DNA of 64,000 bases from Natrinema hispanicum (GTDB lineage Archaea; Halobacteriota; Halobacteria; Halobacteriales; Natrialbaceae). Of this stretch, positions 1 to 64,000 are shown one piece after another. The notes under the pieces were generated by a model. The model worked only from the letters and a program-made list of their open reading frames with translations. It made no database searches and was not told the DNA's origin. The stretch is from positions 124,001 to 188,000 of the forward strand of contig NZ_FOIC01000002.1 of assembly GCF_900111485.1 (NCBI RefSeq). Direction: 5' to 3'. Numbering within the stretch: position 1 is the first letter of the stretch; the number at the start of each line of letters is the position of its first letter. The translations under genes were made by a program, and so were the position numbers.

Positions 1-135
1 ACGTGGTGTGCGCTGAGTTCGGTCATCCGTCGTGGATCGACGCTGCACCGACGAAAAACGTTCGTCTGCGCGATGTCGGGGTGTGCTCACCGTGGCTCGA
101 GCGACGACGAACGGCCGATCGTGGACGGGGCGCGA

Positions 136-1227
136 TTAGCCCACGAGTAGGTCGTCCACGAGGTCGGGGAAGATTTCGTCGGCGAAGTGGACCGCGAGGA
201 CGACGACGATCGGGCCGAGAAACAGGCCGTACCAGCCGAACGCGAGCGTCCCGAGAAAGTAGCCCAGAAGAACTAGCCCCATGTGGACGCCACTTCGTGC
301 GGACAGAAATGACCGGGCGAAGAAGTCGGGAATGGTATCGACGACGACGAACGTGACGGCGAAGAAGACAATCGGATGCCACAGTGGCGTCGCCGTCGTC
401 ACGGTAAGCCCCAACAAGAGCAGTCCGTACGGAACGTAGACGATCTTCATTCCGACCGCCGGGATCAGCGTCCCGATCCCGATGAGCAACGAGAGCAATA
501 CCGGCGTTGCGACGACGGACCCGCTCGAGGCGAGGACGTTGAGACCGACGTACGTGGCGGTGGCGACGCCGGCCGCGACCGCGATCACCGCAAGATTGCT
601 GACGAACACCGTCTCGAGGTCGCCATCGACAGCGGTCGTGTACTCGACGATCCGTTCGTCGTGGTCGACACTGTCGTAGAACCAGCGCCGGAGTTTCTGA
701 TCGTCACGCAGGAGATAAAAGAGAAACGTGAGCATGAGGAAGAAGCGCGCGAGGACCGAGAAGACGAAGCCGGCGATCGACGAGAGGCGAGTGAGGGCGT
801 TCGGCAAGCCCTGCGCCAGCGTCCCCGCGACCGACCCACCCATTCCGGCCCCGAGCACCGCTCGCAGGCGGCCGATATTTCCCTCCCGGGCCAATCGCAG
901 GTACGGCTGGAAGACCGACCGATACGTCTCGAGGGTGCTCGTGGCAAGCAGTCGATCGAGTTCCCCGAGCGCGACGACGCCTGCATAGCCGATGACGGCA
1001 ACCATCGGGATGACGACGAACAGTATCGTGACCGTCGCGGTCACGTTCGGATGCTCGAGATAGCGATCGAGCCAGCGGTAGAGAGGTCGCGTCGCGTAAT
1101 AGACGAAAATCGCAAAGAGCAGCGTCCCGACATAGCGAAAGAGGGCGAGCCCGATCAGCGCCGCGATGACTAGCCCAAGTCCGATCCAGACGAGCCGCGT
1201 ACCGTCACGGCCGCGCAAAACACCCAT
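136..1227 (-). CDS. AI-2E family transporter (PerM/TqsA-like membrane protein)
   Basis: A 363-residue integral membrane protein of the AI-2E/UPF0118 family. Hydrophobic stretches occur near residues 12-60 (a paired helix), about 65-85, a long central block at about 150-175, and several more between 205 and 340. This is the usual pattern of about eight helices with a larger loop between the third and fourth. Family members export small molecules or ions; bacterial relatives include TqsA and Na+/H+ antiporter-like proteins, and the substrate here cannot be told. An ATG at 1225-1227 is preferred over an upstream TTG at 1254, because it places the charged MGVLRGRDG stretch directly before helix 1. 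It is transcribed divergently from the broken mgsA. Confidence 0.88.
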   Translation of the reverse strand: MGVLRGRDGTRLVWIGLGLVIAALIGLALFRYVGTLLFAIFVYYATRPLYRWLDRYLEHPNVTATVTILFVVIPMVAVIGYAGVVALGELDRLLATSTLETYRSVFQPYLRLAREGNIGRLRAVLGAGMGGSVAGTLAQGLPNALTRLSSIAGFVFSVLARFFLMLTFLFYLLRDDQKLRRWFYDSVDHDERIVEYTTAVDGDLETVFVSNLAVIAVAAGVATATYVGLNVLASSGSVVATPVLLSLLIGIGTLIPAVGMKIVYVPYGLLLLGLTVTTATPLWHPIVFFAVTFVVVDTIPDFFARSFLSARSGVHMGLVLLGYFLGTLAFGWYGLFLGPIVVVLAVHFADEIFPDLVDDLLVG

Positions 1228-1275
1228 GCGCAGTTTCACGGGATTTGGTGGCAAAAATGCCCGTCTTGAGTATCA

Positions 1276-1600
1276 ATGCGGTGTGCGCGTCCACGATCGA
1301 AAGAAGCCGGACCTCATCGAGTTCGCACAGACCCACGAGTCACAGCTCCGAACGTACCAGTTGACCGCGGCAGGAACGACGGGGAAACGGCTGCTCGAGG
1401 AAACCCCTCGAAATCGAGCGCATGGAGTCCGGCCCGCACGGCGGGGACTGATGATCAGTACCGAGGTCGTAGCAGGGAACCTCGATGGGGTCGTCTTTCT
1501 CTGCGACCCGCTGCGGGCGCAACCCCACGAGCCGGATATCTCGGCGCTGGCGACGAACCTCGCCTCCGCGACGTTCCTCACCGAAGGGCTCGCTGAGTAA
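1276..1600 (+). pseudogene. mgsA: Decayed methylglyoxal synthase (mgsA remnant)
   Basis: Read from 1283, the frame gives HDRKKPDLIEFAQTH, then AGTTGKRLLEET (the GTTG phosphate-binding loop), then VVAGNLDGVVFLCDPL and QPHEPDISAL, ending ATNLASATFLTEGLAE. This is the order of motifs in methylglyoxal synthase, which converts dihydroxyacetone phosphate to methylglyoxal. It is broken. About four residues are missing between RV and HD. The catalytic stretch LEIERMESGPHGGD lies in another frame (about 1408-1452), so two compensating frameshifts are needed. Roughly ten residues normally found between ISALL and ATN are deleted near 1548. It encodes about 105 residues, against about 125 in the family. 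I call it a pseudogene from recall of the family, not from an alignment. Confidence 0.72.
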
Positions 1601-1685
1601 TGGCGGTGGCCATCTTGTTTCCGGCCACGAGTAACCCGGTGACTGGGTCATGCCATTTATGGCCACACGCTCCGCTCTTTGTGGT

Positions 1686-2180
1686 ATGACCATCTACGAG
1701 AGCGACCTCCCCGGCGTCGGGAAGAAATTCGAGGTCGAACTCGACGGCAGCGAACGGCTCGTCATCGTGACACATAACACAGGGAAACGGGAGGTCTACC
1801 TGAAACCGGACGCGGACGCCGACGGCGACAAACTGTTCGAGGTCTCGGATCGGCTCGCCCGGAAGATCGGCACGATTCTAGAGGGGGCATACTTCCAGCC
1901 AGTCCAGGCCGATGCGGTCGAGACGATGCTCTCCGACGAGACCTACCTCGAGTGGTACACCGTCACGGCGTCAGCTGAAATCGCCGGCCAGAGCCTCGCC
2001 GAATCGAACATCCGTGATCGAACGGGTGTCTCGATCGTCGCCATCCAGCGTGGCGATGAACTGATCTCACCGCCGACGCCGGAGACGGTCCTCGAGATCG
2101 ACGATACGGTAGTCGTCATCGGCGACCGCGAGGACTGTAACCGGTTCGAAGCGCTGCTCGGCGACAAACTCGAGGAGTGA
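1686..2180 (+). CDS. Cation:proton antiporter regulatory subunit (RCK_C/TrkA-C, KhtT-like)
   Basis: 164 residues, soluble. Residues 1-75 form a small beta-rich N-terminal domain. Residues 80-160 are an RCK_C (TrkA-C) domain, recognisable from TASAEIAGQSLAESNIRDR, then the GVSIVAIQRGDELISPP and TVLEIDDTVVVIGDRED strands. In the KhtSTU/AmhT type of K+ efflux system such a subunit binds nucleotide or a second messenger and gates the antiporter. The antiporter gene follows after 34 bp, so the two form an operon. The start at 1686 is chosen over 1650 because MTIYESDLPGVGKKFEVEL is the typical N-terminus and the upstream residues look like untranslated leader. Confidence 0.9.
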   Translation: MTIYESDLPGVGKKFEVELDGSERLVIVTHNTGKREVYLKPDADADGDKLFEVSDRLARKIGTILEGAYFQPVQADAVETMLSDETYLEWYTVTASAEIAGQSLAESNIRDRTGVSIVAIQRGDELISPPTPETVLEIDDTVVVIGDREDCNRFEALLGDKLEE

Positions 2181-2200
2181 TCGAAACCGATGTGCTCGTC

Positions 2201-2208
2201 GGAGGTGA
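2201..2208 (+). promoter_or_regulatory. Strong Shine-Dalgarno before a GTG start
   Basis: GGAGGTGA at 2201-2208 sits six bases before the GTG at 2215. It fixes the start of the antiporter gene and supports translation as the second gene of an operon. Most promoter-proximal genes in this window lack such a site. Confidence 0.85.
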
Positions 2209-2214
2209 CCCCTA

Positions 2215-3543
2215 GTGGCAACTGAGACGGCACTCGTCGACGTGGGTGTGCTCTTTGCCGCGGTTGCACTCGCCGGTGTCGTCGCGAATCGACTCAATCA
2301 GTCCGTCATCCCGCTGTACATCGTCACCGGGATGATACTGGGCTCGAACGTCCTCGGCAAACTCCCCGACCTCGCCGGCAGCGAGGTTTCCGTCGGCGGG
2401 GTCTCGCTCGTCATCCCCGAGGTGACAGTCGGTGGCGTCGACCTTCTGGCGGCACTCGGCGGGCTCGCACTCGGCGATACCGACTTCGTCGTCGTCGGCG
2501 CAGAGATCGGGATCGTCCTCCTGTTGTTCTTTTTGGGACTGGAGTTCAATCTGGATCGGCTACTCGCGAGCAAGGATCGGATCGGCAAGGCGGGCACGAT
2601 AGACCTCGCTCTCAACTTCGGGATCGGACTGCTGTTTGGCTACCTCGTCTTCAGCGACGTCCTCGCGGCCGTGCTGACCGCCGGCGTCGTCTACATCTCC
2701 TCGAGCGCGATCATCACGAAGTCGCTCATCGATCTAGGCTGGATCGCCAACGCCGAGTCGGAACCAATGCTGGGGACGCTGGTCTATGAGGACCTGTTTA
2801 TCGCCGTCTACCTAGCGATCGTCTCCGCACTCGTCCTCGGCAGCGGCGATCTCGGGGCAGCTGCGGGCCAGATCGCGATCGCGATCGGCGTTATCCTCGC
2901 ACTGCTTGCGCTGGTCACATACGGGACCGACTTCTTCCAGCGCTTTCTCGATGCTGACACCAACGAGTTCGTCGTCGTTCGAGCGCTTGGCGTGACGATT
3001 CTCGTCGCCGGCATCGCGCTCGCGCTGGGCGTCAGCGAGGCCGTCGCTGCCTTCTTCGTCGGCATGGCATTCTCCGGGACTGATCACGTCCACGACTTAG
3101 AGCAACTGCTCGAGCCGCTTCGGGACGCCTTCGCGGCGATCTTTTTCTTCTGGATCGGACTCGTCACTGATCCGGGGCTGTTTACGCTCTCGGTCGTCGC
3201 GATCATCGTCGCCGCCGTGATCGTGACGACGCCGACGAAGCTCGTCAGCGGCTACCTCGGCGGGCGGATCTACGACCTCGACGACCGCCGGTCGCTGCGC
3301 GTCGGGCTCGGCATGGCCACGCGCGGCGAGTTCTCGCTGATCATCGCGAGTCTCGCGCTCACCGGTGCCGGCAGCGGGCTACCAACCGAGACGGCGGAAA
3401 CGATCTATGCCGTCACCGTCGGCTACGTCCTCGTCATGAGCGTCCTCGGGACGTCGCTTATGCAGCACTCGAGCCGGCTCGAACCCATCGCCGTCTCGCT
3501 CCTCGAGCGGGGACGTGGCTACACTGATCGGGCGAACGATTGA
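2215..3543 (+). CDS. Cation:proton antiporter, CPA2/KefB type
   Basis: 442 residues with about 12 hydrophobic helices and no C-terminal RCK domain. This fits the separate regulatory subunit encoded just upstream. The early acidic stretch GIVLLLFFLGLEFNLDRL and the SSSAIITKSLIDLG segment are typical of CPA2 exchangers, as is the late GMATRGEFSLIIASLAL segment. The likely role is K+ (or Na+) efflux coupled to H+ entry at the cytoplasmic membrane. It starts with GTG behind a strong Shine-Dalgarno. In bacteria such systems protect against electrophiles such as methylglyoxal, so the adjacent mgsA remnant is suggestive context. Confidence 0.92.
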   Translation: MATETALVDVGVLFAAVALAGVVANRLNQSVIPLYIVTGMILGSNVLGKLPDLAGSEVSVGGVSLVIPEVTVGGVDLLAALGGLALGDTDFVVVGAEIGIVLLLFFLGLEFNLDRLLASKDRIGKAGTIDLALNFGIGLLFGYLVFSDVLAAVLTAGVVYISSSAIITKSLIDLGWIANAESEPMLGTLVYEDLFIAVYLAIVSALVLGSGDLGAAAGQIAIAIGVILALLALVTYGTDFFQRFLDADTNEFVVVRALGVTILVAGIALALGVSEAVAAFFVGMAFSGTDHVHDLEQLLEPLRDAFAAIFFFWIGLVTDPGLFTLSVVAIIVAAVIVTTPTKLVSGYLGGRIYDLDDRRSLRVGLGMATRGEFSLIIASLALTGAGSGLPTETAETIYAVTVGYVLVMSVLGTSLMQHSSRLEPIAVSLLERGRGYTDRAND

Positions 3544-3624
3544 GACGGACTACTGGAAGTCAGTGCCGGCGCACCCGCGACCCGTCATGCGGGTGCGCCG
3601 GGCCATCGGGACAGCAGACCGTAT
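3544..3624 (+). repeat. Copy A of the intergenic hairpin repeat family
   Basis: About 81 bp running from the antiporter stop codon to GACCGTAT at 3617-3624. The core is a perfect 12-bp hairpin, CGGCGCACCCGC at 3567-3578 and GCGGGTGCGCCG at 3589-3600, with a 10-base loop. It shares GTCAGTGCCGG and CAGCAGACCGTATGAC with the copy at 26211. Confidence 0.8.
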
Positions 3625-3684
3625 GACTGACACTGAACTCCCAAAACGGAAAGTTTCAACCGGCTCGAGCCCGCTATCACGCCT

Positions 3685-4344
3685 ATGCCACAGGCGGTCG
3701 TCTTCGATCTCGATTACACGCTCGCCGTTCCCCAGCGGGATCGGGCGACCATCCTTGAGGAGGCGACGACCATCACCGGTGCGCCGTCGCTGTCGCGTGA
3801 GGCGTATCTCGCAGCCCACCGGCGAAACCTCACCACCGAGACGCGCGAACCCATTTTCGCCGACCTCCTCGAGAATACCGACAGCGACGCCGATCCGGCC
3901 GCCGTCGCGACAGCGTATCGCGAGACGATCGCCGACGCCCTCGAGCCCCTGCCCGGTGTCGAAGCCATGCTCGCGGACTTACGCGGCGAGTATCAGGTCG
4001 GCCTGCTCACGAACGGCCCCGTTCGCGCCCAGCGAGACAAGCTCGAGACGCTAGGCTGGGAGGAGGCCTTCGACGCCGCCGTCGTCACTGGCGAGCTCGA
4101 GGCCGGAAAACCCGATCCCCGTGCGTTCGAGGCGATCACTGACGAACTGCGCGTTGCGCCCGCCGAGGCGGTCTACGTCGGCGACGAGGTCGACGCCGAC
4201 GTTCGAGGCGCGACCGAGGCCGGGCTGGCCGTGGTACAGGTGTTGCTCAAGGACGGCCCTGATCCCGATCCGCGAGCCGTCGCACACGTCGAACAGGCGA
4301 ACGTCGCGACGGGGGTTCCGGAGGTCCTTGTCGGGCTCGAGTGA
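3685..4344 (+). CDS. HAD-superfamily hydrolase (phosphatase)
   Basis: 219 residues. HAD motif I is FDLDYTLA at residues 7-14 (nucleophile and acid/base Asp). Motif II is LLTNGP near 110. The motif III Lys is in AGKPDPRAFE near 140. Motif IV is VGDEVDADVRGA near 165-176. A helical cap lies between residues 20 and 90. This is a class I (phosphoglycolate phosphatase-like) HAD enzyme acting on a small phosphorylated metabolite that cannot be specified. A weak A/T-rich box at about 3650 lies about 30 bp before the ATG, which suggests a leaderless transcript beginning after repeat copy A. Confidence 0.9.
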   Translation: MPQAVVFDLDYTLAVPQRDRATILEEATTITGAPSLSREAYLAAHRRNLTTETREPIFADLLENTDSDADPAAVATAYRETIADALEPLPGVEAMLADLRGEYQVGLLTNGPVRAQRDKLETLGWEEAFDAAVVTGELEAGKPDPRAFEAITDELRVAPAEAVYVGDEVDADVRGATEAGLAVVQVLLKDGPDPDPRAVAHVEQANVATGVPEVLVGLE

Positions 4345-4505
4345 GATGTAAGTCGTCGGATCGACCTCGTTCTACGCGCTTATGTCGTGCTGTGATGGCC
4401 GGTCATGCTTCATAAAGCTCGTTCTCCCGTCTCATCAGCTGTATGGAGTGTGGTAACAACTATTGATGTCTTAAACGAAGCTGTTCATAGGGGAGCGAGG
4501 CTGGT

Positions 4506-5867
4506 ATGACGTTAGCAACCGTCCCACAGTACAACAGCGAACGGACATCCATACGTGGTGAGCACGCAGTGGTACTCGGGGCCGGCATGGCCGGACTGCT
4601 CGCCGCTCGAGCCGTTGCCGATGCGTTCGACGAAGTCACGATTATCGAGCGCGATTCTCTCCCCGACGAACCCGCCGACCGTCGCGGCGTTCCCCAAGGA
4701 CGTCACGTCCACGTCATGCTCGAGGCAGGGAAAGCCACGCTGGAGGACCTGTTCCCGGGCTACCGAAGAGACTTGCTCTCGGCCGGCGGTCTGGAAATCG
4801 ATGGCGCATGTGACGTCAACTTCTATGCTGAGGGAGACTTCCTTGCGGATGGTCCACACCACCTGCCACACTACGCCGCGACGCGGCCGCTTTACGAACA
4901 GCTGGTGCGGCACCGCGTTGCTGACTGTGACGGCGTCGAGTTGCGATCACGGTGTCAGTTTCGGGACTACCTCATCGACGAGGCGGCGACGACCGTTGAA
5001 GGGGTCGTATTCACGAACGAAGCGGCAGCGGTCGAAGAATGTGACGCAACGCTGGTGATCGATGCCACCGGCCGGACGAGCCGGACACCAGCTTGGTTAG
5101 AAAGCCACGGGTACACGCCGCCACCTCTCGACGAGGTGCACATCGATCTAGCCTACAGTACGCTCGTTCTTCAGCGCCCAGCAGCCGACCACCGCTCGTT
5201 CGTCATGACACTTTCCCCATCACATCCCCGCGCTGCCGGTGTTCTTCCCGTTGAGGGGGATCGGTGGCTGGTGACGGTCGCTGGCGTACACGGTGATCAC
5301 CCACCAACGGATCCGGACGGATTTGGAGAGTTCGTTGCGAGCCTTCCCATCCCCGACATCGAACGGCTACTCGAAGCGTACCCGCGTGTCTCCAACGACA
5401 TCGCACACTACCCCTTTCCATCTAACCTGCGACACCGCTACGAAACCCTCGACCGATTTCCGGATGGACTGGTCGTTATCGGCGATGGGATTGCCAGCTT
5501 CAATCCGTTGTACGGACAGGGCATGTCGGTCGCCGCACTCGAGGCACTCGTCCTCCACCAGGTGCTTGCGACCGGCGGACTCGAGGGTCTTGCCCCACGC
5601 TTCTTTGCGCGAAGTTCGGAGATCATAGACGTCGCTTGGACGATGGCGGTCGGGTCGGACCACCGGTTCCCACAAACCACCGGTCCCAAACCTCGCGGCA
5701 CCGGCCTCATGAGTCGCTACATCGCCCGGTTGAACCGCAAGGCCCACACGGATGGCGCACTACGAGACGCCTTCCTACGCGTCATGATGCTCGAGCGACC
5801 ACCAACGACGTTACTCCATCCCGGCGTCGTGTGGCGTGTGCTTCAACCGAGTCGACGGCTCGCGTGA
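4506..5867 (+). CDS. FAD-dependent oxidoreductase (geranylgeranyl reductase/monooxygenase-like)
   Basis: 453 residues. An N-terminal dinucleotide fold starts with VVLGAGMAGLLAARAV (GxGxxG) at about residues 22-37 and is followed by the acidic strand end IIERD. A second FAD contact is VVIGDGIASFNPLYGQGMS at about 325-343, the GD...P motif of the UbiH/PHBH fold. The middle section, with DATGRTSR near 195, is the typical flavin ring-binding region. The substrate is unknown; relatives reduce prenyl chains or hydroxylate aromatics. The gene is alone, with a 160-bp upstream gap, and its codon use is slightly less GC-rich than its neighbours, so recent acquisition is possible. Confidence 0.85.
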   Translation: MTLATVPQYNSERTSIRGEHAVVLGAGMAGLLAARAVADAFDEVTIIERDSLPDEPADRRGVPQGRHVHVMLEAGKATLEDLFPGYRRDLLSAGGLEIDGACDVNFYAEGDFLADGPHHLPHYAATRPLYEQLVRHRVADCDGVELRSRCQFRDYLIDEAATTVEGVVFTNEAAAVEECDATLVIDATGRTSRTPAWLESHGYTPPPLDEVHIDLAYSTLVLQRPAADHRSFVMTLSPSHPRAAGVLPVEGDRWLVTVAGVHGDHPPTDPDGFGEFVASLPIPDIERLLEAYPRVSNDIAHYPFPSNLRHRYETLDRFPDGLVVIGDGIASFNPLYGQGMSVAALEALVLHQVLATGGLEGLAPRFFARSSEIIDVAWTMAVGSDHRFPQTTGPKPRGTGLMSRYIARLNRKAHTDGALRDAFLRVMMLERPPTTLLHPGVVWRVLQPSRRLA

Positions 5868-5939
5868 GACGCGGGTCAGCGAGAGTAGTGACGGAACAAT
5901 ATGTTTTTGGAGTATAATTTGAAATGAACTACTCAACCA

Positions 5940-6443
5940 ATGTTGCGTCCCCGCGTATCCCTTCTCATCCTCGTCGTTCTCTCCACCATCCTCGTTGGAT
6001 GGACTGTTCTCTCACCCGACGAACCCCCGAGGCTGACAGTCGAAAATCAGGACAAAACACGGTATCAGCTCACGGTCTTTACAGCCCCGAACGCAGACTC
6101 CCCGACCGACGTGACGTTCCGAGCAACAACAGAGGCTGGTGACCGCAGAGACATCGGACTTGCTGACTTACAGAGCGGTGCCACGTATTACAACGTAACA
6201 CTCGCCGGAGACGAAGTGCGCAGTCGCCACCTTACAGTTCGTCCCACCAGTAACACGACGACCACAGTTGAAACGTGGGAGCCGGGTAACACGTGGGGAT
6301 ACGTCGTCGAGGGGAACGACGATGAATCGATCATCGGCAGTGACGTCATCACCTGCGAACGCGAAGGGCAGCGAGCTCATGTGACGATCGTGGATGGGTT
6401 CCAAGAACAGTGGACAACGCACTGCGCCTGGGAGCGTGCGTGA
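5940..6443 (+). CDS. Hypothetical secreted/membrane-anchored protein
   Basis: 167 residues. Residues 6-26 form one hydrophobic segment (SLLILVVLSTILVGWTVL), a signal anchor without a lipobox. The remainder is extracytoplasmic in character, rich in Thr, Asn and beta-prone strands such as TYYNVTLAGDEV and HLTVRPTSNTTTTVETW, with several N-glycosylation-type NxT/S sites. There are two cysteines near the end (TCEREG and THCAWERA). It follows the FAD oxidoreductase by 72 bp, with an A/T-rich element between them, so co-transcription is possible but not shown. I do not recognise a family. Confidence 0.6.
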   Translation: MLRPRVSLLILVVLSTILVGWTVLSPDEPPRLTVENQDKTRYQLTVFTAPNADSPTDVTFRATTEAGDRRDIGLADLQSGATYYNVTLAGDEVRSRHLTVRPTSNTTTTVETWEPGNTWGYVVEGNDDESIIGSDVITCEREGQRAHVTIVDGFQEQWTTHCAWERA

Positions 6444-6554
6444 ACGGGATACAACGGCGGAAACCCGTACTGACTGATTCGATGAAATTCATGCCACGGT
6501 GATACGCACGCCGCTGCGTTCTGCTGGGCGACCCGATTCTATCCGTCAGCGCCC

Positions 6555-6932
6555 TCAGAGCGACCGACTCACAGCCTGGACGACGTCCGTCGCTCGCTTG
6601 ACTTCCGCGCCGCTCTCGACGAAGACGAGCGTTCGGGGTGGTGTCGTCGCCTTCGGTCGTGCCCGGAGGTCGGCGTCCGACGCGGCATCGGCTGCAACAT
6701 CTTGGCCCGTTTCGAACTCGAGGTGTGCTCTGTCCTCGTGGACGAACACGCAGGCGATTCGCTCGTCGTGGCAGGCGACGTCGTAGGCACGCGCACCTTC
6801 GGCTGTCGGCTCGACATCGCGGTCGGCGTTCGTCACGGCAACGGCTGCGAGGTCGCCGTCCTCGCGGCCGTCGAGTTCGCTCGAGAGCAGTTCGGCGATC
6901 CGTCGGCCGTCGGTGATCCGATCCTCAACCAT
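6555..6932 (-). CDS. Conserved haloarchaeal protein of unknown function
   Basis: 125 residues, acidic, no membrane segment. It looks like an alpha/beta protein: a helical start (RITDGRRIAELLSSEL), a strand (DLAAVAVTNADRD), a further strand pair (IACVFVHEDRAHLEF) and a final strand-helix unit (RTLVFVESGAEVKRATDVVQAVSR). It ends 23 bp downstream of the DUF2240 gene on the same strand, so it is probably the second gene of that operon. No catalytic motif is visible. Confidence 0.65.
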   Translation of the reverse strand: MVEDRITDGRRIAELLSSELDGREDGDLAAVAVTNADRDVEPTAEGARAYDVACHDERIACVFVHEDRAHLEFETGQDVAADAASDADLRARPKATTPPRTLVFVESGAEVKRATDVVQAVSRSL

Positions 6933-6955
6933 ACGCGTGGCTCAGGCCGTCGGGA

Positions 6956-7414
6956 CTAACTGTCTTCGGTGTCGCGGACGGCTTCACGGGCGATCGGGAC
7001 GAGGTCGTCGACCGCGAAGCCTTCGCGGCGGGCGTAGACCACCGCGGCGGCCTCGATCGTCAGGCCGAGTTCCCCCTGAAGCGTGTTGATCGCGCCGACG
7101 GCCTCGTGTTTTTCCATCCCTTCGGCGACCAGCGAGTCGAGGACGCGTTCGAACGCAGATCGCTCCCGGAGGAGGTCCTCGTCGGGCGTGAACTCCTCGG
7201 GCACCGTCACCGCGGCTGGATCGAAGGTCACTGCGAGCCCGTCGTCGGTTCGCTCGAGTAGCCCCTCTTTCGTAGCGACGTCGATCAGTCGCTTCGATTG
7301 ATCGGGAGAGAACCAGTCACGGTCGAGCGAGAGGGCGACGACGAACTCGTTTTCCTTGAGGCGACGCGTGCCGTGCTGGATGAACGGGGCGGCGACCGCG
7401 ACGCGGAGACTCAT
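6956..7414 (-). CDS. DUF2240 family protein
   Basis: 152 residues. The N-terminus, MSLRVAVAAPF then LKENEFVVALSLDRDWFSPDQ, matches haloarchaeal DUF2240 proteins. The first 70 residues look like a winged-helix fold and the rest is helical (ERVLDSLVAEGMEKHEAVGAINTLQ). The role is unknown; a nucleic-acid-binding function is an inference from the fold. The start at 7414 is preferred over 7480 because the family begins with MSLRVAVAAPF. It lies upstream of the small hypothetical gene ending at 6555. Confidence 0.75.
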   Translation of the reverse strand: MSLRVAVAAPFIQHGTRRLKENEFVVALSLDRDWFSPDQSKRLIDVATKEGLLERTDDGLAVTFDPAAVTVPEEFTPDEDLLRERSAFERVLDSLVAEGMEKHEAVGAINTLQGELGLTIEAAAVVYARREGFAVDDLVPIAREAVRDTEDS

Positions 7415-7498
7415 CGGCGAGGGATTGCTCGAGCGGTGAGAAAACGATGACGGTTCGGGCCGGCCTTCGTCGCCGGTCACACGATTTCCGTCTCGGGC

Positions 7499-8143
7499 TT
7501 AGTCCGAGGCACGACCGCCGCTACCGCCGTTGCGGTCGGCACGAGACGGCGGTGGGAACTCGGTGGAAGCAGTCGGCTCCGGCGTCTCGGGGAGGACACA
7601 CCGGTCGGGTTTCCGGTTGACGTGTCGGTACTGCTCGGGCGCGTTCGCAAGCGGGTGGGCGGGGTTTTGATCGCTGTCGATGCGAGCGGCCCGGACCTCG
7701 TCGAACCCGCAGAGACGGGCCTGAATGCCTCGCCAGTGATACCGGGTCGCGGCCGGGACGGAGATCGGGCGGGGTGATTTTCCGTCGGGGTGTTGGGTCG
7801 CAAGGATGGCGTTGTTGACGTTGCTGGCGAGCGCGTCGTGGTCGATGAGAACGCCGACGGCGGCGTCTCGTGGTGCTCGCGCGGCGAGGACGTCCAGCCC
7901 GAGATGGAGCGCCCGATACTCGGCGACGTTGTTGTCCGGCGGCGTGTCCGTCGTCGCGACGCGTGCGACGCGGGTGCCGTCGCGCGTTTCGATAACAGCA
8001 CCCAGCCCACCGCCCGACTCCCGGAAGGACCCGTCGGTAGCGACGTAGAAATCACGATGGTGGGTCCGAGGGGGATGGGCAATGTGGGGTGTGGGCGACT
8101 CGTCGAACAGGTCCCGCAGTGCGGACCGGCCGTGAGCGGCCAT
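7499..8143 (-). CDS. rnhA: Ribonuclease HI family protein
   Basis: 214 residues. The RNase H fold begins near residue 30 with FYVATDGSFRESGGGLGAVI (first catalytic Asp in TDGS). It continues with NNVAEYRALHLGLDVL (Glu) and GVLIDHDAL (second Asp). The last motif, normally N/E-x-x-A-D-x-L-A, reads NPAHPLAN, so the fourth acidic residue appears to be His. The C-terminal 60 residues are disordered and rich in Pro, Ser and Arg. The expected role is removal of RNA from RNA/DNA hybrids. The start at 8143 gives the short MAAHGRSALRDLFDESPTP lead; upstream in-frame starts to 8251 lack typical sequence. Confidence 0.82.
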   Translation of the reverse strand: MAAHGRSALRDLFDESPTPHIAHPPRTHHRDFYVATDGSFRESGGGLGAVIETRDGTRVARVATTDTPPDNNVAEYRALHLGLDVLAARAPRDAAVGVLIDHDALASNVNNAILATQHPDGKSPRPISVPAATRYHWRGIQARLCGFDEVRAARIDSDQNPAHPLANAPEQYRHVNRKPDRCVLPETPEPTASTEFPPPSRADRNGGSGGRASD

Positions 8144-8500
8144 ACAACCGAGTATGTCGGTCCACCACTTAGGTATGTCGTCTGAGATAACATATGACAC
8201 AGTACGTCTCGGGAGACCCATAGTCGACTCCGGAACGGGCAGTCGTCCCACCCAAACCGGCTCGAATACCGGTCACAGCGCCATCGTATACTCGATCTGC
8301 AGTGATCGTCAGTGCCACGCAAGTTGTGCACACTCCCGACGTGAACAGTCGTCTGCGCCAACGAGAGCGGTGAAGTTGGCAGTGGTAGGCAGTAAACCGG
8401 CCGGATTCGACAGCTCTCGAATTCGGTTGCTATCGTCGATCGGGTGAGACCCAATCTGTGTTGGCAGTAGGTGTAATACCACTCGGTGCATGGTCGATGT
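8144..8500. other. Intergenic region, no gene seen
   Basis: A 357-bp divergent gap between rnhA and the small winged-helix gene. It presumably holds both promoters. A TATA-like AATACC lies shortly before the start at 8501. Open frames across it read as low-complexity shadow sequence. No repeat or structured RNA is evident. Confidence 0.5.
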
Positions 8501-8866
8501 ATGAGCCAGACGAACGCCAGTCGGATGGAAGCGGCCTGTGCCCTGCTTGCCGAATCCGAGCGGCGGTTTCTCCTCTATGAGTTAGCGGACAACCGGACCG
8601 CTAACTTAGAGGACCTCGTCGACCAGATCGCCGCCTGGGAACTGGATGTCAGCGCCCACGCACTCGACAAGGAGACCCGACAGCGCGTCTACGTCAGCCT
8701 CGTCCACAACCACCTGCCGCGGCTCGCGGATTACGATATCATCGAGTATGACCTCCGCAGCGGCGACATCGTCCTGGCGGAGGGGTTCGACGACATCAAA
8801 CCCTTACTCGAGCAGTTCCGGACGACGGAGGACGAACCCGAGCTCCGCGGGCGGCCGCCACTCTAA
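8501..8866 (+). CDS. DUF7344-type winged-helix protein
   Basis: 121 residues. The segment ACALLAESERRFLLYELADN, the following DLVDQIAAWE, then RQRVYVSLVHNHLPRLADYDIIEYD, is the compact helix-turn-helix arrangement of the haloarchaeal DUF7344 family. This is a probable DNA-binding regulator; its targets are unknown. The start at 8501 (MSQTNASRMEAAC) is chosen over 8486. A second, divergent member of the same family lies at 26303-26671. Confidence 0.75.
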   Translation: MSQTNASRMEAACALLAESERRFLLYELADNRTANLEDLVDQIAAWELDVSAHALDKETRQRVYVSLVHNHLPRLADYDIIEYDLRSGDIVLAEGFDDIKPLLEQFRTTEDEPELRGRPPL

Positions 8867-9024
8867 GCGGCAGGGCACAGTCTGCCACCGACGGAACTGC
8901 AGTGCTGCAGTGGTGACTGCCGTGGCGCACTCTACCGCACGCTGACAGAGTAGTTTCACGCTCGAGTCGTGGTCCGGGTGGTCCGAATCGAAATGCAAAG
9001 GGTGGCTCACCCGAGAGAGCCGCT

Positions 9025-9924
9025 GTGAACCGGTATCGGAATCTCGGGCTATTCGCGACGCTCGCGACGCTGTGGGGCGGTGCGTTCGTCGCGATCAGTG
9101 CAGGGCTTTCGTATTTTCCGCCGCTTCTGTTTGCGGCGTTTCGCTACGATATCGCTGGTGTCGTGATGCTTGGCTATGCAGCGGTGGCCGTCGAGCCGTG
9201 GCGGCCTCGTGACCGAGCCGAGTGGGGACAGGTCGCCGTCGGTGCCGTCCTGTTGATCGCAGCCTATCATGCGTTCCTGTTCGTCGGCCAGCAGCGCACG
9301 CCGGCAGCCACTGCAGCCATTCTGGTGAGTCTCTCACCGGTATTGAGTACTGGCTTCGCGCGGCTGCTCGTTCCAACCGACGCGCTCTCGCCAGCCGGCG
9401 TGGTCGGCGTCCTCGTCGGACTCGTCGGCGTCGCGGTGATCGTCCAGCCGGACCCGTCGAATCTGCTCGCAGCCGACGCCGTGTCGAAAGGGCTCGTCTT
9501 CTGTGCGGCAGCGGCGTTCGCACTCGGCAGCGTCCTCACCCGCCGTCTCGAGACCGCACTGCCGATCGAGACGATGGAAGCCTGGTCGATGCTCGGGGGC
9601 GCAGTCGTTCTCCATCTCGTGAGCCTGGCGATCGGCGAACCGCTCGAGCCGGCCACATGGATCCATCCGGAGGCGATCGGTGCGCTCGCAGCGCTCGCAC
9701 TCGGCGCGAGCGCGGTCGGCTTTCTCATCTACTTCGACCTGCTCGAGCGACTGGGCGCTGTCGAGATTAATATGGTCTCGTACGTGGCTCCGATCGTGAC
9801 CGCCATCGTTGGCTGGCTCTATCTCGACGAAGCCATCGAGACCGTGACGCTTGTCGGCTTCGGGCTCATCGCGTTCGGCTTCGTCCTCGTCAAGCGACGG
9901 GCGATTCGTCGGGAACTCCTCTAG
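9025..9924 (+). CDS. DMT superfamily transporter (EamA family)
   Basis: 299 residues with ten hydrophobic helices in two EamA repeats (about 8-140 and 150-290). It has the standard N-terminal LWGGAFVAI and the second-repeat NMVSYVAPIVTAIVGWLYLDE. This is probably a metabolite exporter; the substrate is unknown. It starts with GTG at 9025. Repeat copy C follows its stop codon. Confidence 0.9.
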   Translation: MNRYRNLGLFATLATLWGGAFVAISAGLSYFPPLLFAAFRYDIAGVVMLGYAAVAVEPWRPRDRAEWGQVAVGAVLLIAAYHAFLFVGQQRTPAATAAILVSLSPVLSTGFARLLVPTDALSPAGVVGVLVGLVGVAVIVQPDPSNLLAADAVSKGLVFCAAAAFALGSVLTRRLETALPIETMEAWSMLGGAVVLHLVSLAIGEPLEPATWIHPEAIGALAALALGASAVGFLIYFDLLERLGAVEINMVSYVAPIVTAIVGWLYLDEAIETVTLVGFGLIAFGFVLVKRRAIRRELL

Positions 9925-9931
9925 GAGCTGT

Positions 9932-10012
9932 ATCCGGGCTGCCGTACCGAGTTCCCGGTGGGACCGCAGTGCGGGTCGCGGCCGGCCGGCACTGACCGAC
10001 AGGAGTCCGTAT
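9932..10012 (-). repeat. Copy C of the intergenic hairpin repeat family
   Basis: About 81 bp between two convergent genes. On the minus strand it runs from ATACGGACTCCTGTC (10012 down), through GGTCAGTGCCGG, to CGGTACGGCAGCCCGGAT at 9932. It is nearly collinear with copies D and E. Confidence 0.8.
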
Positions 10013-10063
10013 AACTCAGCGTCGCACGTTTACAACTGCTGCCGAAGACGGTCTGACGCGGGC

Positions 10064-10339
10064 CTACTGGTGATGGGGATGGCCGACGTACAACGCGAGG
10101 AGGTTCCCGACGAGCAGACAGACGAACAGGATGCCGTCGAACGAAGACGACAATCCAGTTGCGAGCAGGGGCAAATAGAGAAACGGCATGGCGATGGCTG
10201 TCCAGAACCCGACAGCGCGGATCGAGGTGACGAGTCCCGGCGTTACTCGCCCGAGGACGCCATGAGCGTCGTCAGAGGACTCTGTCGTCGAACTCGAGCC
10301 AGCGGACGGTTGGTCAGAGAGAGACGGTGGACTGGCCAT
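10064..10339 (-). CDS. Small two-helix membrane protein, unknown
   Basis: 91 residues. The first 35 are polar and Ser-rich (MASPPSLSDQPSAGSSS). They are followed by two hydrophobic helices, AVGFWTAIAMPFLYLPLLA and FDGILFVCLLVGNLLALYV, and a His-rich end (GHPHHQ). The start at 10339 is the most plausible; an upstream frame to 10429 looks non-coding. It converges with the EamA gene across repeat copy C. No family is recognised. Confidence 0.55.
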   Translation of the reverse strand: MASPPSLSDQPSAGSSSTTESSDDAHGVLGRVTPGLVTSIRAVGFWTAIAMPFLYLPLLATGLSSSFDGILFVCLLVGNLLALYVGHPHHQ

Positions 10340-10516
10340 CGGTCTCGATGGTATCTCGTTTGTCCGCTCGGAGCAAATAGCGACTCGACAGTTTCGATCG
10401 GTTACGGCGGATTCACCGGAATCAGCCACACTGAACGAGTCGTTTATCGACCGAAACAGTCGGCTGACAGCCGGAATAGCGGATCTCGGATGAAGACGGG
10501 AGCGTGGACGACGATA

Positions 10517-11230
10517 TCATGATCCATGGCCGGACCGATCGGCCAGCGGGTGGGGTGACGACTCGAGCACGACGGTTTCTCCGGCGGTCATCGAGTCCCC
10601 GACGTCGACGGCGATGTCCTCACGGTCGACCGTTGGCGGAAAGAGCAGGTCGACGCGGCTGCCAAAGGCGATGTGGCCGATGCGGTCCCCGCGTGCGACG
10701 TCGTCGCCGGGGTCGGCGTAGGGATGGATACGACGGGCGAACGCGCCGGCGATCAGTGTGACCTCAGCATCGTGGCCCGGTCCGTCGGTCGCCGTTACAG
10801 TGTCGTCTCCGGTCGTCGCTGCCTCGTCAGGTTCCGAGGGGAGGTTCGGGGAGTCCGACGCCAGACGGACGTGGACGCGTTCGTTACGATCGGATTCTTT
10901 CGAGAACGCGGGTCGGTTCGCGCCGGGAACGTGCTCGACGTCGGTGACGTGGCCCGCGAACGGCGCGCGAACGACGTGGACGTGCCAGACGTTCATGAAA
11001 ACGCCCAGTCGGACCCGATCGCCTTCCTCACGGAGGACGGAAACGGTTCCGTCAGCCGGCGAGACGACACCGGTCGGCGGTGGCGTGCGCTCCGGATCGC
11101 GAAAGAACGCGAGCGTCCCCGCGCCAAGCGCAAACGCGACGAGTCCGACAGTGACGCTATAGAGGAGCGCAAACGGCGCAGCAAGCAGGGGCACGATAGC
11201 ATACTTCCAGGCCCCCGGCGCGAATTTCAT
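10517..11230 (-). CDS. asd: Archaetidylserine decarboxylase (phosphatidylserine decarboxylase family)
   Basis: 237 residues. After an N-terminal membrane segment (residues 8-45) come FFRDPERTPP, VVSPADGTV and the HVHVVRAPFAGHV block. The C-terminal self-cleavage site is HIAFGSRVDLLFP, where the Ser becomes the pyruvoyl group. This is the short (type II) proenzyme that splits into alpha and beta chains and converts archaetidylserine to archaetidylethanolamine in the membrane. A Ser/Asp/Thr-rich insert at about residues 125-150 lies in a loop. The start at 11230 is chosen because MKFAPGAWKY precedes the membrane segment. Confidence 0.92.
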   Translation of the reverse strand: MKFAPGAWKYAIVPLLAAPFALLYSVTVGLVAFALGAGTLAFFRDPERTPPPTGVVSPADGTVSVLREEGDRVRLGVFMNVWHVHVVRAPFAGHVTDVEHVPGANRPAFSKESDRNERVHVRLASDSPNLPSEPDEAATTGDDTVTATDGPGHDAEVTLIAGAFARRIHPYADPGDDVARGDRIGHIAFGSRVDLLFPPTVDREDIAVDVGDSMTAGETVVLESSPHPLADRSGHGS

Positions 11231-11604
11231 ATCGGAGCCGACGAGAGCGACCCGTATGGCCGTTACGGATCGATACCCCGTCTCGGCAGATCTCGAGCGG
11301 TCACACCGACGCTCACGGGACACAACAGTCCAGACCTACAGCGATTGTACGGCGTGGATTACGAGATTGGGGTTTCGTTGCTCGCAGCCAGTCCGAACTT
11401 GGCGACTGATACGGCGGCCCTGTAAACTGCGTATTCGAGGGCTATGTCGGACAACGGCGTCCGAGAACCGGGTTCGGTTCGTTCCCGGCATTCAGGGAGT
11501 CTCCCGATCTCTCACCCAGGTTTTCCCGACGCTATGACGTATAATATGTCGTTGACAACCGAGAATAACAATATACCGCACCGTGGCGCAAGCGGTCGCC
11601 AGCA
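11231..11604. other. Intergenic region, promoters only
   Basis: A 374-bp divergent gap between asd and the deacetylase gene. An A/T-rich stretch at about 11535-11580 (GACGTATAATATG, then GAATAACAATATACC) probably holds the deacetylase promoter. I see no gene or repeat. Confidence 0.5.
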
Positions 11605-12792
11605 ATGAAACGACGAACGTATCTCAGCGCCGCTCTCGTAGCTGCTCTTGCCGGCTGTTCGACGTCCGAAGAATCGGACGACAGCCCCGACTCTGACCAG
11701 CCGACGGCCCAACTGTTCGACGACTTCGAAAACTTGGACGCGTGGGACGTCCCACTCGGGACGCTCACGGCCGATCAAGAGCGTTCATACGCCGGCTCGC
11801 AGTCCGCACGGCTCGAGTCAGGGTCCGACAACCAGTTCCGGATCGTCCGAGAACTGGACGAGCCACGGGATTTCACGGGCGTGCGGCCGACCATGGCGAT
11901 GGCCACGGAACACGAGGCCGACATGGTCATCCAGTTGCTCGACGAGGACGAGAATCGGATGGTCTTCAGGCAGCGAATGCACAGCGATACGCCGCTCGTC
12001 CACAATAATTTCGGCGTCGACACTGTCGACGGCGAGCCCGATCTGAGCGCGATCACCCAGGTTCAGATCATCCGCTGGACTGCCGACGACGACAAGGGGT
12101 CGGTCTGGATCGACGACCTCCGATTCGCCCCGACACCGGACGTCGGCAAGGTCATGATACACTTCGATGGCGGCCATGAGTCCATCTACACGCACGGATT
12201 CCCGATTCTCGACGAGTACGATTATCCTGGGGTGGCGTTTATCGTCCCAAGTCGGGTTCGCGAGGACGAAAGCGCGACGGGCGAACATCTCCTCACCGAC
12301 CAGCTCGCAGAGCTGTCCGACGCCGGCTGGACGATCGGGAGCCATTCGATGCACGGCCAGAATCTCACCACCCTCTCGGGTCGTGACCCGGCAACGGAGG
12401 TTAGCGATGCGAAAGCGTGGCTCGAGGACAACGGCTACGAGGAGGGTGCACGCTACTTCTCCTACCCAGTCGGTCAGTACAACGGGGCGGTCCTCGAGGC
12501 CGTCTCGGAAAACCACAGCCTCGCGTTCGCCGGGCGCTACCCATCGCAAGGTGCCGCGATGAATCCACAGCTTTGCTCGCGGGTGACCGGTCTCAGTGCC
12601 GAAGAGGCGCGGACGGCGCTCGATCTCACCGCCCAGCTAGGCGGCATCACGTCGCTGACCTTCACCCGACTCGACGGGAGTTCCCAGTCGGTGCTCCGAG
12701 AAACAGTCAGCTACGTAAACGAATTAGAATCCGCTGGCGATCTCGAGGTGATCACTCCCACGGAGATGGAAGACTCGTTCGTTGTCCAATGA
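11605..12792 (+). CDS. Lipoprotein polysaccharide deacetylase
   Basis: 395 residues. The signal peptide ends in a lipobox, LAGC (Cys19), followed by an acidic linker, so the protein is anchored outside the cell. Residues 40-175 look like a carbohydrate-binding beta-sandwich (LFDDFENLDAWDV to WIDDLRFAP). Residues 180-395 are the NodB deacetylase fold, with MIHFDGGHESIY (metal-binding Asp), GSHSMHGQNLTTLS (His pair) and FSYPVGQYN. The probable role is de-N-acetylation of surface glycans. The His pair is spaced HxxH rather than the more common HxxxH. Confidence 0.85.
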   Translation: MKRRTYLSAALVAALAGCSTSEESDDSPDSDQPTAQLFDDFENLDAWDVPLGTLTADQERSYAGSQSARLESGSDNQFRIVRELDEPRDFTGVRPTMAMATEHEADMVIQLLDEDENRMVFRQRMHSDTPLVHNNFGVDTVDGEPDLSAITQVQIIRWTADDDKGSVWIDDLRFAPTPDVGKVMIHFDGGHESIYTHGFPILDEYDYPGVAFIVPSRVREDESATGEHLLTDQLAELSDAGWTIGSHSMHGQNLTTLSGRDPATEVSDAKAWLEDNGYEEGARYFSYPVGQYNGAVLEAVSENHSLAFAGRYPSQGAAMNPQLCSRVTGLSAEEARTALDLTAQLGGITSLTFTRLDGSSQSVLRETVSYVNELESAGDLEVITPTEMEDSFVVQ

Positions 12793-12838
12793 GCGATGCT
12801 CGTGCCGGCAGCGTGGGCAGCCGTTCCAGTCGGCAGTA

Positions 12839-15679
12839 TTAGTCCCAGAACGACTGAGTCCGAGCGTACTCCCGTTCTTTCGAGAGGATATCGCGGTAGA
12901 ACTCGGCCTCGTCCTCGCGAAGCTTGTTGATAATCTGGGCGGCGTTATGTGGGCCGACGCCGCGGGCAGCCATCGCGATCACGGCCTGTTTACCGTGGCT
13001 CTGGACGAGGCTCGCAGCCCGAAACGCACGCTCGGTCATGTTCTGTTGCTCGTCGTCTTTCTCCTGGGCTCGAACTGCCTGGACGACCTCGTCGGCCCAC
13101 GGGTTCAGCGACGCGATCCGGGTCGAGCCACACGCGGGACAGTCGGGCTGGTCGGCGACCCGCTTGACCTTCGTCTTCACCTTCCACTCCGTACAGTGGG
13201 TACACAGCAGGATGACGCGATCGTCCTGGATCCGCTCTTTGACCGTCTCGATGACGCTCGCGTCGGCGTTCTCGGGTGCGAGCAGTTCCTTGCCACCCGA
13301 CGACCGGCCACCCTGTCCGACCGGCGTGCGGCCGCGGTGAGTCACCACCTCGAGCTCACCCGATTGAATCGTCTCGAGCACTGCACTCGCGCGGTCGACG
13401 TCCAAATCCTCGTGGAACACCTCCCGGATCGCCTCCTCGTACATCGGGGTGTCCTCGAGCGCTGCCAGTAACCGATCGTTGGAGATGCGACCCGATCCCG
13501 TATTCTGCCAGCGTTTGAGTGCGCCGAACTTCGCCGAGACCTGTGCGAGCCGGAAGGCAAGCGCATCAGATCGTTTGAGCCCGAGTTCGACGATTGCCTC
13601 GACGTGGTCGGGATCGGTCTCCTCTAACACCGCGAGTACGTCGCTGGTCGCGATCGACGTCGGCACCTCGAGTTCGATCCGGTAAGGGTCGGTCTCGAGG
13701 CCGACCGAGGAGCCGGCCTGCTGGCCCAACAGCGCCGAAAGCAGCCGGCCGAGCGTCTCGTTTGCCATGTGGCCGAAGGGCACGTTGAGGACGACTGTCC
13801 GTCCCTGACGCTCGAGAACGAGCCGATCGGCCGTCGGCATCGGCGACTCGCTCTCGACCTGCCGCTCGAGTTGCATGCAGGCCTCGGTGAGCGTGTACTC
13901 GTCGGCCGGATACCGGCCGGCGAGTTCACGGCCGACTGCCGCGGCGTCAGCGCCGTCCTCGAGTTGTGGCTCGGCGACGGCTCGAATCTCGCCGACCTCG
14001 CCGGCGACCGCGGCGGGGACGGGAATCTCTTGGCCGATCCACGACGGCACCTCGCCGGCAGGATCTTCGATCGGGCTAACTTTGACCCGAGCCTCCTCGT
14101 CGTCGATCTCGGCGATCCGCCACATCTCGCCGCGCTGGATGAACACCTCGCCGGGTTGGGCGAAGTTGACGACGAACCGCTCGTCTAAGGTTCCGATCTG
14201 GCCCCCTGAAGCGATGTCGTGGACTTCGTAGGTCTCCTCGTCGGGGATCATCGAGAGATTGGCGTAGACGTACTGCCAGGTGCCGCCGGTGGTCTCGATC
14301 CGGTCCTCGCCCTCGTCGAACCACAGGATTCGATTCCGGTCCAGTTCTGAGATGATCTCGCGGATCGTCGCTTCGGAAACCGTCCGAAACGGATACGCCC
14401 GCGTGACAGTCTGAACAGCGTCATCAACCGGCGTATCGCCGCGACTCTGGACGATCGCGGGCAACTGATTCGCGACGACGTCCAGACTCCCCTCGTGGAT
14501 CGCCGCCGGTTCGACCTCGCCGTCGCGGGCACGGCGGGCAATCGACAGCGCCTCGAACGTATCGTCGGGGCGGGTCGTAACGATCGTCCCGCTCGAGACT
14601 GCATCTTGCCGGTGACCCGCGCGGCCGATTCGCTGGAGCAGCCGCGTGACCTGTCGGGGACTTTTGTACTGGATTACGTGGTCGACCTGCCCCACGTCGA
14701 TACCCAATTCCATCGAGGACGTACACAACAGGCCGTCGAGCTCGCCAGCCTTGAACCGGTCCTCGACATCGATCCGAGCCTCCTTCGAGAGCGAGCCGTG
14801 GTGGACGCCGATCGGCAACTCGAGTTCTTTGAATCGCGAGCCGAGCGCCTCCGCGGTCTGGCGCGTGTTGACGAAGATCAGTGTTGACTCGTGGTCGGCG
14901 ACGAGGTCACGGATCAGCCGGACGTGACTGGCCGTGTCGGGTTCGGTCATGAGCTCCCCTGCTAACCGCTCGTCTGCCTCAGTAATCTCGGGCTCACGAA
15001 CCGTTACGTCGACATTACTCCCCACGTCGATCTCGCGAATCTCGCAAGGGCGGCCGCCAGTCAAAAACTGGCCGACTTCCGTGGGGTCGCCGACGGTCGC
15101 CGAAAGCCCGATCCGCTGGAACGGCCCCGCGAGGTCCCGAAGCCGCTCGAGGGCGATCGAAAGCTGTGCCCCTCGTTTCGAGGCGGCGAGTTCGTGAACC
15201 TCGTCGATCACGACGTGGGAGAGGTCCGCTAGAGCCTCGCGCAGACGCTCGCCGGTAAGCATCGCCTGAACGGTCTCGGGAGTCGTGATCAGTACGTCCG
15301 GCGGGTTCTCTGCCTGTTTGCCCCGCTGGTACTGGGTCGTATCGCCGTGGCGAACGTCGACAGCGAGGTCGAGATAGTCGCCCCACCACTCGAGACGTTC
15401 ACGCATATCGCGGTTGAGCGCCCGCAGCGGCGTGATATAGAGCGCGCCGAAGCCCTCGGGGGCCCCTTCACCGGCGACCAGATGATCGAAAACGGGTAAC
15501 ATCGCCGTCTCGGTTTTGCCGCTCCCGGTGGGTGCGATCACGAGCGTGTTCTCGCCGGCCGCAAGCGGCGGGATCGCTAGCCGCTGCGGTGCTGTCGGCT
15601 GGGAGAAGCCGCGTTCGGAGAGCGCCCCGCGAACCGTCGCGCCGAGGTGGGTAAACGCCGCGACGTCCCCGTCAGTCAT
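12839..15679 (-). CDS. lhr: Lhr-family DEAD/DEAH helicase
   Basis: 946 residues. The superfamily 2 helicase core has Walker A APTGSGKT (about residue 48), DEVHE (motif II), SATVGD (III), FVNTRQTAE (IV), TSSMELGIDVG (V) and QRIGRAGHR (VI). It is followed by the winged-helix and beta-barrel Lhr core. Near the C-terminus a CTHC...CPAC zinc ribbon (about 850-880) is present. It probably acts in DNA repair or replication restart as a 3'-5' helicase. The start at 15679 (MTDGDVAAFTHLG) is chosen over an upstream frame reaching 15940, which overlaps the next gene and is Arg/Ser-rich shadow. Confidence 0.93.
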   Translation of the reverse strand: MTDGDVAAFTHLGATVRGALSERGFSQPTAPQRLAIPPLAAGENTLVIAPTGSGKTETAMLPVFDHLVAGEGAPEGFGALYITPLRALNRDMRERLEWWGDYLDLAVDVRHGDTTQYQRGKQAENPPDVLITTPETVQAMLTGERLREALADLSHVVIDEVHELAASKRGAQLSIALERLRDLAGPFQRIGLSATVGDPTEVGQFLTGGRPCEIREIDVGSNVDVTVREPEITEADERLAGELMTEPDTASHVRLIRDLVADHESTLIFVNTRQTAEALGSRFKELELPIGVHHGSLSKEARIDVEDRFKAGELDGLLCTSSMELGIDVGQVDHVIQYKSPRQVTRLLQRIGRAGHRQDAVSSGTIVTTRPDDTFEALSIARRARDGEVEPAAIHEGSLDVVANQLPAIVQSRGDTPVDDAVQTVTRAYPFRTVSEATIREIISELDRNRILWFDEGEDRIETTGGTWQYVYANLSMIPDEETYEVHDIASGGQIGTLDERFVVNFAQPGEVFIQRGEMWRIAEIDDEEARVKVSPIEDPAGEVPSWIGQEIPVPAAVAGEVGEIRAVAEPQLEDGADAAAVGRELAGRYPADEYTLTEACMQLERQVESESPMPTADRLVLERQGRTVVLNVPFGHMANETLGRLLSALLGQQAGSSVGLETDPYRIELEVPTSIATSDVLAVLEETDPDHVEAIVELGLKRSDALAFRLAQVSAKFGALKRWQNTGSGRISNDRLLAALEDTPMYEEAIREVFHEDLDVDRASAVLETIQSGELEVVTHRGRTPVGQGGRSSGGKELLAPENADASVIETVKERIQDDRVILLCTHCTEWKVKTKVKRVADQPDCPACGSTRIASLNPWADEVVQAVRAQEKDDEQQNMTERAFRAASLVQSHGKQAVIAMAARGVGPHNAAQIINKLREDEAEFYRDILSKEREYARTQSFWD

Positions 15680-15740
15680 GGAGCCACGGTAGGGACGACC
15701 GGCGGATAAGTACCACGTTTCCGGTGAACTCGAAGGGGGC

Positions 15741-16112
15741 TCACTCCTCGGAGTCGGCGTCAGCTTCGCCGTCCGATTCCGTCGCGGTATCGATATCGTC
15801 GACGAGATCCGCCGCGATGTCCTCGTCAACCGCCATCTCGCCTGGCTCGGCTGGTTCGTCCTGAATGTCGGGTTCGGCACGCTCGGCGATTTCCGCATCC
15901 AAGCGGTCATCGGTGTAGCCGACACGCGTCTCCGGCTCATTGAGTACGTCCTCCCGCCAGCCGAGTGCGCGCGACACGACGTAGGTGAACACGAGTATGC
16001 CGGCAGCAGCGAGAAGGTGCCTGACGAGCGGGCGTATTGACGATGTATCGGCCGGCGGCCCCGTCTCGGCAGGATCCGGTCGCTTACGAGCAGGTGGTCG
16101 AAGTCGCATCAT
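15741..16112 (-). CDS. Small single-pass membrane protein with acidic tail
   Basis: 123 residues. Residues 1-25 are basic and proline-rich. One hydrophobic helix (LVRHLLAAAGILVFTYVVSRAL, about 30-50) follows. The last 70 residues are highly acidic (DDIDTATESDGEADADSEE), as is common in haloarchaeal small membrane proteins. Two ATG codons in tandem (16110-16112 and 16107-16109) make the start ambiguous by one residue. It lies 61 bp upstream of lhr on the same strand. Function is unknown. Confidence 0.62.
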   Translation of the reverse strand: MMRLRPPARKRPDPAETGPPADTSSIRPLVRHLLAAAGILVFTYVVSRALGWREDVLNEPETRVGYTDDRLDAEIAERAEPDIQDEPAEPGEMAVDEDIAADLVDDIDTATESDGEADADSEE

Positions 16113-16236
16113 GCTCCGTACGACTTCGGCTGGCAAGTCGGTTCGGGGTGCAAAAGCCAGCACCGGCGGCCGGTACGATCGGGACGTCTCGCTCACGCTC
16201 GTGTCGTCAGTCGGACACGGGTTCTGACCAGTGATA

Positions 16237-17469
16237 TCAGGCCTCGAGATGGTCGATCCGGGCGTAGCGGCCGGCCCGCCAGCCGGCGACGAGCGCGACG
16301 ATGGTGCCGGCGACGAGCGCGAGCGCGAACCCACCGGCGTAGATTTCGGGTGGCGTCCGCAGGAGACGCTCGAACCCGAACACCGACGCTGAGAACCGGT
16401 TCAAGCCGATCACGGCCAGTGGCGTCGCCGCGACAGCAAGGACGCCACCGAGCAGGCCGATGACGAGCCCCTGTGTGCCGATCGTGCCAGCGAGTAGGCC
16501 ACGCGAGAGGCCGACTGCCCGCAACGCCGCGAGTTCCGCGCGTTGCTGGTGGGCCACGAGTGCGAACAGATTCGCGGTCAGGATGATGCCACCGAGGACG
16601 GCCAAGCCGACCAGCGTCGCGCCGCTTGCGAGGACGGCCGTGCGTTCCCCGAGCATCGACTGTACCTGGCTGTCGCTGGTCCGAACGTCGTACTCGGGAT
16701 ACTCCTCACCGATATCGGCCGCGACAGCGTCGTGATCGGCGTCGTCGGCCACATCGGCAGTGACGAACGTCGCCCGGTCGGTGCCCGACGTCCCGGCGAC
16801 GGCCTGCAGATCGCCAAGCGGGACCGTCAGCGTCGGCGAGCCCATATACTGCGAGTAGTAGTCGGAGATACCGATGACAGTGAACTCGTTTGCTGTCGCA
16901 GTCTGCCGGCTCGTCCCGATGTAGACCGTGTCGCCGACTCCGACACCGAGCGCGTCGGCGACCCGCGGATCGAGCACGAGTTCGCGACGCTGGGGATCGT
17001 CGGGCGGCGGACTGGTAGCAGCTCCTTCGGTGAGATCGAATCCATGCCCGGCCTGGAAGTCAAATCTGTCGTGAGTCTCGGGGACACCAACCGCAGGCCG
17101 GCGCTCGAGGTCGGACGGACTCGAGCCCACGTAGACGTCGTACATCGCGATCGGAGAGGCAGAGGAGATGTCATCTCGTGCGGTGAGGTCGGCCGCGACG
17201 CCGTGTGCGCCGACGATTGGGTTCTCCGTCCCGCTGGCTGCTGGATCGACGGGTGATCGCGAGATCCAGATGTCTCGATCGGCGTTGTCCAGCCCCTGTT
17301 CGCCTTTCTCGACGACGCCCACACCGAGGCTCGCAAGCACTGTCACCGAGAGTACCGCCAGCGTGACCGCGAGCACGGTCAGCGCGGTCCGTCCGGGCGA
17401 GCGTCGGAGCTGTGCGAGTGCCAATCCGACGACGGCTCGCAGCCGAACGACTGCACGCCTCACGCTCAT
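16237..17469 (-). CDS. ABC transporter permease (FtsX/MacB type)
   Basis: 410 residues. An N-terminal helix (ALTVLAVTLAVLSVTVLASL, about 28-50) is followed by a 210-residue extracytoplasmic MacB-like domain (IWISRSPV to YDVRTSDSQVQ). Three C-terminal helices lie in the FtsX domain (ASGATLVGLAVLGGIILTANL, LVIGLLGGVLAVAATP, ALALVAGTIVALVAGW). It overlaps the upstream permease gene by four bases (ATGA), so the two are translationally coupled. Together with the ATPase at 18712 it forms an exporter or mechanotransmission complex. The substrate is unknown. Confidence 0.9.
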   Translation of the reverse strand: MSVRRAVVRLRAVVGLALAQLRRSPGRTALTVLAVTLAVLSVTVLASLGVGVVEKGEQGLDNADRDIWISRSPVDPAASGTENPIVGAHGVAADLTARDDISSASPIAMYDVYVGSSPSDLERRPAVGVPETHDRFDFQAGHGFDLTEGAATSPPPDDPQRRELVLDPRVADALGVGVGDTVYIGTSRQTATANEFTVIGISDYYSQYMGSPTLTVPLGDLQAVAGTSGTDRATFVTADVADDADHDAVAADIGEEYPEYDVRTSDSQVQSMLGERTAVLASGATLVGLAVLGGIILTANLFALVAHQQRAELAALRAVGLSRGLLAGTIGTQGLVIGLLGGVLAVAATPLAVIGLNRFSASVFGFERLLRTPPEIYAGGFALALVAGTIVALVAGWRAGRYARIDHLEA

Positions 17470-18722
17470 CGGCCCACCTCCGCCAGCACGGACGTTCGTG
17501 CGGCCACCGCAAGCGGGTAGGGGACGGCAACGATGCCAGCCAGCACGGCGACGGCGATCCCGTAGGGGACGAACAGCGGATGGAACTGTGCGACCGCCCC
17601 GGGCGCGACGGTCGCGCTGGCGACCGCGTTGACGCCGGCGATCCCCGCCGCGCCGAGTCCGACGCCTACGACCGACCCGACGAGCGTCGTGATCCCGGTC
17701 GAAATCGCGATGACGGCGAGCCGGCCCCGCGCGGGGACGCCGACCGACTCGAGGACGGCGAGGGTACGCCGGTCCTCATCGACCGTCATCCCCATCGTCG
17801 TCGCGACGAACGACGCACAGATCGTCACGCCGACCACCAGCGCGATCACGCTGGTCGCAAACGCCAGCCCGTCATCGAACAGTGCGGTGGGATCGGCCGT
17901 GTCGGTGACCGCGACCGACGCGTCCGGGTACGCATCGGCAGCAGCCGACCGCGCGGCGTCGGGTTCGCCCCAGATCACCATCCGGTCGGCGAGTTCGCCG
18001 TCGGCAGCCCCGGACAACGACTGCAGTTCGCTGGCGTGGACGAGCGCGACCGGCGCACCGGCGTCGGTCTCGGAGACCGCAGTCACTGAAAAGTTGGTCG
18101 CGCGTCTCGGCGAGGTCGAAACGGTCAGGTCGTCACTAGCGGAGGCACCGAGCCGGTCAGCAGCGGTCCGAGAGAGCACGATCCCGCCAGTTCGTGGGCC
18201 GTCATACGAGCCGTTCGCATAGTGGGGATCACCGTCCTCGAGGGCATCTGTCGGCAGCCCCGCAACGGTCCGCGACTCGCCGTCCGGAACGACACCGACG
18301 AGTTGAACGGTCTGTGGGTCGCCGCCTGCCTCGAGGCGGCCCGCCTCGATTAGCACCGGCGAGGCGTGTGCGACGCCGTCATGTGCGCGGATCGTGCTGG
18401 CTCGCTCGTTGGTCGCTCCGAGCCGTGGTCCCTCGACCCCGTCGACGGACGACAACGTCTGCTGTGCTTCCGGCGTAATGTGGACAGTCGCGTCGTCCGT
18501 CGTCGTCACGCCGCCATCGGCCAGCGACAGCGCGATCCCCGTCACGACTAACAGGAACGCGATCGTCAGCGCGACGGCGGCGACAGTCGAAACGATCCGA
18601 CCCGCCGTCGTTCCCGTCGCTCGCTGCCACCACCGCGAGACCGTCAGAGAGAACAGTCCAGTCCACCGCCTGTGTCGCCGCGTCTCGAGGCCTTCGGGCA
18701 GGTCGTCGGTCTCATCGGACAT
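17466..18722 (-). CDS. ABC transporter permease (FtsX/MacB type), second subunit
   Basis: 418 residues with the same architecture as its downstream partner: a cytoplasmic start, helix 1 at about 50-75 (IVSTVAAVALTIAFLLVVTG), a long periplasm-like domain, and three C-terminal helices (ATSVIALVVGVTICASFVATT and two later). The start at 18722 (MSDETDDLPEGL) is preferred and overlaps the end of the ATPase gene by 11 bases. This gives a compact ATPase-permease-permease operon. The two permeases probably form a heterodimer. Confidence 0.88.
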   Translation of the reverse strand: MSDETDDLPEGLETRRHRRWTGLFSLTVSRWWQRATGTTAGRIVSTVAAVALTIAFLLVVTGIALSLADGGVTTTDDATVHITPEAQQTLSSVDGVEGPRLGATNERASTIRAHDGVAHASPVLIEAGRLEAGGDPQTVQLVGVVPDGESRTVAGLPTDALEDGDPHYANGSYDGPRTGGIVLSRTAADRLGASASDDLTVSTSPRRATNFSVTAVSETDAGAPVALVHASELQSLSGAADGELADRMVIWGEPDAARSAAADAYPDASVAVTDTADPTALFDDGLAFATSVIALVVGVTICASFVATTMGMTVDEDRRTLAVLESVGVPARGRLAVIAISTGITTLVGSVVGVGLGAAGIAGVNAVASATVAPGAVAQFHPLFVPYGIAVAVLAGIVAVPYPLAVAARTSVLAEVGR

Positions 18723-19476
18723 CGTCCACCTGACCGTCACGAAGCGTGATGACGCGATCGGCGACCGACAGCGTGGTCGCGTCGTGCGAGGCGACCACCA
18801 CCGCCCGATCGCGGCCGATATCAGTCAACAGTTCGAGGACGTCCGCCCCGGTCGCCGTGTCGAGCTCGCCCGTCGGCTCGTCGGCGACGATCACGTCCGG
18901 ATCCGTCGACAGCGCCCGTGCGATCGCGACGCGCTGGCGCTCACCGCCGCTGAGTTCGCCGGGCAAGTGCGTGCTACGATCGCCCAGTCCGACTGCCTCG
19001 AGCAGCGCCGTCGCACGCGCTCGCCGATCGGATCGTGAGATACCCGCCTGTACGAGCGGCAACGCGACGTTTGCGCGGGCCGACAGCGACGGCAGGAGAT
19101 GGAACCGCTGGAAGACGATCCCGATGTGACGCCGCCGCATCCGGGTTCGCTCCGCGTCGGACAGCGCCGTGAGATCGGTCCCGCACAGCAGTACGTTGCC
19201 GTCGGTCGGGACCAACAGCCCGGCGACCGCGTGTAGTATCGTCGATTTCCCACTCCCGCTTGGTCCCTCGAGCCCGAGGATGGACCCCATCGGCACGTCG
19301 AACGACACGTCCCGGAGTGCGGTCACCGTTCGCTCGTCACTCGAGCGAAGCCGACCGCCACCCGATCCGTACTGGTGGGTGACACCCTCGAGGCGAACGG
19401 CCGTCGTCGATTCGCGGCTGTCCGCTTCGATTGCCGACGACCGCGAATCCTGCGCTGATCGGTTGAACATCCTCAC
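18712..19476 (-). CDS. ABC transporter ATP-binding protein (LolD/MacB type)
   Basis: 254 residues. Walker A is GPSGSGKST, the Q-loop is IVFQRFHLLPSLS, the signature is LSGGERQRVAIARAL, Walker B is VIVADEPTGELD, and the switch His is in VVASHD. The first 28 residues are variable. It is the first gene of a three-gene operon with two FtsX-like permeases. The start is either 19476 or the ATG two codons later (19470). Confidence 0.93.
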   Translation of the reverse strand: MRMFNRSAQDSRSSAIEADSRESTTAVRLEGVTHQYGSGGGRLRSSDERTVTALRDVSFDVPMGSILGLEGPSGSGKSTILHAVAGLLVPTDGNVLLCGTDLTALSDAERTRMRRRHIGIVFQRFHLLPSLSARANVALPLVQAGISRSDRRARATALLEAVGLGDRSTHLPGELSGGERQRVAIARALSTDPDVIVADEPTGELDTATGADVLELLTDIGRDRAVVVASHDATTLSVADRVITLRDGQVDDVR

Positions 19477-19971
19477 GGGGTCTCACGACAGGCCAACGGC
19501 ACACCGACTCATTGTTTCGACCCCGTTTACCCACGCAAGACGGCTGTTACTCGCGGTTGCAGACAGACAACTGGACACAATAGACGGCGTTCAACGACTG
19601 TCAGGCCAGTCGTGTGGCTGTCGCGGGGCTCGAGCGACAGCCGAGCGGTAGGGACGGCTTGTCGGCTGACCGGTGACTGAAACGGGCACGTACAGGTTGG
19701 CACGATAGTAAGTCACGGAATTGTGATCGATTCGCGCACCCGAACCGTACTCGAGCCCTGCGTTCAGAACGGGGTGAGGACATCAACCGCGACTCCTAGT
19801 TACCGCAAGTGAACCGGCCAACGCCAGACGGCCTGAGACGAACTCCTGTCATACGGTCTGCTGTACCGATGTCCCGATGTGATCGCAGTGCGGGTTGCGG
19901 TCCCACCGGCACTGACTGATAGGAGTCCGTATCACAGCACCGACCGAAAAAACGAGAGTGACCGTGTGCGA
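19477..19971. other. Intergenic region containing repeat copy D
   Basis: About 495 bp upstream of the ABC operon. The only recognisable content is repeat copy D (19851-19932) and presumably the operon promoter near 19500. Open frames within it do not look coding. Confidence 0.5.
19851..19932 (-). repeat. Copy D of the intergenic hairpin repeat family
   Basis: An 82-bp copy, the best preserved at both ends. It begins ATACGGTCT (19851-19859) and ends AGTCCGTAT (19924-19932), which are inverted repeats of each other at eight of nine positions. The interior holds GCAGTGCGGGTTGCGGTCCCA and CCGGCACTGACTGAT in pieces shared with copies C and E. Confidence 0.85.
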
Positions 19972-20184
19972 TTACGTAGCGGTGAACCCGAGGTCGTTGA
20001 TTGTGTCGACGAGTTTCGGGAGGTCGAGACGATCGTCACCCTCAATTTCGACCGTTCCCTCGATGTGGTTTGCGCTGACGCGCGTGACGCCGTCGGCGTG
20101 GCGCAGTTCGTGCTGTATCGTGTCTTCACAGCCGTTGCACATCATGTCAGATACCTGTATCTGGTGGACTTTTGCTGTTGCCAT
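19972..20184 (-). CDS. Heavy-metal-associated (HMA) domain protein, CopZ-like
   Basis: 70 residues, a single ferredoxin-like HMA domain. The metal site is SDMMCNGCEDTIQ (Cys-x-x-Cys, about residues 16-19). It is followed by VTRVSANHIEGTVEIEG and ends with LVDTINDLGFTAT. This is a probable copper chaperone. No P-type ATPase lies nearby. A TATA-like TTTATATC on the minus strand at about 20210-20217 lies about 30 bp upstream of the start, fitting a leaderless transcript. The usual Gly before M-x-C is replaced by Asp-Met. Confidence 0.88.
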   Translation of the reverse strand: MATAKVHQIQVSDMMCNGCEDTIQHELRHADGVTRVSANHIEGTVEIEGDDRLDLPKLVDTINDLGFTAT

Positions 20185-20309
20185 GATCGCAGGAATACAC
20201 GCCAAGCACTGATATAAAGCTATCATATGACGAATATGCAACACGATCGGCCAACCTGCCGCCGACGAGCCGACGTATTCACACACCACTCTCGTTAAAG
20301 CGTCTTCCC

Positions 20310-20450
20310 TCGTGGACGGCAACGAGCTTGCGACCAGTGGGTTATATCGGTATAGCGGTGAGGGTGCCAAGCCCCCGCCCTCAAGGAGCTGCCAACGGCG
20401 GCAAGTAGGCCGGGGGAGTTCACACGGTGCTCGTTTGGTTGAGAACATCA
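20310..20450 (+). mobile_element. Probable 3' remnant of an IS1341/TnpB-type element
   Basis: One frame reads ALKELPTAASRPGEFTRCSFG followed by a stop, beginning at about 20378. This resembles the ALKEP-TAASR tail I recall from haloarchaeal TnpB proteins. The same DNA folds into two nested hairpins: an outer stem, GCCCCCGCC at 20370-20378 with GGCCGGGGG at 20408-20416 (one mismatch), and an inner stem, GCTGCC at 20388-20393 with GGCGGC at 20397-20402. Such 3' ends carry the guide-RNA scaffold in intact elements. No transposase or TnpB body is present. The identification rests on memory of the family. Confidence 0.42.
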
Positions 20451-20696
20451 CCAGATCGTGTGAGTCTCTCACAAACGCGGCGGGGGCGTCCGCCGGTCGA
20501 TAGCTTCCTGTCATACGGTCACGGCAGTACGGACAGCGACGATGCACGTTTCAGGTCTCCGCTATGGAAATCGCCAGCAGGCACAGCCCTCCAACAAGAC
20601 TCTTGGTCCACTCCAACTTCTTGGCCGTCTCGAGCGGGGTAAAATCGCAAGACGGCGGGCTATTCGGTGTCTGCTGCACTTCGACAAGAAATGAAG

Positions 20697-20770
20697 TCCG
20701 CCCTCCCCGATTTGAACGGGGGACAAGTCGATCTACAGTCGACTGCTCTACCAGTCTGAGCTAAGGGCGG
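20697..20770 (-). tRNA. tRNA-Tyr (anticodon GTA)
   Basis: A 74-nt cloverleaf on the minus strand. The acceptor stem CCGCCCT pairs with AGGGCGG, with discriminator A. The D-arm is GCTC-AGACTGGTA-GAGC. The anticodon arm is GTCGA-CTGTAGA-TCGAC, with anticodon GTA. The T-arm is CCCCG-TTCAAAT-CGGGG. The first base pair is C1-G72, the archaeal tRNA-Tyr identity element. There is no intron and CCA is not encoded. Confidence 0.95.
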
Positions 20771-20902
20771 GCACTTCGCACTCAAACGTAGCCGCCGTAG
20801 TGCACATAAGGGTTATTATTCGAGACGGTGAGAACATATCAGATTCCGTCAGTAGCACCATGATTGATATAGATGGCGTGATAAGACGAGAGCAATTCAC
20901 CG

Positions 20903-21523
20903 ATGAGCAAGATCACGTTCCGTGCCGACGACGACCTCGTCGCGCAACTCGAGGCGCTCGAGGCCTCGAAAAGCGAAGCCATGCGGGAGGCGCTTCGCGC
21001 ATATCTCGAGGACGAGGTGACTCGGAGCAACGATGCACGCTCCGATACGGAACGGACACACGCGGGTGCGATCGACGATCTCGTGCGCGATCGCGTCGAC
21101 GAGCGACTCGATGCGCGATTGCGAGAGGTGGGGCTCAGTCGCGCGAGCACACGAGCGCGCGGATCGACATCGCCACACGATGTCACCATCTCGATCTCGC
21201 TTGACGGTTCGACAGACGCGGCGGACGAACTGGACGCGGTTGACGTCACCCGGGCGCGTGAGACAGCGGATGACGAGCAGCGACCGGCACAGTCACACGA
21301 ACCGACAGCGTCCCAGCCACAGGACGACGACGTGCAGTGCAGCCAGTGTGGCAACCCTCTCGAGGGCGACCACGTCTACTGCCCCAACTGCGGCGAAAAG
21401 GCGTCGCGGCGATTGTTCTGTGAGTGTGGCGATGAGATTCGATCCGACTGGTCGTTCTGTCCCAGCTGCGGGCGTCGGACGCCCGCAGCGGACGTTCTCG
21501 AGTCGGACAGTACGCAATACTGA
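20903..21523 (+). CDS. cdrL: CdrL-like regulator: RHH domain plus double zinc ribbon
   Basis: 206 residues. Residues 1-45 form a ribbon-helix-helix domain (ITFRADDDLVAQLEALEAS, then KSEAMREALRAYLEDE). A polar linker of about 90 residues follows. The C-terminal 65 residues hold two zinc ribbons (CSQCGNPL...YCPNCG and CECGDEI...FCPSCG). This is the architecture of the long cell-division regulator CdrL, found upstream of cdrS-ftsZ2 in haloarchaea. It probably binds the promoter of cdrS-ftsZ2. A TATA-like GGTTATTATTCG at about 20811 precedes it. ATAAGAC at 20881-20887 resembles the downstream operator half-sites, so autoregulation is possible. Confidence 0.85.
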   Translation: MSKITFRADDDLVAQLEALEASKSEAMREALRAYLEDEVTRSNDARSDTERTHAGAIDDLVRDRVDERLDARLREVGLSRASTRARGSTSPHDVTISISLDGSTDAADELDAVDVTRARETADDEQRPAQSHEPTASQPQDDDVQCSQCGNPLEGDHVYCPNCGEKASRRLFCECGDEIRSDWSFCPSCGRRTPAADVLESDSTQY

Positions 21524-21528
21524 TCAGT

Positions 21529-21700
21529 GTAAGACGCTGAAAATCACGACCAGCGAAAACTTTATTGTCCAAGACAAACATCGACTTATTCGCGTAAGAC
21601 GGATTGTCTTACAGCCGTCGACAAGACGGAAAATCGCCCGACTACGGGCGGTTTGGACGTAAGACACGCCGCGTCTGACAGGGGCGCGCCACCGTCTTAC
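21529..21700 (+). promoter_or_regulatory. Promoter/operator region of cdrS-ftsZ2 with GTAAGAC repeats
   Basis: The heptamer GTAAGAC or its complement GTCTTAC occurs five times: 21529-21535, 21594-21600, 21606-21612, 21659-21665 and 21694-21700. The second and third form a palindrome with a 5-base spacer, and the fourth and fifth form a wider inverted pair. TTGTCCAAGACAA at 21565-21577 is a related palindrome. A TATA-like AAAACTTTATTG lies at 21556-21567. This would place the transcript start at or near the central palindrome and leave a leader of more than 100 nt. It is a plausible binding array for the ribbon-helix-helix proteins CdrL and/or CdrS. Confidence 0.65.
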
Positions 21701-21718
21701 CCAACGGGGAATACAACC

Positions 21719-21898
21719 ATGGAGCGTGTGACACTGCGAATCCCAAAGCAGCAGATCGAGGAAGTAGAGCAATTGGTCGACTCGGGCGAGTTCCCGAACC
21801 GGAGCGAAGCGATCCGGTCGGCCGTCCGTGAGATGATCAACGAACAGGCGGACGGCCCAACTGAGCAGTCCGGCAAACGCAACTGGGCGAAGGTGTAA
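21719..21898 (+). CDS. cdrS: CdrS, small ribbon-helix-helix cell-division regulator
   Basis: 59 residues, almost entirely one RHH domain: strand [17 protein letters not shown] and helices [21 protein letters not shown]. It directly precedes ftsZ2 with two bases between stop and start, so the two are one transcript. CdrS is described in haloarchaea as a transcriptional regulator linked to FtsZ2-based division. An in-frame upstream start at 21653 lies within the operator repeats and is rejected. Confidence 0.92.
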
Positions 21899-21900
21899 CG

Positions 21901-23088
21901 ATGCAGGATATCGTCCAAGACGCCTTAGAGAACGCAGAAGAAGAGGCCCGAGAGATGGACGCCTCGATGGACGGTGACGAGTTCGGGGACCCCCGAATCG
22001 TGATCGTTGGTTGTGGCGGTGCCGGTAATAACACCATCAACCGACTGTACAACATCGGCGTCGACGGTGCCGACACGGTCGCGATCAACACGGACAAACA
22101 GCACCTCAAGATGATCGAGGCCGACACGAAGATCCTCGTCGGCAAGTCGCTCACGAACGGGCTCGGCGCTGGCGGCGACCCATCGATGGGCGAGCGCGCG
22201 ACTGAGATGGCCCAGAGCACGGTCAAAGAGGTTCTCGGCGACGCGGACCTCGTGTTCGTGACCGCTGGGATGGGTGGTGGCACCGGCACGGGTGCTGCCC
22301 CCGTCGTCTCGAAGATCGCCAAAGAGCAGGGTGCGATCGTCGTCGGCATGGTCTCGACACCGTTTAACGTCGAGCGCGCCCGTACGGTCAAAGCCGAGGA
22401 GGGCTTAGAGAAACTGCGTGAGCAGGCCGACTCGATCATCGTCCTCGACAACAACCGGCTGCTCGATTACGTCCCGAATCTGCCGATCGGGAAGGCGTTC
22501 TCGGTGATGGACCAGATCATCGCCGAGACCGTCAAAGGCATCTCGGAGACCATCACCCAGCCCTCGCTGATCAACCTGGACTACGCCGACATGTCCACGA
22601 TCATGAATCAGGGCGGCGTCGCGGTGATGCTCGTCGGCGAGACCCAGGACAAGAACAAGACCGACGAAGTCGTCAAGGACGCGATGAACCACCCGCTGTT
22701 GGACGTCGACTACCGCGGCGCGTCCGGCGGACTCGTCCACATTACCGGCGGCCCCGACCTCACGCTCAAAGAGGCCGAGGGCATCGCCGACAACATCACC
22801 GAACGCCTCGAGGCCAGCGCGAACGTCATCTGGGGAGCCCGCATCCAGGACAACTACAAGGGCAAAGTTCGCGTCATGGCGATCATGACCGGCGTCCAGA
22901 GCGCACAGGTGCTCGGCCCGACGACCCAGAAACAGGCCGACAAGTCCCGTGCGAGCATCGAAGACGTGAGCGATACGGACTTCGACGCGAGCAATCACAT
23001 CGAAGACGGCGGCTCCCGACGCGGCGCACACAGCGACGGTGGCCGAAACGAGCTCGAGCGACAGAACGGCGTCGACGTCATCCGGTAA
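21901..23088 (+). CDS. ftsZ2: Cell division protein FtsZ2
   Basis: 395 residues. The tubulin/FtsZ GTPase fold shows [16 protein letters not shown] near the N-terminus and the [19 protein letters not shown] signature (residues about 120-138). The T7-region [15 protein letters not shown] carries the residues that complete the neighbouring subunit's GTPase site. Position after cdrS and the N-terminal [15 protein letters not shown] identify FtsZ2 rather than FtsZ1; FtsZ2 acts in midcell constriction. The C-terminal 60 residues are a variable polar tail. The gene ends 30-40 bp before a T-run at 23125-23129 that may terminate transcription. Confidence 0.96.
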
Positions 23089-23330
23089 CCTCCACGCGGT
23101 ACCTGACACACCACCGGTTCCGCTTTTTACGTGGTCAGCGATCAGGACTCAGACCACCGTCTCGGTATCACCGATTCCGACCGGCAGTCAAACCAATAGT
23201 GAACTCGTCTTCGCGACCGGTCAAGACGCCTGTTTACGAACGTATACAGGCGTGAGTCATCCATGCGGTCTACAGAAACGGGAGGACGAACGCAGTGTGT
23301 CAGACAGTTCGTCCGCCTCGAGCCGACGAA

Positions 23331-24290
23331 TCAGACGAGTGACTCGAGCAACGAGCACTTCCGACAGACTTCGCGGGTGGTCGTCGAGCCACACTCGACA
23401 CACTCCTGGAGGTCGGCCCCGTCGTCGCCGCTGAATTCATCAGAGAGGATGCCTGCCAGTTCTTCGTACCCCGAGAGAATCGAGTGACGCGTGCCGGGGT
23501 GGTTCTCCTCGAGCCCGTAGAGGAGTTGCTGGATCTCGCCGCGATAGGCCTCACTCGAGTGAGGACACTCCGTGATGTGGGCCGGCAAGTCGTTGACGTG
23601 GGCGTAGAGGGCGACTTCTTTTTCGGGAACGTCGCGCAGCGGCTTCGCACGCGGGACGAACTCGTCTTGTTCGTCCCGTTCGGAGAGCGGCCCGAGGCTG
23701 GCGTCGAAGTGTTTCGCCATCTGTTCGACGTCGCCCTCGAGGAAGTTCATCAGCGCCGACTGGGCCTCGTCATCGAGATTGTGGCCTGTCAGTAGAAGAT
23801 CCGCCTCGAGTTCGTCGGCGTATTTCGAGAGGAGATCGCGCCGAAAGACGCCACAGTAGGCACAGGCGGCCATGTTTTCGGGGTCGTCCTCGACGACGTC
23901 GTCCATCCGGACGCCGAACTCCTCCTCGTAGCTGACGACTTCGTGGCGGATGCCAAGGTCGTCGGTGAGGTCCACACAGGCCTCGAGGCTCTTATCGCGG
24001 TAGCCCTCGATTCCCTCGTGGATCGTCAACCCGACGAGTTCGATGCGAGGATCCGCGGCGAAGGTGTCGTGGAGAATCTTCGTGAGAACGACGCTGTCTT
24101 TGCCCCCGGAGAGGCCGATCACCCACGTCTGTGGGTTCTCGGGCGTCACGTCGTGTGGAACGAGATCGTCTCGTCGGACTCGTCGACGGACCCGTTTTTC
24201 GACCGACTCACGGAAGTGATCCGCACAGAGGTGTGCCCCCGAGTAGGCGGCGTGCATGATCGCCTCCTCCTCACACCGATTGCAGTCCAT
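23331..24290 (-). CDS. ncsA: tRNA 2-thiolation protein NcsA (TIGR00269 family)
   Basis: 319 residues. The N-terminal zinc ribbon starts CNRCEEEA. The PP-loop ATPase motif SGGKDSVVLTKIL (about residues 56-68) adenylates U34 of the tRNA. The central CAYCGVFRR and a later Cys (ITECPHSSEAYRG) are the catalytic cysteine positions. A C-terminal CVECGSTTTREVCRKC ribbon ends the protein. It works with SAMP proteins to thiolate wobble uridine of Lys, Glu and Gln tRNAs. The start at 24290 (MDCNRCEEEA) is standard; a TATA-like TTTTTATTG on the minus strand lies about 100 bp upstream. Confidence 0.93.
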   Translation of the reverse strand: MDCNRCEEEAIMHAAYSGAHLCADHFRESVEKRVRRRVRRDDLVPHDVTPENPQTWVIGLSGGKDSVVLTKILHDTFAADPRIELVGLTIHEGIEGYRDKSLEACVDLTDDLGIRHEVVSYEEEFGVRMDDVVEDDPENMAACAYCGVFRRDLLSKYADELEADLLLTGHNLDDEAQSALMNFLEGDVEQMAKHFDASLGPLSERDEQDEFVPRAKPLRDVPEKEVALYAHVNDLPAHITECPHSSEAYRGEIQQLLYGLEENHPGTRHSILSGYEELAGILSDEFSGDDGADLQECVECGSTTTREVCRKCSLLESLV

Positions 24291-24610
24291 CGCGAAAGCG
24301 TTGCCGTCGGACGCGTATGTCCGTTTCGTCTCCTGGGCATCCCCACAGCAGCCCCTCGAGCCAACCGCGTCGGGGCCAGATATGACAATAAAAACGAGTT
24401 TCGACAGCGAGGACGACAACAGCACATGGCGATGTATGACAGGTCGCAGCCGACGTCCTACCGGCTGATCGACAGGTTCGATGGCGGCGTTGGCTGGCTC
24501 GCTTACCCCAATGAAGCTGGACGCCGCGCGACACTGGTGAACAGGCGGACACAACTACGTGCGCTAGTCGACGCGCTCTGATCGGGCTTGCCGAACTCGG
24601 TCGTGTGCTT
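24291..24610. other. Intergenic region, no gene seen
   Basis: A 320-bp gap between ncsA and the alpha/beta hydrolase gene, both on the minus strand. The ncsA promoter lies in it (minus-strand TTTTTATTGTC near 24385). The rest shows no gene, repeat or structured element. Confidence 0.5.
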
Positions 24611-25330
24611 TCAAGCCGGGACCGTCGATCGCTCCTCGACGGCGTTGGACCCCTCCTTGAGCGCGCTGAGTACGAGGTCGACGTATCGATCGCGGACCCC
24701 AGCGGAGAACAGCTCGTGGCCGCCATCGTAGAGGACGACGTGATCGGCGGGGACGCGCTCGCCGATCGGGCGCAGGTCGATGACGGGATCACGAAGCGAG
24801 CAGAAGACGACGGCATCGTGGTCGATCGTCAACAACTCCCGCTGTGCGCGGCGGGTTTCCCGGACGAACGCCGGCGAAACCCACGAGGGAAGCGTCGCGA
24901 GCTGGTGGTCGGTCGCCCGTTCGCCCATCGCCTCCCGGTCCAGTTCGGTGACGGGCAGACACGGGAACGCGGTTGGGACCAGCGAAACCGCCTCGAGCAC
25001 CGGTTCCGGGAAGGCGTCACCGTAGCCCCACCACGGGCTCAGATAGACGTGGTTGTCCGCGCCATCGAGCGCCTGTGCGATCAGCGCACCCGCGCTGTGG
25101 CCGAGCAACTGGTACGTCTCGAGGTCGCGGACGTACTCGGCGACCGGCTCGAGCCAGTCGGCTTTGAAGTCGTCGATGTCCGTCGGGAGTTCGAACGCGT
25201 GGACACGATAGCCGGCCTCGGTCAGCTGGCCAAGAAGCCAGCTGACGTTTTCGTGGGTCCAGCGGTTGCCCCAGCCCATAACGAAGACAAGGTCCTCGTC
25301 GCCGTCGTCGTTGAAGATCCGGTGTCGCAT
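24611..25330 (-). CDS. Alpha/beta hydrolase
   Basis: 239 residues. The nucleophile elbow is LLGHSAGALIA (Ser about 78), the acid is probably Asp in SLRDPVIDLRP, and the His is in YDGGHELFSAG near residue 215. The oxyanion region VMGWGNRWTHEN starts the core at residue 17. The substrate is unknown; sequence features suggest a small ester or lactone rather than a lipid. The start at 25330 (MRHRIFNDDGDEDL) is chosen because the longer frame to 25582 is shadow. Confidence 0.85.
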   Translation of the reverse strand: MRHRIFNDDGDEDLVFVMGWGNRWTHENVSWLLGQLTEAGYRVHAFELPTDIDDFKADWLEPVAEYVRDLETYQLLGHSAGALIAQALDGADNHVYLSPWWGYGDAFPEPVLEAVSLVPTAFPCLPVTELDREAMGERATDHQLATLPSWVSPAFVRETRRAQRELLTIDHDAVVFCSLRDPVIDLRPIGERVPADHVVLYDGGHELFSAGVRDRYVDLVLSALKEGSNAVEERSTVPA

Positions 25331-25526
25331 ACGGGTCCGTACATCGGACGGCGATAAAAATCTGCATGCGTGACACGATGGCTGCCGGCGAGGCGACGCT
25401 GGGACGAAAGCTGGGCGGTCCTCGGCCACGACGACACGATGCTCCGTCGCCACTGATAGCCCGCGCTCGGGCACGATGTCGACAGACGGGAAACCGTTTT
25501 GCGACTCGAGCGCCCACCACCGCATG

Positions 25527-26210
25527 ATGAGTGGATTCGCCCGGGACATGGCAGTCAACCGCCTCGAGCGACTGGTCGACACCGTCGAAGACGAGCGGCT
25601 GCCGGTCCCCGTTCGCGAGGTGTGGGCTGTCGGCGACGTGGCGCTAGGGCTCGATCCCGTCGAGCGACTGGACGTCTACATCACGAAGGACATCCTCATG
25701 CGCGACGACAGCGAGCGGGCGACCGCCAGCCCTGACAACGCGGACCCGGACAGCCAGTTTCGCGACTCACATGGCATCGCGGGCGTCGGCAAGACCGTCC
25801 GGGCCGACTGGGCTCGCGAGCACCCCCAGTATCTCCGGGCCAACGCCAACGGCCACGCCGCTCCCGAGAAATGTCTCGCCGCCCACCTCCTCGAGGACGA
25901 CGAACCGATCCACTTCGAGGTCTGTAACGCGTCGTTCGAGGATAACGTCACCCAGCGGCTACGCGGGGCACAACTGCGCGAGGACTACACGCAGTTGCTC
26001 GATCCCCGCGGGGTCTGTCTCTGGGCCAATGGGACCAGAAGCAACGACGCGTTCCGAAAACTCCGCGACGGCGAGTTGGCGTTGCCGGCGCTGTCGCGCG
26101 CACTCGAGATGCTCGGGTTAGACGGCGACGAAGCCGCGTCCGCTGCACGGGAACTTCATGCCTGGCGTGATCGGCAGGACGGCGTGACGGTCCGTGGGGA
26201 CGTCGTCTAA
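25527..26210 (+). CDS. DUF7095-type conserved haloarchaeal protein
   Basis: 227 residues, soluble. Strong features are PVREVWAVGDVALGLDPVERLDVYITKDIL (a nucleotidyltransferase-like beginning, positions about 30-60), a middle section ending FEVCNASFEDNVTQRLRGAQLREDY, and CLWANGTRSNDAFRKLRDGELALPALSRAL. Similar proteins occur widely in haloarchaea without known function. The start could be 25524, 25527 or 25548; 25527 is used because MSGFARDMAVNRLERLVD reads as a natural N-terminus. It converges with the gene ending at 26303 across repeat copy B. Confidence 0.75.
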   Translation: MSGFARDMAVNRLERLVDTVEDERLPVPVREVWAVGDVALGLDPVERLDVYITKDILMRDDSERATASPDNADPDSQFRDSHGIAGVGKTVRADWAREHPQYLRANANGHAAPEKCLAAHLLEDDEPIHFEVCNASFEDNVTQRLRGAQLREDYTQLLDPRGVCLWANGTRSNDAFRKLRDGELALPALSRALEMLGLDGDEAASAARELHAWRDRQDGVTVRGDVV

Positions 26211-26289
26211 GACAGACTGCGAGCAGTCAGTGCCGGTGCGACCACACCCTGACATGGGTGTGCCTGACACTCGGTACAGCAGACCGTAT
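26211..26289 (+). repeat. Copy B of the intergenic hairpin repeat family
   Basis: About 79 bp filling the gap between two convergent genes, ending AGACCGTAT at 26281-26289. Its hairpin is CACACCC at 26243-26249 and GGGTGTG at 26256-26262. The stem differs in sequence from copy A but keeps the pairing. Shared flanks are GCAGTCAGTGCCGGTGC and TCGGTACAGCAGACCGTATGAC. Confidence 0.82.
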
Positions 26290-26302
26290 GACGCGGTCAG
26301 TA

Positions 26303-26671
26303 TCAGTCAGTCCGCTCCTCTAGTATGTCTTCGATCATCGATCGCACATCCTCGAGCCGCGCCGCAAACGCTGCAGAATCGATATATACGCGTTTCCCTT
26401 TTCGATCGTAATCGACGGGGCTGAGGTCGTCCAGTTTTGGCAGGTGAACGTGGCACAGCTCCATCGCAACGCCCTGCCGGACGGATACCTCATCGGCGAC
26501 ACTCGAGTCGTGCTCGATGATGAACTCGACGAGGTCCTCGTGTGTTACGATGTCTGCATCCGTGTACATCAGATACCGACAGAGATCTCGTCGACGCGGA
26601 TGGTTCAAAACGTCGAACCACGCGTCGATCGAGCTAGATCCCTGATTCCCCTCCGCGTTCCGGTTAGACAT
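26303..26671 (-). CDS. DUF7344-type winged-helix regulator
   Basis: 122 residues. AWFDVLNHPRRRDLCRYLMYTD, then EDLVEFIIEHDS and GVAMELCHVHLPKLDDLSPVDYDRKGKRVYI, make a winged helix of the DUF7344 family, like the protein at 8501. It is probably a DNA-binding regulator. The start at 26671 (MSNRNAEGNQ) is selected; the upstream extension to 26740 runs through an A/T-rich promoter. It is divergent from the Bat-like regulator, and the 139-bp gap is unusually A/T-rich. Confidence 0.75.
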   Translation of the reverse strand: MSNRNAEGNQGSSSIDAWFDVLNHPRRRDLCRYLMYTDADIVTHEDLVEFIIEHDSSVADEVSVRQGVAMELCHVHLPKLDDLSPVDYDRKGKRVYIDSAAFAARLEDVRSMIEDILEERTD

Positions 26672-26810
26672 TGTCTGATAATGGACTAGTTTGTCCGATA
26701 GGTATGTGGCGTAAGTATTCACGGCATTTATGTAATTCATAATGATTATTGATTAGGGCCGTACCGAAACGGGCAAGGGAGCGGGGTTCGTATCGGCACC
26801 AATCGTTGAT

Positions 26811-27473
26811 ATGCTGCTCACGACATTCCGGATTGACTATCCTATTCTACGAACGGCGCTCGCACACGCACCCGATATAGAGATCACGTGGGAACGATCG
26901 GATCTCATTGGAGACGGGACACAGCAACTGCTCGTCTGGGCGGACGGTCCCGCGTTCGGTACGTTCGAAGCCGGGCTCGAGGCGGATCCAACCGTCAAGC
27001 CGCCGACGCGGGTGGTCGAATTCGACGAGCGACGGCTCTACCAACTCGAGTTAACACCCGAAGGACGTCGCGCTAGCGTCTATCCAACGGTGGTCGAGAC
27101 GGGAGCGATTTTACAGGATGCGACAGCGACCGAGAAGGGATGGGACATTCGCGCTGCGCTCCCGGACGAAGAGACGCTCGATCAGTACCATGCGTTCTTT
27201 ACGGGCCGTGACTTCGACGTCGAGCTCAAGCAGCTGTACGAGGACTGGAACCCAAATCACAGCTCGCAGTCACAATTCGGGCTGACGGATCGACAACACG
27301 AAATCCTCGTTGCGGCCGTCGACGAGGGGTATCTCGACATTCCGCGCTCGTGTTCGCTTGCTGAGCTCGGAACGCAGTTCGATATCTCGTCGAACGCAGC
27401 GTCGGAGCGGTTCCGTCGCGGGAGCAAAACGCTCATCGAGAACACGCTGTCCCCGGACGACCAACCGACGTAA
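26811..27473 (+). CDS. Bat-type HTH_10 transcriptional regulator
   Basis: 220 residues. The C-terminal 55 residues are the HTH_10 domain of bacterio-opsin-activator relatives (LTDRQHEILVAAVDEGYLDIPRSCSLAELG, with its helix-turn-helix near SSNAASERFRRGSKTLIENTL). The N-terminal 150 residues correspond to the associated sensor-like domain, which begins with a TTFRIDYPILRTAL strand-helix unit. This is a transcription factor of unknown target, acting on DNA in the cytoplasm. It is divergent from the DUF7344 gene, so the two may regulate each other's promoter. Confidence 0.85.
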   Translation: MLLTTFRIDYPILRTALAHAPDIEITWERSDLIGDGTQQLLVWADGPAFGTFEAGLEADPTVKPPTRVVEFDERRLYQLELTPEGRRASVYPTVVETGAILQDATATEKGWDIRAALPDEETLDQYHAFFTGRDFDVELKQLYEDWNPNHSSQSQFGLTDRQHEILVAAVDEGYLDIPRSCSLAELGTQFDISSNAASERFRRGSKTLIENTLSPDDQPT

Positions 27474-27500
27474 CCGGTGATCGGCCGCCCGAACTCGCGG

Positions 27501-28289
27501 TCACGCGATGTCGACGCGAGTAAACCACAGCTGGGCAGCGACGAAGAGGGCGACGGTCATCGCAACGAGGATTCCCGCGTCGGCGACGTTGTACGTTCCC
27601 TCGAGTAAGATCGCGTTTGGATCGTAGTAGCGCATGGGCGCGATCGCGCCGACCGCTTCGGCGTCGGTGCCGGTCAACAGCGACTCCGAGAGAAACAGCG
27701 CGAACGTGACGCCGAGAGCGACACGCTGGGCGATCCCCGCCCGATCGAAGCCGACTGACGCGAGCAGCCCGATGCCCGCACAGGCAAACAGATAGGGAAT
27801 CGAGAGCAGGTGAACCGCGAGGACGTCCGTAGCGGCGAGCGGTTCGTCGATCAGGTGTGCGCCGACGGAGACGACGATCGGTGGCAGGACGTTCGCCCCA
27901 ACGATCGGGACGGCCATCGCGGCAAAGCGCTCGCCGAGCAGTCGGCGGCGGGAAATCGGCAGCGACAACAGCATGTCCATCCGGCCACGGTCGACGTCGT
28001 CGGCGATCGTCCCCGCGGTGCTGTAGGCCAGATACAGACCAAGCAGGATGATCCACCCGAACGTATACAGTTCGAACGAGAGAAAGCCGCCAAGACTCGC
28101 CATCGTCTGGACCCCCATCACCTGCACGATCGGCTCCGGATACGCAGCGATGAGCTGATCCAGATCGATCTCGGTCTTGAACGATGGATACACCCAGATA
28201 ACCATCGCAGCGAGCAGGGACAGGCCAACCGAGAGATAGAGACTGCCACGAACCCGATGGCGGGCGTCGTAGCGTGTCAGCTCAAACAT
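27501..28289 (-). CDS. ABC-2 type transporter permease
   Basis: 262 residues with six hydrophobic helices: YLSVGLSLLAAMVIWVY, FGWIILLGLYLAYSTAGTI, AAMAVPIVGANVLPPIVV, VLAVHLLSIPYLFACAGIG, VALGVTFALFLSES and ILVAMTVALFVAAQLWF. The cytoplasmic DDVDRGRMDMLLSLPISRRRLLG is the coupling segment typical of ABC-2 permeases. It overlaps its ATPase gene by eight bases. It probably exports a drug-like or lipid substrate. The start at 28289 (MFELTRYDARHR) is chosen. Confidence 0.88.
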   Translation of the reverse strand: MFELTRYDARHRVRGSLYLSVGLSLLAAMVIWVYPSFKTEIDLDQLIAAYPEPIVQVMGVQTMASLGGFLSFELYTFGWIILLGLYLAYSTAGTIADDVDRGRMDMLLSLPISRRRLLGERFAAMAVPIVGANVLPPIVVSVGAHLIDEPLAATDVLAVHLLSIPYLFACAGIGLLASVGFDRAGIAQRVALGVTFALFLSESLLTGTDAEAVGAIAPMRYYDPNAILLEGTYNVADAGILVAMTVALFVAAQLWFTRVDIA

Positions 28290-29256
28290 CGTCGTCACCC
28301 CCTGTGCCCCCGGCAACTACACGAGTTTCCCTGTCGCTGTCAGCGTCATTATCCATTTCCTCGCCATCGTAAAACCGCATGAAAACCTCCTCGAGCGGCG
28401 CTTCCTCGAGCGACAGATCGAGAAGTCGGTACTGGCGAAGCCGCTCAAGCAGGTCGTTGACGTCGCCAGTAAACGTAAATACGTACTCGGTCCCGCCGTT
28501 CGGCCCCGCGCTGGCGTCGGCCTCGAGGCCGTGGATGCCATCGATCTCGAACGCCTGTTTCGGGATGGACTCGGCGGCATGGATACGGACGAACTTGCCG
28601 CTTCTGTCGAGTAACGACTCGACCGGCTCGACCGTAACGAGTCGGCCATCGCGGATGATACCGACGCGGTCGCACAGCTTTCGGACCTCGCTCAAGATGT
28701 GCGAGGAGAAAAACACCGTCAGCCCTCGGTCCCGTTCGGCCCGGACGAACTCGTTAAATCGCTGTTGTAACAGTGGATCGAGGCCGCTGGTCGGTTCGTC
28801 CAAGATCACCAGGTCGGGATCGTGCATAAACGTCGCGACGAGGCCGAGTTTCTGGACGTTGCCCCGCGAATACTCCCGGACCTCCCGGTCGAGTGGCGGA
28901 TCGAACAGCTCGAGTAACTCCTCGCTTCGCGCGTCGCCTTTGATAGAGGCGTGCAACTCGAGGGCTTCTCGGCCGGTTGCCGTCTCGTCGAACGCCGGAT
29001 TGTCAGGGAGATAGCCAAGTCGGCGCTTGGCCTCGAGCAGTTGTCCCTCGTCGGTGATCGCCTGCCCCAGCACCCGCGCCGTTCCAGCAGTCGGTGACAG
29101 CAAGCCCAGTAGCGTCCGGATCGTCGTCGTCTTCCCCGCCCCGTTCGGGCCGAGATAGCCAAAAATCTCGCCGCGCTCGACATCGAACGTGACGTCGTCG
29201 TTGGCGAGGACCTCGCCGTACTCTTTCGTCAACCCCTCGAGTTCGATCGCGGCCAT
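28282..29256 (-). CDS. ABC-2 transporter ATP-binding protein
   Basis: 324 residues. Walker A is GPNGAGKTTTIRTLLG. The signature is YSRGNVQKLGL, in which the usual LSGGQ is replaced by SRGNV, as in several archaeal exporters. Walker B is LVILDEPTSGLDP and the switch is FFSSHILSEV. A C-terminal extension of about 90 residues ends in an acidic tail. It forms an exporter with the permease encoded immediately downstream. Confidence 0.93.
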   Translation of the reverse strand: MAAIELEGLTKEYGEVLANDDVTFDVERGEIFGYLGPNGAGKTTTIRTLLGLLSPTAGTARVLGQAITDEGQLLEAKRRLGYLPDNPAFDETATGREALELHASIKGDARSEELLELFDPPLDREVREYSRGNVQKLGLVATFMHDPDLVILDEPTSGLDPLLQQRFNEFVRAERDRGLTVFFSSHILSEVRKLCDRVGIIRDGRLVTVEPVESLLDRSGKFVRIHAAESIPKQAFEIDGIHGLEADASAGPNGGTEYVFTFTGDVNDLLERLRQYRLLDLSLEEAPLEEVFMRFYDGEEMDNDADSDRETRVVAGGTGGDDDV

Positions 29257-29307
29257 ACGACCACTTGATGAGAGAACTACAAGACAATAGTGGCGCTTCT
29301 CACTGCG

Positions 29308-30105
29308 TTACGGAACGCGGCCAACCGTGACGTGAAACGGCACCGATTCCTCGCGGCGATACTCGCGGGTCTGCATCTGTTCGATCACGTCTCGTCCCAT
29401 CTCGCGCCACGCTCTTCGGAGCTCATCGTACTCGCGTTCGGTCAGCGATCCAGACAGCATCGTCGTCCGGTCATCAGCCAGTCCATCGCCGGTCGCTTTC
29501 CGGCGGGCGGCCCGTAACGCGGCGTCGCTGTATGGCGGTTCGACCGTCCGCACGTGGTCGTACCGCCGAGTTGCGAGCACCTCGAGACCGGCGTCCTCGA
29601 ACGCCTCACTGGCGTCGGCCCCGAGTGCCACGTCCGTAGGTGCGCCCTCGAGATAGGCCCGCCGGGCGCAGCGCTCGAGGGCGTCTTCGACGTCGACGCT
29701 CGAGTCGACCTCGACTGCAGCGTTGTCGGGTTCGACGGCCGCGACGAGGTCCGTCGAGACGCGGGCGAACTCGGTCAGCGCGGCTGCAGGTTCGGGCAGG
29801 TTGATCAGCAAGGCCTGACAGACGACGAGATCGAATGCGCCGTCGGGAAACGGTAACTGGTAGGCGTCGCCGGCGGCGACGGGGAGGTACTCGGCGGCGG
29901 CTGCGAGCAGTTCGGGATCAGCGTCACAGCCGATCACCTCGCCGGGCGACTCCGCTGCGAGGATGCGGCTCAACTCGCCAGTTCCACAGCCCACGTCCAG
30001 AATCCGGTCGCGAGAGTCGAGATTCAGTGGCTCGAGTGCATCGCGAGAATCGTCCCACATCCCTTCACGGGTCCGGCTGAGGTAGTCTTCGGAGAACTCG
30101 CGCAC
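29308..30105 (-). CDS. SAM-dependent methyltransferase (class I)
   Basis: 265 residues. The SAM-binding motif I is ILDVGCGTGELSRILA (about 37-52), motif II is VIGCDADPELL, and the post-motif is PFPDGAFDLVVCQALLINLPEP. A helical C-terminal half (AWREMGRDVIEQMQTREYRRE) follows. The substrate is unknown; the order of motifs fits small-molecule or quinone methyltransferases. It is transcribed alone, between the ABC operon and nfo. Confidence 0.86.
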   Translation of the reverse strand: MREFSEDYLSRTREGMWDDSRDALEPLNLDSRDRILDVGCGTGELSRILAAESPGEVIGCDADPELLAAAAEYLPVAAGDAYQLPFPDGAFDLVVCQALLINLPEPAAALTEFARVSTDLVAAVEPDNAAVEVDSSVDVEDALERCARRAYLEGAPTDVALGADASEAFEDAGLEVLATRRYDHVRTVEPPYSDAALRAARRKATGDGLADDRTTMLSGSLTEREYDELRRAWREMGRDVIEQMQTREYRREESVPFHVTVGRVP

Positions 30106-30153
30106 GGCCCACGGTAGCGCCGTCTCGAGTAAAAGCGAGTCGATCCGGTCTTC

Positions 30154-31026
30154 CTACTCGTCGTCGCGCAGGTCTTTGACTTTCTGGATGTTCCACGCGA
30201 AGCCCCGGCCGTCTTCGGTTGGGGTTTCGAGCGCGAAGGGCAGATCGCGCAACTCAGGATGGTTCACGATCGCCTTCATACCGTCCTCGCCGATATAGCC
30301 CTCGCCGATGAGAGCATGTTCGTCCTTGTGAGTGCCCACGTCGTGTTTCGAGTCGTTGAGGTGGATGTACTCGAGGTACTCCAGGCCGACCACGTCGTCA
30401 AACCGGCCGACGGTCTCGTCGACGGCCTCGGGCGTGGTGAGGTCGTTGCCCGCGACGAGCGTGTGGGCCGTGTCGATACAGATGCCGATATCGGTCTCGG
30501 TGCGGTCGATGATTCCCGCGAGATGGTCGAACTCGCCGCCGAGTTTGGTACCGCTGCCCGCGTCGGATTCGATCAGGATCTGCACGTCTTCGGGCACCTC
30601 GAGATCGTCGATGACGTCGGCAGCGTTGTCCAGTCCACCTTCGACACCCGCGCCCGTGTGTGCGCCGAGGTGGACGTTGACGTACGGCACGCCGAGTTTG
30701 TCGGCGGCGTCGAGTTCGGCCTGCATACTCTCCATCGACTTCCGGCGGAGATCTTCTTTTGGCGTACAGAGGTTGACCAGATACGAGGAGTGGATCACCC
30801 ACGGTCCCTCGAGTTTCGCGTCGCTTTCCTCACGAAAGCCGTCGGCGGCCTCGTCAGAAATCTCGGGCTGGGCCCAGACCTGCGGCGACGTCGTAAAGAT
30901 CTGGCCGCAGTTCCCACCGAAGTTGACTTGCCGGCAAACGGCGTTGCGGACGTCGTCGTACGGCGGCGTCTCCTCGTCAGAGGAGACACGCGAACCAGAG
31001 ATCGAAACGTGTGCGCCGACCTTCAT
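30154..31026 (-). CDS. nfo: Deoxyribonuclease IV (endonuclease IV)
   Basis: 290 residues, a TIM barrel. [12 protein letters not shown] at the N-terminus, [73 protein letters not shown] and FALETP supply the His/Glu/Asp set that binds three zinc ions. It cleaves abasic sites 5' to the lesion in base-excision repair. The start at 31026 (MKVGAHVS) is the family start; two residues upstream is an alternative ATG. Confidence 0.95.
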
Positions 31027-31094
31027 CGTCATGGATTCCCGTCAGTACCGGGCCGTGATAGGTACTTCGGAGCGGGTCGAACGGCGGGTCTATG

Positions 31095-31931
31095 TCATCC
31101 CTCGCCGGGATCGAGCACTTCGCGATTGCGAACCCACGCGTCGCTGCCGAACTTCCGGGCGGCCAGTTCGCGAGCGGCTGCGAGCTCGTCATCGCGCCAC
31201 GTCGAGTCGGTGGCATCAGCCCAGTCACCCAGCGCTCCCGCGACCGCATCGACCGCTGCGTCGCGGTCGATTCCCGTCTCGTCACGAATGCTCGTCACGC
31301 GATCGATAAAGGTCGATTCCGCGAGATCGGTATCGAAGACGCCAACGTGGGCCCGGGGCTCGAGGTCGTAACTGATCGACCCGTGCTGGATGACGACGTC
31401 GCGCTGGCGGTACTGGGCGTTCCCGCTGATCTTCTGGGCGTCTGCGCCTGCAGCCGCCGACGCCACGATGTCGTGTGCCGGATTGATATCGCGCAAATAA
31501 CACGATGGCTGATAGATCGATGCCTGTTCGACCGATGCGAAGGCCGCGTCGACGCCCATCCGGTCGAACGCCTCGAGAACCGGCTCACAGAACAGTTCGT
31601 AACAGTCCATCAGATCGCCCGGCACCTCGTCGGCGGGGGCAACGATCGTATACGAGATGTCGGCATAGCGGTCGTGGTAGATCCCACCGCCGCCGGTCTG
31701 ACGACGCGTGACGTCGATACCCTCGCGTTCACAAAAGTCCCAGTCGACGGTGTCGGCGTCCTGTCGATACCCCAGCGAAAGCGTGCTTGGCTCCCACGAA
31801 TAGACGCGGACAGTCCGCAGGTCGTCTTCGAGTGCCGTTCGCGCGGCGATCTCCTCGAGAGCCATCTGCGTCGCGCCTGTACGGGGCTCGTCCCGGATCA
31901 GCCGCCACTCTCGATCGGCAAGCGTCGTCAT
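31095..31931 (-). CDS. Lipoate-protein ligase A family protein
   Basis: 278 residues. The BPL/LplA fold is shown by MALEEIAARTAL, then TLSLGYRQDADTVD, the lipoate-binding RRQTGGGGIYHDRYADISYTI block and the catalytic Lys in ADAQKISGNAQYR followed by HGSISYDL. It attaches lipoate, or transfers octanoate, to 2-oxoacid dehydrogenase or glycine-cleavage proteins. The gene is single, divergent from rio2. Confidence 0.9.
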   Translation of the reverse strand: MTTLADREWRLIRDEPRTGATQMALEEIAARTALEDDLRTVRVYSWEPSTLSLGYRQDADTVDWDFCEREGIDVTRRQTGGGGIYHDRYADISYTIVAPADEVPGDLMDCYELFCEPVLEAFDRMGVDAAFASVEQASIYQPSCYLRDINPAHDIVASAAAGADAQKISGNAQYRQRDVVIQHGSISYDLEPRAHVGVFDTDLAESTFIDRVTSIRDETGIDRDAAVDAVAGALGDWADATDSTWRDDELAAARELAARKFGSDAWVRNREVLDPGEG

Positions 31932-32127
31932 AGCCGACTAGATGGGGACGATGTGGAAAGCGATTCCGCCCGCCAGAAGTTTTCGTATAGCAATATGTGA
32001 TACATATAGGGTAGAACGGCGCGAGTCCACCTTGACCCGGCAGTGCCCTGTCGTACGCGAGTGGGTTTGCTCGCCGCACGGAGACCGCGTCACGCCGTTT
32101 TTACGTACTGACCGGCTATCGGTCGCT

Positions 32128-33036
32128 ATGGTGCGAAACGTCGCCGGGTTACTTCCGGAACTCGAGGACGAAGACTTCTATCTCCTCTCCGGAGTAGAAC
32201 AGGGGATGCGCTTTTCGGAGTGGGTCCAGCGGGAAAAGCTCCCGAAGTTCACCAACTTGACCGAAGAAGAGGTCGATTACCGTCTCGAGCGCTGTCTCAA
32301 ACGTGGATTGATCGAGAAGAAGACGATTCAGTACGAGGGGTATACGCTGCAGTTCGAGGGCTACGATGCCTTGGCGCTGCGGGCGCTCGTCGAACAGGAC
32401 ACGATCACGGAGTTTGGCTCGCCACTGGGCGTCGGCAAGGAAAGCGACGTCTACGAAGTCCGCTCGTACAAGCCGCTGGCCCTGAAATATCACCGCGAGG
32501 GCTATACGAACTTCCGGGAGGTCCACAAGGAACGCGATTACACCTCGGACAACAAGCACGTCTCCTGGATGTACACCGCTCGAAAGGCCGCCGAACGCGA
32601 GTACGACATTCTCGAGGAACTCTATCCTGACGTCGCGGTTCCACAGCCGATCGGACAGAATCGCCATGCCATCGTCATGGAAAAGATGGACGGCGTCGAA
32701 CTCTCACGAACCCGACTCGAGGACGAGCAGGTGCTCGGGGTTCTCGATCTGCTCGTCTCCGAAATCGATCGCGCGTACGCACATGGGTACGTCCATGCGG
32801 ACATGAGCGAGTACAACGTCTTCGTCAACGAGGCGGGCGTGACGGTCTTCGACTGGCCGCAGGCGGTCCCGACGGATCACGAAAACGCCGACGAATTCCT
32901 CCGGCGTGACCTGACGAACGTCGTGGGCTACTTCCGCCGCAAGTACCCCCAGCACGTACCCGACGACCTCCCCACCGACGAGGTGGCCGACGCGATCACC
33001 GCCGATTCGTTCGAAACGGTTACCGAGTTCGTGTAA
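32128..33036 (+). CDS. rio2: RIO2-type serine/threonine protein kinase
   Basis: 302 residues. Residues 1-85 are the RIO2-specific winged helix (LLPELEDEDFYLLSGVEQGMRFSEWV). The kinase has the P-loop GVGKESDVYEV, the ATP-binding Lys in ALKYHREG, the catalytic loop VHADMSEYN and the metal-binding VFDWPQAV. RIO2 acts in small-subunit ribosome maturation. The start at 32128 (MVRNVAGLLPELEDED) is typical; an upstream frame to 31942 is leader. Confidence 0.95.
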   Translation: MVRNVAGLLPELEDEDFYLLSGVEQGMRFSEWVQREKLPKFTNLTEEEVDYRLERCLKRGLIEKKTIQYEGYTLQFEGYDALALRALVEQDTITEFGSPLGVGKESDVYEVRSYKPLALKYHREGYTNFREVHKERDYTSDNKHVSWMYTARKAAEREYDILEELYPDVAVPQPIGQNRHAIVMEKMDGVELSRTRLEDEQVLGVLDLLVSEIDRAYAHGYVHADMSEYNVFVNEAGVTVFDWPQAVPTDHENADEFLRRDLTNVVGYFRRKYPQHVPDDLPTDEVADAITADSFETVTEFV

Positions 33037-33496
33037 CGACCAGCTGTTCGTCACTGTCGTTTGGGTGCGGTAGGACCGATGTAGACACTAGTCTCACACT
33101 CGAGGTGGTGACTCACGGTATCGCTGTCCAGCAGGGTGGCAGCCACTGGTTTCGCCATCAACAGCGACGGCCCAGTTGACCGAGCTCGAGTCGAGAGCAT
33201 CAGTCCCGACAGAGGCTTTTCTGAGCGAATTCCGCGGTAGCGGGCTCGAGACGTCTCGTAAACGCCACGCAGAAGAATCCGATAGCGTATCGGCTATATT
33301 GTATATCGCTATATAAAATTAGACTCTTGAGGGGGTGTCGTCCGAGTACACTTCGGCGGACAAGAACCGACATTCGTCCGGCATTCGGTCAACTCGAGCG
33401 ACGATCGGTCACCATAGTGGAACTACTGACGTACGTCACACTCACTGACTCCGGTGGATGCTTGAATTAATCAGTCTCGCATCCGTAGCATCACAT
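33037..33496. other. Intergenic region, no gene; A/T-rich island
   Basis: A 460-bp gap. At 33281-33321 lies an A/T-rich island with 6-bp arms ATAGCG (33282-33287) and CGCTAT (33307-33312) around GGCTATATTGTATAT. It is far (about 180 bp) from the next start. I see no gene or repeat-family copy. Confidence 0.45.
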
Positions 33497-34027
33497 ATGA
33501 GTGCTAGCACAACACACGAACTCGACGGCGTCGGCGTGTGGGGCGGTGGCGTTACGGGCGGGCTAGTCGCCGGGATCGCCATGGGTCTGGTGCTTCACTT
33601 CGGCGGAGACCAGATCGAACTGCTCGGCGGCCTCGCAGTTGACCCTGAGCTCGCAGTCGGTGCTGGCTGGGCGATCCACCTGATGATCAGCATCGCGTTC
33701 GGGCTGGTGTTCGCCACCCTCGTCTCGAGGCCGGCAGTCCAGCAACTGGTGACCGATTTCAGCGACTACATCATCGCAGGGCTCGTCTTCGGTGCCGTCA
33801 TCGGCCTCTTTGCCGGGGGCGTCCTGTTCCCGTTCGCGATGGAACGTGTCGGCGTGGCCACGTTGCCAATGCCGTTTCTCCCGGTTCCGGGGCTCACAGC
33901 GGAGCTATTCGGTGCACTCCTGTTTGGATTCGGCCACCTCGTATACGGGCTGGTGCTTGGGGCCGTCTTCGCGACGATCAACGGCATCGCGCCGAGCGGC
34001 GTCCGCGAGCACGTTCCGGTGCGGTAG
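33497..34027 (+). CDS. Small multi-pass membrane protein, unknown family
   Basis: 176 residues with about four hydrophobic helices: GGGVTGGLVAGIAMGLVLHF, AGWAIHLMISIAFGLVFATL, YIIAGLVFGAVIGLFAGGVL and LFGALLFGFGHLVYGLVLGAVF. The arrangement resembles two internal repeats of a Gly-rich hairpin. A hydrophobic His-containing helix (IHLMIS; FGHLVYG) recurs in both halves, so metal or heme binding is conceivable but unproven. It starts at 33497 (MSASTTHELDG). Confidence 0.68.
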   Translation: MSASTTHELDGVGVWGGGVTGGLVAGIAMGLVLHFGGDQIELLGGLAVDPELAVGAGWAIHLMISIAFGLVFATLVSRPAVQQLVTDFSDYIIAGLVFGAVIGLFAGGVLFPFAMERVGVATLPMPFLPVPGLTAELFGALLFGFGHLVYGLVLGAVFATINGIAPSGVREHVPVR

Positions 34028-34201
34028 CGCGCTCGCGGAGTTCGAAGCGCTTATACTCGAGAGTTGGATAGATCCGGTAGACTCGCTGGTTCGCGGGCAT
34101 CAGCGGGCACCTGCACGGTACTGGGCCGCAGGTCGGGATGTGATCCGCGGGGCATGTGCCCCGGTCGGGATTGAACCAGGAAACGCCCGCGGGTGAATAC
34201 G

Positions 34202-34792
34202 ATGGCAAAAAGCTTCTATTCCCACATCAAGGACGCATGGAAAGACCCCGACGACGGTAAACTCGGGGAGCTGCAGTGGCAGCGCAAACAGGAGTGGCGC
34301 AAGCAGGGCGCGATCGAGCGGATCGACCGCCCAACGCGACTCGACAAGGCGCGCGAACTCGGCTACAAGGCCAAACAGGGCATCGTCATGACCCGTGTGT
34401 CGGTCCGCAAAGGGACCGCCCGGAAGGAACGGTTCACGGCCGGTCGGCGCTCGAAGCGCCAGGGTGTCAACCGCATCGGGCGGCGCAAGAACATCCAGCG
34501 CATCGGCGAAGAGCGCGTCTCCCGAAAGTACCCCAACCTGCGCGTGCTCAACAGCTACTGGGTCGGTGAAGACGGCTCGCAGAAGTGGTTCGAAGTGATC
34601 CTCGTCGATCCGAACCATCCCGCGATCGAGAACGACGACGATCTCAACTGGATCTGCAGCGACGACCACACCAACCGCGCGTTCCGCGGGCTCACCAACG
34701 CCGGCACGGCAAACCGTGGGCTCAACAACCGCGGTAAAGGTGCCGAGAAGGTCCGCCCGTCCAACACCGGCGGCCAGGGCCGCGCGAAGTAA
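34202..34792 (+). CDS. rpl15e: 50S ribosomal protein L15e
   Basis: 196 residues. MAKSFYSHIKDAWKDP, WQRKQEWRKQGAIERIDRP, RARELGYKAKQGIVMTRV-like sequence, KGTARKERFTAGRRSKRQG and LRVLNSYWVGEDG form the L15e fold of the large subunit. The protein is basic for a haloarchaeon. Its likely TATA box (CTTATACTC at 34049-34057) implies a leader of about 120 nt containing a hairpin. A T-run at 34814-34818 may terminate the transcript. Confidence 0.97.
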   Translation: MAKSFYSHIKDAWKDPDDGKLGELQWQRKQEWRKQGAIERIDRPTRLDKARELGYKAKQGIVMTRVSVRKGTARKERFTAGRRSKRQGVNRIGRRKNIQRIGEERVSRKYPNLRVLNSYWVGEDGSQKWFEVILVDPNHPAIENDDDLNWICSDDHTNRAFRGLTNAGTANRGLNNRGKGAEKVRPSNTGGQGRAK

Positions 34793-34944
34793 CACGCGAC
34801 CAGCCGATTTCACGCCGATTTTTCGCGACTCGAGGCGAGAGCGACTGCTCGAGACAATCGTTGCCGACCGCCGTCTCGACGGGTAGTTCCCGCCGGCTCG
34901 AGGCGAGAGATGGACTTATTCCATGGGCCGACATACCGTCGCGT

Positions 34945-35379
34945 ATGGCACGGCACGTTCTCGTGGCAGTTGACGACTCGGCGCAGTCGACCGACGCACT
35001 CGAGTTCGCTTGCGAGGAGTATTCAGACGCGACGATCACCGCCCTCTACGTGCTCGACCCGGGTGACTTCTACGCAGTGAGCGGCGTCGAAGGAACGGCG
35101 ATGGCAAATTACGACGAGATACAGCGCCACCACGAGGAACGCGCCGAGGAGATCTTAGAAGCGGCTCGCGAGCAGGCCGCCGAGCACGACGTCGAACTCG
35201 AGACGGACCACGTCGTCGGCAGCGTCTCGCGATCGATCGTCGACTATGCCGACGACAACGATGTCGACCACGTCGTCGTCGGGAGCCACGGCCGGACCGG
35301 GGCAAGCCGGATTCTCCTCGGCAGCGTCGCCGAGACGGTGGCTCGCCGGTCGCCGGTGCCGGTGACGATCGTTCGGTGA
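34945..35379 (+). CDS. Universal stress protein UspA family
   Basis: 144 residues, single Usp domain. It begins ARHVLVAVDDSAQSTDALEFA and ends with the ATP-binding VVVGSHGRTGASRILLGSVAETVARRSPVPVTIVR. It is probably a dimeric nucleotide-binding protein. Two Usp-like domains also occur at the C-terminus of the APC transporter at 56935-59235. Repeat copy E follows its stop codon. Confidence 0.92.
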   Translation: MARHVLVAVDDSAQSTDALEFACEEYSDATITALYVLDPGDFYAVSGVEGTAMANYDEIQRHHEERAEEILEAAREQAAEHDVELETDHVVGSVSRSIVDYADDNDVDHVVVGSHGRTGASRILLGSVAETVARRSPVPVTIVR

Positions 35380-35382
35380 CTG

Positions 35383-35463
35383 AGACCGGCTGCTGTCCCG
35401 ATTTCCCGGTCGGACCGGAGGGCGGTCGCGGTCCCACTGGCACTGACTGCTTATAGCCAGTAT
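35383..35463 (-). repeat. Copy E of the intergenic hairpin repeat family
   Basis: About 81 bp between two convergent genes. The minus strand reads GCAGTCAGTGCCAGTGGGAC, then CGCGACCGCCC and ATCGGGACAGCAGCCGGTCTC. The 5' terminal repeat is degraded relative to copy D. Confidence 0.75.
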
Positions 35464-35548
35464 GATAGTTAGTATTCGGTATCGATCACGGTCAGCGACC
35501 GCTACTGCTGGTCGAAAAGAACGGCAAGAAGCAGCGACGTCGCGGCGA

Positions 35549-35995
35549 TCAGGCCGAGACAGTCTGACTTTCCTGTTCGGACTCGCTCGAGCGCATGTCC
35601 AGATCGGCCCGCAGGGCCTCGATAGCGTCTTCGGGGTCGGTCTCGGAGTTGAAGACCCGGTCGAAGCCCAGTTCGCGGAAGAACTTGCGGGTCTCCTCGA
35701 AGTCGTCCTGCCCGACGGCGAGGTTACCGCCGATGTAGGTCGTCACGTCGATGTCAGCATCGGCGATCCGCTGGTGGAAGCCCTCGCAGTCCTGTTTCGC
35801 GTGGCCGTAGAGTGACGAGACGAGGACAGCCTCGGCGTCGTTGGCGGACGCGGCTTCGACGAAGTCTTCTTGGGAGGTCTGCACCCCGAGGTTGACGACG
35901 TCGAATCCGGCTGCCTCCAGTGCCTGTTCCAGGATGGTAATCCCGACAACGTGAGCGTCCGAACCGATCACGCCGAGGATGACTGTCTTCGTCAT
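35549..35995 (-). CDS. glmS: Methylaspartate mutase S subunit (cobalamin-binding)
   Basis: 148 residues. The B12-binding fold carries the DxHxxG base-off motif in SDAHVVGITIL (residues about 12-22), SSLYGH (SxL motif) and YIGGNLAVG (GG motif). It pairs with a separate E subunit to interconvert glutamate and 3-methylaspartate. In haloarchaea this reaction belongs to the methylaspartate cycle for acetate assimilation. The E subunit is not in this window. The start at 35995 (MTKTVILGVIGSDAHVVG) is chosen. Confidence 0.88.
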   Translation of the reverse strand: MTKTVILGVIGSDAHVVGITILEQALEAAGFDVVNLGVQTSQEDFVEAASANDAEAVLVSSLYGHAKQDCEGFHQRIADADIDVTTYIGGNLAVGQDDFEETRKFFRELGFDRVFNSETDPEDAIEALRADLDMRSSESEQESQTVSA

Positions 35996-36184
35996 GTGCG
36001 TACCACCACAAACTGCGGGCACCACCATAAACCTAATGATTAATAATGTGGCACTGGTTCACATGGTCCCCACACGAGAGTTACACGCAAGCAGCCGTAG
36101 ACGAGGCGCTCGGCGGGAGATGCTGGTGATTATGATTCCCCCTCGAGTGGGAGAGACTATCCGAGAGAACCAGCCGACCGGAAA

Positions 36185-36895
36185 TCAGACGGTTGTGAGC
36201 GCGCCGACCGGTGCGTCGGTGTGGTTGCGGGCACGCCGAATCCCATCTTCGCCGGCTGCGATGAGTGCGAAGACGCCGGCAACGTCGGCCTCGGCGGTGT
36301 GAGCAATGTCGAGCAGGAGTTCCTGGGTCTCGCCCGATCGGATGAGGTCGTCGACGACGAGCACCGACTCGCCGGGATCGATCGCGGAAGCGGGCAGATA
36401 GTAGGTGAGTTCGATCCCCGACTGCAGGCGCTGGCGGGCTTCGATGAACTCCTCGACGGCGGTCTCCTTGCGTTTTTTCGCGTAGGCACAGCGGACGCCG
36501 TAATAGCTCGCGAGCGCGGCCGCAAGCGTGATCCCGTCGGTCGCGGCGGTGAGCACGACGTCGGGACGCTCGAAGTTGAAGCCATTGGCCACGACCGGCG
36601 CAGCCAGATCGAGAAACGGCTGGTCGAAGACGGTCGCGGAGTTGTCGACGTACCCATCGTCGTCGACGCGAATGCGTGCATCGAGTTCCTCGGCCAACGC
36701 CTCCCGGCCGAGATCCTCGACGACCTCGCGCGCGCGATCAGTTCCGGGCAGGACGTGCCCGTTTACGTACCGGTTGAGATCGCCCGCTGGAAGCCCCGTT
36801 GTCTCGGCGAGCTCGTCATAGGTCCGCGTTTCCTTCAACATCCGCAACACGTCGACGGCCCGCAGCTGGAGGGCTGCCTTCTCGGCTCTGTTCAT
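36185..36895 (-). CDS. gfcR: GfcR-type regulator (PyrE-like transcription factor)
   Basis: 236 residues. The first 65 are a helix-turn-helix (LRMLKETRTYDELAETTGLPAGDLNRYVNG). The rest is a type I phosphoribosyltransferase fold with the PRPP loop VLVVDDLIRSGET. This combination is the haloarchaeal GfcR, which regulates glucose/fructose catabolism genes in Haloferax rather than making nucleotides. It is not the pyrE enzyme, which lies at 39605. The start at 36895 (MNRAEKAALQLRAVDVL) is chosen. Confidence 0.88.
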   Translation of the reverse strand: MNRAEKAALQLRAVDVLRMLKETRTYDELAETTGLPAGDLNRYVNGHVLPGTDRAREVVEDLGREALAEELDARIRVDDDGYVDNSATVFDQPFLDLAAPVVANGFNFERPDVVLTAATDGITLAAALASYYGVRCAYAKKRKETAVEEFIEARQRLQSGIELTYYLPASAIDPGESVLVVDDLIRSGETQELLLDIAHTAEADVAGVFALIAAGEDGIRRARNHTDAPVGALTTV

Positions 36896-37053
36896 ACAGA
36901 TATGCACGATTCCGCAACTATGGGTATTTCGGTCCGATTTAATCGCTGAATCTGCACATCTATGTAGTCCCTTCAAGCCGAGACCGTCGTTATCTAGTCG
37001 TCGAAACACTCGACTCGAGCGCCGTCAACCGCGAAAAACGTGTCGTCCGGTCG

Positions 37054-39000
37054 CTATTGCAGGAAGTCAGGCTCCGTCCGCTGCTCGTCGCGTTCGGCCT
37101 CGAGGTGTGCGCGGAACTCGTCGATTTCGACGTCGTACTCCTGATCCTCGAAGCGGTCACGCACCGAGATGTTCCCGTCTTCTTCCTCGTTGTCGCCGAC
37201 GATGATCTGGTAGGGCACGCGGTCGTCGTGGGCCGCGCGGATCTTGCGCTCGAGCGTGGAGTCGCGGTCGTCGACCTCGACGCGGAAGTCATCGAACTCA
37301 TTTGCGACCTGATAGGCGTAGCCGAGGTTTGCGTCGGAGATCGGCAGCACGCGGACCTGCTCGGGTGCAAGCCACAGCGGGAACCGGCCCTCGTAGTGCT
37401 CGATGAGCATCATGAAGAACCGCTCGTAGCTGCCATAGAGTGCGCGGTGGATCATGACCGGGCGGTGTTCCTCGTTGTCCTCGCCGACGTAGTTCAGATC
37501 GAACCGCTCGGGCATGTTGAAGTCCAGTTGCACCGTGGGGCCGTCCCACGAGCGACCGATGGCGTCCTCGAACGCAAAGTCGATCTTCGGCCCGTAGAAC
37601 GCTCCGTCGCCCTCCTCGATCTCGTACTCGTGACCGTGGGCCTCGAGCACGCTCTCGAGTTGCTCCTCGGCGCGCTCCCAGATCTCGTCGGAGCCAACCG
37701 ACTTCTCGGGGCGGGTTGCCAGCGCCATCTCGTAGTCGAGGTCGAACGTCTCGAGGACGTCCGTGATCATGTCCATGATCTCTTCGACTTCGTGTTTGAT
37801 CTGGTCGGGGCGGATGAACAGGTGGCCGTCGTCGATCGTAAAGGCCCAGACCCGCGAGAGTCCCGAGAGTTCACCGCGCTGCTCCTTACGATAGACTTTG
37901 CCGTTCTCGGCGTACCGAATCGGCAGATCGCGGTAGCTCCAGGAGTGATCTTGGAAGATGGCGGCGTGGCCGGGGCAGTTCATCGGCTTTAGGCCGAACT
38001 CGTCGTCGCCGACGTCGAAGATGAACATGTCATCCTGGTAGTTCTCGTAGTGGCCCGACCGGTGCCAGAGGTCCGTCTTGAAGACGTGGGGCGTCTCGAC
38101 GTAGTCGTAGCCTGCCTCCTTGTTCAGCGTCTCGACGAAGTCCTCGAGTTCTTTCAGAACCGTCTTCCCGGCGGGGTGATACAGCGGCAGCCCGGGGCCG
38201 GTGACGTCCTGAATCGAGAACAGATCCATTTCGTTGCCGATCCGACGGTGGTCGCGTTTCTCGGCTTCCTGCTTGCGCTCTAAGAAGTCCTCGAGATCGC
38301 TTTCGTCCTCGAAGGCCGTCCCGTAAATCCGGGTCTGCATCGTGTTGTCCTCGTCGCCGCGCCAGTACGCGCCGGCGATCTCGAGCAGTTCGATCGCGCC
38401 GATCTCACCCGTCGAATCGACGTGCGGGCCAGCACAGAGGTCCTCCCACTCGCCCTGTCTGTAGAACGTGACCGTCTCGTCTTCCTCGGCGAGTTCCTCG
38501 AGGAGTTCGAGCTTGTAGGGTTCGTCGGCCAGTCGCTCCTCGGCGTCTTCGATCGAAACCTCCTCGCGCTCTATCTCGTAGTCCGCCTCGATGATTTCTT
38601 CCATCTCAGCCTCGAGGTTGGCGAGGTCGTCCTCGTCGACATCGAGGTTGTCGAAGTCGTAGTAAAAGCCCTCGTCCGTCGGCGGGCCGATCGCGAGTTT
38701 GACTTCGTCCTCGTCGTACAGCCGTTCGACGGCCTGCGCGAGACAGTGGGCCGCGGAGTGGCGCATCACGCGCAGATATTCGTCGGACTGGTCCGTGATG
38801 ATCTCGAGTTCCGCGCCGTCGTAGGCCGGCTGCTCTTTGGCAACGAGGTCGCCGTCAAGTTTGCCGGCGACCGTGTCGCTACCGAGGCCGGGGCCGATCT
38901 CGTAGGCACAATCCTCGACCGTCGCATCGGCGTCGACCTCGAGTTCCGATCCGTCGGGCAGTACGACCGCTATCTGCTGCTGTGAATCTGATTCTGACAT
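37054..39000 (-). CDS. thrS: Threonyl-tRNA synthetase, bacterial type
   Basis: 648 residues. An N-terminal TGS domain (1-60) is followed by the bacterial N2 editing domain with [10 protein letters not shown] and [11 protein letters not shown]. The class II core has motif 2 [24 protein letters not shown], the zinc Cys in MNCPGH, and motif 3 with [12 protein letters not shown]. The anticodon domain begins near [14 protein letters not shown]. Most archaea use an archaeal editing domain; haloarchaea carry this bacterial-type enzyme. The start at 39000 ([17 protein letters not shown]) is chosen. Confidence 0.97.
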
Positions 39001-39227
39001 GGCTGTGGATGTGGTGAAAATCCCGGTGGCGTGTCCGCGCCGTCTCCCGCACACTGGTCGACCGGAGCCGACACAATACACGGTAGGTGGGAATTAAAAG
39101 CGGGCAAACGCCCCTGTAAAGCGGACACCTACCATCGTGGCTACGCGTAGTCTCGAGCGGGATAAAAGCATTGTGATGGGGCGTCACCGGCCGAACGGTT
39201 TTCGCTCTGGGTCGGCTACGTCACGTC

Positions 39228-39572
39228 GTGGGCTTCGATCCACCGGCGGACGACGATCCGCTCGAGGACCCGTTCGCGGATGATCCACTCGAAGATCCGT
39301 TCGGGAGCGATCCGTTCGAGGACCCGATCGGAGGCGGAGACAGTGACGACGACGATCTCGAGCAGACGTTCAGCGAGATTTTACGATCGACGCTGCTCGC
39401 GTTCGTCGTCGTCGCGGTGCTCGTTCACGCCGGCCTCTTCGGCGCGAGCCTCGGCGTGATGCTGATCGGATTCCGGAGCCAGTGGGTCGGCGGCGGTGCG
39501 CTCGCGATCGGCGGGACCCTCACGCTGGTCGTCGCTGTCGTGGTGTACCGTCGGTACAGTGCCCGCACGTGA
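39228..39572 (+). CDS. DUF7322-type small membrane protein with Asp-Pro repeats
   Basis: 114 residues. The first 45 residues are acidic and repetitive (PLEDPFADDPLEDPFGSDPFEDP). Two hydrophobic helices follow (LRSTLLAFVVVAVLVHAGLFGASL and GALAIGGTLTLVVAVVVYRR). It starts with GTG at 39228, divergent from thrS. Function is unknown. Confidence 0.72.
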   Translation: MGFDPPADDDPLEDPFADDPLEDPFGSDPFEDPIGGGDSDDDDLEQTFSEILRSTLLAFVVVAVLVHAGLFGASLGVMLIGFRSQWVGGGALAIGGTLTLVVAVVVYRRYSART

Positions 39573-39604
39573 GTCACAATGCGGTGACCGCAGTGACTCA
39601 GTCG

Positions 39605-40132
39605 TTAGTCCCGATCGGCCAGCAGCTCCTCGGCGGTGACGAGCGCCTCCATCTCGACGTCCGCGTCTTCGACGTTCTCGCGGCCGCCTTCCTGTCGATC
39701 GACGACGACCAGCGCGCGCTCGACGGTCGCGCCAGCGTCACGGAGCGCCTCGATCGCGTCGACGAGACTCGTTCCCGTGGTCACGATGTCCTCGAGGACG
39801 ACGACTTCCTCGCCCTCCTCGAGCCGGCCCTCGACCAAGTTCGCGGTGCCGTAGTCCTTGCGCTGCTTGCGCGCGATGACGTAGGGGACGTCGGCCGCGA
39901 CGCTCGTCGCGGCAGCAAGCGGGACGCCGCCCAGCGCGACGCCGCCGAGTTTGTCGTCATCGGCGAGTCGCTCGGCGAAGGCCTCGGCGATCAACTCGAG
40001 ACAGCCCGGATCTGTCTCGAAGAGGTACTTGTCGACGTAGTACTCGCTGGTGCCGCCGTGGGAGAGTTCGAATTCGCCGAACTGAACGGCGTCGGCCCCA
40101 CGTAGGGCGTCGATGAGCGCTTGGTTCGTCAT
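39605..40132 (-). CDS. pyrE: Orotate phosphoribosyltransferase
   Basis: 175 residues. The type I phosphoribosyltransferase fold carries the orotate/PRPP motif [18 protein letters not shown], with [14 protein letters not shown] as the catalytic loop. It makes orotidine 5'-phosphate in pyrimidine synthesis. The start at 40132 ([19 protein letters not shown]) is the family start. A second phosphoribosyltransferase-fold gene, gfcR, lies 2.7 kb away on the other side of thrS. Confidence 0.94.
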
Positions 40133-40203
40133 TACTCGAGAACGCGGCCCGGACTGAAATAAGCGGTGTGAAACGGGACGCCGAACGCGCGCGTAGTAAT
40201 ACT

Positions 40204-40749
40204 TTACCAGGGTTCGTTCTTCAGCCCGAGCTTGTACGCGATCACGTTCGTCGTCACGTGCAGAATCGGCGTCAGGACGACGACGACGAGGATGACCTCG
40301 AGCGTAAACCACGTTTGGAACCACTCAGTCGCCAGCAGCGCGGTCAGCGGCAAGGAGACGACGACGAAATCCAGCTGGTCGAGCCCGGGAAACATCGCGC
40401 CGCGCTGGCGGCCGCTCCGGCGCTTGAGAAACGAGGCGAGGATGTCGCCGAGCATCGCACCGCCAGCCAGACCGAGCGCCGCGAGGGGCTCGAAACTCGG
40501 GACGGCAAAGCCAAGCGCGTCGCTTGCGGTCGGCTCGATGACGGTCAGGACGGCCGCGAGTGCAACGCCCGCGAGGGTTCCCATCGCCGTCCCGCGCCAC
40601 GTCTTTCCGTCGCCGAGCACGCGCCTGTCGCCCCACGTTCGACCGCCATCGATGGGCCGACCGCCGCCGGCTAACACCGCGGCGTTGTTGGGGACGTAGG
40701 CGGGCAACATCGCCCAGAACGCGATCACGATAGTCTCGAGTATTGCCAT
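40204..40749 (-). CDS. carS: CDP-archaeol synthase
   Basis: 181 residues. Membrane protein of the CarS (DUF46) family with about five helices. The CTP-binding [16 protein letters not shown] follows the [22 protein letters not shown] start, and a later [29 protein letters not shown] carries the acidic motif. It makes CDP-archaeol for ether-lipid head groups and pairs logically with asd at 10.5 kb. Confidence 0.95.
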
Positions 40750-40888
40750 ATCCGGCGGGACGAACCGACGTGTCTTAACCGCCGGTGGTTCGACGGGACG
40801 AGAGCCGGGTCAGGAATCGAACGACGTGACTGCTGCTTGCCCGTTGACGACGGACGTCGTAGGGTTGTAAACAGTATCCGTTACTAAT

Positions 40889-40907
40889 GTACACGAAAAA
40901 TTTTTAG
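40889..40907 (+). promoter_or_regulatory. Promoter of the doeA-like gene with GTACAC box
   Basis: GTACAC at 40889-40894 lies just upstream of GAAAAATTTTTAG (40895-40907), a BRE/TATA-like element about 40 bp before the ATG. The same hexamer or its complement GTGTAC is near other promoters in the island (45248, 49779, 51753). Confidence 0.5.
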
Positions 40908-40945
40908 CACTTCTGGTAGACTCCTTTTGGAGAGGGGTTGTTAGC

Positions 40946-42127
40946 ATGCCACGAGAGCAGATTTTCGACGAGGCCGAGTACGAGCGTCGGGTCGCTCGGA
41001 CCAAAGACCGGCTGCGCGAGGCGGATCTCGACGCGATCGTCGTCGCCGATCCAGCGAACATGAACTATCTGACGGGCTATGACGGCTGGTCGTTTTACGT
41101 CCACCAGGCCGTCGTGGTCACGCTCGAGCGCGATGAGCCCGTCTGGATCGGCCGTGGGATGGATGGAAACGGCGCACGCGCGACGACACACCTTTCGGAG
41201 GCGAGCATTCGGACCTACAGCGACGACCACGTCCACTCGCCACATGACCTCCATCCGATGGACTACGTCGCGGGCGTTCTCGAGGAACTCGGCGTCGACG
41301 ACGGCCGGATCGGCCTCGAGATGGACGCCGCCTACTTCACGGCGAAGTCCTACACCCGACTGCAGCAGAACCTCCCCGACGCCGCGTTCGAGGACGCGAC
41401 GCTGCTGGTCGGCTGGGTCCGAATCAAGAAATCAGACCAGGAACTCGCGTACATGCGCGAGGCCGCTCGTATCTCCGAGCACGCGATGCAAGCGGGGCTC
41501 GACGCCATCGAAGAAGGCATCCCGGAGTACGAGGCCGCGGCTGCGATCTACGACGCGCTCATTACCGGCACCGAGGCGTACGGCGGCGACTACCCGTCGA
41601 TCGTCCCGCTGATGCCCTCGGGCGAGCACACCGGGACGCCACATCTGACGTGGACTGACCGTCCCTTCGAGGACGGCGATCCCGTCATCATCGAACTCTC
41701 GGGCTGTCGTCACCGGTATCACTCGCCGCTGGCACGCACGACGTTCGTCGGCGATCCGCCGGCGGAACTCGTAGAAACCGCCGAGGTCGTCGTCGAAGGA
41801 CTCGAGGCAGCGCTCGACGCCGCCGAACCCGGTGTCACCTGCGAGGCAGTCGAGAGCGCGTGGCGCGAGACCATCGCCCAGTACGGCCTCGAGAAGGAGG
41901 ATCGGATCGGCTACTCGATGGGGCTTGGCTACCCGCCGGACTGGGGCGAACACACCGCGAGCCTGCGCCCGGGCGATGACACGGTGCTCGAGGAGGACAT
42001 GACGTTTCACATGATTCCGGGCATCTGGACCGACGAACTCGGCGTCGAGATCAGCGAGACGTTTCACGTCACGGCAACCGGTGCCGAGACGCTGGCCGAA
42101 TTTCCGCGACAACTGTTTACGACCTAA
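40946..42127 (+). CDS. doeA: Probable ectoine hydrolase (DoeA/EutD family, M24)
   Basis: 393 residues. The protein matches bacterial DoeA/EutD along its length. Typical blocks are [20 protein letters not shown] (about residues 34-53), [92 protein letters not shown] and FHMIPGIW. These enzymes open the ectoine ring to N-acetyl-2,4-diaminobutyrate. Like DoeA, and unlike true metal-dependent aminopeptidases, the metal ligands appear degenerate. Context supports an osmolyte-catabolism role: an osmolyte transporter and an Lrp regulator lie downstream. A generic Xaa-Pro dipeptidase is the alternative. Confidence 0.8.
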
Positions 42128-42147
42128 CGTCGTCAGTTATCACGCCC

Positions 42148-43452
42148 ATGAGCACGACCACTCCCCCGGACGAGACGGAATCGGACGAGCGCGACTCGGC
42201 GCTGGTCACCGCGCGCCGGCAGTTAGAGCGCGCGGCGGCCCATGTCGACGTCGACCCCGGTGTCGTCGAGCGGCTGAAACACCCGACGCGGGTCCAGCAG
42301 GTGTCGGTGCCCCTAGAGCGCGAGGACGGTTCCGTCGAGGTCTTCACCGGCTACCGGGCCCAGCACGACGACGTTCGCGGCCCCTACAAGGGCGGGCTTC
42401 GGTACCACCCGGAGGTGACTGCCGAGGAGTGTATCGGCCTCTCGATGTGGATGACCTGGAAGTGTGCCGTGTTGGACCTGCCCTTCGGCGGCGGAAAAGG
42501 CGGTATCGCCGTCGATCCCAAGTCGTTGAGCGACGACGAGACCGAACGGCTCACCCGCCGGTTCGCCGAGGAACTGCGCAATATGGTCGGGCCGACGAAA
42601 GACGTTCCTGCACCGGATATGGGCACCGACGCCCAGACGATGGCCTGGTTCATGGACGCCTACTCGATGCAACAGGGCGAAACCATCCCCGGCGTCGTCA
42701 CCGGCAAGCCACCGGTCATCGGCGGCTCCTACGGTCGCGAGGAAGCCCCCGGTCGGTCGACCGCGATCATCGCCCGTGAAGCCGTCGACCACTACGATCG
42801 TAACCTCTCGAGCACCACCGTCGCCGTTCAGGGCTTTGGCAGCGTCGGGGCCAACGCAGCCCGCCTGCTCGAGGACTGGGGCGCGACCGTCGTCGCTGTC
42901 AGCGACGTCAACGGCGCGATTTACGACCCCGACGGGATCGATGTCAACGCGATCCCGTCCCACGACGAGGAGCCGGAAGCCGTCACGAGCTACGCGACCG
43001 ACCTCGCCGACGGAGACAGCGCTCGCCGACTCTCGAACGCGGGCCTGCTCGAGCTCGACGTCGACGTGTTGATCCCGGCTGCCGTCGGCAACGTCATCAC
43101 CGCCGACAACGCCGACGCGATCGCGGCCGACATCGTCGTCGAGGGCGCGAACGGCCCGACGACGTTCGCCGCTGACGCCATCTTAGAGGAGCGAGACATC
43201 CCAGTCGTGCCGGATATCCTCGCGAACGCGGGTGGCGTGACGGTGAGCTACTTCGAGTGGCTGCAGGACATCAACCGCCGCCAGTGGACGCTCGAGCGTG
43301 TCAACAGGGAACTCGAGGAACACATGCTCGATGCCTGGACCGACGTCCGTGCGGAGGTCGAAGACGGCGGGTTGACGTGGCGCGATGCCGCGTATGTGGT
43401 GGCGCTGTCCCGGGTGGCCGAGGCAAAAGAGACCCGCGGGCTTTGGCCGTAA
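42148..43452 (+). CDS. gdhB: Glutamate dehydrogenase
   Basis: 434 residues. The substrate domain shows [34 protein letters not shown] (catalytic Lys) and [19 protein letters not shown]. The Rossmann domain has [17 protein letters not shown] followed by PAAVGNVIT. It interconverts glutamate with 2-oxoglutarate and ammonia. It begins 20 bp after the doeA-like gene, so the two are probably co-transcribed; it would recycle glutamate made by the aminotransferases. Confidence 0.94.
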
Positions 43453-43540
43453 CCGACCGCGACACGCGCCCCGCGCAGGTCCCTGTCATGAACTGTTGAA
43501 AAGGAAAGGGCTCATGTCCCATCAGGGGTATGATCGAATA

Positions 43541-44194
43541 ATGGCGTCGTGGAAACGAGTATTCGCGAGCGGGCTGATCCTCATCGGGCCGATACTCGTT
43601 ACGCTGTACGTCGTGTATCGGGCCTATGCGATCGTAGCGGGGATCACGCCGACGGCCGTGGTCGATGCACAGGCCTTGCAGGGCGTCATCGACAACGAGC
43701 CGACTCGGGTGGCTATCGCCCACGTCCTTCGGCTTGCGATCTCGCTGACCGTCTTCGTGCTAGTGACGATTGGAATCGGCACCCTGACCCGGACGACGGT
43801 CGGTGACCTCTTCGCCCGCGGTGTCGACGGCGTCGCGAACCGCCTTCCGGGGCTCCGGGTCGTCTACAACGCGTCGAAGATCGCCGCCGAAACCACGATC
43901 GGCGAAGAGCAGGCCCTTCAGGAACCCGTCAGAGTCGAGAGTTGGGACGGGAAGGAGCTACCGGCGTTCAAGACCGGACACACGACCAGCGACGGCCGAA
44001 CAGTGCTTTTCATTCCGACGGCACCGAACATCTCCTCCGGATTCGTCGTCGAAGCCGAGGACGACCGCATTACTGAAACGGACGAGCGCGTCGACGAGGT
44101 GCTCGCGCGGGTCCTGAGCGGCGGGTTCGGTGAGTCGACGCATCCACAACTGGCCACCCAGTCGGACCGAGCCGAGACGCCCGACGAGGAGTAA
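43541..44194 (+). CDS. DUF502 family membrane protein
   Basis: 217 residues. Two N-terminal helices ([22 protein letters not shown] and [21 protein letters not shown]) are followed by a soluble beta-rich domain ([23 protein letters not shown] to [19 protein letters not shown]). This is the DUF502 pattern; function is unknown. The start at 43541 ([12 protein letters not shown]) is preferred, with 43514 as alternative. Confidence 0.85.
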
Positions 44195-44209
44195 TCGGCC
44201 ACACCGACC

Positions 44210-45181
44210 TCAGCTCGAGTCGGGCCGGGCAACAGCGTTCTCGAGGTCACCGCCGGTCTCGAGTGCCTCGACGTTGTGCGCGACGATGTCGGCCAACCGA
44301 TCCCAGTGCTTTGGCGTGTGCCCGCCGGTGTGTGGAGTGATGAGGCAGTTCTCGAGGTCCCACAGCGGGTGATCGGCCGGTAGCGGTTCGGGATCGGTCA
44401 CGTCGAGGGCGGCCCCGCGGATGCTCTCGACCTGCAGCGCCGAGACGAGCGCGTCGGTGTCAATGATCCCACCGCGGGCTGCGTTGACAACGACTGCGTT
44501 CGGGGGAAGCGTCGCCAGTTCTTCTTCGCCGACGAGCCCGCGAGTCAGGTCGTTTAGCGGACAGGCGAGGACGACGTAGTCGCTGCGGGAAAACGCCTCG
44601 TGGATATCGGCCTCGTCGAAGCCACGCACCTCGTCGGTCGGGCCACCCTTGGACGGCGTATACCGGATGCCGATCGTCTCGACCTCGAACCCCTCGAGGC
44701 GCTGAACGATTTCCTGCCCGATCGAGCCGAGGCCGACGATCGTGACGGTGCTGTCGGTGAACTCGAACGACTGGAAGTGTCGCCACTCGCCGTTTCGCTT
44801 GCGTCGCCAGCCCTCGTGGAGGCGGCGCGCGAACACGAGCATGTTGGCGATCGTCTGCTCGGCGATGCCGGGCGCGTGGATCCCGCCGGCGTTCGTGACG
44901 GCGACGCCGTGGTCGGCCAGCGCGTCCACTGGCACGTGGTCCGTGCCGGCGAAGGTACACGCGAACAGCTCGAGCCGGTCGGCACGCTCGAGGAGGGGCG
45001 GCTCGATCGTGATGCCGGTCACGACCCGGGCCTGCGGGACCAGTTCGCGCTCCGCGTCGGGCGTCCGTGCAAGCGCGACGGTGTGGTCGGGAAGCCGCTC
45101 GCGCAGCGTATCGGCGTACGATTCCATCGACAGTCCTTCCGTCCCCTCTCGCAGAACAACGATGTCTGGATTCGTGTGCAT
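44210..45181 (-). CDS. D-2-hydroxyacid dehydrogenase
   Basis: 323 residues. The NAD-binding Rossmann motif is [16 protein letters not shown] (about 145-160). Catalytic residues are Arg in [11 protein letters not shown], Glu in [11 protein letters not shown] and His in [13 protein letters not shown]. It is phosphoglycerate/formate dehydrogenase-like and reduces a 2-oxoacid with NAD(P)H. It is divergent from the first M20 gene and converges with the DUF502 gene. The start at 45181 ([13 protein letters not shown]) is selected. Confidence 0.9.
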
Positions 45182-45309
45182 GTGGATCGTGTTCACGTCA
45201 TCGCGACGCGTTATCCGACGATTGTCAGCAGCTGACTTATCCTTTTTGTGTACCCATCGTAAACGACAATTGTGTATAGTTAAGATGATGGCCCACGTCA
45301 TTGGTTTAC

Positions 45310-46608
45310 ATGAGCAAGCCAGTGCGCAATCGCCTCGTTTCCATTCGACGGCGGCTCCACCGCCACCCCGAACCCGCGTGGCGCGAGTTTACAACCACCG
45401 CCCGGCTCGTCGACGAAATCCGGGCCATCGGTGTGGATGAACTCGCAGTCGGCCCCGACGCCTACGATCCTGCCGATCGGATGGCCGTTCCCGACGCCGA
45501 CCTCGAGCCGTGGCTCGAACGCGCCCGCGAGCGAGGTGTCGACGAGGATCTGCTCGAGCAGCTGGCCGGCGGCACCACTGGCGCGGTCGCCGTCGTAGAG
45601 CGCGGTGAGGGACCGGCGATCGGCCTACGCGTCGACATCGACGGCCTATTCATCGAGGAATCGACCGACGGGGAACATGTCCCTGCTGCCGAAGACTTTC
45701 GCTCGGAGATCGACGGCACGATGCACGCCTGCGGCCACGACGCCCACATGACCTGGGGGCTGGCCGCGCTCGAGGCGATCGCAGAGAGCGACTTTTCCGG
45801 CCGCTTGGTCGTCTTCTTCCAGCCCGCCGAGGAGACCGGCGGGGGCGGTTCTCCGATGGCGAAAAGCGAGTACGCCGCGGGGCTGGACTACCTGCTCGCG
45901 GTCCACGTTGGCCTCGACCACCCGACCGGCGAGGTCGTCGCGGGCATCGAAAAGCCGCTAGCGATGTGTCACGTCGACGCGACGATCGAAGGGACGTCCG
46001 CACACGCGGGCAAAGCACCCAACGAGGGGGCCAACGCCATGCACGCGATGGGGACAGCGATCGAGAGCGCCTACGGCATTCCCCGCCACGCCGATGGGAT
46101 GACCCGCGTGAACATCGGCAAGGCCGAGGCTGGCACCGCGAGCAACGTCATCGCCGAGCGCGCCCATATGGAAGCCGAAGCCCGCGGCGAGACCACCGAA
46201 CTGATGGCATACATGAAACGGCGGCTTGAGCGCACGATCCGATCGGCGGCGGAGCTACACGGTTGTCGGGCCGACGTCGACGTGGTCAGCGAGTCGCCCC
46301 GCGCCGATAGCGATCCCGAGCTGCAGCAGATCGTAAGCGAGGTCGCCGGTAGCGTCGACGACGTCGAGCGCGTGCTGCCGGCCGCTGACTTCGGGGCGAG
46401 CGAGGACGCGACCTTCCTGATGGAGCGCGTCCAAGACGATGGCGGGCTGGCCTCGTATCTGATCGTCGGCACCGACCACCCGACGAGTCATCACACACCC
46501 ACCTTCGACGTCGACGAGCGCAGCCTCGCACATGGCGTCGACGTGCTCGTCGAGACGATTCGGGAACTCGAGCGGCGACATCCAGTTCCACGGGAGGACG
46601 ACGAATGA
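45310..46608 (+). CDS. M20 amidohydrolase, AbgA-like (paralogue 1)
   Basis: 432 residues. Metallopeptidase M20D with zinc ligands in MHACGHDAHMTWGL and FFQPAEETGGGG, and a dimerization domain with GTSAHAGKAPNEGANAMHA. The early AVPDADLEPWLERARERGVD insertion is characteristic of AbgA (aminobenzoyl-glutamate hydrolase). It probably cleaves an N-acyl amino acid; N-acetyl-diaminobutyrate is a candidate given the doeA-like gene upstream. It overlaps the threonine dehydratase gene by four bases (ATGA). A TATA-like TATAGTTAAG at 45275-45284 suggests a leaderless transcript. Confidence 0.87.
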   Translation: MSKPVRNRLVSIRRRLHRHPEPAWREFTTTARLVDEIRAIGVDELAVGPDAYDPADRMAVPDADLEPWLERARERGVDEDLLEQLAGGTTGAVAVVERGEGPAIGLRVDIDGLFIEESTDGEHVPAAEDFRSEIDGTMHACGHDAHMTWGLAALEAIAESDFSGRLVVFFQPAEETGGGGSPMAKSEYAAGLDYLLAVHVGLDHPTGEVVAGIEKPLAMCHVDATIEGTSAHAGKAPNEGANAMHAMGTAIESAYGIPRHADGMTRVNIGKAEAGTASNVIAERAHMEAEARGETTELMAYMKRRLERTIRSAAELHGCRADVDVVSESPRADSDPELQQIVSEVAGSVDDVERVLPAADFGASEDATFLMERVQDDGGLASYLIVGTDHPTSHHTPTFDVDERSLAHGVDVLVETIRELERRHPVPREDDE

Positions 46609-47855
46609 ACGAGGGCGGTGAGACGAGCGAGCGGCCGGTCACCCTGACGGACGTCGAAGACGCTCGAGCGCGCATCGCGGACGTGGTCCATCGGACGCCA
46701 CTCGATACCTCGCGGACGTTCGCCGACATGAGCAACGCGGCCTCGGTCGGGCTCAAACTCGAGAACGTTCAGCGGACGGGATCCTTCAAGATCCGCGGGG
46801 CGTACAACAAAATGGCGCAGCTCTCGCCCGATGAGCGCGAGGCGGGCGTCATCGCCTCGAGCGCGGGTAACCACGCCCAGGGCGTCGCACTGGCCGGCGA
46901 CCTGCTCGATATCGAGACGACGATCGTCGTCCCCGAGGTCACCCCCGCGGCGAAAATCGAGGCCACCCGCGGCTACGGGGCCGACGTGGTCGTTGAGGGA
47001 GACATCTACGAACGCTCCTACGAGTACGCGCTCGAGCGCGCTGCAGAGACCGGCGAGACGTTCGTCCACCCCTTCGATGACGCGGCCATCGTCGCGGGCC
47101 AAGGGACGATCGGCCTCGAGTTGCTCGAGCAGTACCCCGACCTCGACACCGTGCTGGTCGCTATCGGCGGTGGCGGACTTATTTCGGGTATCGGGACGGT
47201 CCTGAAGGCTGCCGAGAGGGATGTTCGGGTGATCGGGGTTCAGCCAGCGGGAGCCGCCCACGCGAAACCGTCGCTCGCGGCCGGCGAGATCCGCGAACTC
47301 CAGAGCGTCGACACCGTCGCGGAGGGGATCGCGGATACGCGCATGCTCGAGACGACCTTCGAAATCGCCCGCGAGGTCGTCGACGACGTAGTGAGCGTGA
47401 GCGACCGAGAGATCGCCGCCGCGGTGACCCTGTTGGCCGAACGCGCGAAGACCGTCGCCGAAAGCGCCGGGGCTGCCCCGCTGGCTGCCGCGCTCTCGGA
47501 CGAGGTAGCGCTCGAAGGTGAGCACGTCGGCGTCGTGATCTCGGGCGGAAACATAAATCTCACCGAGTACGCCGACCTGACGCGGACGGGATTGTGCGAA
47601 CTCGAGCGCTACGCCGAGGCTCGGCTCGCACTCGAGGGGTGGCCGACGGCCGTCGGTGACGTGGTCGAGGTGGTCGAAGCCGAGGGAGCCGAACTGGACG
47701 TTCTCGAGCGCGCGCGTCGAACGGGTGACGACCATCCCAACCGGACGCCGGTCACGATCGGACTCGAGGGAAATGGCCCTGCGCAGCTGAACGGCGTGCT
47801 CGAAGCGCTGGCGGAGCTCGAAGGTGTGTTGGTCGTCGAGTGGCCGCTCGAGTGA
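46605..47855 (+). CDS. Threonine ammonia-lyase with C-terminal ACT-like domain
   Basis: 416 residues. The fold II PLP domain has the Schiff-base Lys in GSFKIRGAYNKM (about residue 55), SSAGNHAQGVALAGDLL (substrate loop) and VAIGGGGLISGIGTVL (phosphate loop). Residues about 330-416 form an ACT-like regulatory domain. It converts threonine or serine to the 2-oxoacid plus ammonia. It overlaps the M20 gene and is therefore co-translated. Bacterial ectoine clusters carry a related EutB, but that family is about 320 residues without an ACT domain, so I keep the general name. Confidence 0.9.
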   Translation: MNEGGETSERPVTLTDVEDARARIADVVHRTPLDTSRTFADMSNAASVGLKLENVQRTGSFKIRGAYNKMAQLSPDEREAGVIASSAGNHAQGVALAGDLLDIETTIVVPEVTPAAKIEATRGYGADVVVEGDIYERSYEYALERAAETGETFVHPFDDAAIVAGQGTIGLELLEQYPDLDTVLVAIGGGGLISGIGTVLKAAERDVRVIGVQPAGAAHAKPSLAAGEIRELQSVDTVAEGIADTRMLETTFEIAREVVDDVVSVSDREIAAAVTLLAERAKTVAESAGAAPLAAALSDEVALEGEHVGVVISGGNINLTEYADLTRTGLCELERYAEARLALEGWPTAVGDVVEVVEAEGAELDVLERARRTGDDHPNRTPVTIGLEGNGPAQLNGVLEALAELEGVLVVEWPLE

Positions 47856-47943
47856 TTGCTGGCCGTGTCCGGCGATCGGTGATCGATTACCGCAGCAGAG
47901 ATGTCACCAAAACAATTTAAATGACTATCCAACAAATCGGTGT

Positions 47944-48234
47944 GTGGATCGATCCCTCCTCTATCACGTCTCGCAGATGGTCGTCGGTGGTGGCCTCGTG
48001 ATGATCGCAGTCTCGAATTTCCTGTCGGGAACTCCCGACGGTGTCAGGTTGTCCATTAGTTCGGTGCTGATGATCGTCGGCGGTGTCGGAATGCTGGTCG
48101 GGAACTGCTACCACGTCCTGAATGGGAACGTCGACCGCGTCGAGCTCGGTCCTGTGTCCATCTGGCTCTCTGTGGTGGCAGCGATTCTCATCCTTCTCGC
48201 GGGAGTACTGCAACTTCTGCTACTTCTGGGGTAA
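47944..48234 (+). CDS. Small membrane protein, unknown
   Basis: 96 residues with three hydrophobic helices: VSQMVVGGGLVMIAVSNFL, ISSVLMIVGGVGMLVGNCY and VSIWLSVVAAILILLAGVLQLLLLL. It starts with GTG at 47944. TTTAAAT at about 47915 lies roughly 29 bp upstream, which supports a leaderless transcript and this start. No family is recognised. Confidence 0.6.
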   Translation: MDRSLLYHVSQMVVGGGLVMIAVSNFLSGTPDGVRLSISSVLMIVGGVGMLVGNCYHVLNGNVDRVELGPVSIWLSVVAAILILLAGVLQLLLLLG

Positions 48235-48405
48235 GCGGCTGCCCTCGCCGCTGGAGGAATTATTGCATGGCGCGTCCCCCTCACTCGAGGTGACGAAGTA
48301 ACGCGGTGCAGTGAATCAATATCTGTGTATCGCACCAGCGAGCGAACGTCACCGACCGCCACCGAACCGGGTATAGAAACGAAAATCGATTATTAAAAGC
48401 AATCC

Positions 48406-49767
48406 TTACGCGACCGTCGCGCTCGGGCTGGCGGCTTCGATCGCCTCGAGAAAGATCCCCATTCCCAACTCGATCTCGCGCTCGGTCGCATCCAGCGGCG
48501 GAAGCAGCCGAATCGTCTTCGTCCCACAGCCAAGGGTCAACAGCCCGCGCTCGAGGGCGGCTTCAACCACGGCGTTCCGACGCTCGGTCGTGTCGAACTC
48601 GACGGCGAGCATCAGCCCCTTGCCGCGGACATCCACGACGGTGTCGGGCGCGTCGTCGCGAACGCGTTCTTTTGCTTGCTTGCCGCGCCGAGTCGCGTTG
48701 TCAAGCAGGTCATGTTCCTCGATAGCCTCGAGCGTAAACGTACCCATCATCGAGCCCAGCAGGTCGCCGCCGCCGAACGTCGATCCGAGCCGATTCTTCT
48801 GGTCGGGGAACACATCGGAACGGGAGATAGTCGCGCCGACGCGTAAGGCCTTCGCGCTGGCGATGATGTCCGGCTCGATCGGGTAGTGATCGGCGGCCCA
48901 GATTTCGCCAGTGCGGCCGATCCCGGCCTGAATCTCGTCGACGACCAGCGGGATATCGTACTCGTCGGTGACGTCCGCAATCTCCTGCATGAACACCTCG
49001 CTGGGGAACCGGTAGCCGCCGACGCCCTGGATCGGCTCGAGCGTGAGGAACGCGATCTCGTCGGGGTCGATGTGGCCGCCTTCGGGTGCGAGCATGCCCC
49101 GGAGCTGTGACTCGCTGCCCGTGAAGAAGCCACAATCGCAGCTATCGGCGTCACAGCCGCGATCGGCACAGAACGGCACCGTCTCGATCCCGCTGATTTC
49201 GGGGTAGTGACGCGTATAGACCGATTTGGACTTCGTGATCGACAGCGTCCCGAGGGTGCGGCCGTGGAAACTGCCCGAAAAGGCGATGCCGTACTTCGCG
49301 GGCGCGCGGAAGTCGTTCGTGATCTTCATCACGTTCTCCATGGCCTCCGCGCCGGAGTTCGATAGGAAGACCGTGTCCATGCCGTACTGGCTCGAGACAT
49401 CGGTGAGTTTCTCCATGAGGTGGCTCGAGCCCGGCACTGCCGATTCCTCGGGAGAGGGGCCAGCGCCGAAGTACATGTCCTGGCCCGCGATCTTCAGCGG
49501 TTCGACGAGGTCGAACTCGCGGACCTTCCCGAGGACTTTCTCGTTGTTGTAGCCGAGCGGTGCCGCGCCGATGTGACAGGTGAAATCGAGGAGGACGTTC
49601 CCGTCGACGTCGGTGACGAACGGGCCGTCGGCCTCCTGGGTCACGTCCCAGACGAACTCGTGTGAGTACTCGCTCGGCGCGGAGTACTCCTGGTGGAAGT
49701 TCACCCACTGCTGGGCGTTCGGACCCGGAAGCGCGTCAGCGTCGGGTTCCGCCGTGTCCCTATCCAT
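48406..49767 (-). CDS. Class III aminotransferase (first of two)
   Basis: 453 residues. PLP contacts: FLSNSGAEAMENVMK (phosphate region), SGSFHGRTLG, LVVDEIQAGIGRTGEIWAAD, and the Schiff-base Lys in SAKALRVGATIS near residue 310. The early DVDGNVLLDFTCHIGAAPLGYN is standard. A Cys-rich insert (CADRGCDADSCDCGFF, about 200-215) looks like a metal site. It resembles 4-aminobutyrate/acetylornithine-type transaminases; the substrate is unproven. GTGTAC at 49779-49784 lies between its TATA (minus-strand TTTTAATG) and ATG. Repeat copy G and the BCCT gene are upstream. Confidence 0.88.
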   Translation of the reverse strand: MDRDTAEPDADALPGPNAQQWVNFHQEYSAPSEYSHEFVWDVTQEADGPFVTDVDGNVLLDFTCHIGAAPLGYNNEKVLGKVREFDLVEPLKIAGQDMYFGAGPSPEESAVPGSSHLMEKLTDVSSQYGMDTVFLSNSGAEAMENVMKITNDFRAPAKYGIAFSGSFHGRTLGTLSITKSKSVYTRHYPEISGIETVPFCADRGCDADSCDCGFFTGSESQLRGMLAPEGGHIDPDEIAFLTLEPIQGVGGYRFPSEVFMQEIADVTDEYDIPLVVDEIQAGIGRTGEIWAADHYPIEPDIIASAKALRVGATISRSDVFPDQKNRLGSTFGGGDLLGSMMGTFTLEAIEEHDLLDNATRRGKQAKERVRDDAPDTVVDVRGKGLMLAVEFDTTERRNAVVEAALERGLLTLGCGTKTIRLLPPLDATEREIELGMGIFLEAIEAASPSATVA

Positions 49768-49929
49768 ACACAGTTTATGTGTACAACATACATTAAAACT
49801 TGTTATGGGTTGGCGAAGTGAACGGGGCGTGGTCGGCTTCCCGACCGCAGAAAAGGAGACAGCATGACGTCGAGACGGATCGTCGATCGGTCCGATCGCG
49901 GCCAGCAGCCGTCACACACAGGCCTCTGG

Positions 49930-49990
49930 TTCCCGGCACACCCGTGGTCTGCCGAGGTGCGCCAGCATTGACCGACGACAGCCCGTCTCA
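49930..49990 (-). repeat. Copy G of the intergenic hairpin repeat family (partial)
   Basis: A partial copy between two minus-strand genes, reaching the BCCT stop codon. The minus strand reads GGTCAATGCTGGCGCACC, then GGCAGACCACGGGTGTGCCGGGA. It is closest to copy F. Confidence 0.65.
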
Positions 49991-51652
49991 GTCGTCGTCC
50001 GACTCGACGGGCCCGCTTGGTCCAGCCGGGGACTCTGGTTCGGTTTGGCTGCTCGAGCCGATGAGCACGGTTTCGTCCTGTAGCAGCACGCGGCCGTACT
50101 CCGAACCGAAGTCTTTGATCAACGCGAGCATCGAGAGGAAGCAGACGAACGCGAAGGGCGTCCCGGTGATGATCGCCGCCTGCTGGAGCGTGTTCGCGCT
50201 GCCGGTGCCGCCGAGGATCATCAGGATGGCGGCGGTCATCCCGAGGACGACGCCCCAGAAGATCCGGTTGATCGTCGACGGACGGGCCTTGCCACCGGTG
50301 GTCATCATCGAGACGGCCAGCGTCGAGGAGTCCGCCGAGGTGACGAAGAACGTCGTCACGAGGATCATAAAGGCCAGCATGAAGATCGATCCCATGGGGA
50401 ACGTCTCGAACAGGATGAAGCCGGAGACCTCCGCGCCCTGCTCGCCGGCGATCACCGCGCCGAAGTCGGCGATCCCGTTGTGGTGGGCCCAGACGGAGGT
50501 GCCGCCGACGAACGTGAACCACGGGATGGTCGCCGCGGATGTCGCGACGATGCCCGTGAAGGCGACTTCGCGGACGGTGCGTCCCTTGGAGATACGGGCG
50601 ATGAACAGGCCCGCGAAGGGGGACCACGAGAGCGCCCACGCCCAGTAGAAGACGGTCCAGGCGTTCATCCAGCTCGTCGCCTCGGGATTCCCCGCACCCA
50701 TTGGACCGGCACCGGTAAAGAGGCTCATCGAGACGAAATCGGAGATCATCCCGCCGAAGGCCTGTGTGCCGAGCAGAATCAGGAACAGCGTCGGGCCGAC
50801 GATGAACGTCGCGAACATGAGGAGGACGAACAGCACCATATTGAAGTTCGAGAGCCGGCGAATCCCCTTGTTGACTCCGAGCACCATCGAGGTGGTAAAC
50901 AGCAGGGTCATCATCGTCACCACGAGGAGGATGCCGATGTTCCCCATGCTGATGCCCCACTGGTACTCGAGCCCGGTAACGAACTGGCTCCCGATGAAGC
51001 CAAGCGACGTCGCCACGCCGCCGATCGTCGCGAAGACGGCGAGGATGTCGACGACCTTCGCGAACGGCCCGTCGAGATTCTCAGCGCCGATGATCGGTGT
51101 CAGCGCCGATGATACCCGTAGCGGGACGTTATCGTAATTGTACGCGAAGTAGCCGATCGCGATTCCCATGATGGTGAACACGGCGAGCTGGGGGAGCGCC
51201 CAGTGGAACAGCGTCTGCTGGATGGCGATGGTCATCGCTTCGGCCGATCCACCTTCCACGCCGCCGAACAACGGTGAGGGACTGTCGTAGTAGAACAGCG
51301 CCTCGGTCGGGCCCCAGAAGACGACACCCGCCGCGAACCCTGCGGAGTACAGCATCGCGAAAAACGACAAGAAACTGTACTCCGGCGACTCGTCACCCAG
51401 TCTGATCGACCCCCACGGGCCAATGATCAGGAACAACAGGAAGACGACGATCAGGAACACGATCAACAACAGCGCCCAGTTGAACGCACCCAGAAGCTGA
51501 TCGTTCAGCGTCGAGATTCCGCTCTCGACGGTGCTCGGACTGATGAAAAACGCCGCAATCACTCCGACGGTCAACAGCGCGCCAAACAGGAAGACCGTCG
51601 TATCGATCTCCTCGCGGAACTCGTCGACCATCCCCTTCTCAGCGCCACTCAT
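49988..51652 (-). CDS. BCCT family osmolyte transporter
   Basis: 554 residues with 12 helices. The BCCT signature runs in WTVFYWAWALSWSPFAGLFI (Trp-rich helix 8) and RISKGRTVREV. Substrate-site Trp residues include those in WGPTEALFYY and FHWALP. It takes up betaine, carnitine, choline or ectoine coupled to Na+ or H+. The short cytoplasmic tail (SSSQTEPESPAGPSG) lacks a long osmosensory extension. Its position beside the doeA-like island makes ectoine or betaine import plausible. GTACAC lies about 100 bp upstream of the start. Confidence 0.93.
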   Translation of the reverse strand: MSGAEKGMVDEFREEIDTTVFLFGALLTVGVIAAFFISPSTVESGISTLNDQLLGAFNWALLLIVFLIVVFLLFLIIGPWGSIRLGDESPEYSFLSFFAMLYSAGFAAGVVFWGPTEALFYYDSPSPLFGGVEGGSAEAMTIAIQQTLFHWALPQLAVFTIMGIAIGYFAYNYDNVPLRVSSALTPIIGAENLDGPFAKVVDILAVFATIGGVATSLGFIGSQFVTGLEYQWGISMGNIGILLVVTMMTLLFTTSMVLGVNKGIRRLSNFNMVLFVLLMFATFIVGPTLFLILLGTQAFGGMISDFVSMSLFTGAGPMGAGNPEATSWMNAWTVFYWAWALSWSPFAGLFIARISKGRTVREVAFTGIVATSAATIPWFTFVGGTSVWAHHNGIADFGAVIAGEQGAEVSGFILFETFPMGSIFMLAFMILVTTFFVTSADSSTLAVSMMTTGGKARPSTINRIFWGVVLGMTAAILMILGGTGSANTLQQAAIITGTPFAFVCFLSMLALIKDFGSEYGRVLLQDETVLIGSSSQTEPESPAGPSGPVESDDD

Positions 51653-52115
51653 CTCGTCTCACCCCCGAACTCGGACGACAGCGTGATGGTTGGATGCGAG
51701 TCAGCCGCCCGTCCGCCATGCTGTGTGACGCCATACCGTGGCCATCAACAGCGTACACAATAAGTGTTTCTCAGACTGCGATTTTATCTACAGATTGCGT
51801 TTACCCTGTTGCTACTCGGAGAGACAAGAACACAGTGGCTGCATATGCCCGGTCGACCGCCGTGTTCGAAACACAGCAGACGATTCGCCGCGTGCCGCCG
51901 GACTCCGCGCATCGAAACGAGTTCGTTCCGGCAGGTCGTCTCGCCAGCCGACTGTTCCACAAGCGGCGTTACTGCGATACTCGGACAGCAGTCAACGCGA
52001 CGGCGATGCCGACAGCGTGCCTCGAGCCGATCGCAGGAGAAGAATCTGCATGGCGTCGAGTTGGATCGGGCCGGACTCGAGCACACGACCCCGGGTTTCG
52101 GTGACAGCGGGCGTG
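51653..52115. other. Intergenic region, no gene seen
   Basis: A 463-bp gap. It holds GTACAC at 51753-51758 followed by AATAAGTG, a probable part of the BCCT promoter on the minus strand. The remaining 350 bp contains no recognisable gene, repeat or RNA. Confidence 0.5.
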
Positions 52116-52763
52116 TCAGTTCGTCAGTTCCTCGAGCGATCGCTCGCGAGCCGCGGCGCTTTCGGCTACGCGTTCGGCAAACTCGTCGACGCTGTCTTTG
52201 ATCTCTGCGCGGGTGTCCGCCGGCGAGAAGGCGTCGGACATCGTCAGCAGGCGCACGAACGCGCGCAGTTCCTCGTCGGTGAGCTGGGCGAACTCCTCGT
52301 GCTCGAGTTTGTCGACGACCTCGTCGACGTCGATCTGGCCGACCGGTTCGACGTTGAACTCGACGTTGACCATCCGGTAGTTCGAGCCGGCAAGTTGTTG
52401 TTCGGCCTTGCCGACGCCCTCAGAGAGCATGTCTTTGAACGGGGTGTGATAGCCCATCGTCCCGAGGTGGAGAAAGGCGAGCATATCGGTGATCCCCTGA
52501 GTATAGGCGTCGCGGTCCTCGTCATCGGGGTCGAAGACCGTCTCTCGGTCGCGTTCTTCCATGTACTCGAAGAGGATGCTGAAGTCGAGAATCGCGTTGC
52601 GAACCCGGCGTCGGATCCGGTTTCGTTTCTGTTTCTTCGAGTGGTCGGTGTAGTCGGTCTTCCGGCCGAGCAGGAAATCGCGGTCGGAGGGGGTCAAAAT
52701 GCCGCGCGGGCGGTCCGAGTCCGCTGCCGCCTGTAACGACTCCGGCACGTCGTCCTGGCTCAT
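52116..52763 (-). CDS. Conserved haloarchaeal protein of unknown function
   Basis: 215 residues, soluble, helical. It shows a basic patch (DHSKKQKRNRIRRRVRNAI, about residues 38-56), FSILFEYMEERDRETVFDP and DMLAFLHLGTMGYHTPFKDMLSEGVGKAEQQ, then an acidic coiled C-terminal part. The basic patch might bind nucleic acid. The start at 52763 (MSQDDVPESLQAAADS) is chosen. It lies just upstream of the BCCT gene on the same strand but 463 bp away. Confidence 0.7.
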   Translation of the reverse strand: MSQDDVPESLQAAADSDRPRGILTPSDRDFLLGRKTDYTDHSKKQKRNRIRRRVRNAILDFSILFEYMEERDRETVFDPDDEDRDAYTQGITDMLAFLHLGTMGYHTPFKDMLSEGVGKAEQQLAGSNYRMVNVEFNVEPVGQIDVDEVVDKLEHEEFAQLTDEELRAFVRLLTMSDAFSPADTRAEIKDSVDEFAERVAESAAARERSLEELTN

Positions 52764-52845
52764 ACGGGATACACAGAGGGCGCGCGGATTAACGTTTCCC
52801 ATCCACCGAATGCGTTGCGAACACAGACCAGTACGCTCGGCCGCG

Positions 52846-54126
52846 CTACGGCCGCCGTCTCGAGAGTTCGAGGGCCGTCTCGGACAGCAGTGCGACCCCG
52901 ATCTCGAGACTCGATTCGTCAATATCGAACGTCGGCGTGTGATGGCTCGTCGGGTGGTCGGTCCCGATAAGGACGTATGATGCGAGACCGCCGTTGTCCT
53001 GAACGTGCTGCATGAGGTAGGTCACGTCTTCGCTGACGCCGAACTCCTCGGTCGGAATCACACGATCGACGCCATCGACCCCCCACGCGACGTTGCCGAC
53101 GAGATCTCGCAACGCGGGGTGGCTGTCGACGCGTGGTGACTCGCTGATCACCCGTGGCGTGACGTCACAGTCGTGCATCTCGGCGGCGGCATAGCATACC
53201 CGCTCGAGTTCCGTACGCGTATACTCCATCAGCGCGGTCGTCTCGCCGCGGACCTCGGCCTCGATGGTGACTTCCTCGGCGATGACGTTGCTCGCGGTGC
53301 CGCCCTCGATACGGCCGACGTTGACCCGGGTCATCCCGTCAGCATGGCGAGGGATGCCGTAGGCGTTCTGGATCGCCGTCGCCGCCGCCTGCATGGCGTT
53401 TGCCCCCTCGTTGGGCGCTTTCCCCGCATGGGCGCTTGCCCCCTCGAACGTCGCAGTCAGGTGGGCCATCGCCAGCGGCTTTTCGATGCCCGCGACGACC
53501 TCGCCGGTCGGGTGATCGAGGCCGATGTGCAACGCGAGAAGATAGTCGACGTCGTCGAGATAGCCGCTCTCGGCCATCGCTTTCCCACCGCCGGAGATCT
53601 CCTCTGCGGGCTGGAAAAACACCTTCAGCGTGCCCGCAAAGTCACTCTCCATGACCGCCTCGAGCGTCCCCAGTGCCATCGCGAGATGCGCATCGTGGCC
53701 ACAGGCGTGCATGTAGCCGTCGTGTTCGGACCGAAAGCCCTCCGCGGCCGGCCGGTGGTCGCGCTCGTCGGATTCGCGCATCGAGATCGCGTCGAGATCG
53801 ACGCGCAACCCGATACAGGGCCCCTCTCCCTGTTCGACGACCGCAATCACGCCCGTATGACCGTCGGCAGTGCGCTCAAGCACGTCCGACCGAACCCCCG
53901 CCTCGCGGGCGCGCTCGCGCCACGGCTCGAGGTCCGACTCGGCTGGGACGGCCATGCGCTGGTCGGTCGCCAGCGTCTCGCGGCCGACGGCGATCTCGTC
54001 GACGCCGATCCGCTCGAGTTCATCAACGACTCTGGCGGTCGTCTGGAACTCACGCCAGCCTGGTTCGGGATGGCGGTGGAACTCTCGCCGGAGTTCGCGC
54101 AGTCTGTTTCGTTCCTTGTGTGTCAT
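52846..54126 (-). CDS. M20 amidohydrolase, AbgA-like (paralogue 2)
   Basis: 426 residues, clearly a paralogue of the protein at 45310. Shared blocks are RHPEPGWREFQTTARVVDEL, MHACGHDAHLAMALGTLEA, FFQPAEEISGGGKAMAESGY, GKAPNEGANAMQAA and GTDHPTSHHTPTFDID. Zinc ligands are the HACGHD His/Asp pair, the EE pair and the late His in SHHTP. It probably hydrolyses an N-acylated amino acid. The gene starts at 54126 (MTHKERNRLRELRREFHRHPE). It lies between a conserved unknown and a diaminobutyrate-type aminotransferase, on the same strand as both. Confidence 0.87.
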   Translation of the reverse strand: MTHKERNRLRELRREFHRHPEPGWREFQTTARVVDELERIGVDEIAVGRETLATDQRMAVPAESDLEPWRERAREAGVRSDVLERTADGHTGVIAVVEQGEGPCIGLRVDLDAISMRESDERDHRPAAEGFRSEHDGYMHACGHDAHLAMALGTLEAVMESDFAGTLKVFFQPAEEISGGGKAMAESGYLDDVDYLLALHIGLDHPTGEVVAGIEKPLAMAHLTATFEGASAHAGKAPNEGANAMQAAATAIQNAYGIPRHADGMTRVNVGRIEGGTASNVIAEEVTIEAEVRGETTALMEYTRTELERVCYAAAEMHDCDVTPRVISESPRVDSHPALRDLVGNVAWGVDGVDRVIPTEEFGVSEDVTYLMQHVQDNGGLASYVLIGTDHPTSHHTPTFDIDESSLEIGVALLSETALELSRRRP

Positions 54127-54323
54127 TAGCTCCCAGGAGATTGGGGGAAGAGCTACTTAATGGTGACCGACATGAGCAAAGCGACGGCCCGTTACCGACG
54201 GGGCTGGCGATCGACTCGAGCGCTGGTCTGGCATGGGCAAACGGCACGTATTCTCCGCGACAGCCCAGCCAGTGATCAGCCGACAACCGCGATCGTGTCG
54301 GTCTCGAACATAGCGTGTGAGCT

Positions 54324-55706
54324 TCAGACGGTCTGTGTCGCTTCGGCGGTCAGCTCCTCGATCACCGCGACGATGATATCGAGTGCCGTCTCGGCCAGTT
54401 CATGAGTGAGCACCAGCGGCGGCAAGAGCCGAAGCACATTGCCGTGACGGCCGGCCGTCCAGACGAGGACGCCACGCTCGAAGCAGTACTGCTGGATGGC
54501 GTCGACGAGGTCGCCGTCGGGGTGGCCGTCAGTATCGATGAACTCGGCACCGATGAACAGCCCCTTGCCGCGAACGTCGGCGAGTCGGTCGGTCTCGGCA
54601 GCCGCCTCGCGGAGCCGCCCTCGGATGTACTCGCCGAGGTCGCGAGCGTGGGCGAGCAGGTCGTGGTCCTGGATGTACTCGATCGCACGGATGCCGGCAC
54701 GCATGCCGACGACGTGGCCGCGGTAGGTGCCCGCGTGGTCGCCCGAACCCCACGTATCGAGGTCTTCGTGGTACATCGTCGCCGACAGCGGGAAGCCCAC
54801 ACCACCGAGGGCCTTCGCAGAGGTCATCGCGTCGGGAGCGACGCCCTCCCAGTCGCTTGCCCACCACTTCCCGGTGCGGCCGAGACCGCTTTGGATCTCG
54901 TCGAAGACGAGCACCACGTCGTTGTCGTCGGCGATGTCGCGCAGCCCCTGTAAGAATCCCTCTGGTGGGGTGACGATGCCGCCTTCGCCCTGAATCGGTT
55001 CGACGATGATCCCTGCCGGATTCGCCAGCCCGCCGTAGGGGTCCTCGACGATCGCCTGGACTTCCTCGAGCGCGTGGTTGACGGCCTCATCAGGCGACTT
55101 GTCCTGTCGGAACGGATCCGGGTACGGCGCGTGGACGACGTCCGGGAGCAAAGGCGTGTATCGTTCCTTGAACGCCTTGTTCGACGTGACGCTCATCGCG
55201 CCGGTCGTCGCGCCGTGGTAGGCCCCGCGGAAGGCGATGAGGCCGTCCCCGCCGGTGTTGTACTTGGCGAGTTTGATCGACGCCTCGATGGCGTCGCTGC
55301 CGGTCGGCCCGCCGAAAACGACCTTGTTCTGCCCCTGGAGGCCGTCGGGCGCGATCTCGTCTAACTTCTCGATCAGTTCGAGCCGAGCCTCGGTCGGGAA
55401 ATCGACCGTGTGGACGAACTTGTCGGCCTGCTCGTGGACGGCCTCGAGCACGTACGGGTTCGCATGGCCGACGTTCAACACGCCGATCCCCGCGAAGAGG
55501 TCGATATAGGTGTTGCCGTCGGCGTCCCGAACCGTCGCACCCTTGCCGTCCTCGAAGGCGATCGGGATGTCTTCCGGATAGGCGACCGCGCTACTGTCGA
55601 TCTCCCGCTGTTTCTCGAGCAACGCCTGCGTCTGTGGACCCGGAACGGCGTCGACGGACGGGGCGTCCGCGAAGTGGAGTTCGTCGATCGGTGGTCCTGT
55701 CGTCAT
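54324..55706 (-). CDS. Probable 2,4-diaminobutyrate aminotransferase (class III)
   Basis: 460 residues. The PLP-binding block [25 protein letters not shown], then [26 protein letters not shown], closely follows the pattern of diaminobutyrate-2-oxoglutarate transaminases (EctB/Dat). [20 protein letters not shown] and the Schiff-base Lys in [18 protein letters not shown] follow. In ectoine breakdown this activity converts diaminobutyrate to aspartate semialdehyde (DoeD). The start at 55706 ([17 protein letters not shown]) is selected. An A/T-rich promoter and GTATAC (55763-55768) lie upstream. Confidence 0.82.
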
Positions 55707-55782
55707 AGGTGTGGGAAGGTGGAACAATGATAAATATCTTGTCCACAGAATTCATATTGGTTGTATACAGTTATTGAGTACG

Positions 55783-55844
55783 AGACCGGCGCACCCGCAT
55801 GACGTGTCGAGAGTGCGCCAGAACCGACCGACAGAAGTCCGTAT
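55783..55844 (-). repeat. Copy F of the intergenic hairpin repeat family (truncated)
   Basis: About 62 bp. Stem GGCGCAC at 55788-55794 pairs with GTGCGCC at 55813-55819. The right end AGTCCGTAT (55836-55844) is the terminal repeat on the minus strand; the left terminal repeat is missing. Confidence 0.72.
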
Positions 55845-55910
55845 GAGTGGTGCCCAGCGGGAAACGAGCGCAGACGGAACATCGACTGTCATCCAACTCG
55901 AGCCGGCGGC

Positions 55911-56663
55911 CTATGCGCGCTCGGCGTCGCGAAACGCCTCGAGCATCGCATCGTCGATGCCGTCGCGTGAGAAGACGGTGACGATGTCGTCGGCCCGAAT
56001 TTCGGTGTCACCGTGTGGCGTCAGAACGACGTCGTCGCGTTCGATCGCGATCACGAGCGCGTCGTCGTCGAGGACCTCCTGCCCGACGGCGCGTTGGAGG
56101 GTCGTCTCGGCGATCGGTGCGCCGGGATCGACGGTTACCTCGGCGACTTCCGCATCACCCGAGAGACTGACGAAATCGGTAATCGACTCACACTGGGCGT
56201 TCTCGTCGGAGCCGTACGGGGCGTATGGCTGCCAGATTTCGTTTTGGACGAGGACTTCGTCTTCGATCTCGACGCCGAGGTCCGACAGAGCCCGGGAGAT
56301 CCGGCGGAGATCCGCCGTGTCCTCGCCGATGGCCAGCACGTGGAGGTTCCGGCGGCCGGTCATCAGCTCGCGGACGTTGATCACCCCAGAAATGCTCTGC
56401 GTCCGACGAGCGATCAGTTCCCGCTCGGAAACCGGCGCATTACACATAAACAAGTTCGTCAGGCGACCGTCCGCTCGCTCGAAGTCGACGGTTGCGTGGT
56501 AGCCAGTCAGCACACCGTAGTCTTCCAGTCGTGCAATCCGGTTCCGAATCGTTCCCGGCGACACGTTCGTTTCCTCGGCGATCGTCGGTGCCGAGACGTT
56601 CCGTGCATCGTCCATCAGCGCGTTAATGATCCGCCGATCGATCTCGTCGAGCCGATGCTCCAT
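55911..56663 (-). CDS. Lrp/AsnC regulator fused to RCK_C (TrkA-C)
   Basis: 250 residues. Residues 1-55 are the AsnC winged helix (LDEIDRRIINALMDDARNVSAPTIAEETNVSPGTIRNRI in pieces). Residues about 60-140 are the ligand-binding RAM domain (VINVRELMTGRRNLHVLAIGEDT). Residues 160-250 are an RCK_C domain (DAEVAEVTVDPGAPIAETTLQ, DDVVLTPHGDTEIRADDIVTVFSRD). It is probably an amino-acid- or nucleotide-responsive transcription factor for the neighbouring aminotransferase and permease. Bacterial ectoine clusters also contain an AsnC-type regulator (DoeX). Confidence 0.88.
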   Translation of the reverse strand: MEHRLDEIDRRIINALMDDARNVSAPTIAEETNVSPGTIRNRIARLEDYGVLTGYHATVDFERADGRLTNLFMCNAPVSERELIARRTQSISGVINVRELMTGRRNLHVLAIGEDTADLRRISRALSDLGVEIEDEVLVQNEIWQPYAPYGSDENAQCESITDFVSLSGDAEVAEVTVDPGAPIAETTLQRAVGQEVLDDDALVIAIERDDVVLTPHGDTEIRADDIVTVFSRDGIDDAMLEAFRDAERA

Positions 56664-56934
56664 GTCTCATGGTCTCGAACCCCCCATCATACAGTGTTCC
56701 GATCTCACTCGAGTAACCAGTCATTTATTTTATGTTTTTCACGGAACGCCAATATACATCCATGATTATGGGGATTCAACAATATAATCACGGGGTTTAT
56801 CATCGGTTCCGCTACAATCCCGACTCAATGAACGCTCGACATCGGATACGTGGTCCACCACCCCGACTGGACGCGAACGCGATCCGTCTGCCACGGTCGC
56901 CAACCAAGTGGATATGTCGACGGGGTGACGCCAC

Positions 56935-59235
56935 ATGAGCGCCGACGAGGAACTCGCGAAGGACCTCGGACTCCTCTCGGCAATCACGATCGGGATCGGG
57001 ACGATGATCGGCGCGGGGATCTTCGTGCTCCCGGGAACGGCCGTGGCGCGAGCGGGGCCGCTCGCTGCCGCGACCTTCGTGATTGGCGGCGTGACCGCGC
57101 TGTTTACGGCCCTGTCGGCCTCGGAATTAGGGACGGCGATGCCAAAATCGGGCGGCGCGTACTTCTACGTCAATCGTGCACTCGGCCCCCTGTTCGGCTC
57201 GATCAGCGGCTGGGCCAACTGGCTCGGGCTGGCGTTTGCCTCCGCGTTCTACATGTACGGCTTCGGCGAGTACGTCAACGATTTCGTCGGCGCGTCGGCA
57301 CTCACGCTCGGCCCAGTCACGATCTCAGCGGCGCAGATGATCGGCCTCGTCGGCGCAGCGCTGTTTATTGCCATCAACTACGTCGGTGCCAAGGAGACCG
57401 GCGGACTCCAGATCGCCATCGTGGTGACGCTGCTCGGTATTCTTTCCCTGTTCACCGTTGTCGGCCTGTTCAACGCCGACCTCGAGTCGCTGCGACCGAT
57501 CGCACCCGAGGGAACGCCGGGTGAGGTCCTTCCGGTGACGGCCATCGTCTTCGTCTCCTATCTCGGCTTCGTCCAGATCACGTCCGTCGCCGAAGAGATC
57601 AAAGACCCCGGTCGGAACCTCCCGCTTGCGGTCATCGGCTCGGTCCTCATCGTCACGGTCGTCTACGCGCTGTTCCTCGTCGTCTTGCTGGCAGCAGTGC
57701 CGAACGAACTGGTGGCGAACAACGAAACTGCCGTCGTTGACGCCGCCGAGTTGCTGTTCGGTCAGTACAGCGTCTTCGGCATCGGGCTGGGCTGGCTCGG
57801 TTGGGGGCTGTTGTTGCTCGGAGGCCTGCTGGCGACGGCCTCGAGCGCGAACGCGTCGATCCTCTCGTCGTCGCGGATCAATTTCGCGATGGGTCGTGAG
57901 AAGATCCTCTCGCCGTCGGTCAACGACATCCACGAACGCTTTGGCACGCCGTTCAAGTCGATCCTGATCACTGGCGGGCTCATCATCGCCTTCCTGCTGT
58001 TTGGCAACCTCAAGTTGCTGTCGACGGCTGGATCGGTGTTGCACCTGATCGTCTACGGGCTGTTGAACATCGCGCTCATCGTCATGCGAGAGGCCGAGCC
58101 AGCCGAGTACGATCCCGACTTCGAGGTGCCGCTGTATCCGCTCGTCCCGATCATCGGGGCGATTTCCTCGTTCGCGCTGATCGCGTACATCGAACCGTTC
58201 GTCATCCTGCTGTCGGCAGCGCTCGTCGTCTTCGCGGGCGTCTGGTACCTGCTCTATGCCCGCCAGCGCGTCGAAAGCGCCGGCGTGTTCGTCAACTGGG
58301 TCCTCGAGCGCTCCGAGGAGATGCCCGACGCTGCGGTGGCCGCAGCCGACTCGGTTCGGCCCGAGGCCGCCAGAGCCGCTACGGGCACGGACGGCGGTGA
58401 CTTCCGCGTGATGGTGCCGCTTGCGAACCCGCGTACCGAGAGCGAACTCATCACGCTCGCCGGTGCTATCGCAAAACAACGAGAGGGGACAGTTCACGCA
58501 GTCCACATCGTGCAGGTGCCCGACCAGACGCCGCTCGAGCGCGGTGCCGAGCAAACCGAGCGGATCGACGCCGAGTCACGGCAGTTACTCGAACAGGCAC
58601 GGGAAGACGCCGAGACGTTCGGCGCTGCCGTCGAGACCCACACGGTGCTCTCACACCGTTCGTTCGAGGAAATCTTCGACGCCGCGCGCACTTTCGAGGC
58701 CGACCAGGTCGTCATGGGTTGGGGACCAACATCGCATGGGCGCGCCGAGTCGCGCCTCGACGAGTTGACCCACGACCTGCCCTGTGACTTCCTGGTGCTC
58801 AAAGACCGTGGGTTCGACCCCGACCATATCCTGCTGCCGACCGCCGGCGGTCCCGATTCGGTCCTCGGCGCAGAGACCGTCCGCTTGCTGCGCAAGGAAT
58901 TCGGCTCCCGTGTGACGCTGTTACACGCCGTCAACGAGGACGAGTCCCGCGAGGATGGCAAGCGGTTCCTCGAGGAGTGGGCCGCCGAAAACGGCCTGGC
59001 TGACGCCGACCTGCTCATCGACGACCGCGACGTCGAGACCGCGATCGCCGACGCGGCCACGGACGCGACGCTGCTGGTGATCGGCGCAACCGAGCGAGGG
59101 TTGCTCTCGCGGCTCGTCAGCGGCTCGCTGGTGCTCGACGTCCTCGACGACGTGGAGTGTTCGGTGTTGCTTGCCGAACGGGCCCGCAAGCGGACGCTAC
59201 GCGAGCGCCTGCTGGGGCTCAAAAAAGACGAATAG
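56935..59235 (+). CDS. APC amino-acid permease fused to Usp domains
   Basis: 766 residues. Residues 1-440 form an APC-superfamily permease with 12 helices, beginning LGLLSAITIGIGTMIGAGIFVLPG (the GAGIF substrate loop). The C-terminal 300 residues contain two UspA-like domains (MVPLANPRTESELITLAGAIAK to SHGRAESRLDELTH, and ILLPTAGGPDSVLGAETVRLL to VIGATERGLLSRLVSGS). It probably imports amino acids under nucleotide control. A GGGGTGA Shine-Dalgarno at 56922-56928 lies six bases before the ATG. Confidence 0.92.
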   Translation: MSADEELAKDLGLLSAITIGIGTMIGAGIFVLPGTAVARAGPLAAATFVIGGVTALFTALSASELGTAMPKSGGAYFYVNRALGPLFGSISGWANWLGLAFASAFYMYGFGEYVNDFVGASALTLGPVTISAAQMIGLVGAALFIAINYVGAKETGGLQIAIVVTLLGILSLFTVVGLFNADLESLRPIAPEGTPGEVLPVTAIVFVSYLGFVQITSVAEEIKDPGRNLPLAVIGSVLIVTVVYALFLVVLLAAVPNELVANNETAVVDAAELLFGQYSVFGIGLGWLGWGLLLLGGLLATASSANASILSSSRINFAMGREKILSPSVNDIHERFGTPFKSILITGGLIIAFLLFGNLKLLSTAGSVLHLIVYGLLNIALIVMREAEPAEYDPDFEVPLYPLVPIIGAISSFALIAYIEPFVILLSAALVVFAGVWYLLYARQRVESAGVFVNWVLERSEEMPDAAVAAADSVRPEAARAATGTDGGDFRVMVPLANPRTESELITLAGAIAKQREGTVHAVHIVQVPDQTPLERGAEQTERIDAESRQLLEQAREDAETFGAAVETHTVLSHRSFEEIFDAARTFEADQVVMGWGPTSHGRAESRLDELTHDLPCDFLVLKDRGFDPDHILLPTAGGPDSVLGAETVRLLRKEFGSRVTLLHAVNEDESREDGKRFLEEWAAENGLADADLLIDDRDVETAIADAATDATLLVIGATERGLLSRLVSGSLVLDVLDDVECSVLLAERARKRTLRERLLGLKKDE

Positions 59236-59327
59236 GCTCTCCGTTTTCGCTGTCGCTCGCCATAGACACGAGTAGCTGTGCGAGAAACGGAGGAACAGCC
59301 TTACGCGTGGCGCCCACTCTGTTTGAT

Positions 59328-60164
59328 ATGATCCCGCCGATCGCCGACCGATTCGTCGCGGGAGAGTCTCCTGCAACAGCGCTCGAGCACGTCCGTCAAC
59401 TGAACGACAACGACGTCAAGGCGATCGTCAACCTGCTGGGCGAGCACTACGAGGATCGCGACGCCGTCGCCGCCGACGCCGCCGAATACAGACAGCTCGT
59501 CGATGACATCGCTGGCTCGAGGCTTGCGGCCTGTCTCTCGGTCAAACCCTCACAACTTGGGTTGGACCTCGGTGAGGACGTCTTCCGATCGGAACTGGCG
59601 GGCATTGTCGACGCGGCGGCCGAGCGCGACGTCTTCGTCTGGCTCGACATGGAAGATCACACGACAACAGACGCAACGCTCGACGCCTTCGAGACCGTCG
59701 CCCGCGAGCACGGCGGTGGCGTCGGCGTCTGCGTCCAGGCGAACCTCCGCCGGACGCGCGCAGACGTGCGGCGGCTCGCGGACGTTCCCGGAAAGGTCCG
59801 CTTGGTCAAGGGTGCCTACGATCCGCCGGCCGATGTCGCCTACACCGACAGCGCGCGGGTCGATCAGGAGTATCGGACCCTGCTCGAGGACGCGTTCGAA
59901 CGCTACGACGGCGGCATTGCGGTAGGCAGTCACGATCCGGCGATGCTCGAGCACGCGATGGCCCTCCACGACCGGTACGGTACCGACTTCGAGATCCAGA
60001 TGCTCATGGGCGTGCGCGAGGACGCCCAGTACGACCTGACCGACGAGTACGAGGTCTGGCAGTATGTTCCCTACGGCGACCGCTGGCTGTCGTACTTCTA
60101 TCGACGGGTCGCAGAGCGGAAAGCGAACCTCCGGTTTGCGCTGCGGGCTGTTTTGAGTGGGTAA
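59328..60164 (+). CDS. Proline dehydrogenase
   Basis: 278 residues, the monofunctional archaeal/Gram-positive type. The FAD-binding TIM barrel has LSVKPSQLGLDL, VFVWLDMEDHTTTDATLDAF, VRLVKGAYDPPADVAYTD, AVGSHDPAMLEHAMAL, EIQMLMGVREDAQYDL and the C-terminal YVPYGDRWLSYFYRRVAERKANL. It oxidises proline, an osmolyte, to pyrroline-5-carboxylate. It fits the island's theme and lies 92 bp after the permease gene. The start at 59328 is chosen. Confidence 0.92.
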   Translation: MIPPIADRFVAGESPATALEHVRQLNDNDVKAIVNLLGEHYEDRDAVAADAAEYRQLVDDIAGSRLAACLSVKPSQLGLDLGEDVFRSELAGIVDAAAERDVFVWLDMEDHTTTDATLDAFETVAREHGGGVGVCVQANLRRTRADVRRLADVPGKVRLVKGAYDPPADVAYTDSARVDQEYRTLLEDAFERYDGGIAVGSHDPAMLEHAMALHDRYGTDFEIQMLMGVREDAQYDLTDEYEVWQYVPYGDRWLSYFYRRVAERKANLRFALRAVLSG

Positions 60165-60283
60165 GTGCCCACCTCGCGGACCAGTGTCGAACCGACCGCG
60201 GTCTCGTCTCTCGATCCGGGGGTCGTGGCTGCCGCGAGAACAACGGATAGTATAAAGGCCAACGGGTTCATCGTCTGAGACAT

Positions 60284-61243
60284 ATGACGACGACGCTCGG
60301 AACGGCGAGCGCGAGGCCCGGCGAGATAGCGACGGGCCGTCTCGAGGTCGGCGAAACCCGGGACGGGAGTTCGGTTGGACTACCCGTCGCAGTGGTAAAC
60401 GGAGCTTCCTCGGGGAAGACGCTCTACATGCAGGCGGCAAGCGACGGCGACGAACTCAACGGCGTCGGCGTCATCCAGCGTGTCGTCCCACGACTGGATC
60501 CCGCCGAGCTTTCGGGGACGATCCTGATCGTCGGGATCGTCAACTACCACGCGTTTCAGGTCGCCGAACACCGCAACCCGATCGACGATACGAAGATGAA
60601 CCGCGCCTACCCGGGCAACAAAAACGGCACCTCGAGCGAGCGGATCGCAGCCGCAACGTTCGACGCCGCCACCCGGGCGGATCTGATCCTCGACCTCCAT
60701 CAGGGATCGACCAGCCAGATGCTAGACGAGGTTCGCGTCCGCTGTGGGAAACGCCACCGCCTCCACGAGCAGTGTCTCGAACTGGCGAAGGCCTTCGGCT
60801 GTGGCTACGTCCTGGATCAGAAGGGGCCGGACGGCCAACTCGCCCGGACGGGCCCCGACGAGGGTATCCCGACCGTCGACCCCGAACTCGGCGGGGCCGT
60901 CGGCTGGGACGAAGAGAGCATTCAGAAGGGCGTCGAGGGCGTCTTCAACGTCCTCCGGTACTACGGCTTCCTCGAGGGGAACCAGCCCCTCGAGCCCCAG
61001 ACCCGTGCCAGCGGCTTCGAGCAGTACGGCGCGCCCGCAGGCGGGCTGGTCACGCTCGAAAAGGACCTCGGCGACCGGGTGAGCCCCGGCGAGACTATCT
61101 TTACGGTGACGACTCCATTCGGCGAGCCGAAAGCCGAGGTGACGGCCGACAGCGGCGGGATCTTCTGGCGTGCACGACGCCTCCCGCAGGTCGCGACCGG
61201 CGAGTACGTCTGCTCGGTCGGCACCGACATCGGCCAGTACTGA
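60284..61243 (+). CDS. AstE/AspA-family deacylase (DoeB-like superfamily)
   Basis: 319 residues of the succinylglutamate desuccinylase/aspartoacylase superfamily, which includes DoeB, the N-acetyl-diaminobutyrate deacetylase. Typical blocks are TILIVGIVNYHAFQVAEHRNPIDDTKMNRAYPG, LILDLHQGS (third zinc His) and LGGAVGWDEESIQKGVEGVFNVLRYYGF. The first zinc motif, normally G-x-H-G-x-E, reads AASDGDELNG, with Asp in place of His. It is therefore a divergent or altered metal site. The threonine synthase gene follows after one base, so they are co-transcribed. Confidence 0.8.
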   Translation: MTTTLGTASARPGEIATGRLEVGETRDGSSVGLPVAVVNGASSGKTLYMQAASDGDELNGVGVIQRVVPRLDPAELSGTILIVGIVNYHAFQVAEHRNPIDDTKMNRAYPGNKNGTSSERIAAATFDAATRADLILDLHQGSTSQMLDEVRVRCGKRHRLHEQCLELAKAFGCGYVLDQKGPDGQLARTGPDEGIPTVDPELGGAVGWDEESIQKGVEGVFNVLRYYGFLEGNQPLEPQTRASGFEQYGAPAGGLVTLEKDLGDRVSPGETIFTVTTPFGEPKAEVTADSGGIFWRARRLPQVATGEYVCSVGTDIGQY

Positions 61244-61244
61244 G

Positions 61245-62396
61245 ATGGCCTCTGATCTGACCTGTCCCGACTGCGGGGCCGTCTACGCGGCCGGGCCGGA
61301 CGAGCCGTGGCGCTGTGGCTGTGGCCACGCCTTGGAGTTTACCGAACGGCCACATCCCCAGGGCGACCCGCTGCCGTTGCACAACCTCGACACCAGCGAG
61401 GGGCTGTGGACGTTCTTCGAGTTCCTCCCGATCGAACAGCACGTCACCTTCTACGAGGGGTTTACCCCGCTGGTCGACGCGCCCGACTGGGATGCACAGT
61501 TCAAACTCGAGTACGTGTTCCCGACGGGCTCGTTCAAAGACCGCGGCGCGACAACGACGCTGTCACGGGCCGTCGAACTCGGCGTCGAGAAAGTCATCGA
61601 GGACTCCTCGGGCAATGCCGGTGCGTCGATCGCGACCTACGCGGCTCGAGCCGGCCTCGCGGCGGATATCTACGTCCCGGCCGACGTCAACCAGTCGAAA
61701 CTGATGACGATCCAGCGGGCCGACGCTCGGCCAGTTCGCGTCGAGGGGACCCGCGAAGACGTCACGGCAGCCTGTCTCGAGGCCGTCGAAGGTGACGCGG
61801 GCGACACCGAGGCCGACGAGCGTGACGCCCCCGACCAGACCGGCGAGGGCTGGTATGCCAGCCACGCCTGGAATCCCGCCTTCTACGCTGGGACGATGAC
61901 CTTCGCGTTCGAGGTGGCCGCCCAGCAGGGCTGGACCGTCCCCGACGCCGTCGTCCTCCCGATCGGCCACGGGACGCTCTTTCTGGGCGCATACCGGGGC
62001 TTTTCGCTGCTCAACGAGGCCGGCATCGTCGATGGGATGCCTCGCCTGCTTGGCGCACAGGCGGCCGGCTACGCGCCGATCGTCGCCGCACTCGGTGGTG
62101 AGCCGACCGACGACGACGGCACCCGGGCGACCATCGCAGATGGCATCCAGATCACCGAACCCGCACGCGGGACCGAAATCCTCGAGGCGATCGAGGCGAC
62201 CGACGGCGATGCGATCGCCCTCGGCGACGATCCGATCGAGTCCACGCTGGATCGTCTCCACCGTACCGGATTCTACGTCGAGCCGACCTGTGCGGTCGCG
62301 CCGGCAGCTCTCGAACAGTACCGCGAGCGCGGCGTCCTCGACCCGGACGACGACGTCGTCGTCCCGCTGACCGGCAGCGGATTGAAAACCCTATGA
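61245..62396 (+). CDS. Threonine synthase family protein
   Basis: 383 residues. An N-terminal zinc ribbon (CPDCGAVYAAG...CGCGHALEF) leads to the fold II PLP core with GSFKDRGATTTLSRAVELG (Schiff-base Lys), DSSGNAGASIATYAARAG and PIGHGTLFLGAYRGFSLL (phosphate loop). It makes threonine from phosphohomoserine, or a related PLP elimination. Co-transcription with an AstE/AspA-type deacylase is unusual and links it to aspartate-family catabolism or synthesis. The start at 61245 lies two bases after the preceding stop. Confidence 0.85.
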   Translation: MASDLTCPDCGAVYAAGPDEPWRCGCGHALEFTERPHPQGDPLPLHNLDTSEGLWTFFEFLPIEQHVTFYEGFTPLVDAPDWDAQFKLEYVFPTGSFKDRGATTTLSRAVELGVEKVIEDSSGNAGASIATYAARAGLAADIYVPADVNQSKLMTIQRADARPVRVEGTREDVTAACLEAVEGDAGDTEADERDAPDQTGEGWYASHAWNPAFYAGTMTFAFEVAAQQGWTVPDAVVLPIGHGTLFLGAYRGFSLLNEAGIVDGMPRLLGAQAAGYAPIVAALGGEPTDDDGTRATIADGIQITEPARGTEILEAIEATDGDAIALGDDPIESTLDRLHRTGFYVEPTCAVAPAALEQYRERGVLDPDDDVVVPLTGSGLKTL

Positions 62397-62421
62397 CCCG
62401 TCAGTGCTGACGACTTTGTAG

Positions 62422-62958
62422 ATGGTCAGCCGACCGCCGACGTTCTGTCCCGACTGCGGAAGCCGTCTCGAGTCGATAGTAGCCGACGACCGCGAGCGCA
62501 TGCGCTGTCCGCGTTGCGAGGCGATCGTCTGGCACAATCCCGTGCCGTGTGCCGGCGTCGCGGTCGTCGACCGCTCTCGGCCCGACCCGGCGGTGCTCTG
62601 TGTCGAACGCGGGATTCCGCCGGGTGTCGGCGAGTGGACGATCCCCGGCGGCCACATCGAAACCGGCGAAGAGCCGCCCGAAGCGGCCGCCCGCGAACTC
62701 GAGGAAGAGACCGGTGTTGCCGTCGATCCAAGCGATCTCGAGATCCTGGCCGCGTCGGCGATGCCACCGCGGGCGGGCAAACACGTCGTAACGGTCCACT
62801 ACGTGGCCGACTGGGAAGACGCCGACGGCGAGCCGGTGGCGGGCAGCGACGCCACGGACGCCCGGTTCTGGACGCCGGCTGACTTCGACGCCTCCGACGA
62901 GACCTTTCGGCCGGTCCATTACGAGCGGTTTCGGGAGGCCGCGGCGTTGCTCGAGTGA
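62422..62958 (+). CDS. NUDIX hydrolase with zinc ribbon
   Basis: 178 residues. An N-terminal zinc ribbon (CPDCGSRL...CPRCEAIV) precedes the NUDIX domain. The NUDIX box is GGHIETGEEPPEAAARELEEETGV (about residues 75-98), followed by strands and an acidic C-terminal. It resembles NudC/NADH pyrophosphatase-type proteins, but the substrate is unknown. The gene follows threonine synthase by 25 bp. Confidence 0.9.
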   Translation: MVSRPPTFCPDCGSRLESIVADDRERMRCPRCEAIVWHNPVPCAGVAVVDRSRPDPAVLCVERGIPPGVGEWTIPGGHIETGEEPPEAAARELEEETGVAVDPSDLEILAASAMPPRAGKHVVTVHYVADWEDADGEPVAGSDATDARFWTPADFDASDETFRPVHYERFREAAALLE

Positions 62959-63028
62959 TGTCGGCGACGGTTCTTCGTTCGGCTGGCTTCGGCGACAGGC
63001 GAGGACAGAAGTCGGCGGGGAGACTGTC

Positions 63029-63652
63029 CTACGCTGAATCCCGCGTATTGATTTCCTCGGAAACCCGTTCGCCAGGGCGACGGAGGGTGTCGCTTTCGAC
63101 TTCGTAGACGTAGCCGTGGACGGTGACCTCGTCGGGAACGAGCGGGTGGGCCTCGAGATAGTCGAGTTGGGCCTGACACGCCTCGTCGATGTCGTCAGTC
63201 ATCGAGACCCACTCAGCGATCGATGCGTCGCCGAGCTCTAAACTGGGGAGTGCGGGATTGAGATCGACATCGTCAAGGCTACCACCAGCGACGGCCTCGA
63301 GTCCGTCGACGATGGCCTCGTCTGGTGCGCTCATCATCCCACAATCCGTGTGATTGACGACGATGATTTCCGTCGTATCGAAGAAGTTCGTACTCAACGC
63401 GGCGCTCCGGATGACGTCGTCGGTTACCTTGCCGCCGGCGTTTCGAAAGACGTGAGCGTCACCCAAGGAAATGCCGAGTGCGTCTTCGACGGGAATCCGT
63501 TCGTCCATACACGCGATAACGAGGAGCTGCTTGTTGGTTGGGATGTCTTTCCGGCGGCGGCGCGCCCAGTCATCTCGCTGCTCGACGTGTTCGTCGACCC
63601 GCTCGAACACTCGTCCAGCTTCTGGCTCGGATTGGTCAGTTGGTCTCGGCAT
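63029..63652 (-). CDS. Beta-class carbonic anhydrase
   Basis: 207 residues. Zinc ligands: Cys in LVIACMDERIPVEDALG and the His/Cys pair in VVNHTDCGMMSAPDE. The Asp in CMDERI pairs with Arg in the active-site dyad. It hydrates CO2. The first 30 residues are polar and acidic. It starts at 63652 (MPRPTDQSEPEAGRVF); the eight residues upstream are an alternative. Confidence 0.94.
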   Translation of the reverse strand: MPRPTDQSEPEAGRVFERVDEHVEQRDDWARRRRKDIPTNKQLLVIACMDERIPVEDALGISLGDAHVFRNAGGKVTDDVIRSAALSTNFFDTTEIIVVNHTDCGMMSAPDEAIVDGLEAVAGGSLDDVDLNPALPSLELGDASIAEWVSMTDDIDEACQAQLDYLEAHPLVPDEVTVHGYVYEVESDTLRRPGERVSEEINTRDSA

Positions 63653-63846
63653 ATGTGGTGTGCTATACTGTGGCACAAATTATGATTGGCGTTACGGCAA
63701 CCACCGCCAGCATCTATGACGGTCGAATCCGCTAGAGGTCACGGAAAGAAACACCAGAAGCATCCGACCTGTCTCCGGAGCTATCCCGACTCCTGTCCTC
63801 GAGACGAAACCCGACATTCCTTTACTCGAGCCCTGAATACGGGCGG

Positions 63847-64000
63847 GTATGTTCCTCTCCCTACGCGCGGAGGTCGAGGACGCCCTTGAGGGGGCGCTTT
63901 CCGCACTCGACTTCCCGACGGACGATCTGGGCCTCGAAGAACCGCCGGACGACGTTGCGAGCGTCCTCGCCTCGAGCGTGGCGTTCCGGCTGGCCGGCGA
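63847..64000 (+). CDS. argS: Arginyl-tRNA synthetase, N-terminal fragment
   Basis: The reading frame from ATG at 63847 gives [20 protein letters not shown], then [25 protein letters not shown], which matches the N-terminal additional domain of haloarchaeal ArgRS. The gene runs off the end of the window after about 51 residues. Confidence 0.82.

Follow-up and report, generated by a model that had tools for sequence, protein, structure and literature searches.

The feature at 20347-20423 (plus strand) of the window, by which we mean the whole 64,000-nucleotide stretch of Natrinema hispanicum DNA analysed here, is with high confidence a terminal-only palindrome-associated transposable element (PATE), that is, a non-autonomous miniature element in which the left and right ends of an IS1341-type (tnpB-only) transposon of the IS200/IS605 family have been joined. 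It has no tnp gene, its IS605-type ends are fused via repeats, and a palindrome lies close to its terminus. PATEs were defined by Dyall-Smith et al. (2011; PMC3119063), and the consulted sections of that paper describe some of them as derived from IS605-type elements through repeat-mediated deletion of the core, including a TnpB element whose terminal-only form, 52 bp long, occupies six strain-specific sites and may, on that account, be mobilisable.

Boundaries and structure of the window element

The extent of the element was drawn from blastn searches against full elements and against short copies lacking tnpB (hereafter solos), from alignment of orthologues, and from the family consensus of the solos (TTA|GCGGTGGCGGTGAGGG...GTTCAC). 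The left boundary of the window copy is uncertain within about 20345-20355. In the orthologue alignment, the copy of a related species (genome G057) has AGCGGTATAGCGGTGAGGG at its left end. This indicates divergence, not absence, of the first GCGGTG block, and the boundary is therefore best placed near 20347. At about 75 nt (69-77 nt among the solos), the element is too short for transposase coding.

Two overlapping parts can be distinguished, both on the plus strand. The left-end-derived part, 20355-20389, matches by blastn the left ends of two tnpB elements of the same genome, on contigs C35 and C30, with 100% and 97% identity over 35 nt, respectively. The right-end-derived part, 20373-20423, was recognized by blastn and by translation of the tail and corresponds to the last 51 nt of the element, including the last tnpB codons and the 3' hairpin of the RNA; it matches the right ends of the same two elements (51 nt, 88%, E 1.4e-11), which is the comparison with TnpB 3' ends of the own genome proposed in the sequence-only reading. 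The TnpB-tail likeness pointed out in the sequence-only reading was likewise confirmed, the window translation ALKELPTAASR standing against ...ALKEPPKAASR over the same bases of the resident tnpB elements. That reading had taken the feature for the end of a TnpB-type element, which holds for the right end, but not for an end alone, the preceding bases being the left end of the same elements. Both parts share positions 20373-20389 (plus strand), a 17-bp direct repeat (CCCCGCCCTCAAGGAGC) that a listing of substrings common to the left end, the right end, and the solo places in both ends of the full element, and which is the probable crossover segment.

The two nested stems described earlier are present as a nested hairpin at 20373-20415 (plus strand), in which the outer stem (CCCCGCCCT/AGGCCGGGG) pairs 20373-20381 with 20407-20415 (8 of 9 pairs) and the inner stem (GCTGCC/GGCGGC) pairs 20388-20393 with 20397-20402 (6 of 6 pairs). 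Folding of 20330-20450 gives no support, its energy not surpassing that of shuffled sequences (z -0.15, with 83 of 200 shuffles as good), and the solos yield only a weak consensus fold; the hairpin is taken as real because its homologue is conserved, with compensatory changes, in 25 full elements. The right tip GTTCAC, at 20418-20423 (plus strand), is invariant in all 25 full right ends of our alignment (A2). Conservation in the solos falls off sharply 3' of this tip, and the first base of any guide would be 20424.

As stated in the sequence-only reading, neither tnpB nor a transposase gene remains in the neighbourhood, judging by eye from the open reading frames listed for 17000-24000. The neighbouring minus-strand genes, also named by eye, encode a heavy-metal-associated protein, a small zinc-ribbon protein, and tRNA-Tyr (20696-20770, minus strand), which starts 273 nt from the element; with Rfam at gathering thresholds, the window gives only tRNA and an eL15 leader. 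Positions 20425-20547 on the minus strand hold the remains of the small zinc-ribbon gene, upstream of the gene for the heavy-metal-associated protein, and this remnant seems to be frame-shifted in the window (compared by eye with G071 and C53:151714-151759). Matches of 20452-20500 on C53 and elsewhere were considered as a second repeat and rejected, since by eye they appear to be a coding segment of the small zinc-ribbon gene, outside the element.

Full tnpB elements and origin by core deletion

A blastn search with 20260-20560 against the own genome (G000; 3.96 Mb, 92 contigs) returned full-length copies of 20355-20423 on C80 (91%) and C74 (84%) and a weaker one on C55, together with split matches on C30 and C35, which have the two parts, 20355-20389 and 20373-20423, at opposite ends of a stretch of about 1424 bp. 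Blastn and translation identify these stretches (C30:2926-4349 and C35:3859-5282) as full IS1341-type tnpB elements, encoding intact TnpB with the tail ...GSPALKEPPKAASR(T/S)G. The solo is near-identical to them at its left end and closely matches them at its right end, whereas the tnpB gene and the full 145-nt RNA region that they carry are both absent from it.

In the common-substring listing, two direct repeats recur in both ends of the C30 element, one of 17 bp (CCCCGCCCTCAAGGAGC) and one of 15 bp (GCGAGTAGGACGGGG). One crossover or slippage event between the copies of either repeat would delete tnpB and fuse the left to the right end, the core removed in this way amounting to roughly 1.35 kb. 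Formation of the short form by recombination or slippage between near-identical direct repeats of both ends is well supported by these comparisons. Both junction types occur among the solos of relatives, one with a right-end interior (e.g., L157) and one keeping the left-end interior up to the second repeat (e.g., L163). In a second subfamily, found in Natrinema gelatinilyticum (G055), the interiors of two solos (L226 and L231) are those of the left ends of L122 and L123, which are full elements. Several solos resemble the full elements of the subfamily to which they belong, and two types of junction are seen, so that core deletion has happened repeatedly.

Two further observations concern the full elements. 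The N. gelatinilyticum genome contains about 20 near-full TnpB elements of this subfamily, with identities of 76-96% and single stops in some of them, which looks like a recent burst of a tnpB-only element. In the own genome, a tnpA fragment (Y1_Tnp positions 56-103; G000:C30:4349-4495, L038) starts where the C30 tnpB element ends on its right side; this element may have inserted into a tnpA gene.

Distribution, inheritance, and probable spread of the solos

Of the 125 genomes of the family, 50 have a match to a 75-nt query, spread over 17 of 29 genera; ends of full elements are counted among these matches. At 39 of 40 fetched places, picked from the long matches with some such matches left out (e.g., in G009 and G089), no TnpB match occurs within 600 bp. 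Most solos start after TTA with GCGGTGGCGGTGAGGG and end in GTTCAC, and their flanks are mostly unrelated. A covariance model built from the solos (R1) matches 19 of 29 genomes of the genus at E <=1e-5; among its best 119 listed hits (44.6 bits and above), 44 pair as ends of an element of 1.15-1.75 kb and 75 are unpaired, the latter being an upper bound for solos, since isolated ends of complete or damaged elements and one artefact are counted with them. The artefact is an apparent tandem array of solos in G058 (C91), one member of which lies beside a run of N and which has a repeated flank; it was treated as an assembly error. Haloarchaeal megaplasmids also carry the element (26 of 72,556 plasmid records, mostly ends or unannotated copies), and none of 50,697 phage records does. 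At one orthologous site (L164, G058 C64:20135-20213; L158, G000 C74:30850-30928), with flanks 93-95% identical, the solos of the two species carry the hairpin interior in opposite orientations, which is what strand switching in an extruded hairpin would produce.

The solo of the window site is also found, between the same genes, in G057 and G058. Compared with G057, identity is 84.9% in the element, 94.2% in the upstream flank, and 84.6% in the downstream flank; compared with G058, the respective values are 90.9%, 93.1%, and 81.5%, and tRNA-Tyr is 100% identical in the comparison with both genomes. The element thus lies between its two flanks in identity, which means no extra conservation, and the G057 copy has lost bases in the hairpin. 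Judging from these alignments, the window copy is inherited from a common ancestor with the two related species, and most likely it is now an inert, slowly decaying relic.

Solos with 0-3 mismatches per 75 nt occur at unrelated flanks in G000, G053, G055, G058, G071, and G074, those of G000 (C80) and G055 (C2) being identical; a near-identical solo of G057 shares its site with the G058 copy. The sequence data suggest that short forms have probably spread through the action of a Y1 transposase (TnpA) that was supplied in trans from another locus. TnpA would recognize the end hairpins in single-stranded DNA, and insertion would take place next to TTA without target duplication. One clean empty site fits this scheme: a solo of G058 (C52) and G057 (C2) is absent from G000 at C83:105061-105064, where, in an alignment resting on G058 versus G000, the flanks are 89% and 93% identical, one on each side. 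The left flank runs to ...CACACGCTTA in both genomes and the right flank resumes directly, with no target duplication at G000 C83 compared with the sister copy on G058 C52 (1 nt of ambiguity). The site shows, at the level of sequence, an insertion or a precise loss and does not tell which form was inserted; a full element that inserted and later lost its core would fit it too, as would a precise loss in G000. In the case of the window copy, the comparison yielded no clean empty allele, the sequence at that place in G071 and G074 being unrelated and the search with flanks in G071 giving no clean empty site.

Y1 transposases are encoded in 21 of 29 genomes of the genus, including G000, G057, and G058. 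The own genome has two intact tnpA genes, on C78 and C10; these contigs match the ends of the element weakly (E >=0.002), and no cognate TnpA with matching ends was identified among them. One genome, G073, has a solo and no TnpA hit at E 1e-5. No Y1 transposase was found inside an element bearing these ends, so that movement in trans is inferred rather than shown.

The earlier view of the feature as a simple deletion scar comes close, the core being deleted and the ends fused, although it seems that the short form itself has spread as well. A purely local history, in which an ancestral full tnpB insertion lost its core in place and the short form never moved, seems rather unlikely to us, although the direct repeats permit such a deletion, the repeated core deletion described above agrees with it, and for the window copy alone the two histories look the same. 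The occurrence of almost identical solos in six species, at many sites unrelated to one another, agrees better with spread of the short form, and so do G057 and G058, each of which has solos and, among the best 119 listed R1 hits, eight unpaired and no paired ones.

Guide RNA potential and relation to known systems

The remaining explanations assign a present function to the window copy. Domestication as a DNA or RNA hairpin, e.g., to terminate or process transcripts of the minus-strand genes nearby, could account for the persistence of the solo at the same place between the same genes in three species, but the absence at the orthologous place in G071 and G074, the identity no higher than that of the flanks, and the damaged G057 hairpin make it very unlikely.

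The sequence-only reading had proposed a stand-alone omega-RNA, in which a transcript of the solo, with the 3' flank as guide, would load into a TnpB encoded elsewhere. The solo does retain the 3' hairpin next to the guide, which the consulted part of one study describes as the sole consistently conserved feature of divergent TnpB scaffolds (PMC10278001). Moreover, the GTTCAC tip is intact in the window copy, the own genome encodes two cognate TnpBs (97-100% identity), and a 489-bp PATE of a halovirus, much longer than the solo, is transcribed according to an excerpt of its description (PMC10544981).

The full elements, however, indicate how much of the scaffold is gone. An alignment of their right ends spans 145 nt in the reference row, starting at TAGGAGTGG and closing with GTTCAC; 41 base pairs are predicted in it, and in 14 of them both partners are changed in one sequence or more. 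The alignment comprises 25 of 32 right ends, near duplicates, rows with large insertions, and one sequence without the 5' motif having been dropped; three relatives (L144, L145, and L146), in which the right tip was not found, were not used. This omega-RNA-like region (L115-L143, up to the right tip) is deeply conserved within this TnpB subfamily across several haloarchaeal genera. The solo keeps only the last 51 of the 145 nt, that is, the 3' nested hairpin and the tip, and the upstream scaffold is lost. With a model of the 145-nt region (R2), the window scores 42 bits over 71 nt, compared with 128-169 bits for four full elements; solos score 14-59 bits. The ISDra2 scaffold measures 116 nt, with a pseudoknot formed by upstream nucleotides, and processed omega-RNAs span 79 to 466 nt, as given in the portions of two papers that we consulted (PMC10097598, PMC10278001). 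A pseudoknot partner guessed by eye near -175 was dropped, as the conserved RNA region starts near -145, and no pseudoknot is claimed; the tip is invariant in A2 and so offers no covariation, and the solo in any case lacks the upstream region.

Further evidence also stands against a guide. G057 and G058 retain the window solo, yet their best TnpB proteins are only 51% and 50% identical to the cognate one, and neither the element's conservation relative to its flanks nor the damaged G057 hairpin gives a sign of constraint. The proposal that the sequence 3' of the element might match a genomic or plasmid target was not borne out: the first 14 bases of the would-be guide have a single match in the genome at <=1 mismatch, the locus itself, the 38 bases of 20423-20460 have no plasmid match, and a 16-base guide pattern has 9 viral matches, close to the 6 of its reverse, used as a control. 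Stems are kept up in solos (outer 8.1 of 9 pairs, inner 4.6 of 6) and in full elements (outer 8.6 of 9, inner 4.8 of 5), but this is no argument for a guide, because TnpA of this family also binds the subterminal hairpin, as stated in the consulted part of PMC10278001. The stand-alone guide RNA is thus not supported for the window feature, and we consider it extremely unlikely. Compared with the omega-RNAs of Halobacterium salinarum (sotRNAs; PMC12558985), the solo shares the right-end hairpin and the tip adjoining the flank, but it has no upstream hairpins, one of which pairs with the tip as a pseudoknot in the published structure. Among the papers searched, we identified none, by titles and abstracts, linking such solos to TnpB guide RNAs. 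That solo ends serve as crRNA-like half guides, short transcripts of 3' hairpin, tip, and flank guide completed by the 5' half of a resident omega-RNA, is barely credible, although, if true, cheap miniature elements would multiply the guides of one TnpB, as the repeat does for Cas12.

The closest counterparts of the terminal-only PATE described here are those of Haloquadratum walsbyi, which, in the sections of PMC3119063 consulted, include the 52-bp ISHwa23 form and are likewise fused ends of an IS605-type, TnpB-coding element. Near-terminal palindromes, lack of target duplication, occurrence at many sites, and absence of a transposase gene are common to both. The core was lost between direct repeats of 19 bp in H. 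walsbyi, as opposed to 17 and 15 bp here, and, going by the same sections, the present elements differ in belonging to another genus and element subfamily, in their length (about 75 nt versus 52), in having two alternative junctions, and in recurring almost unchanged in several species.

A suspected orphan guide RNA thereby becomes a catalogued kind of miniature element, which carries a warning that a right-end hairpin and similarity to a TnpB tail are, by themselves, no evidence for an orphan omega-RNA. With its length of about 75 nt, its sharp ends, its closely matching copies in different Natrinema species, and one clean empty site, this family allows a test of the question raised in 2011, whether terminal-only PATEs move as such.
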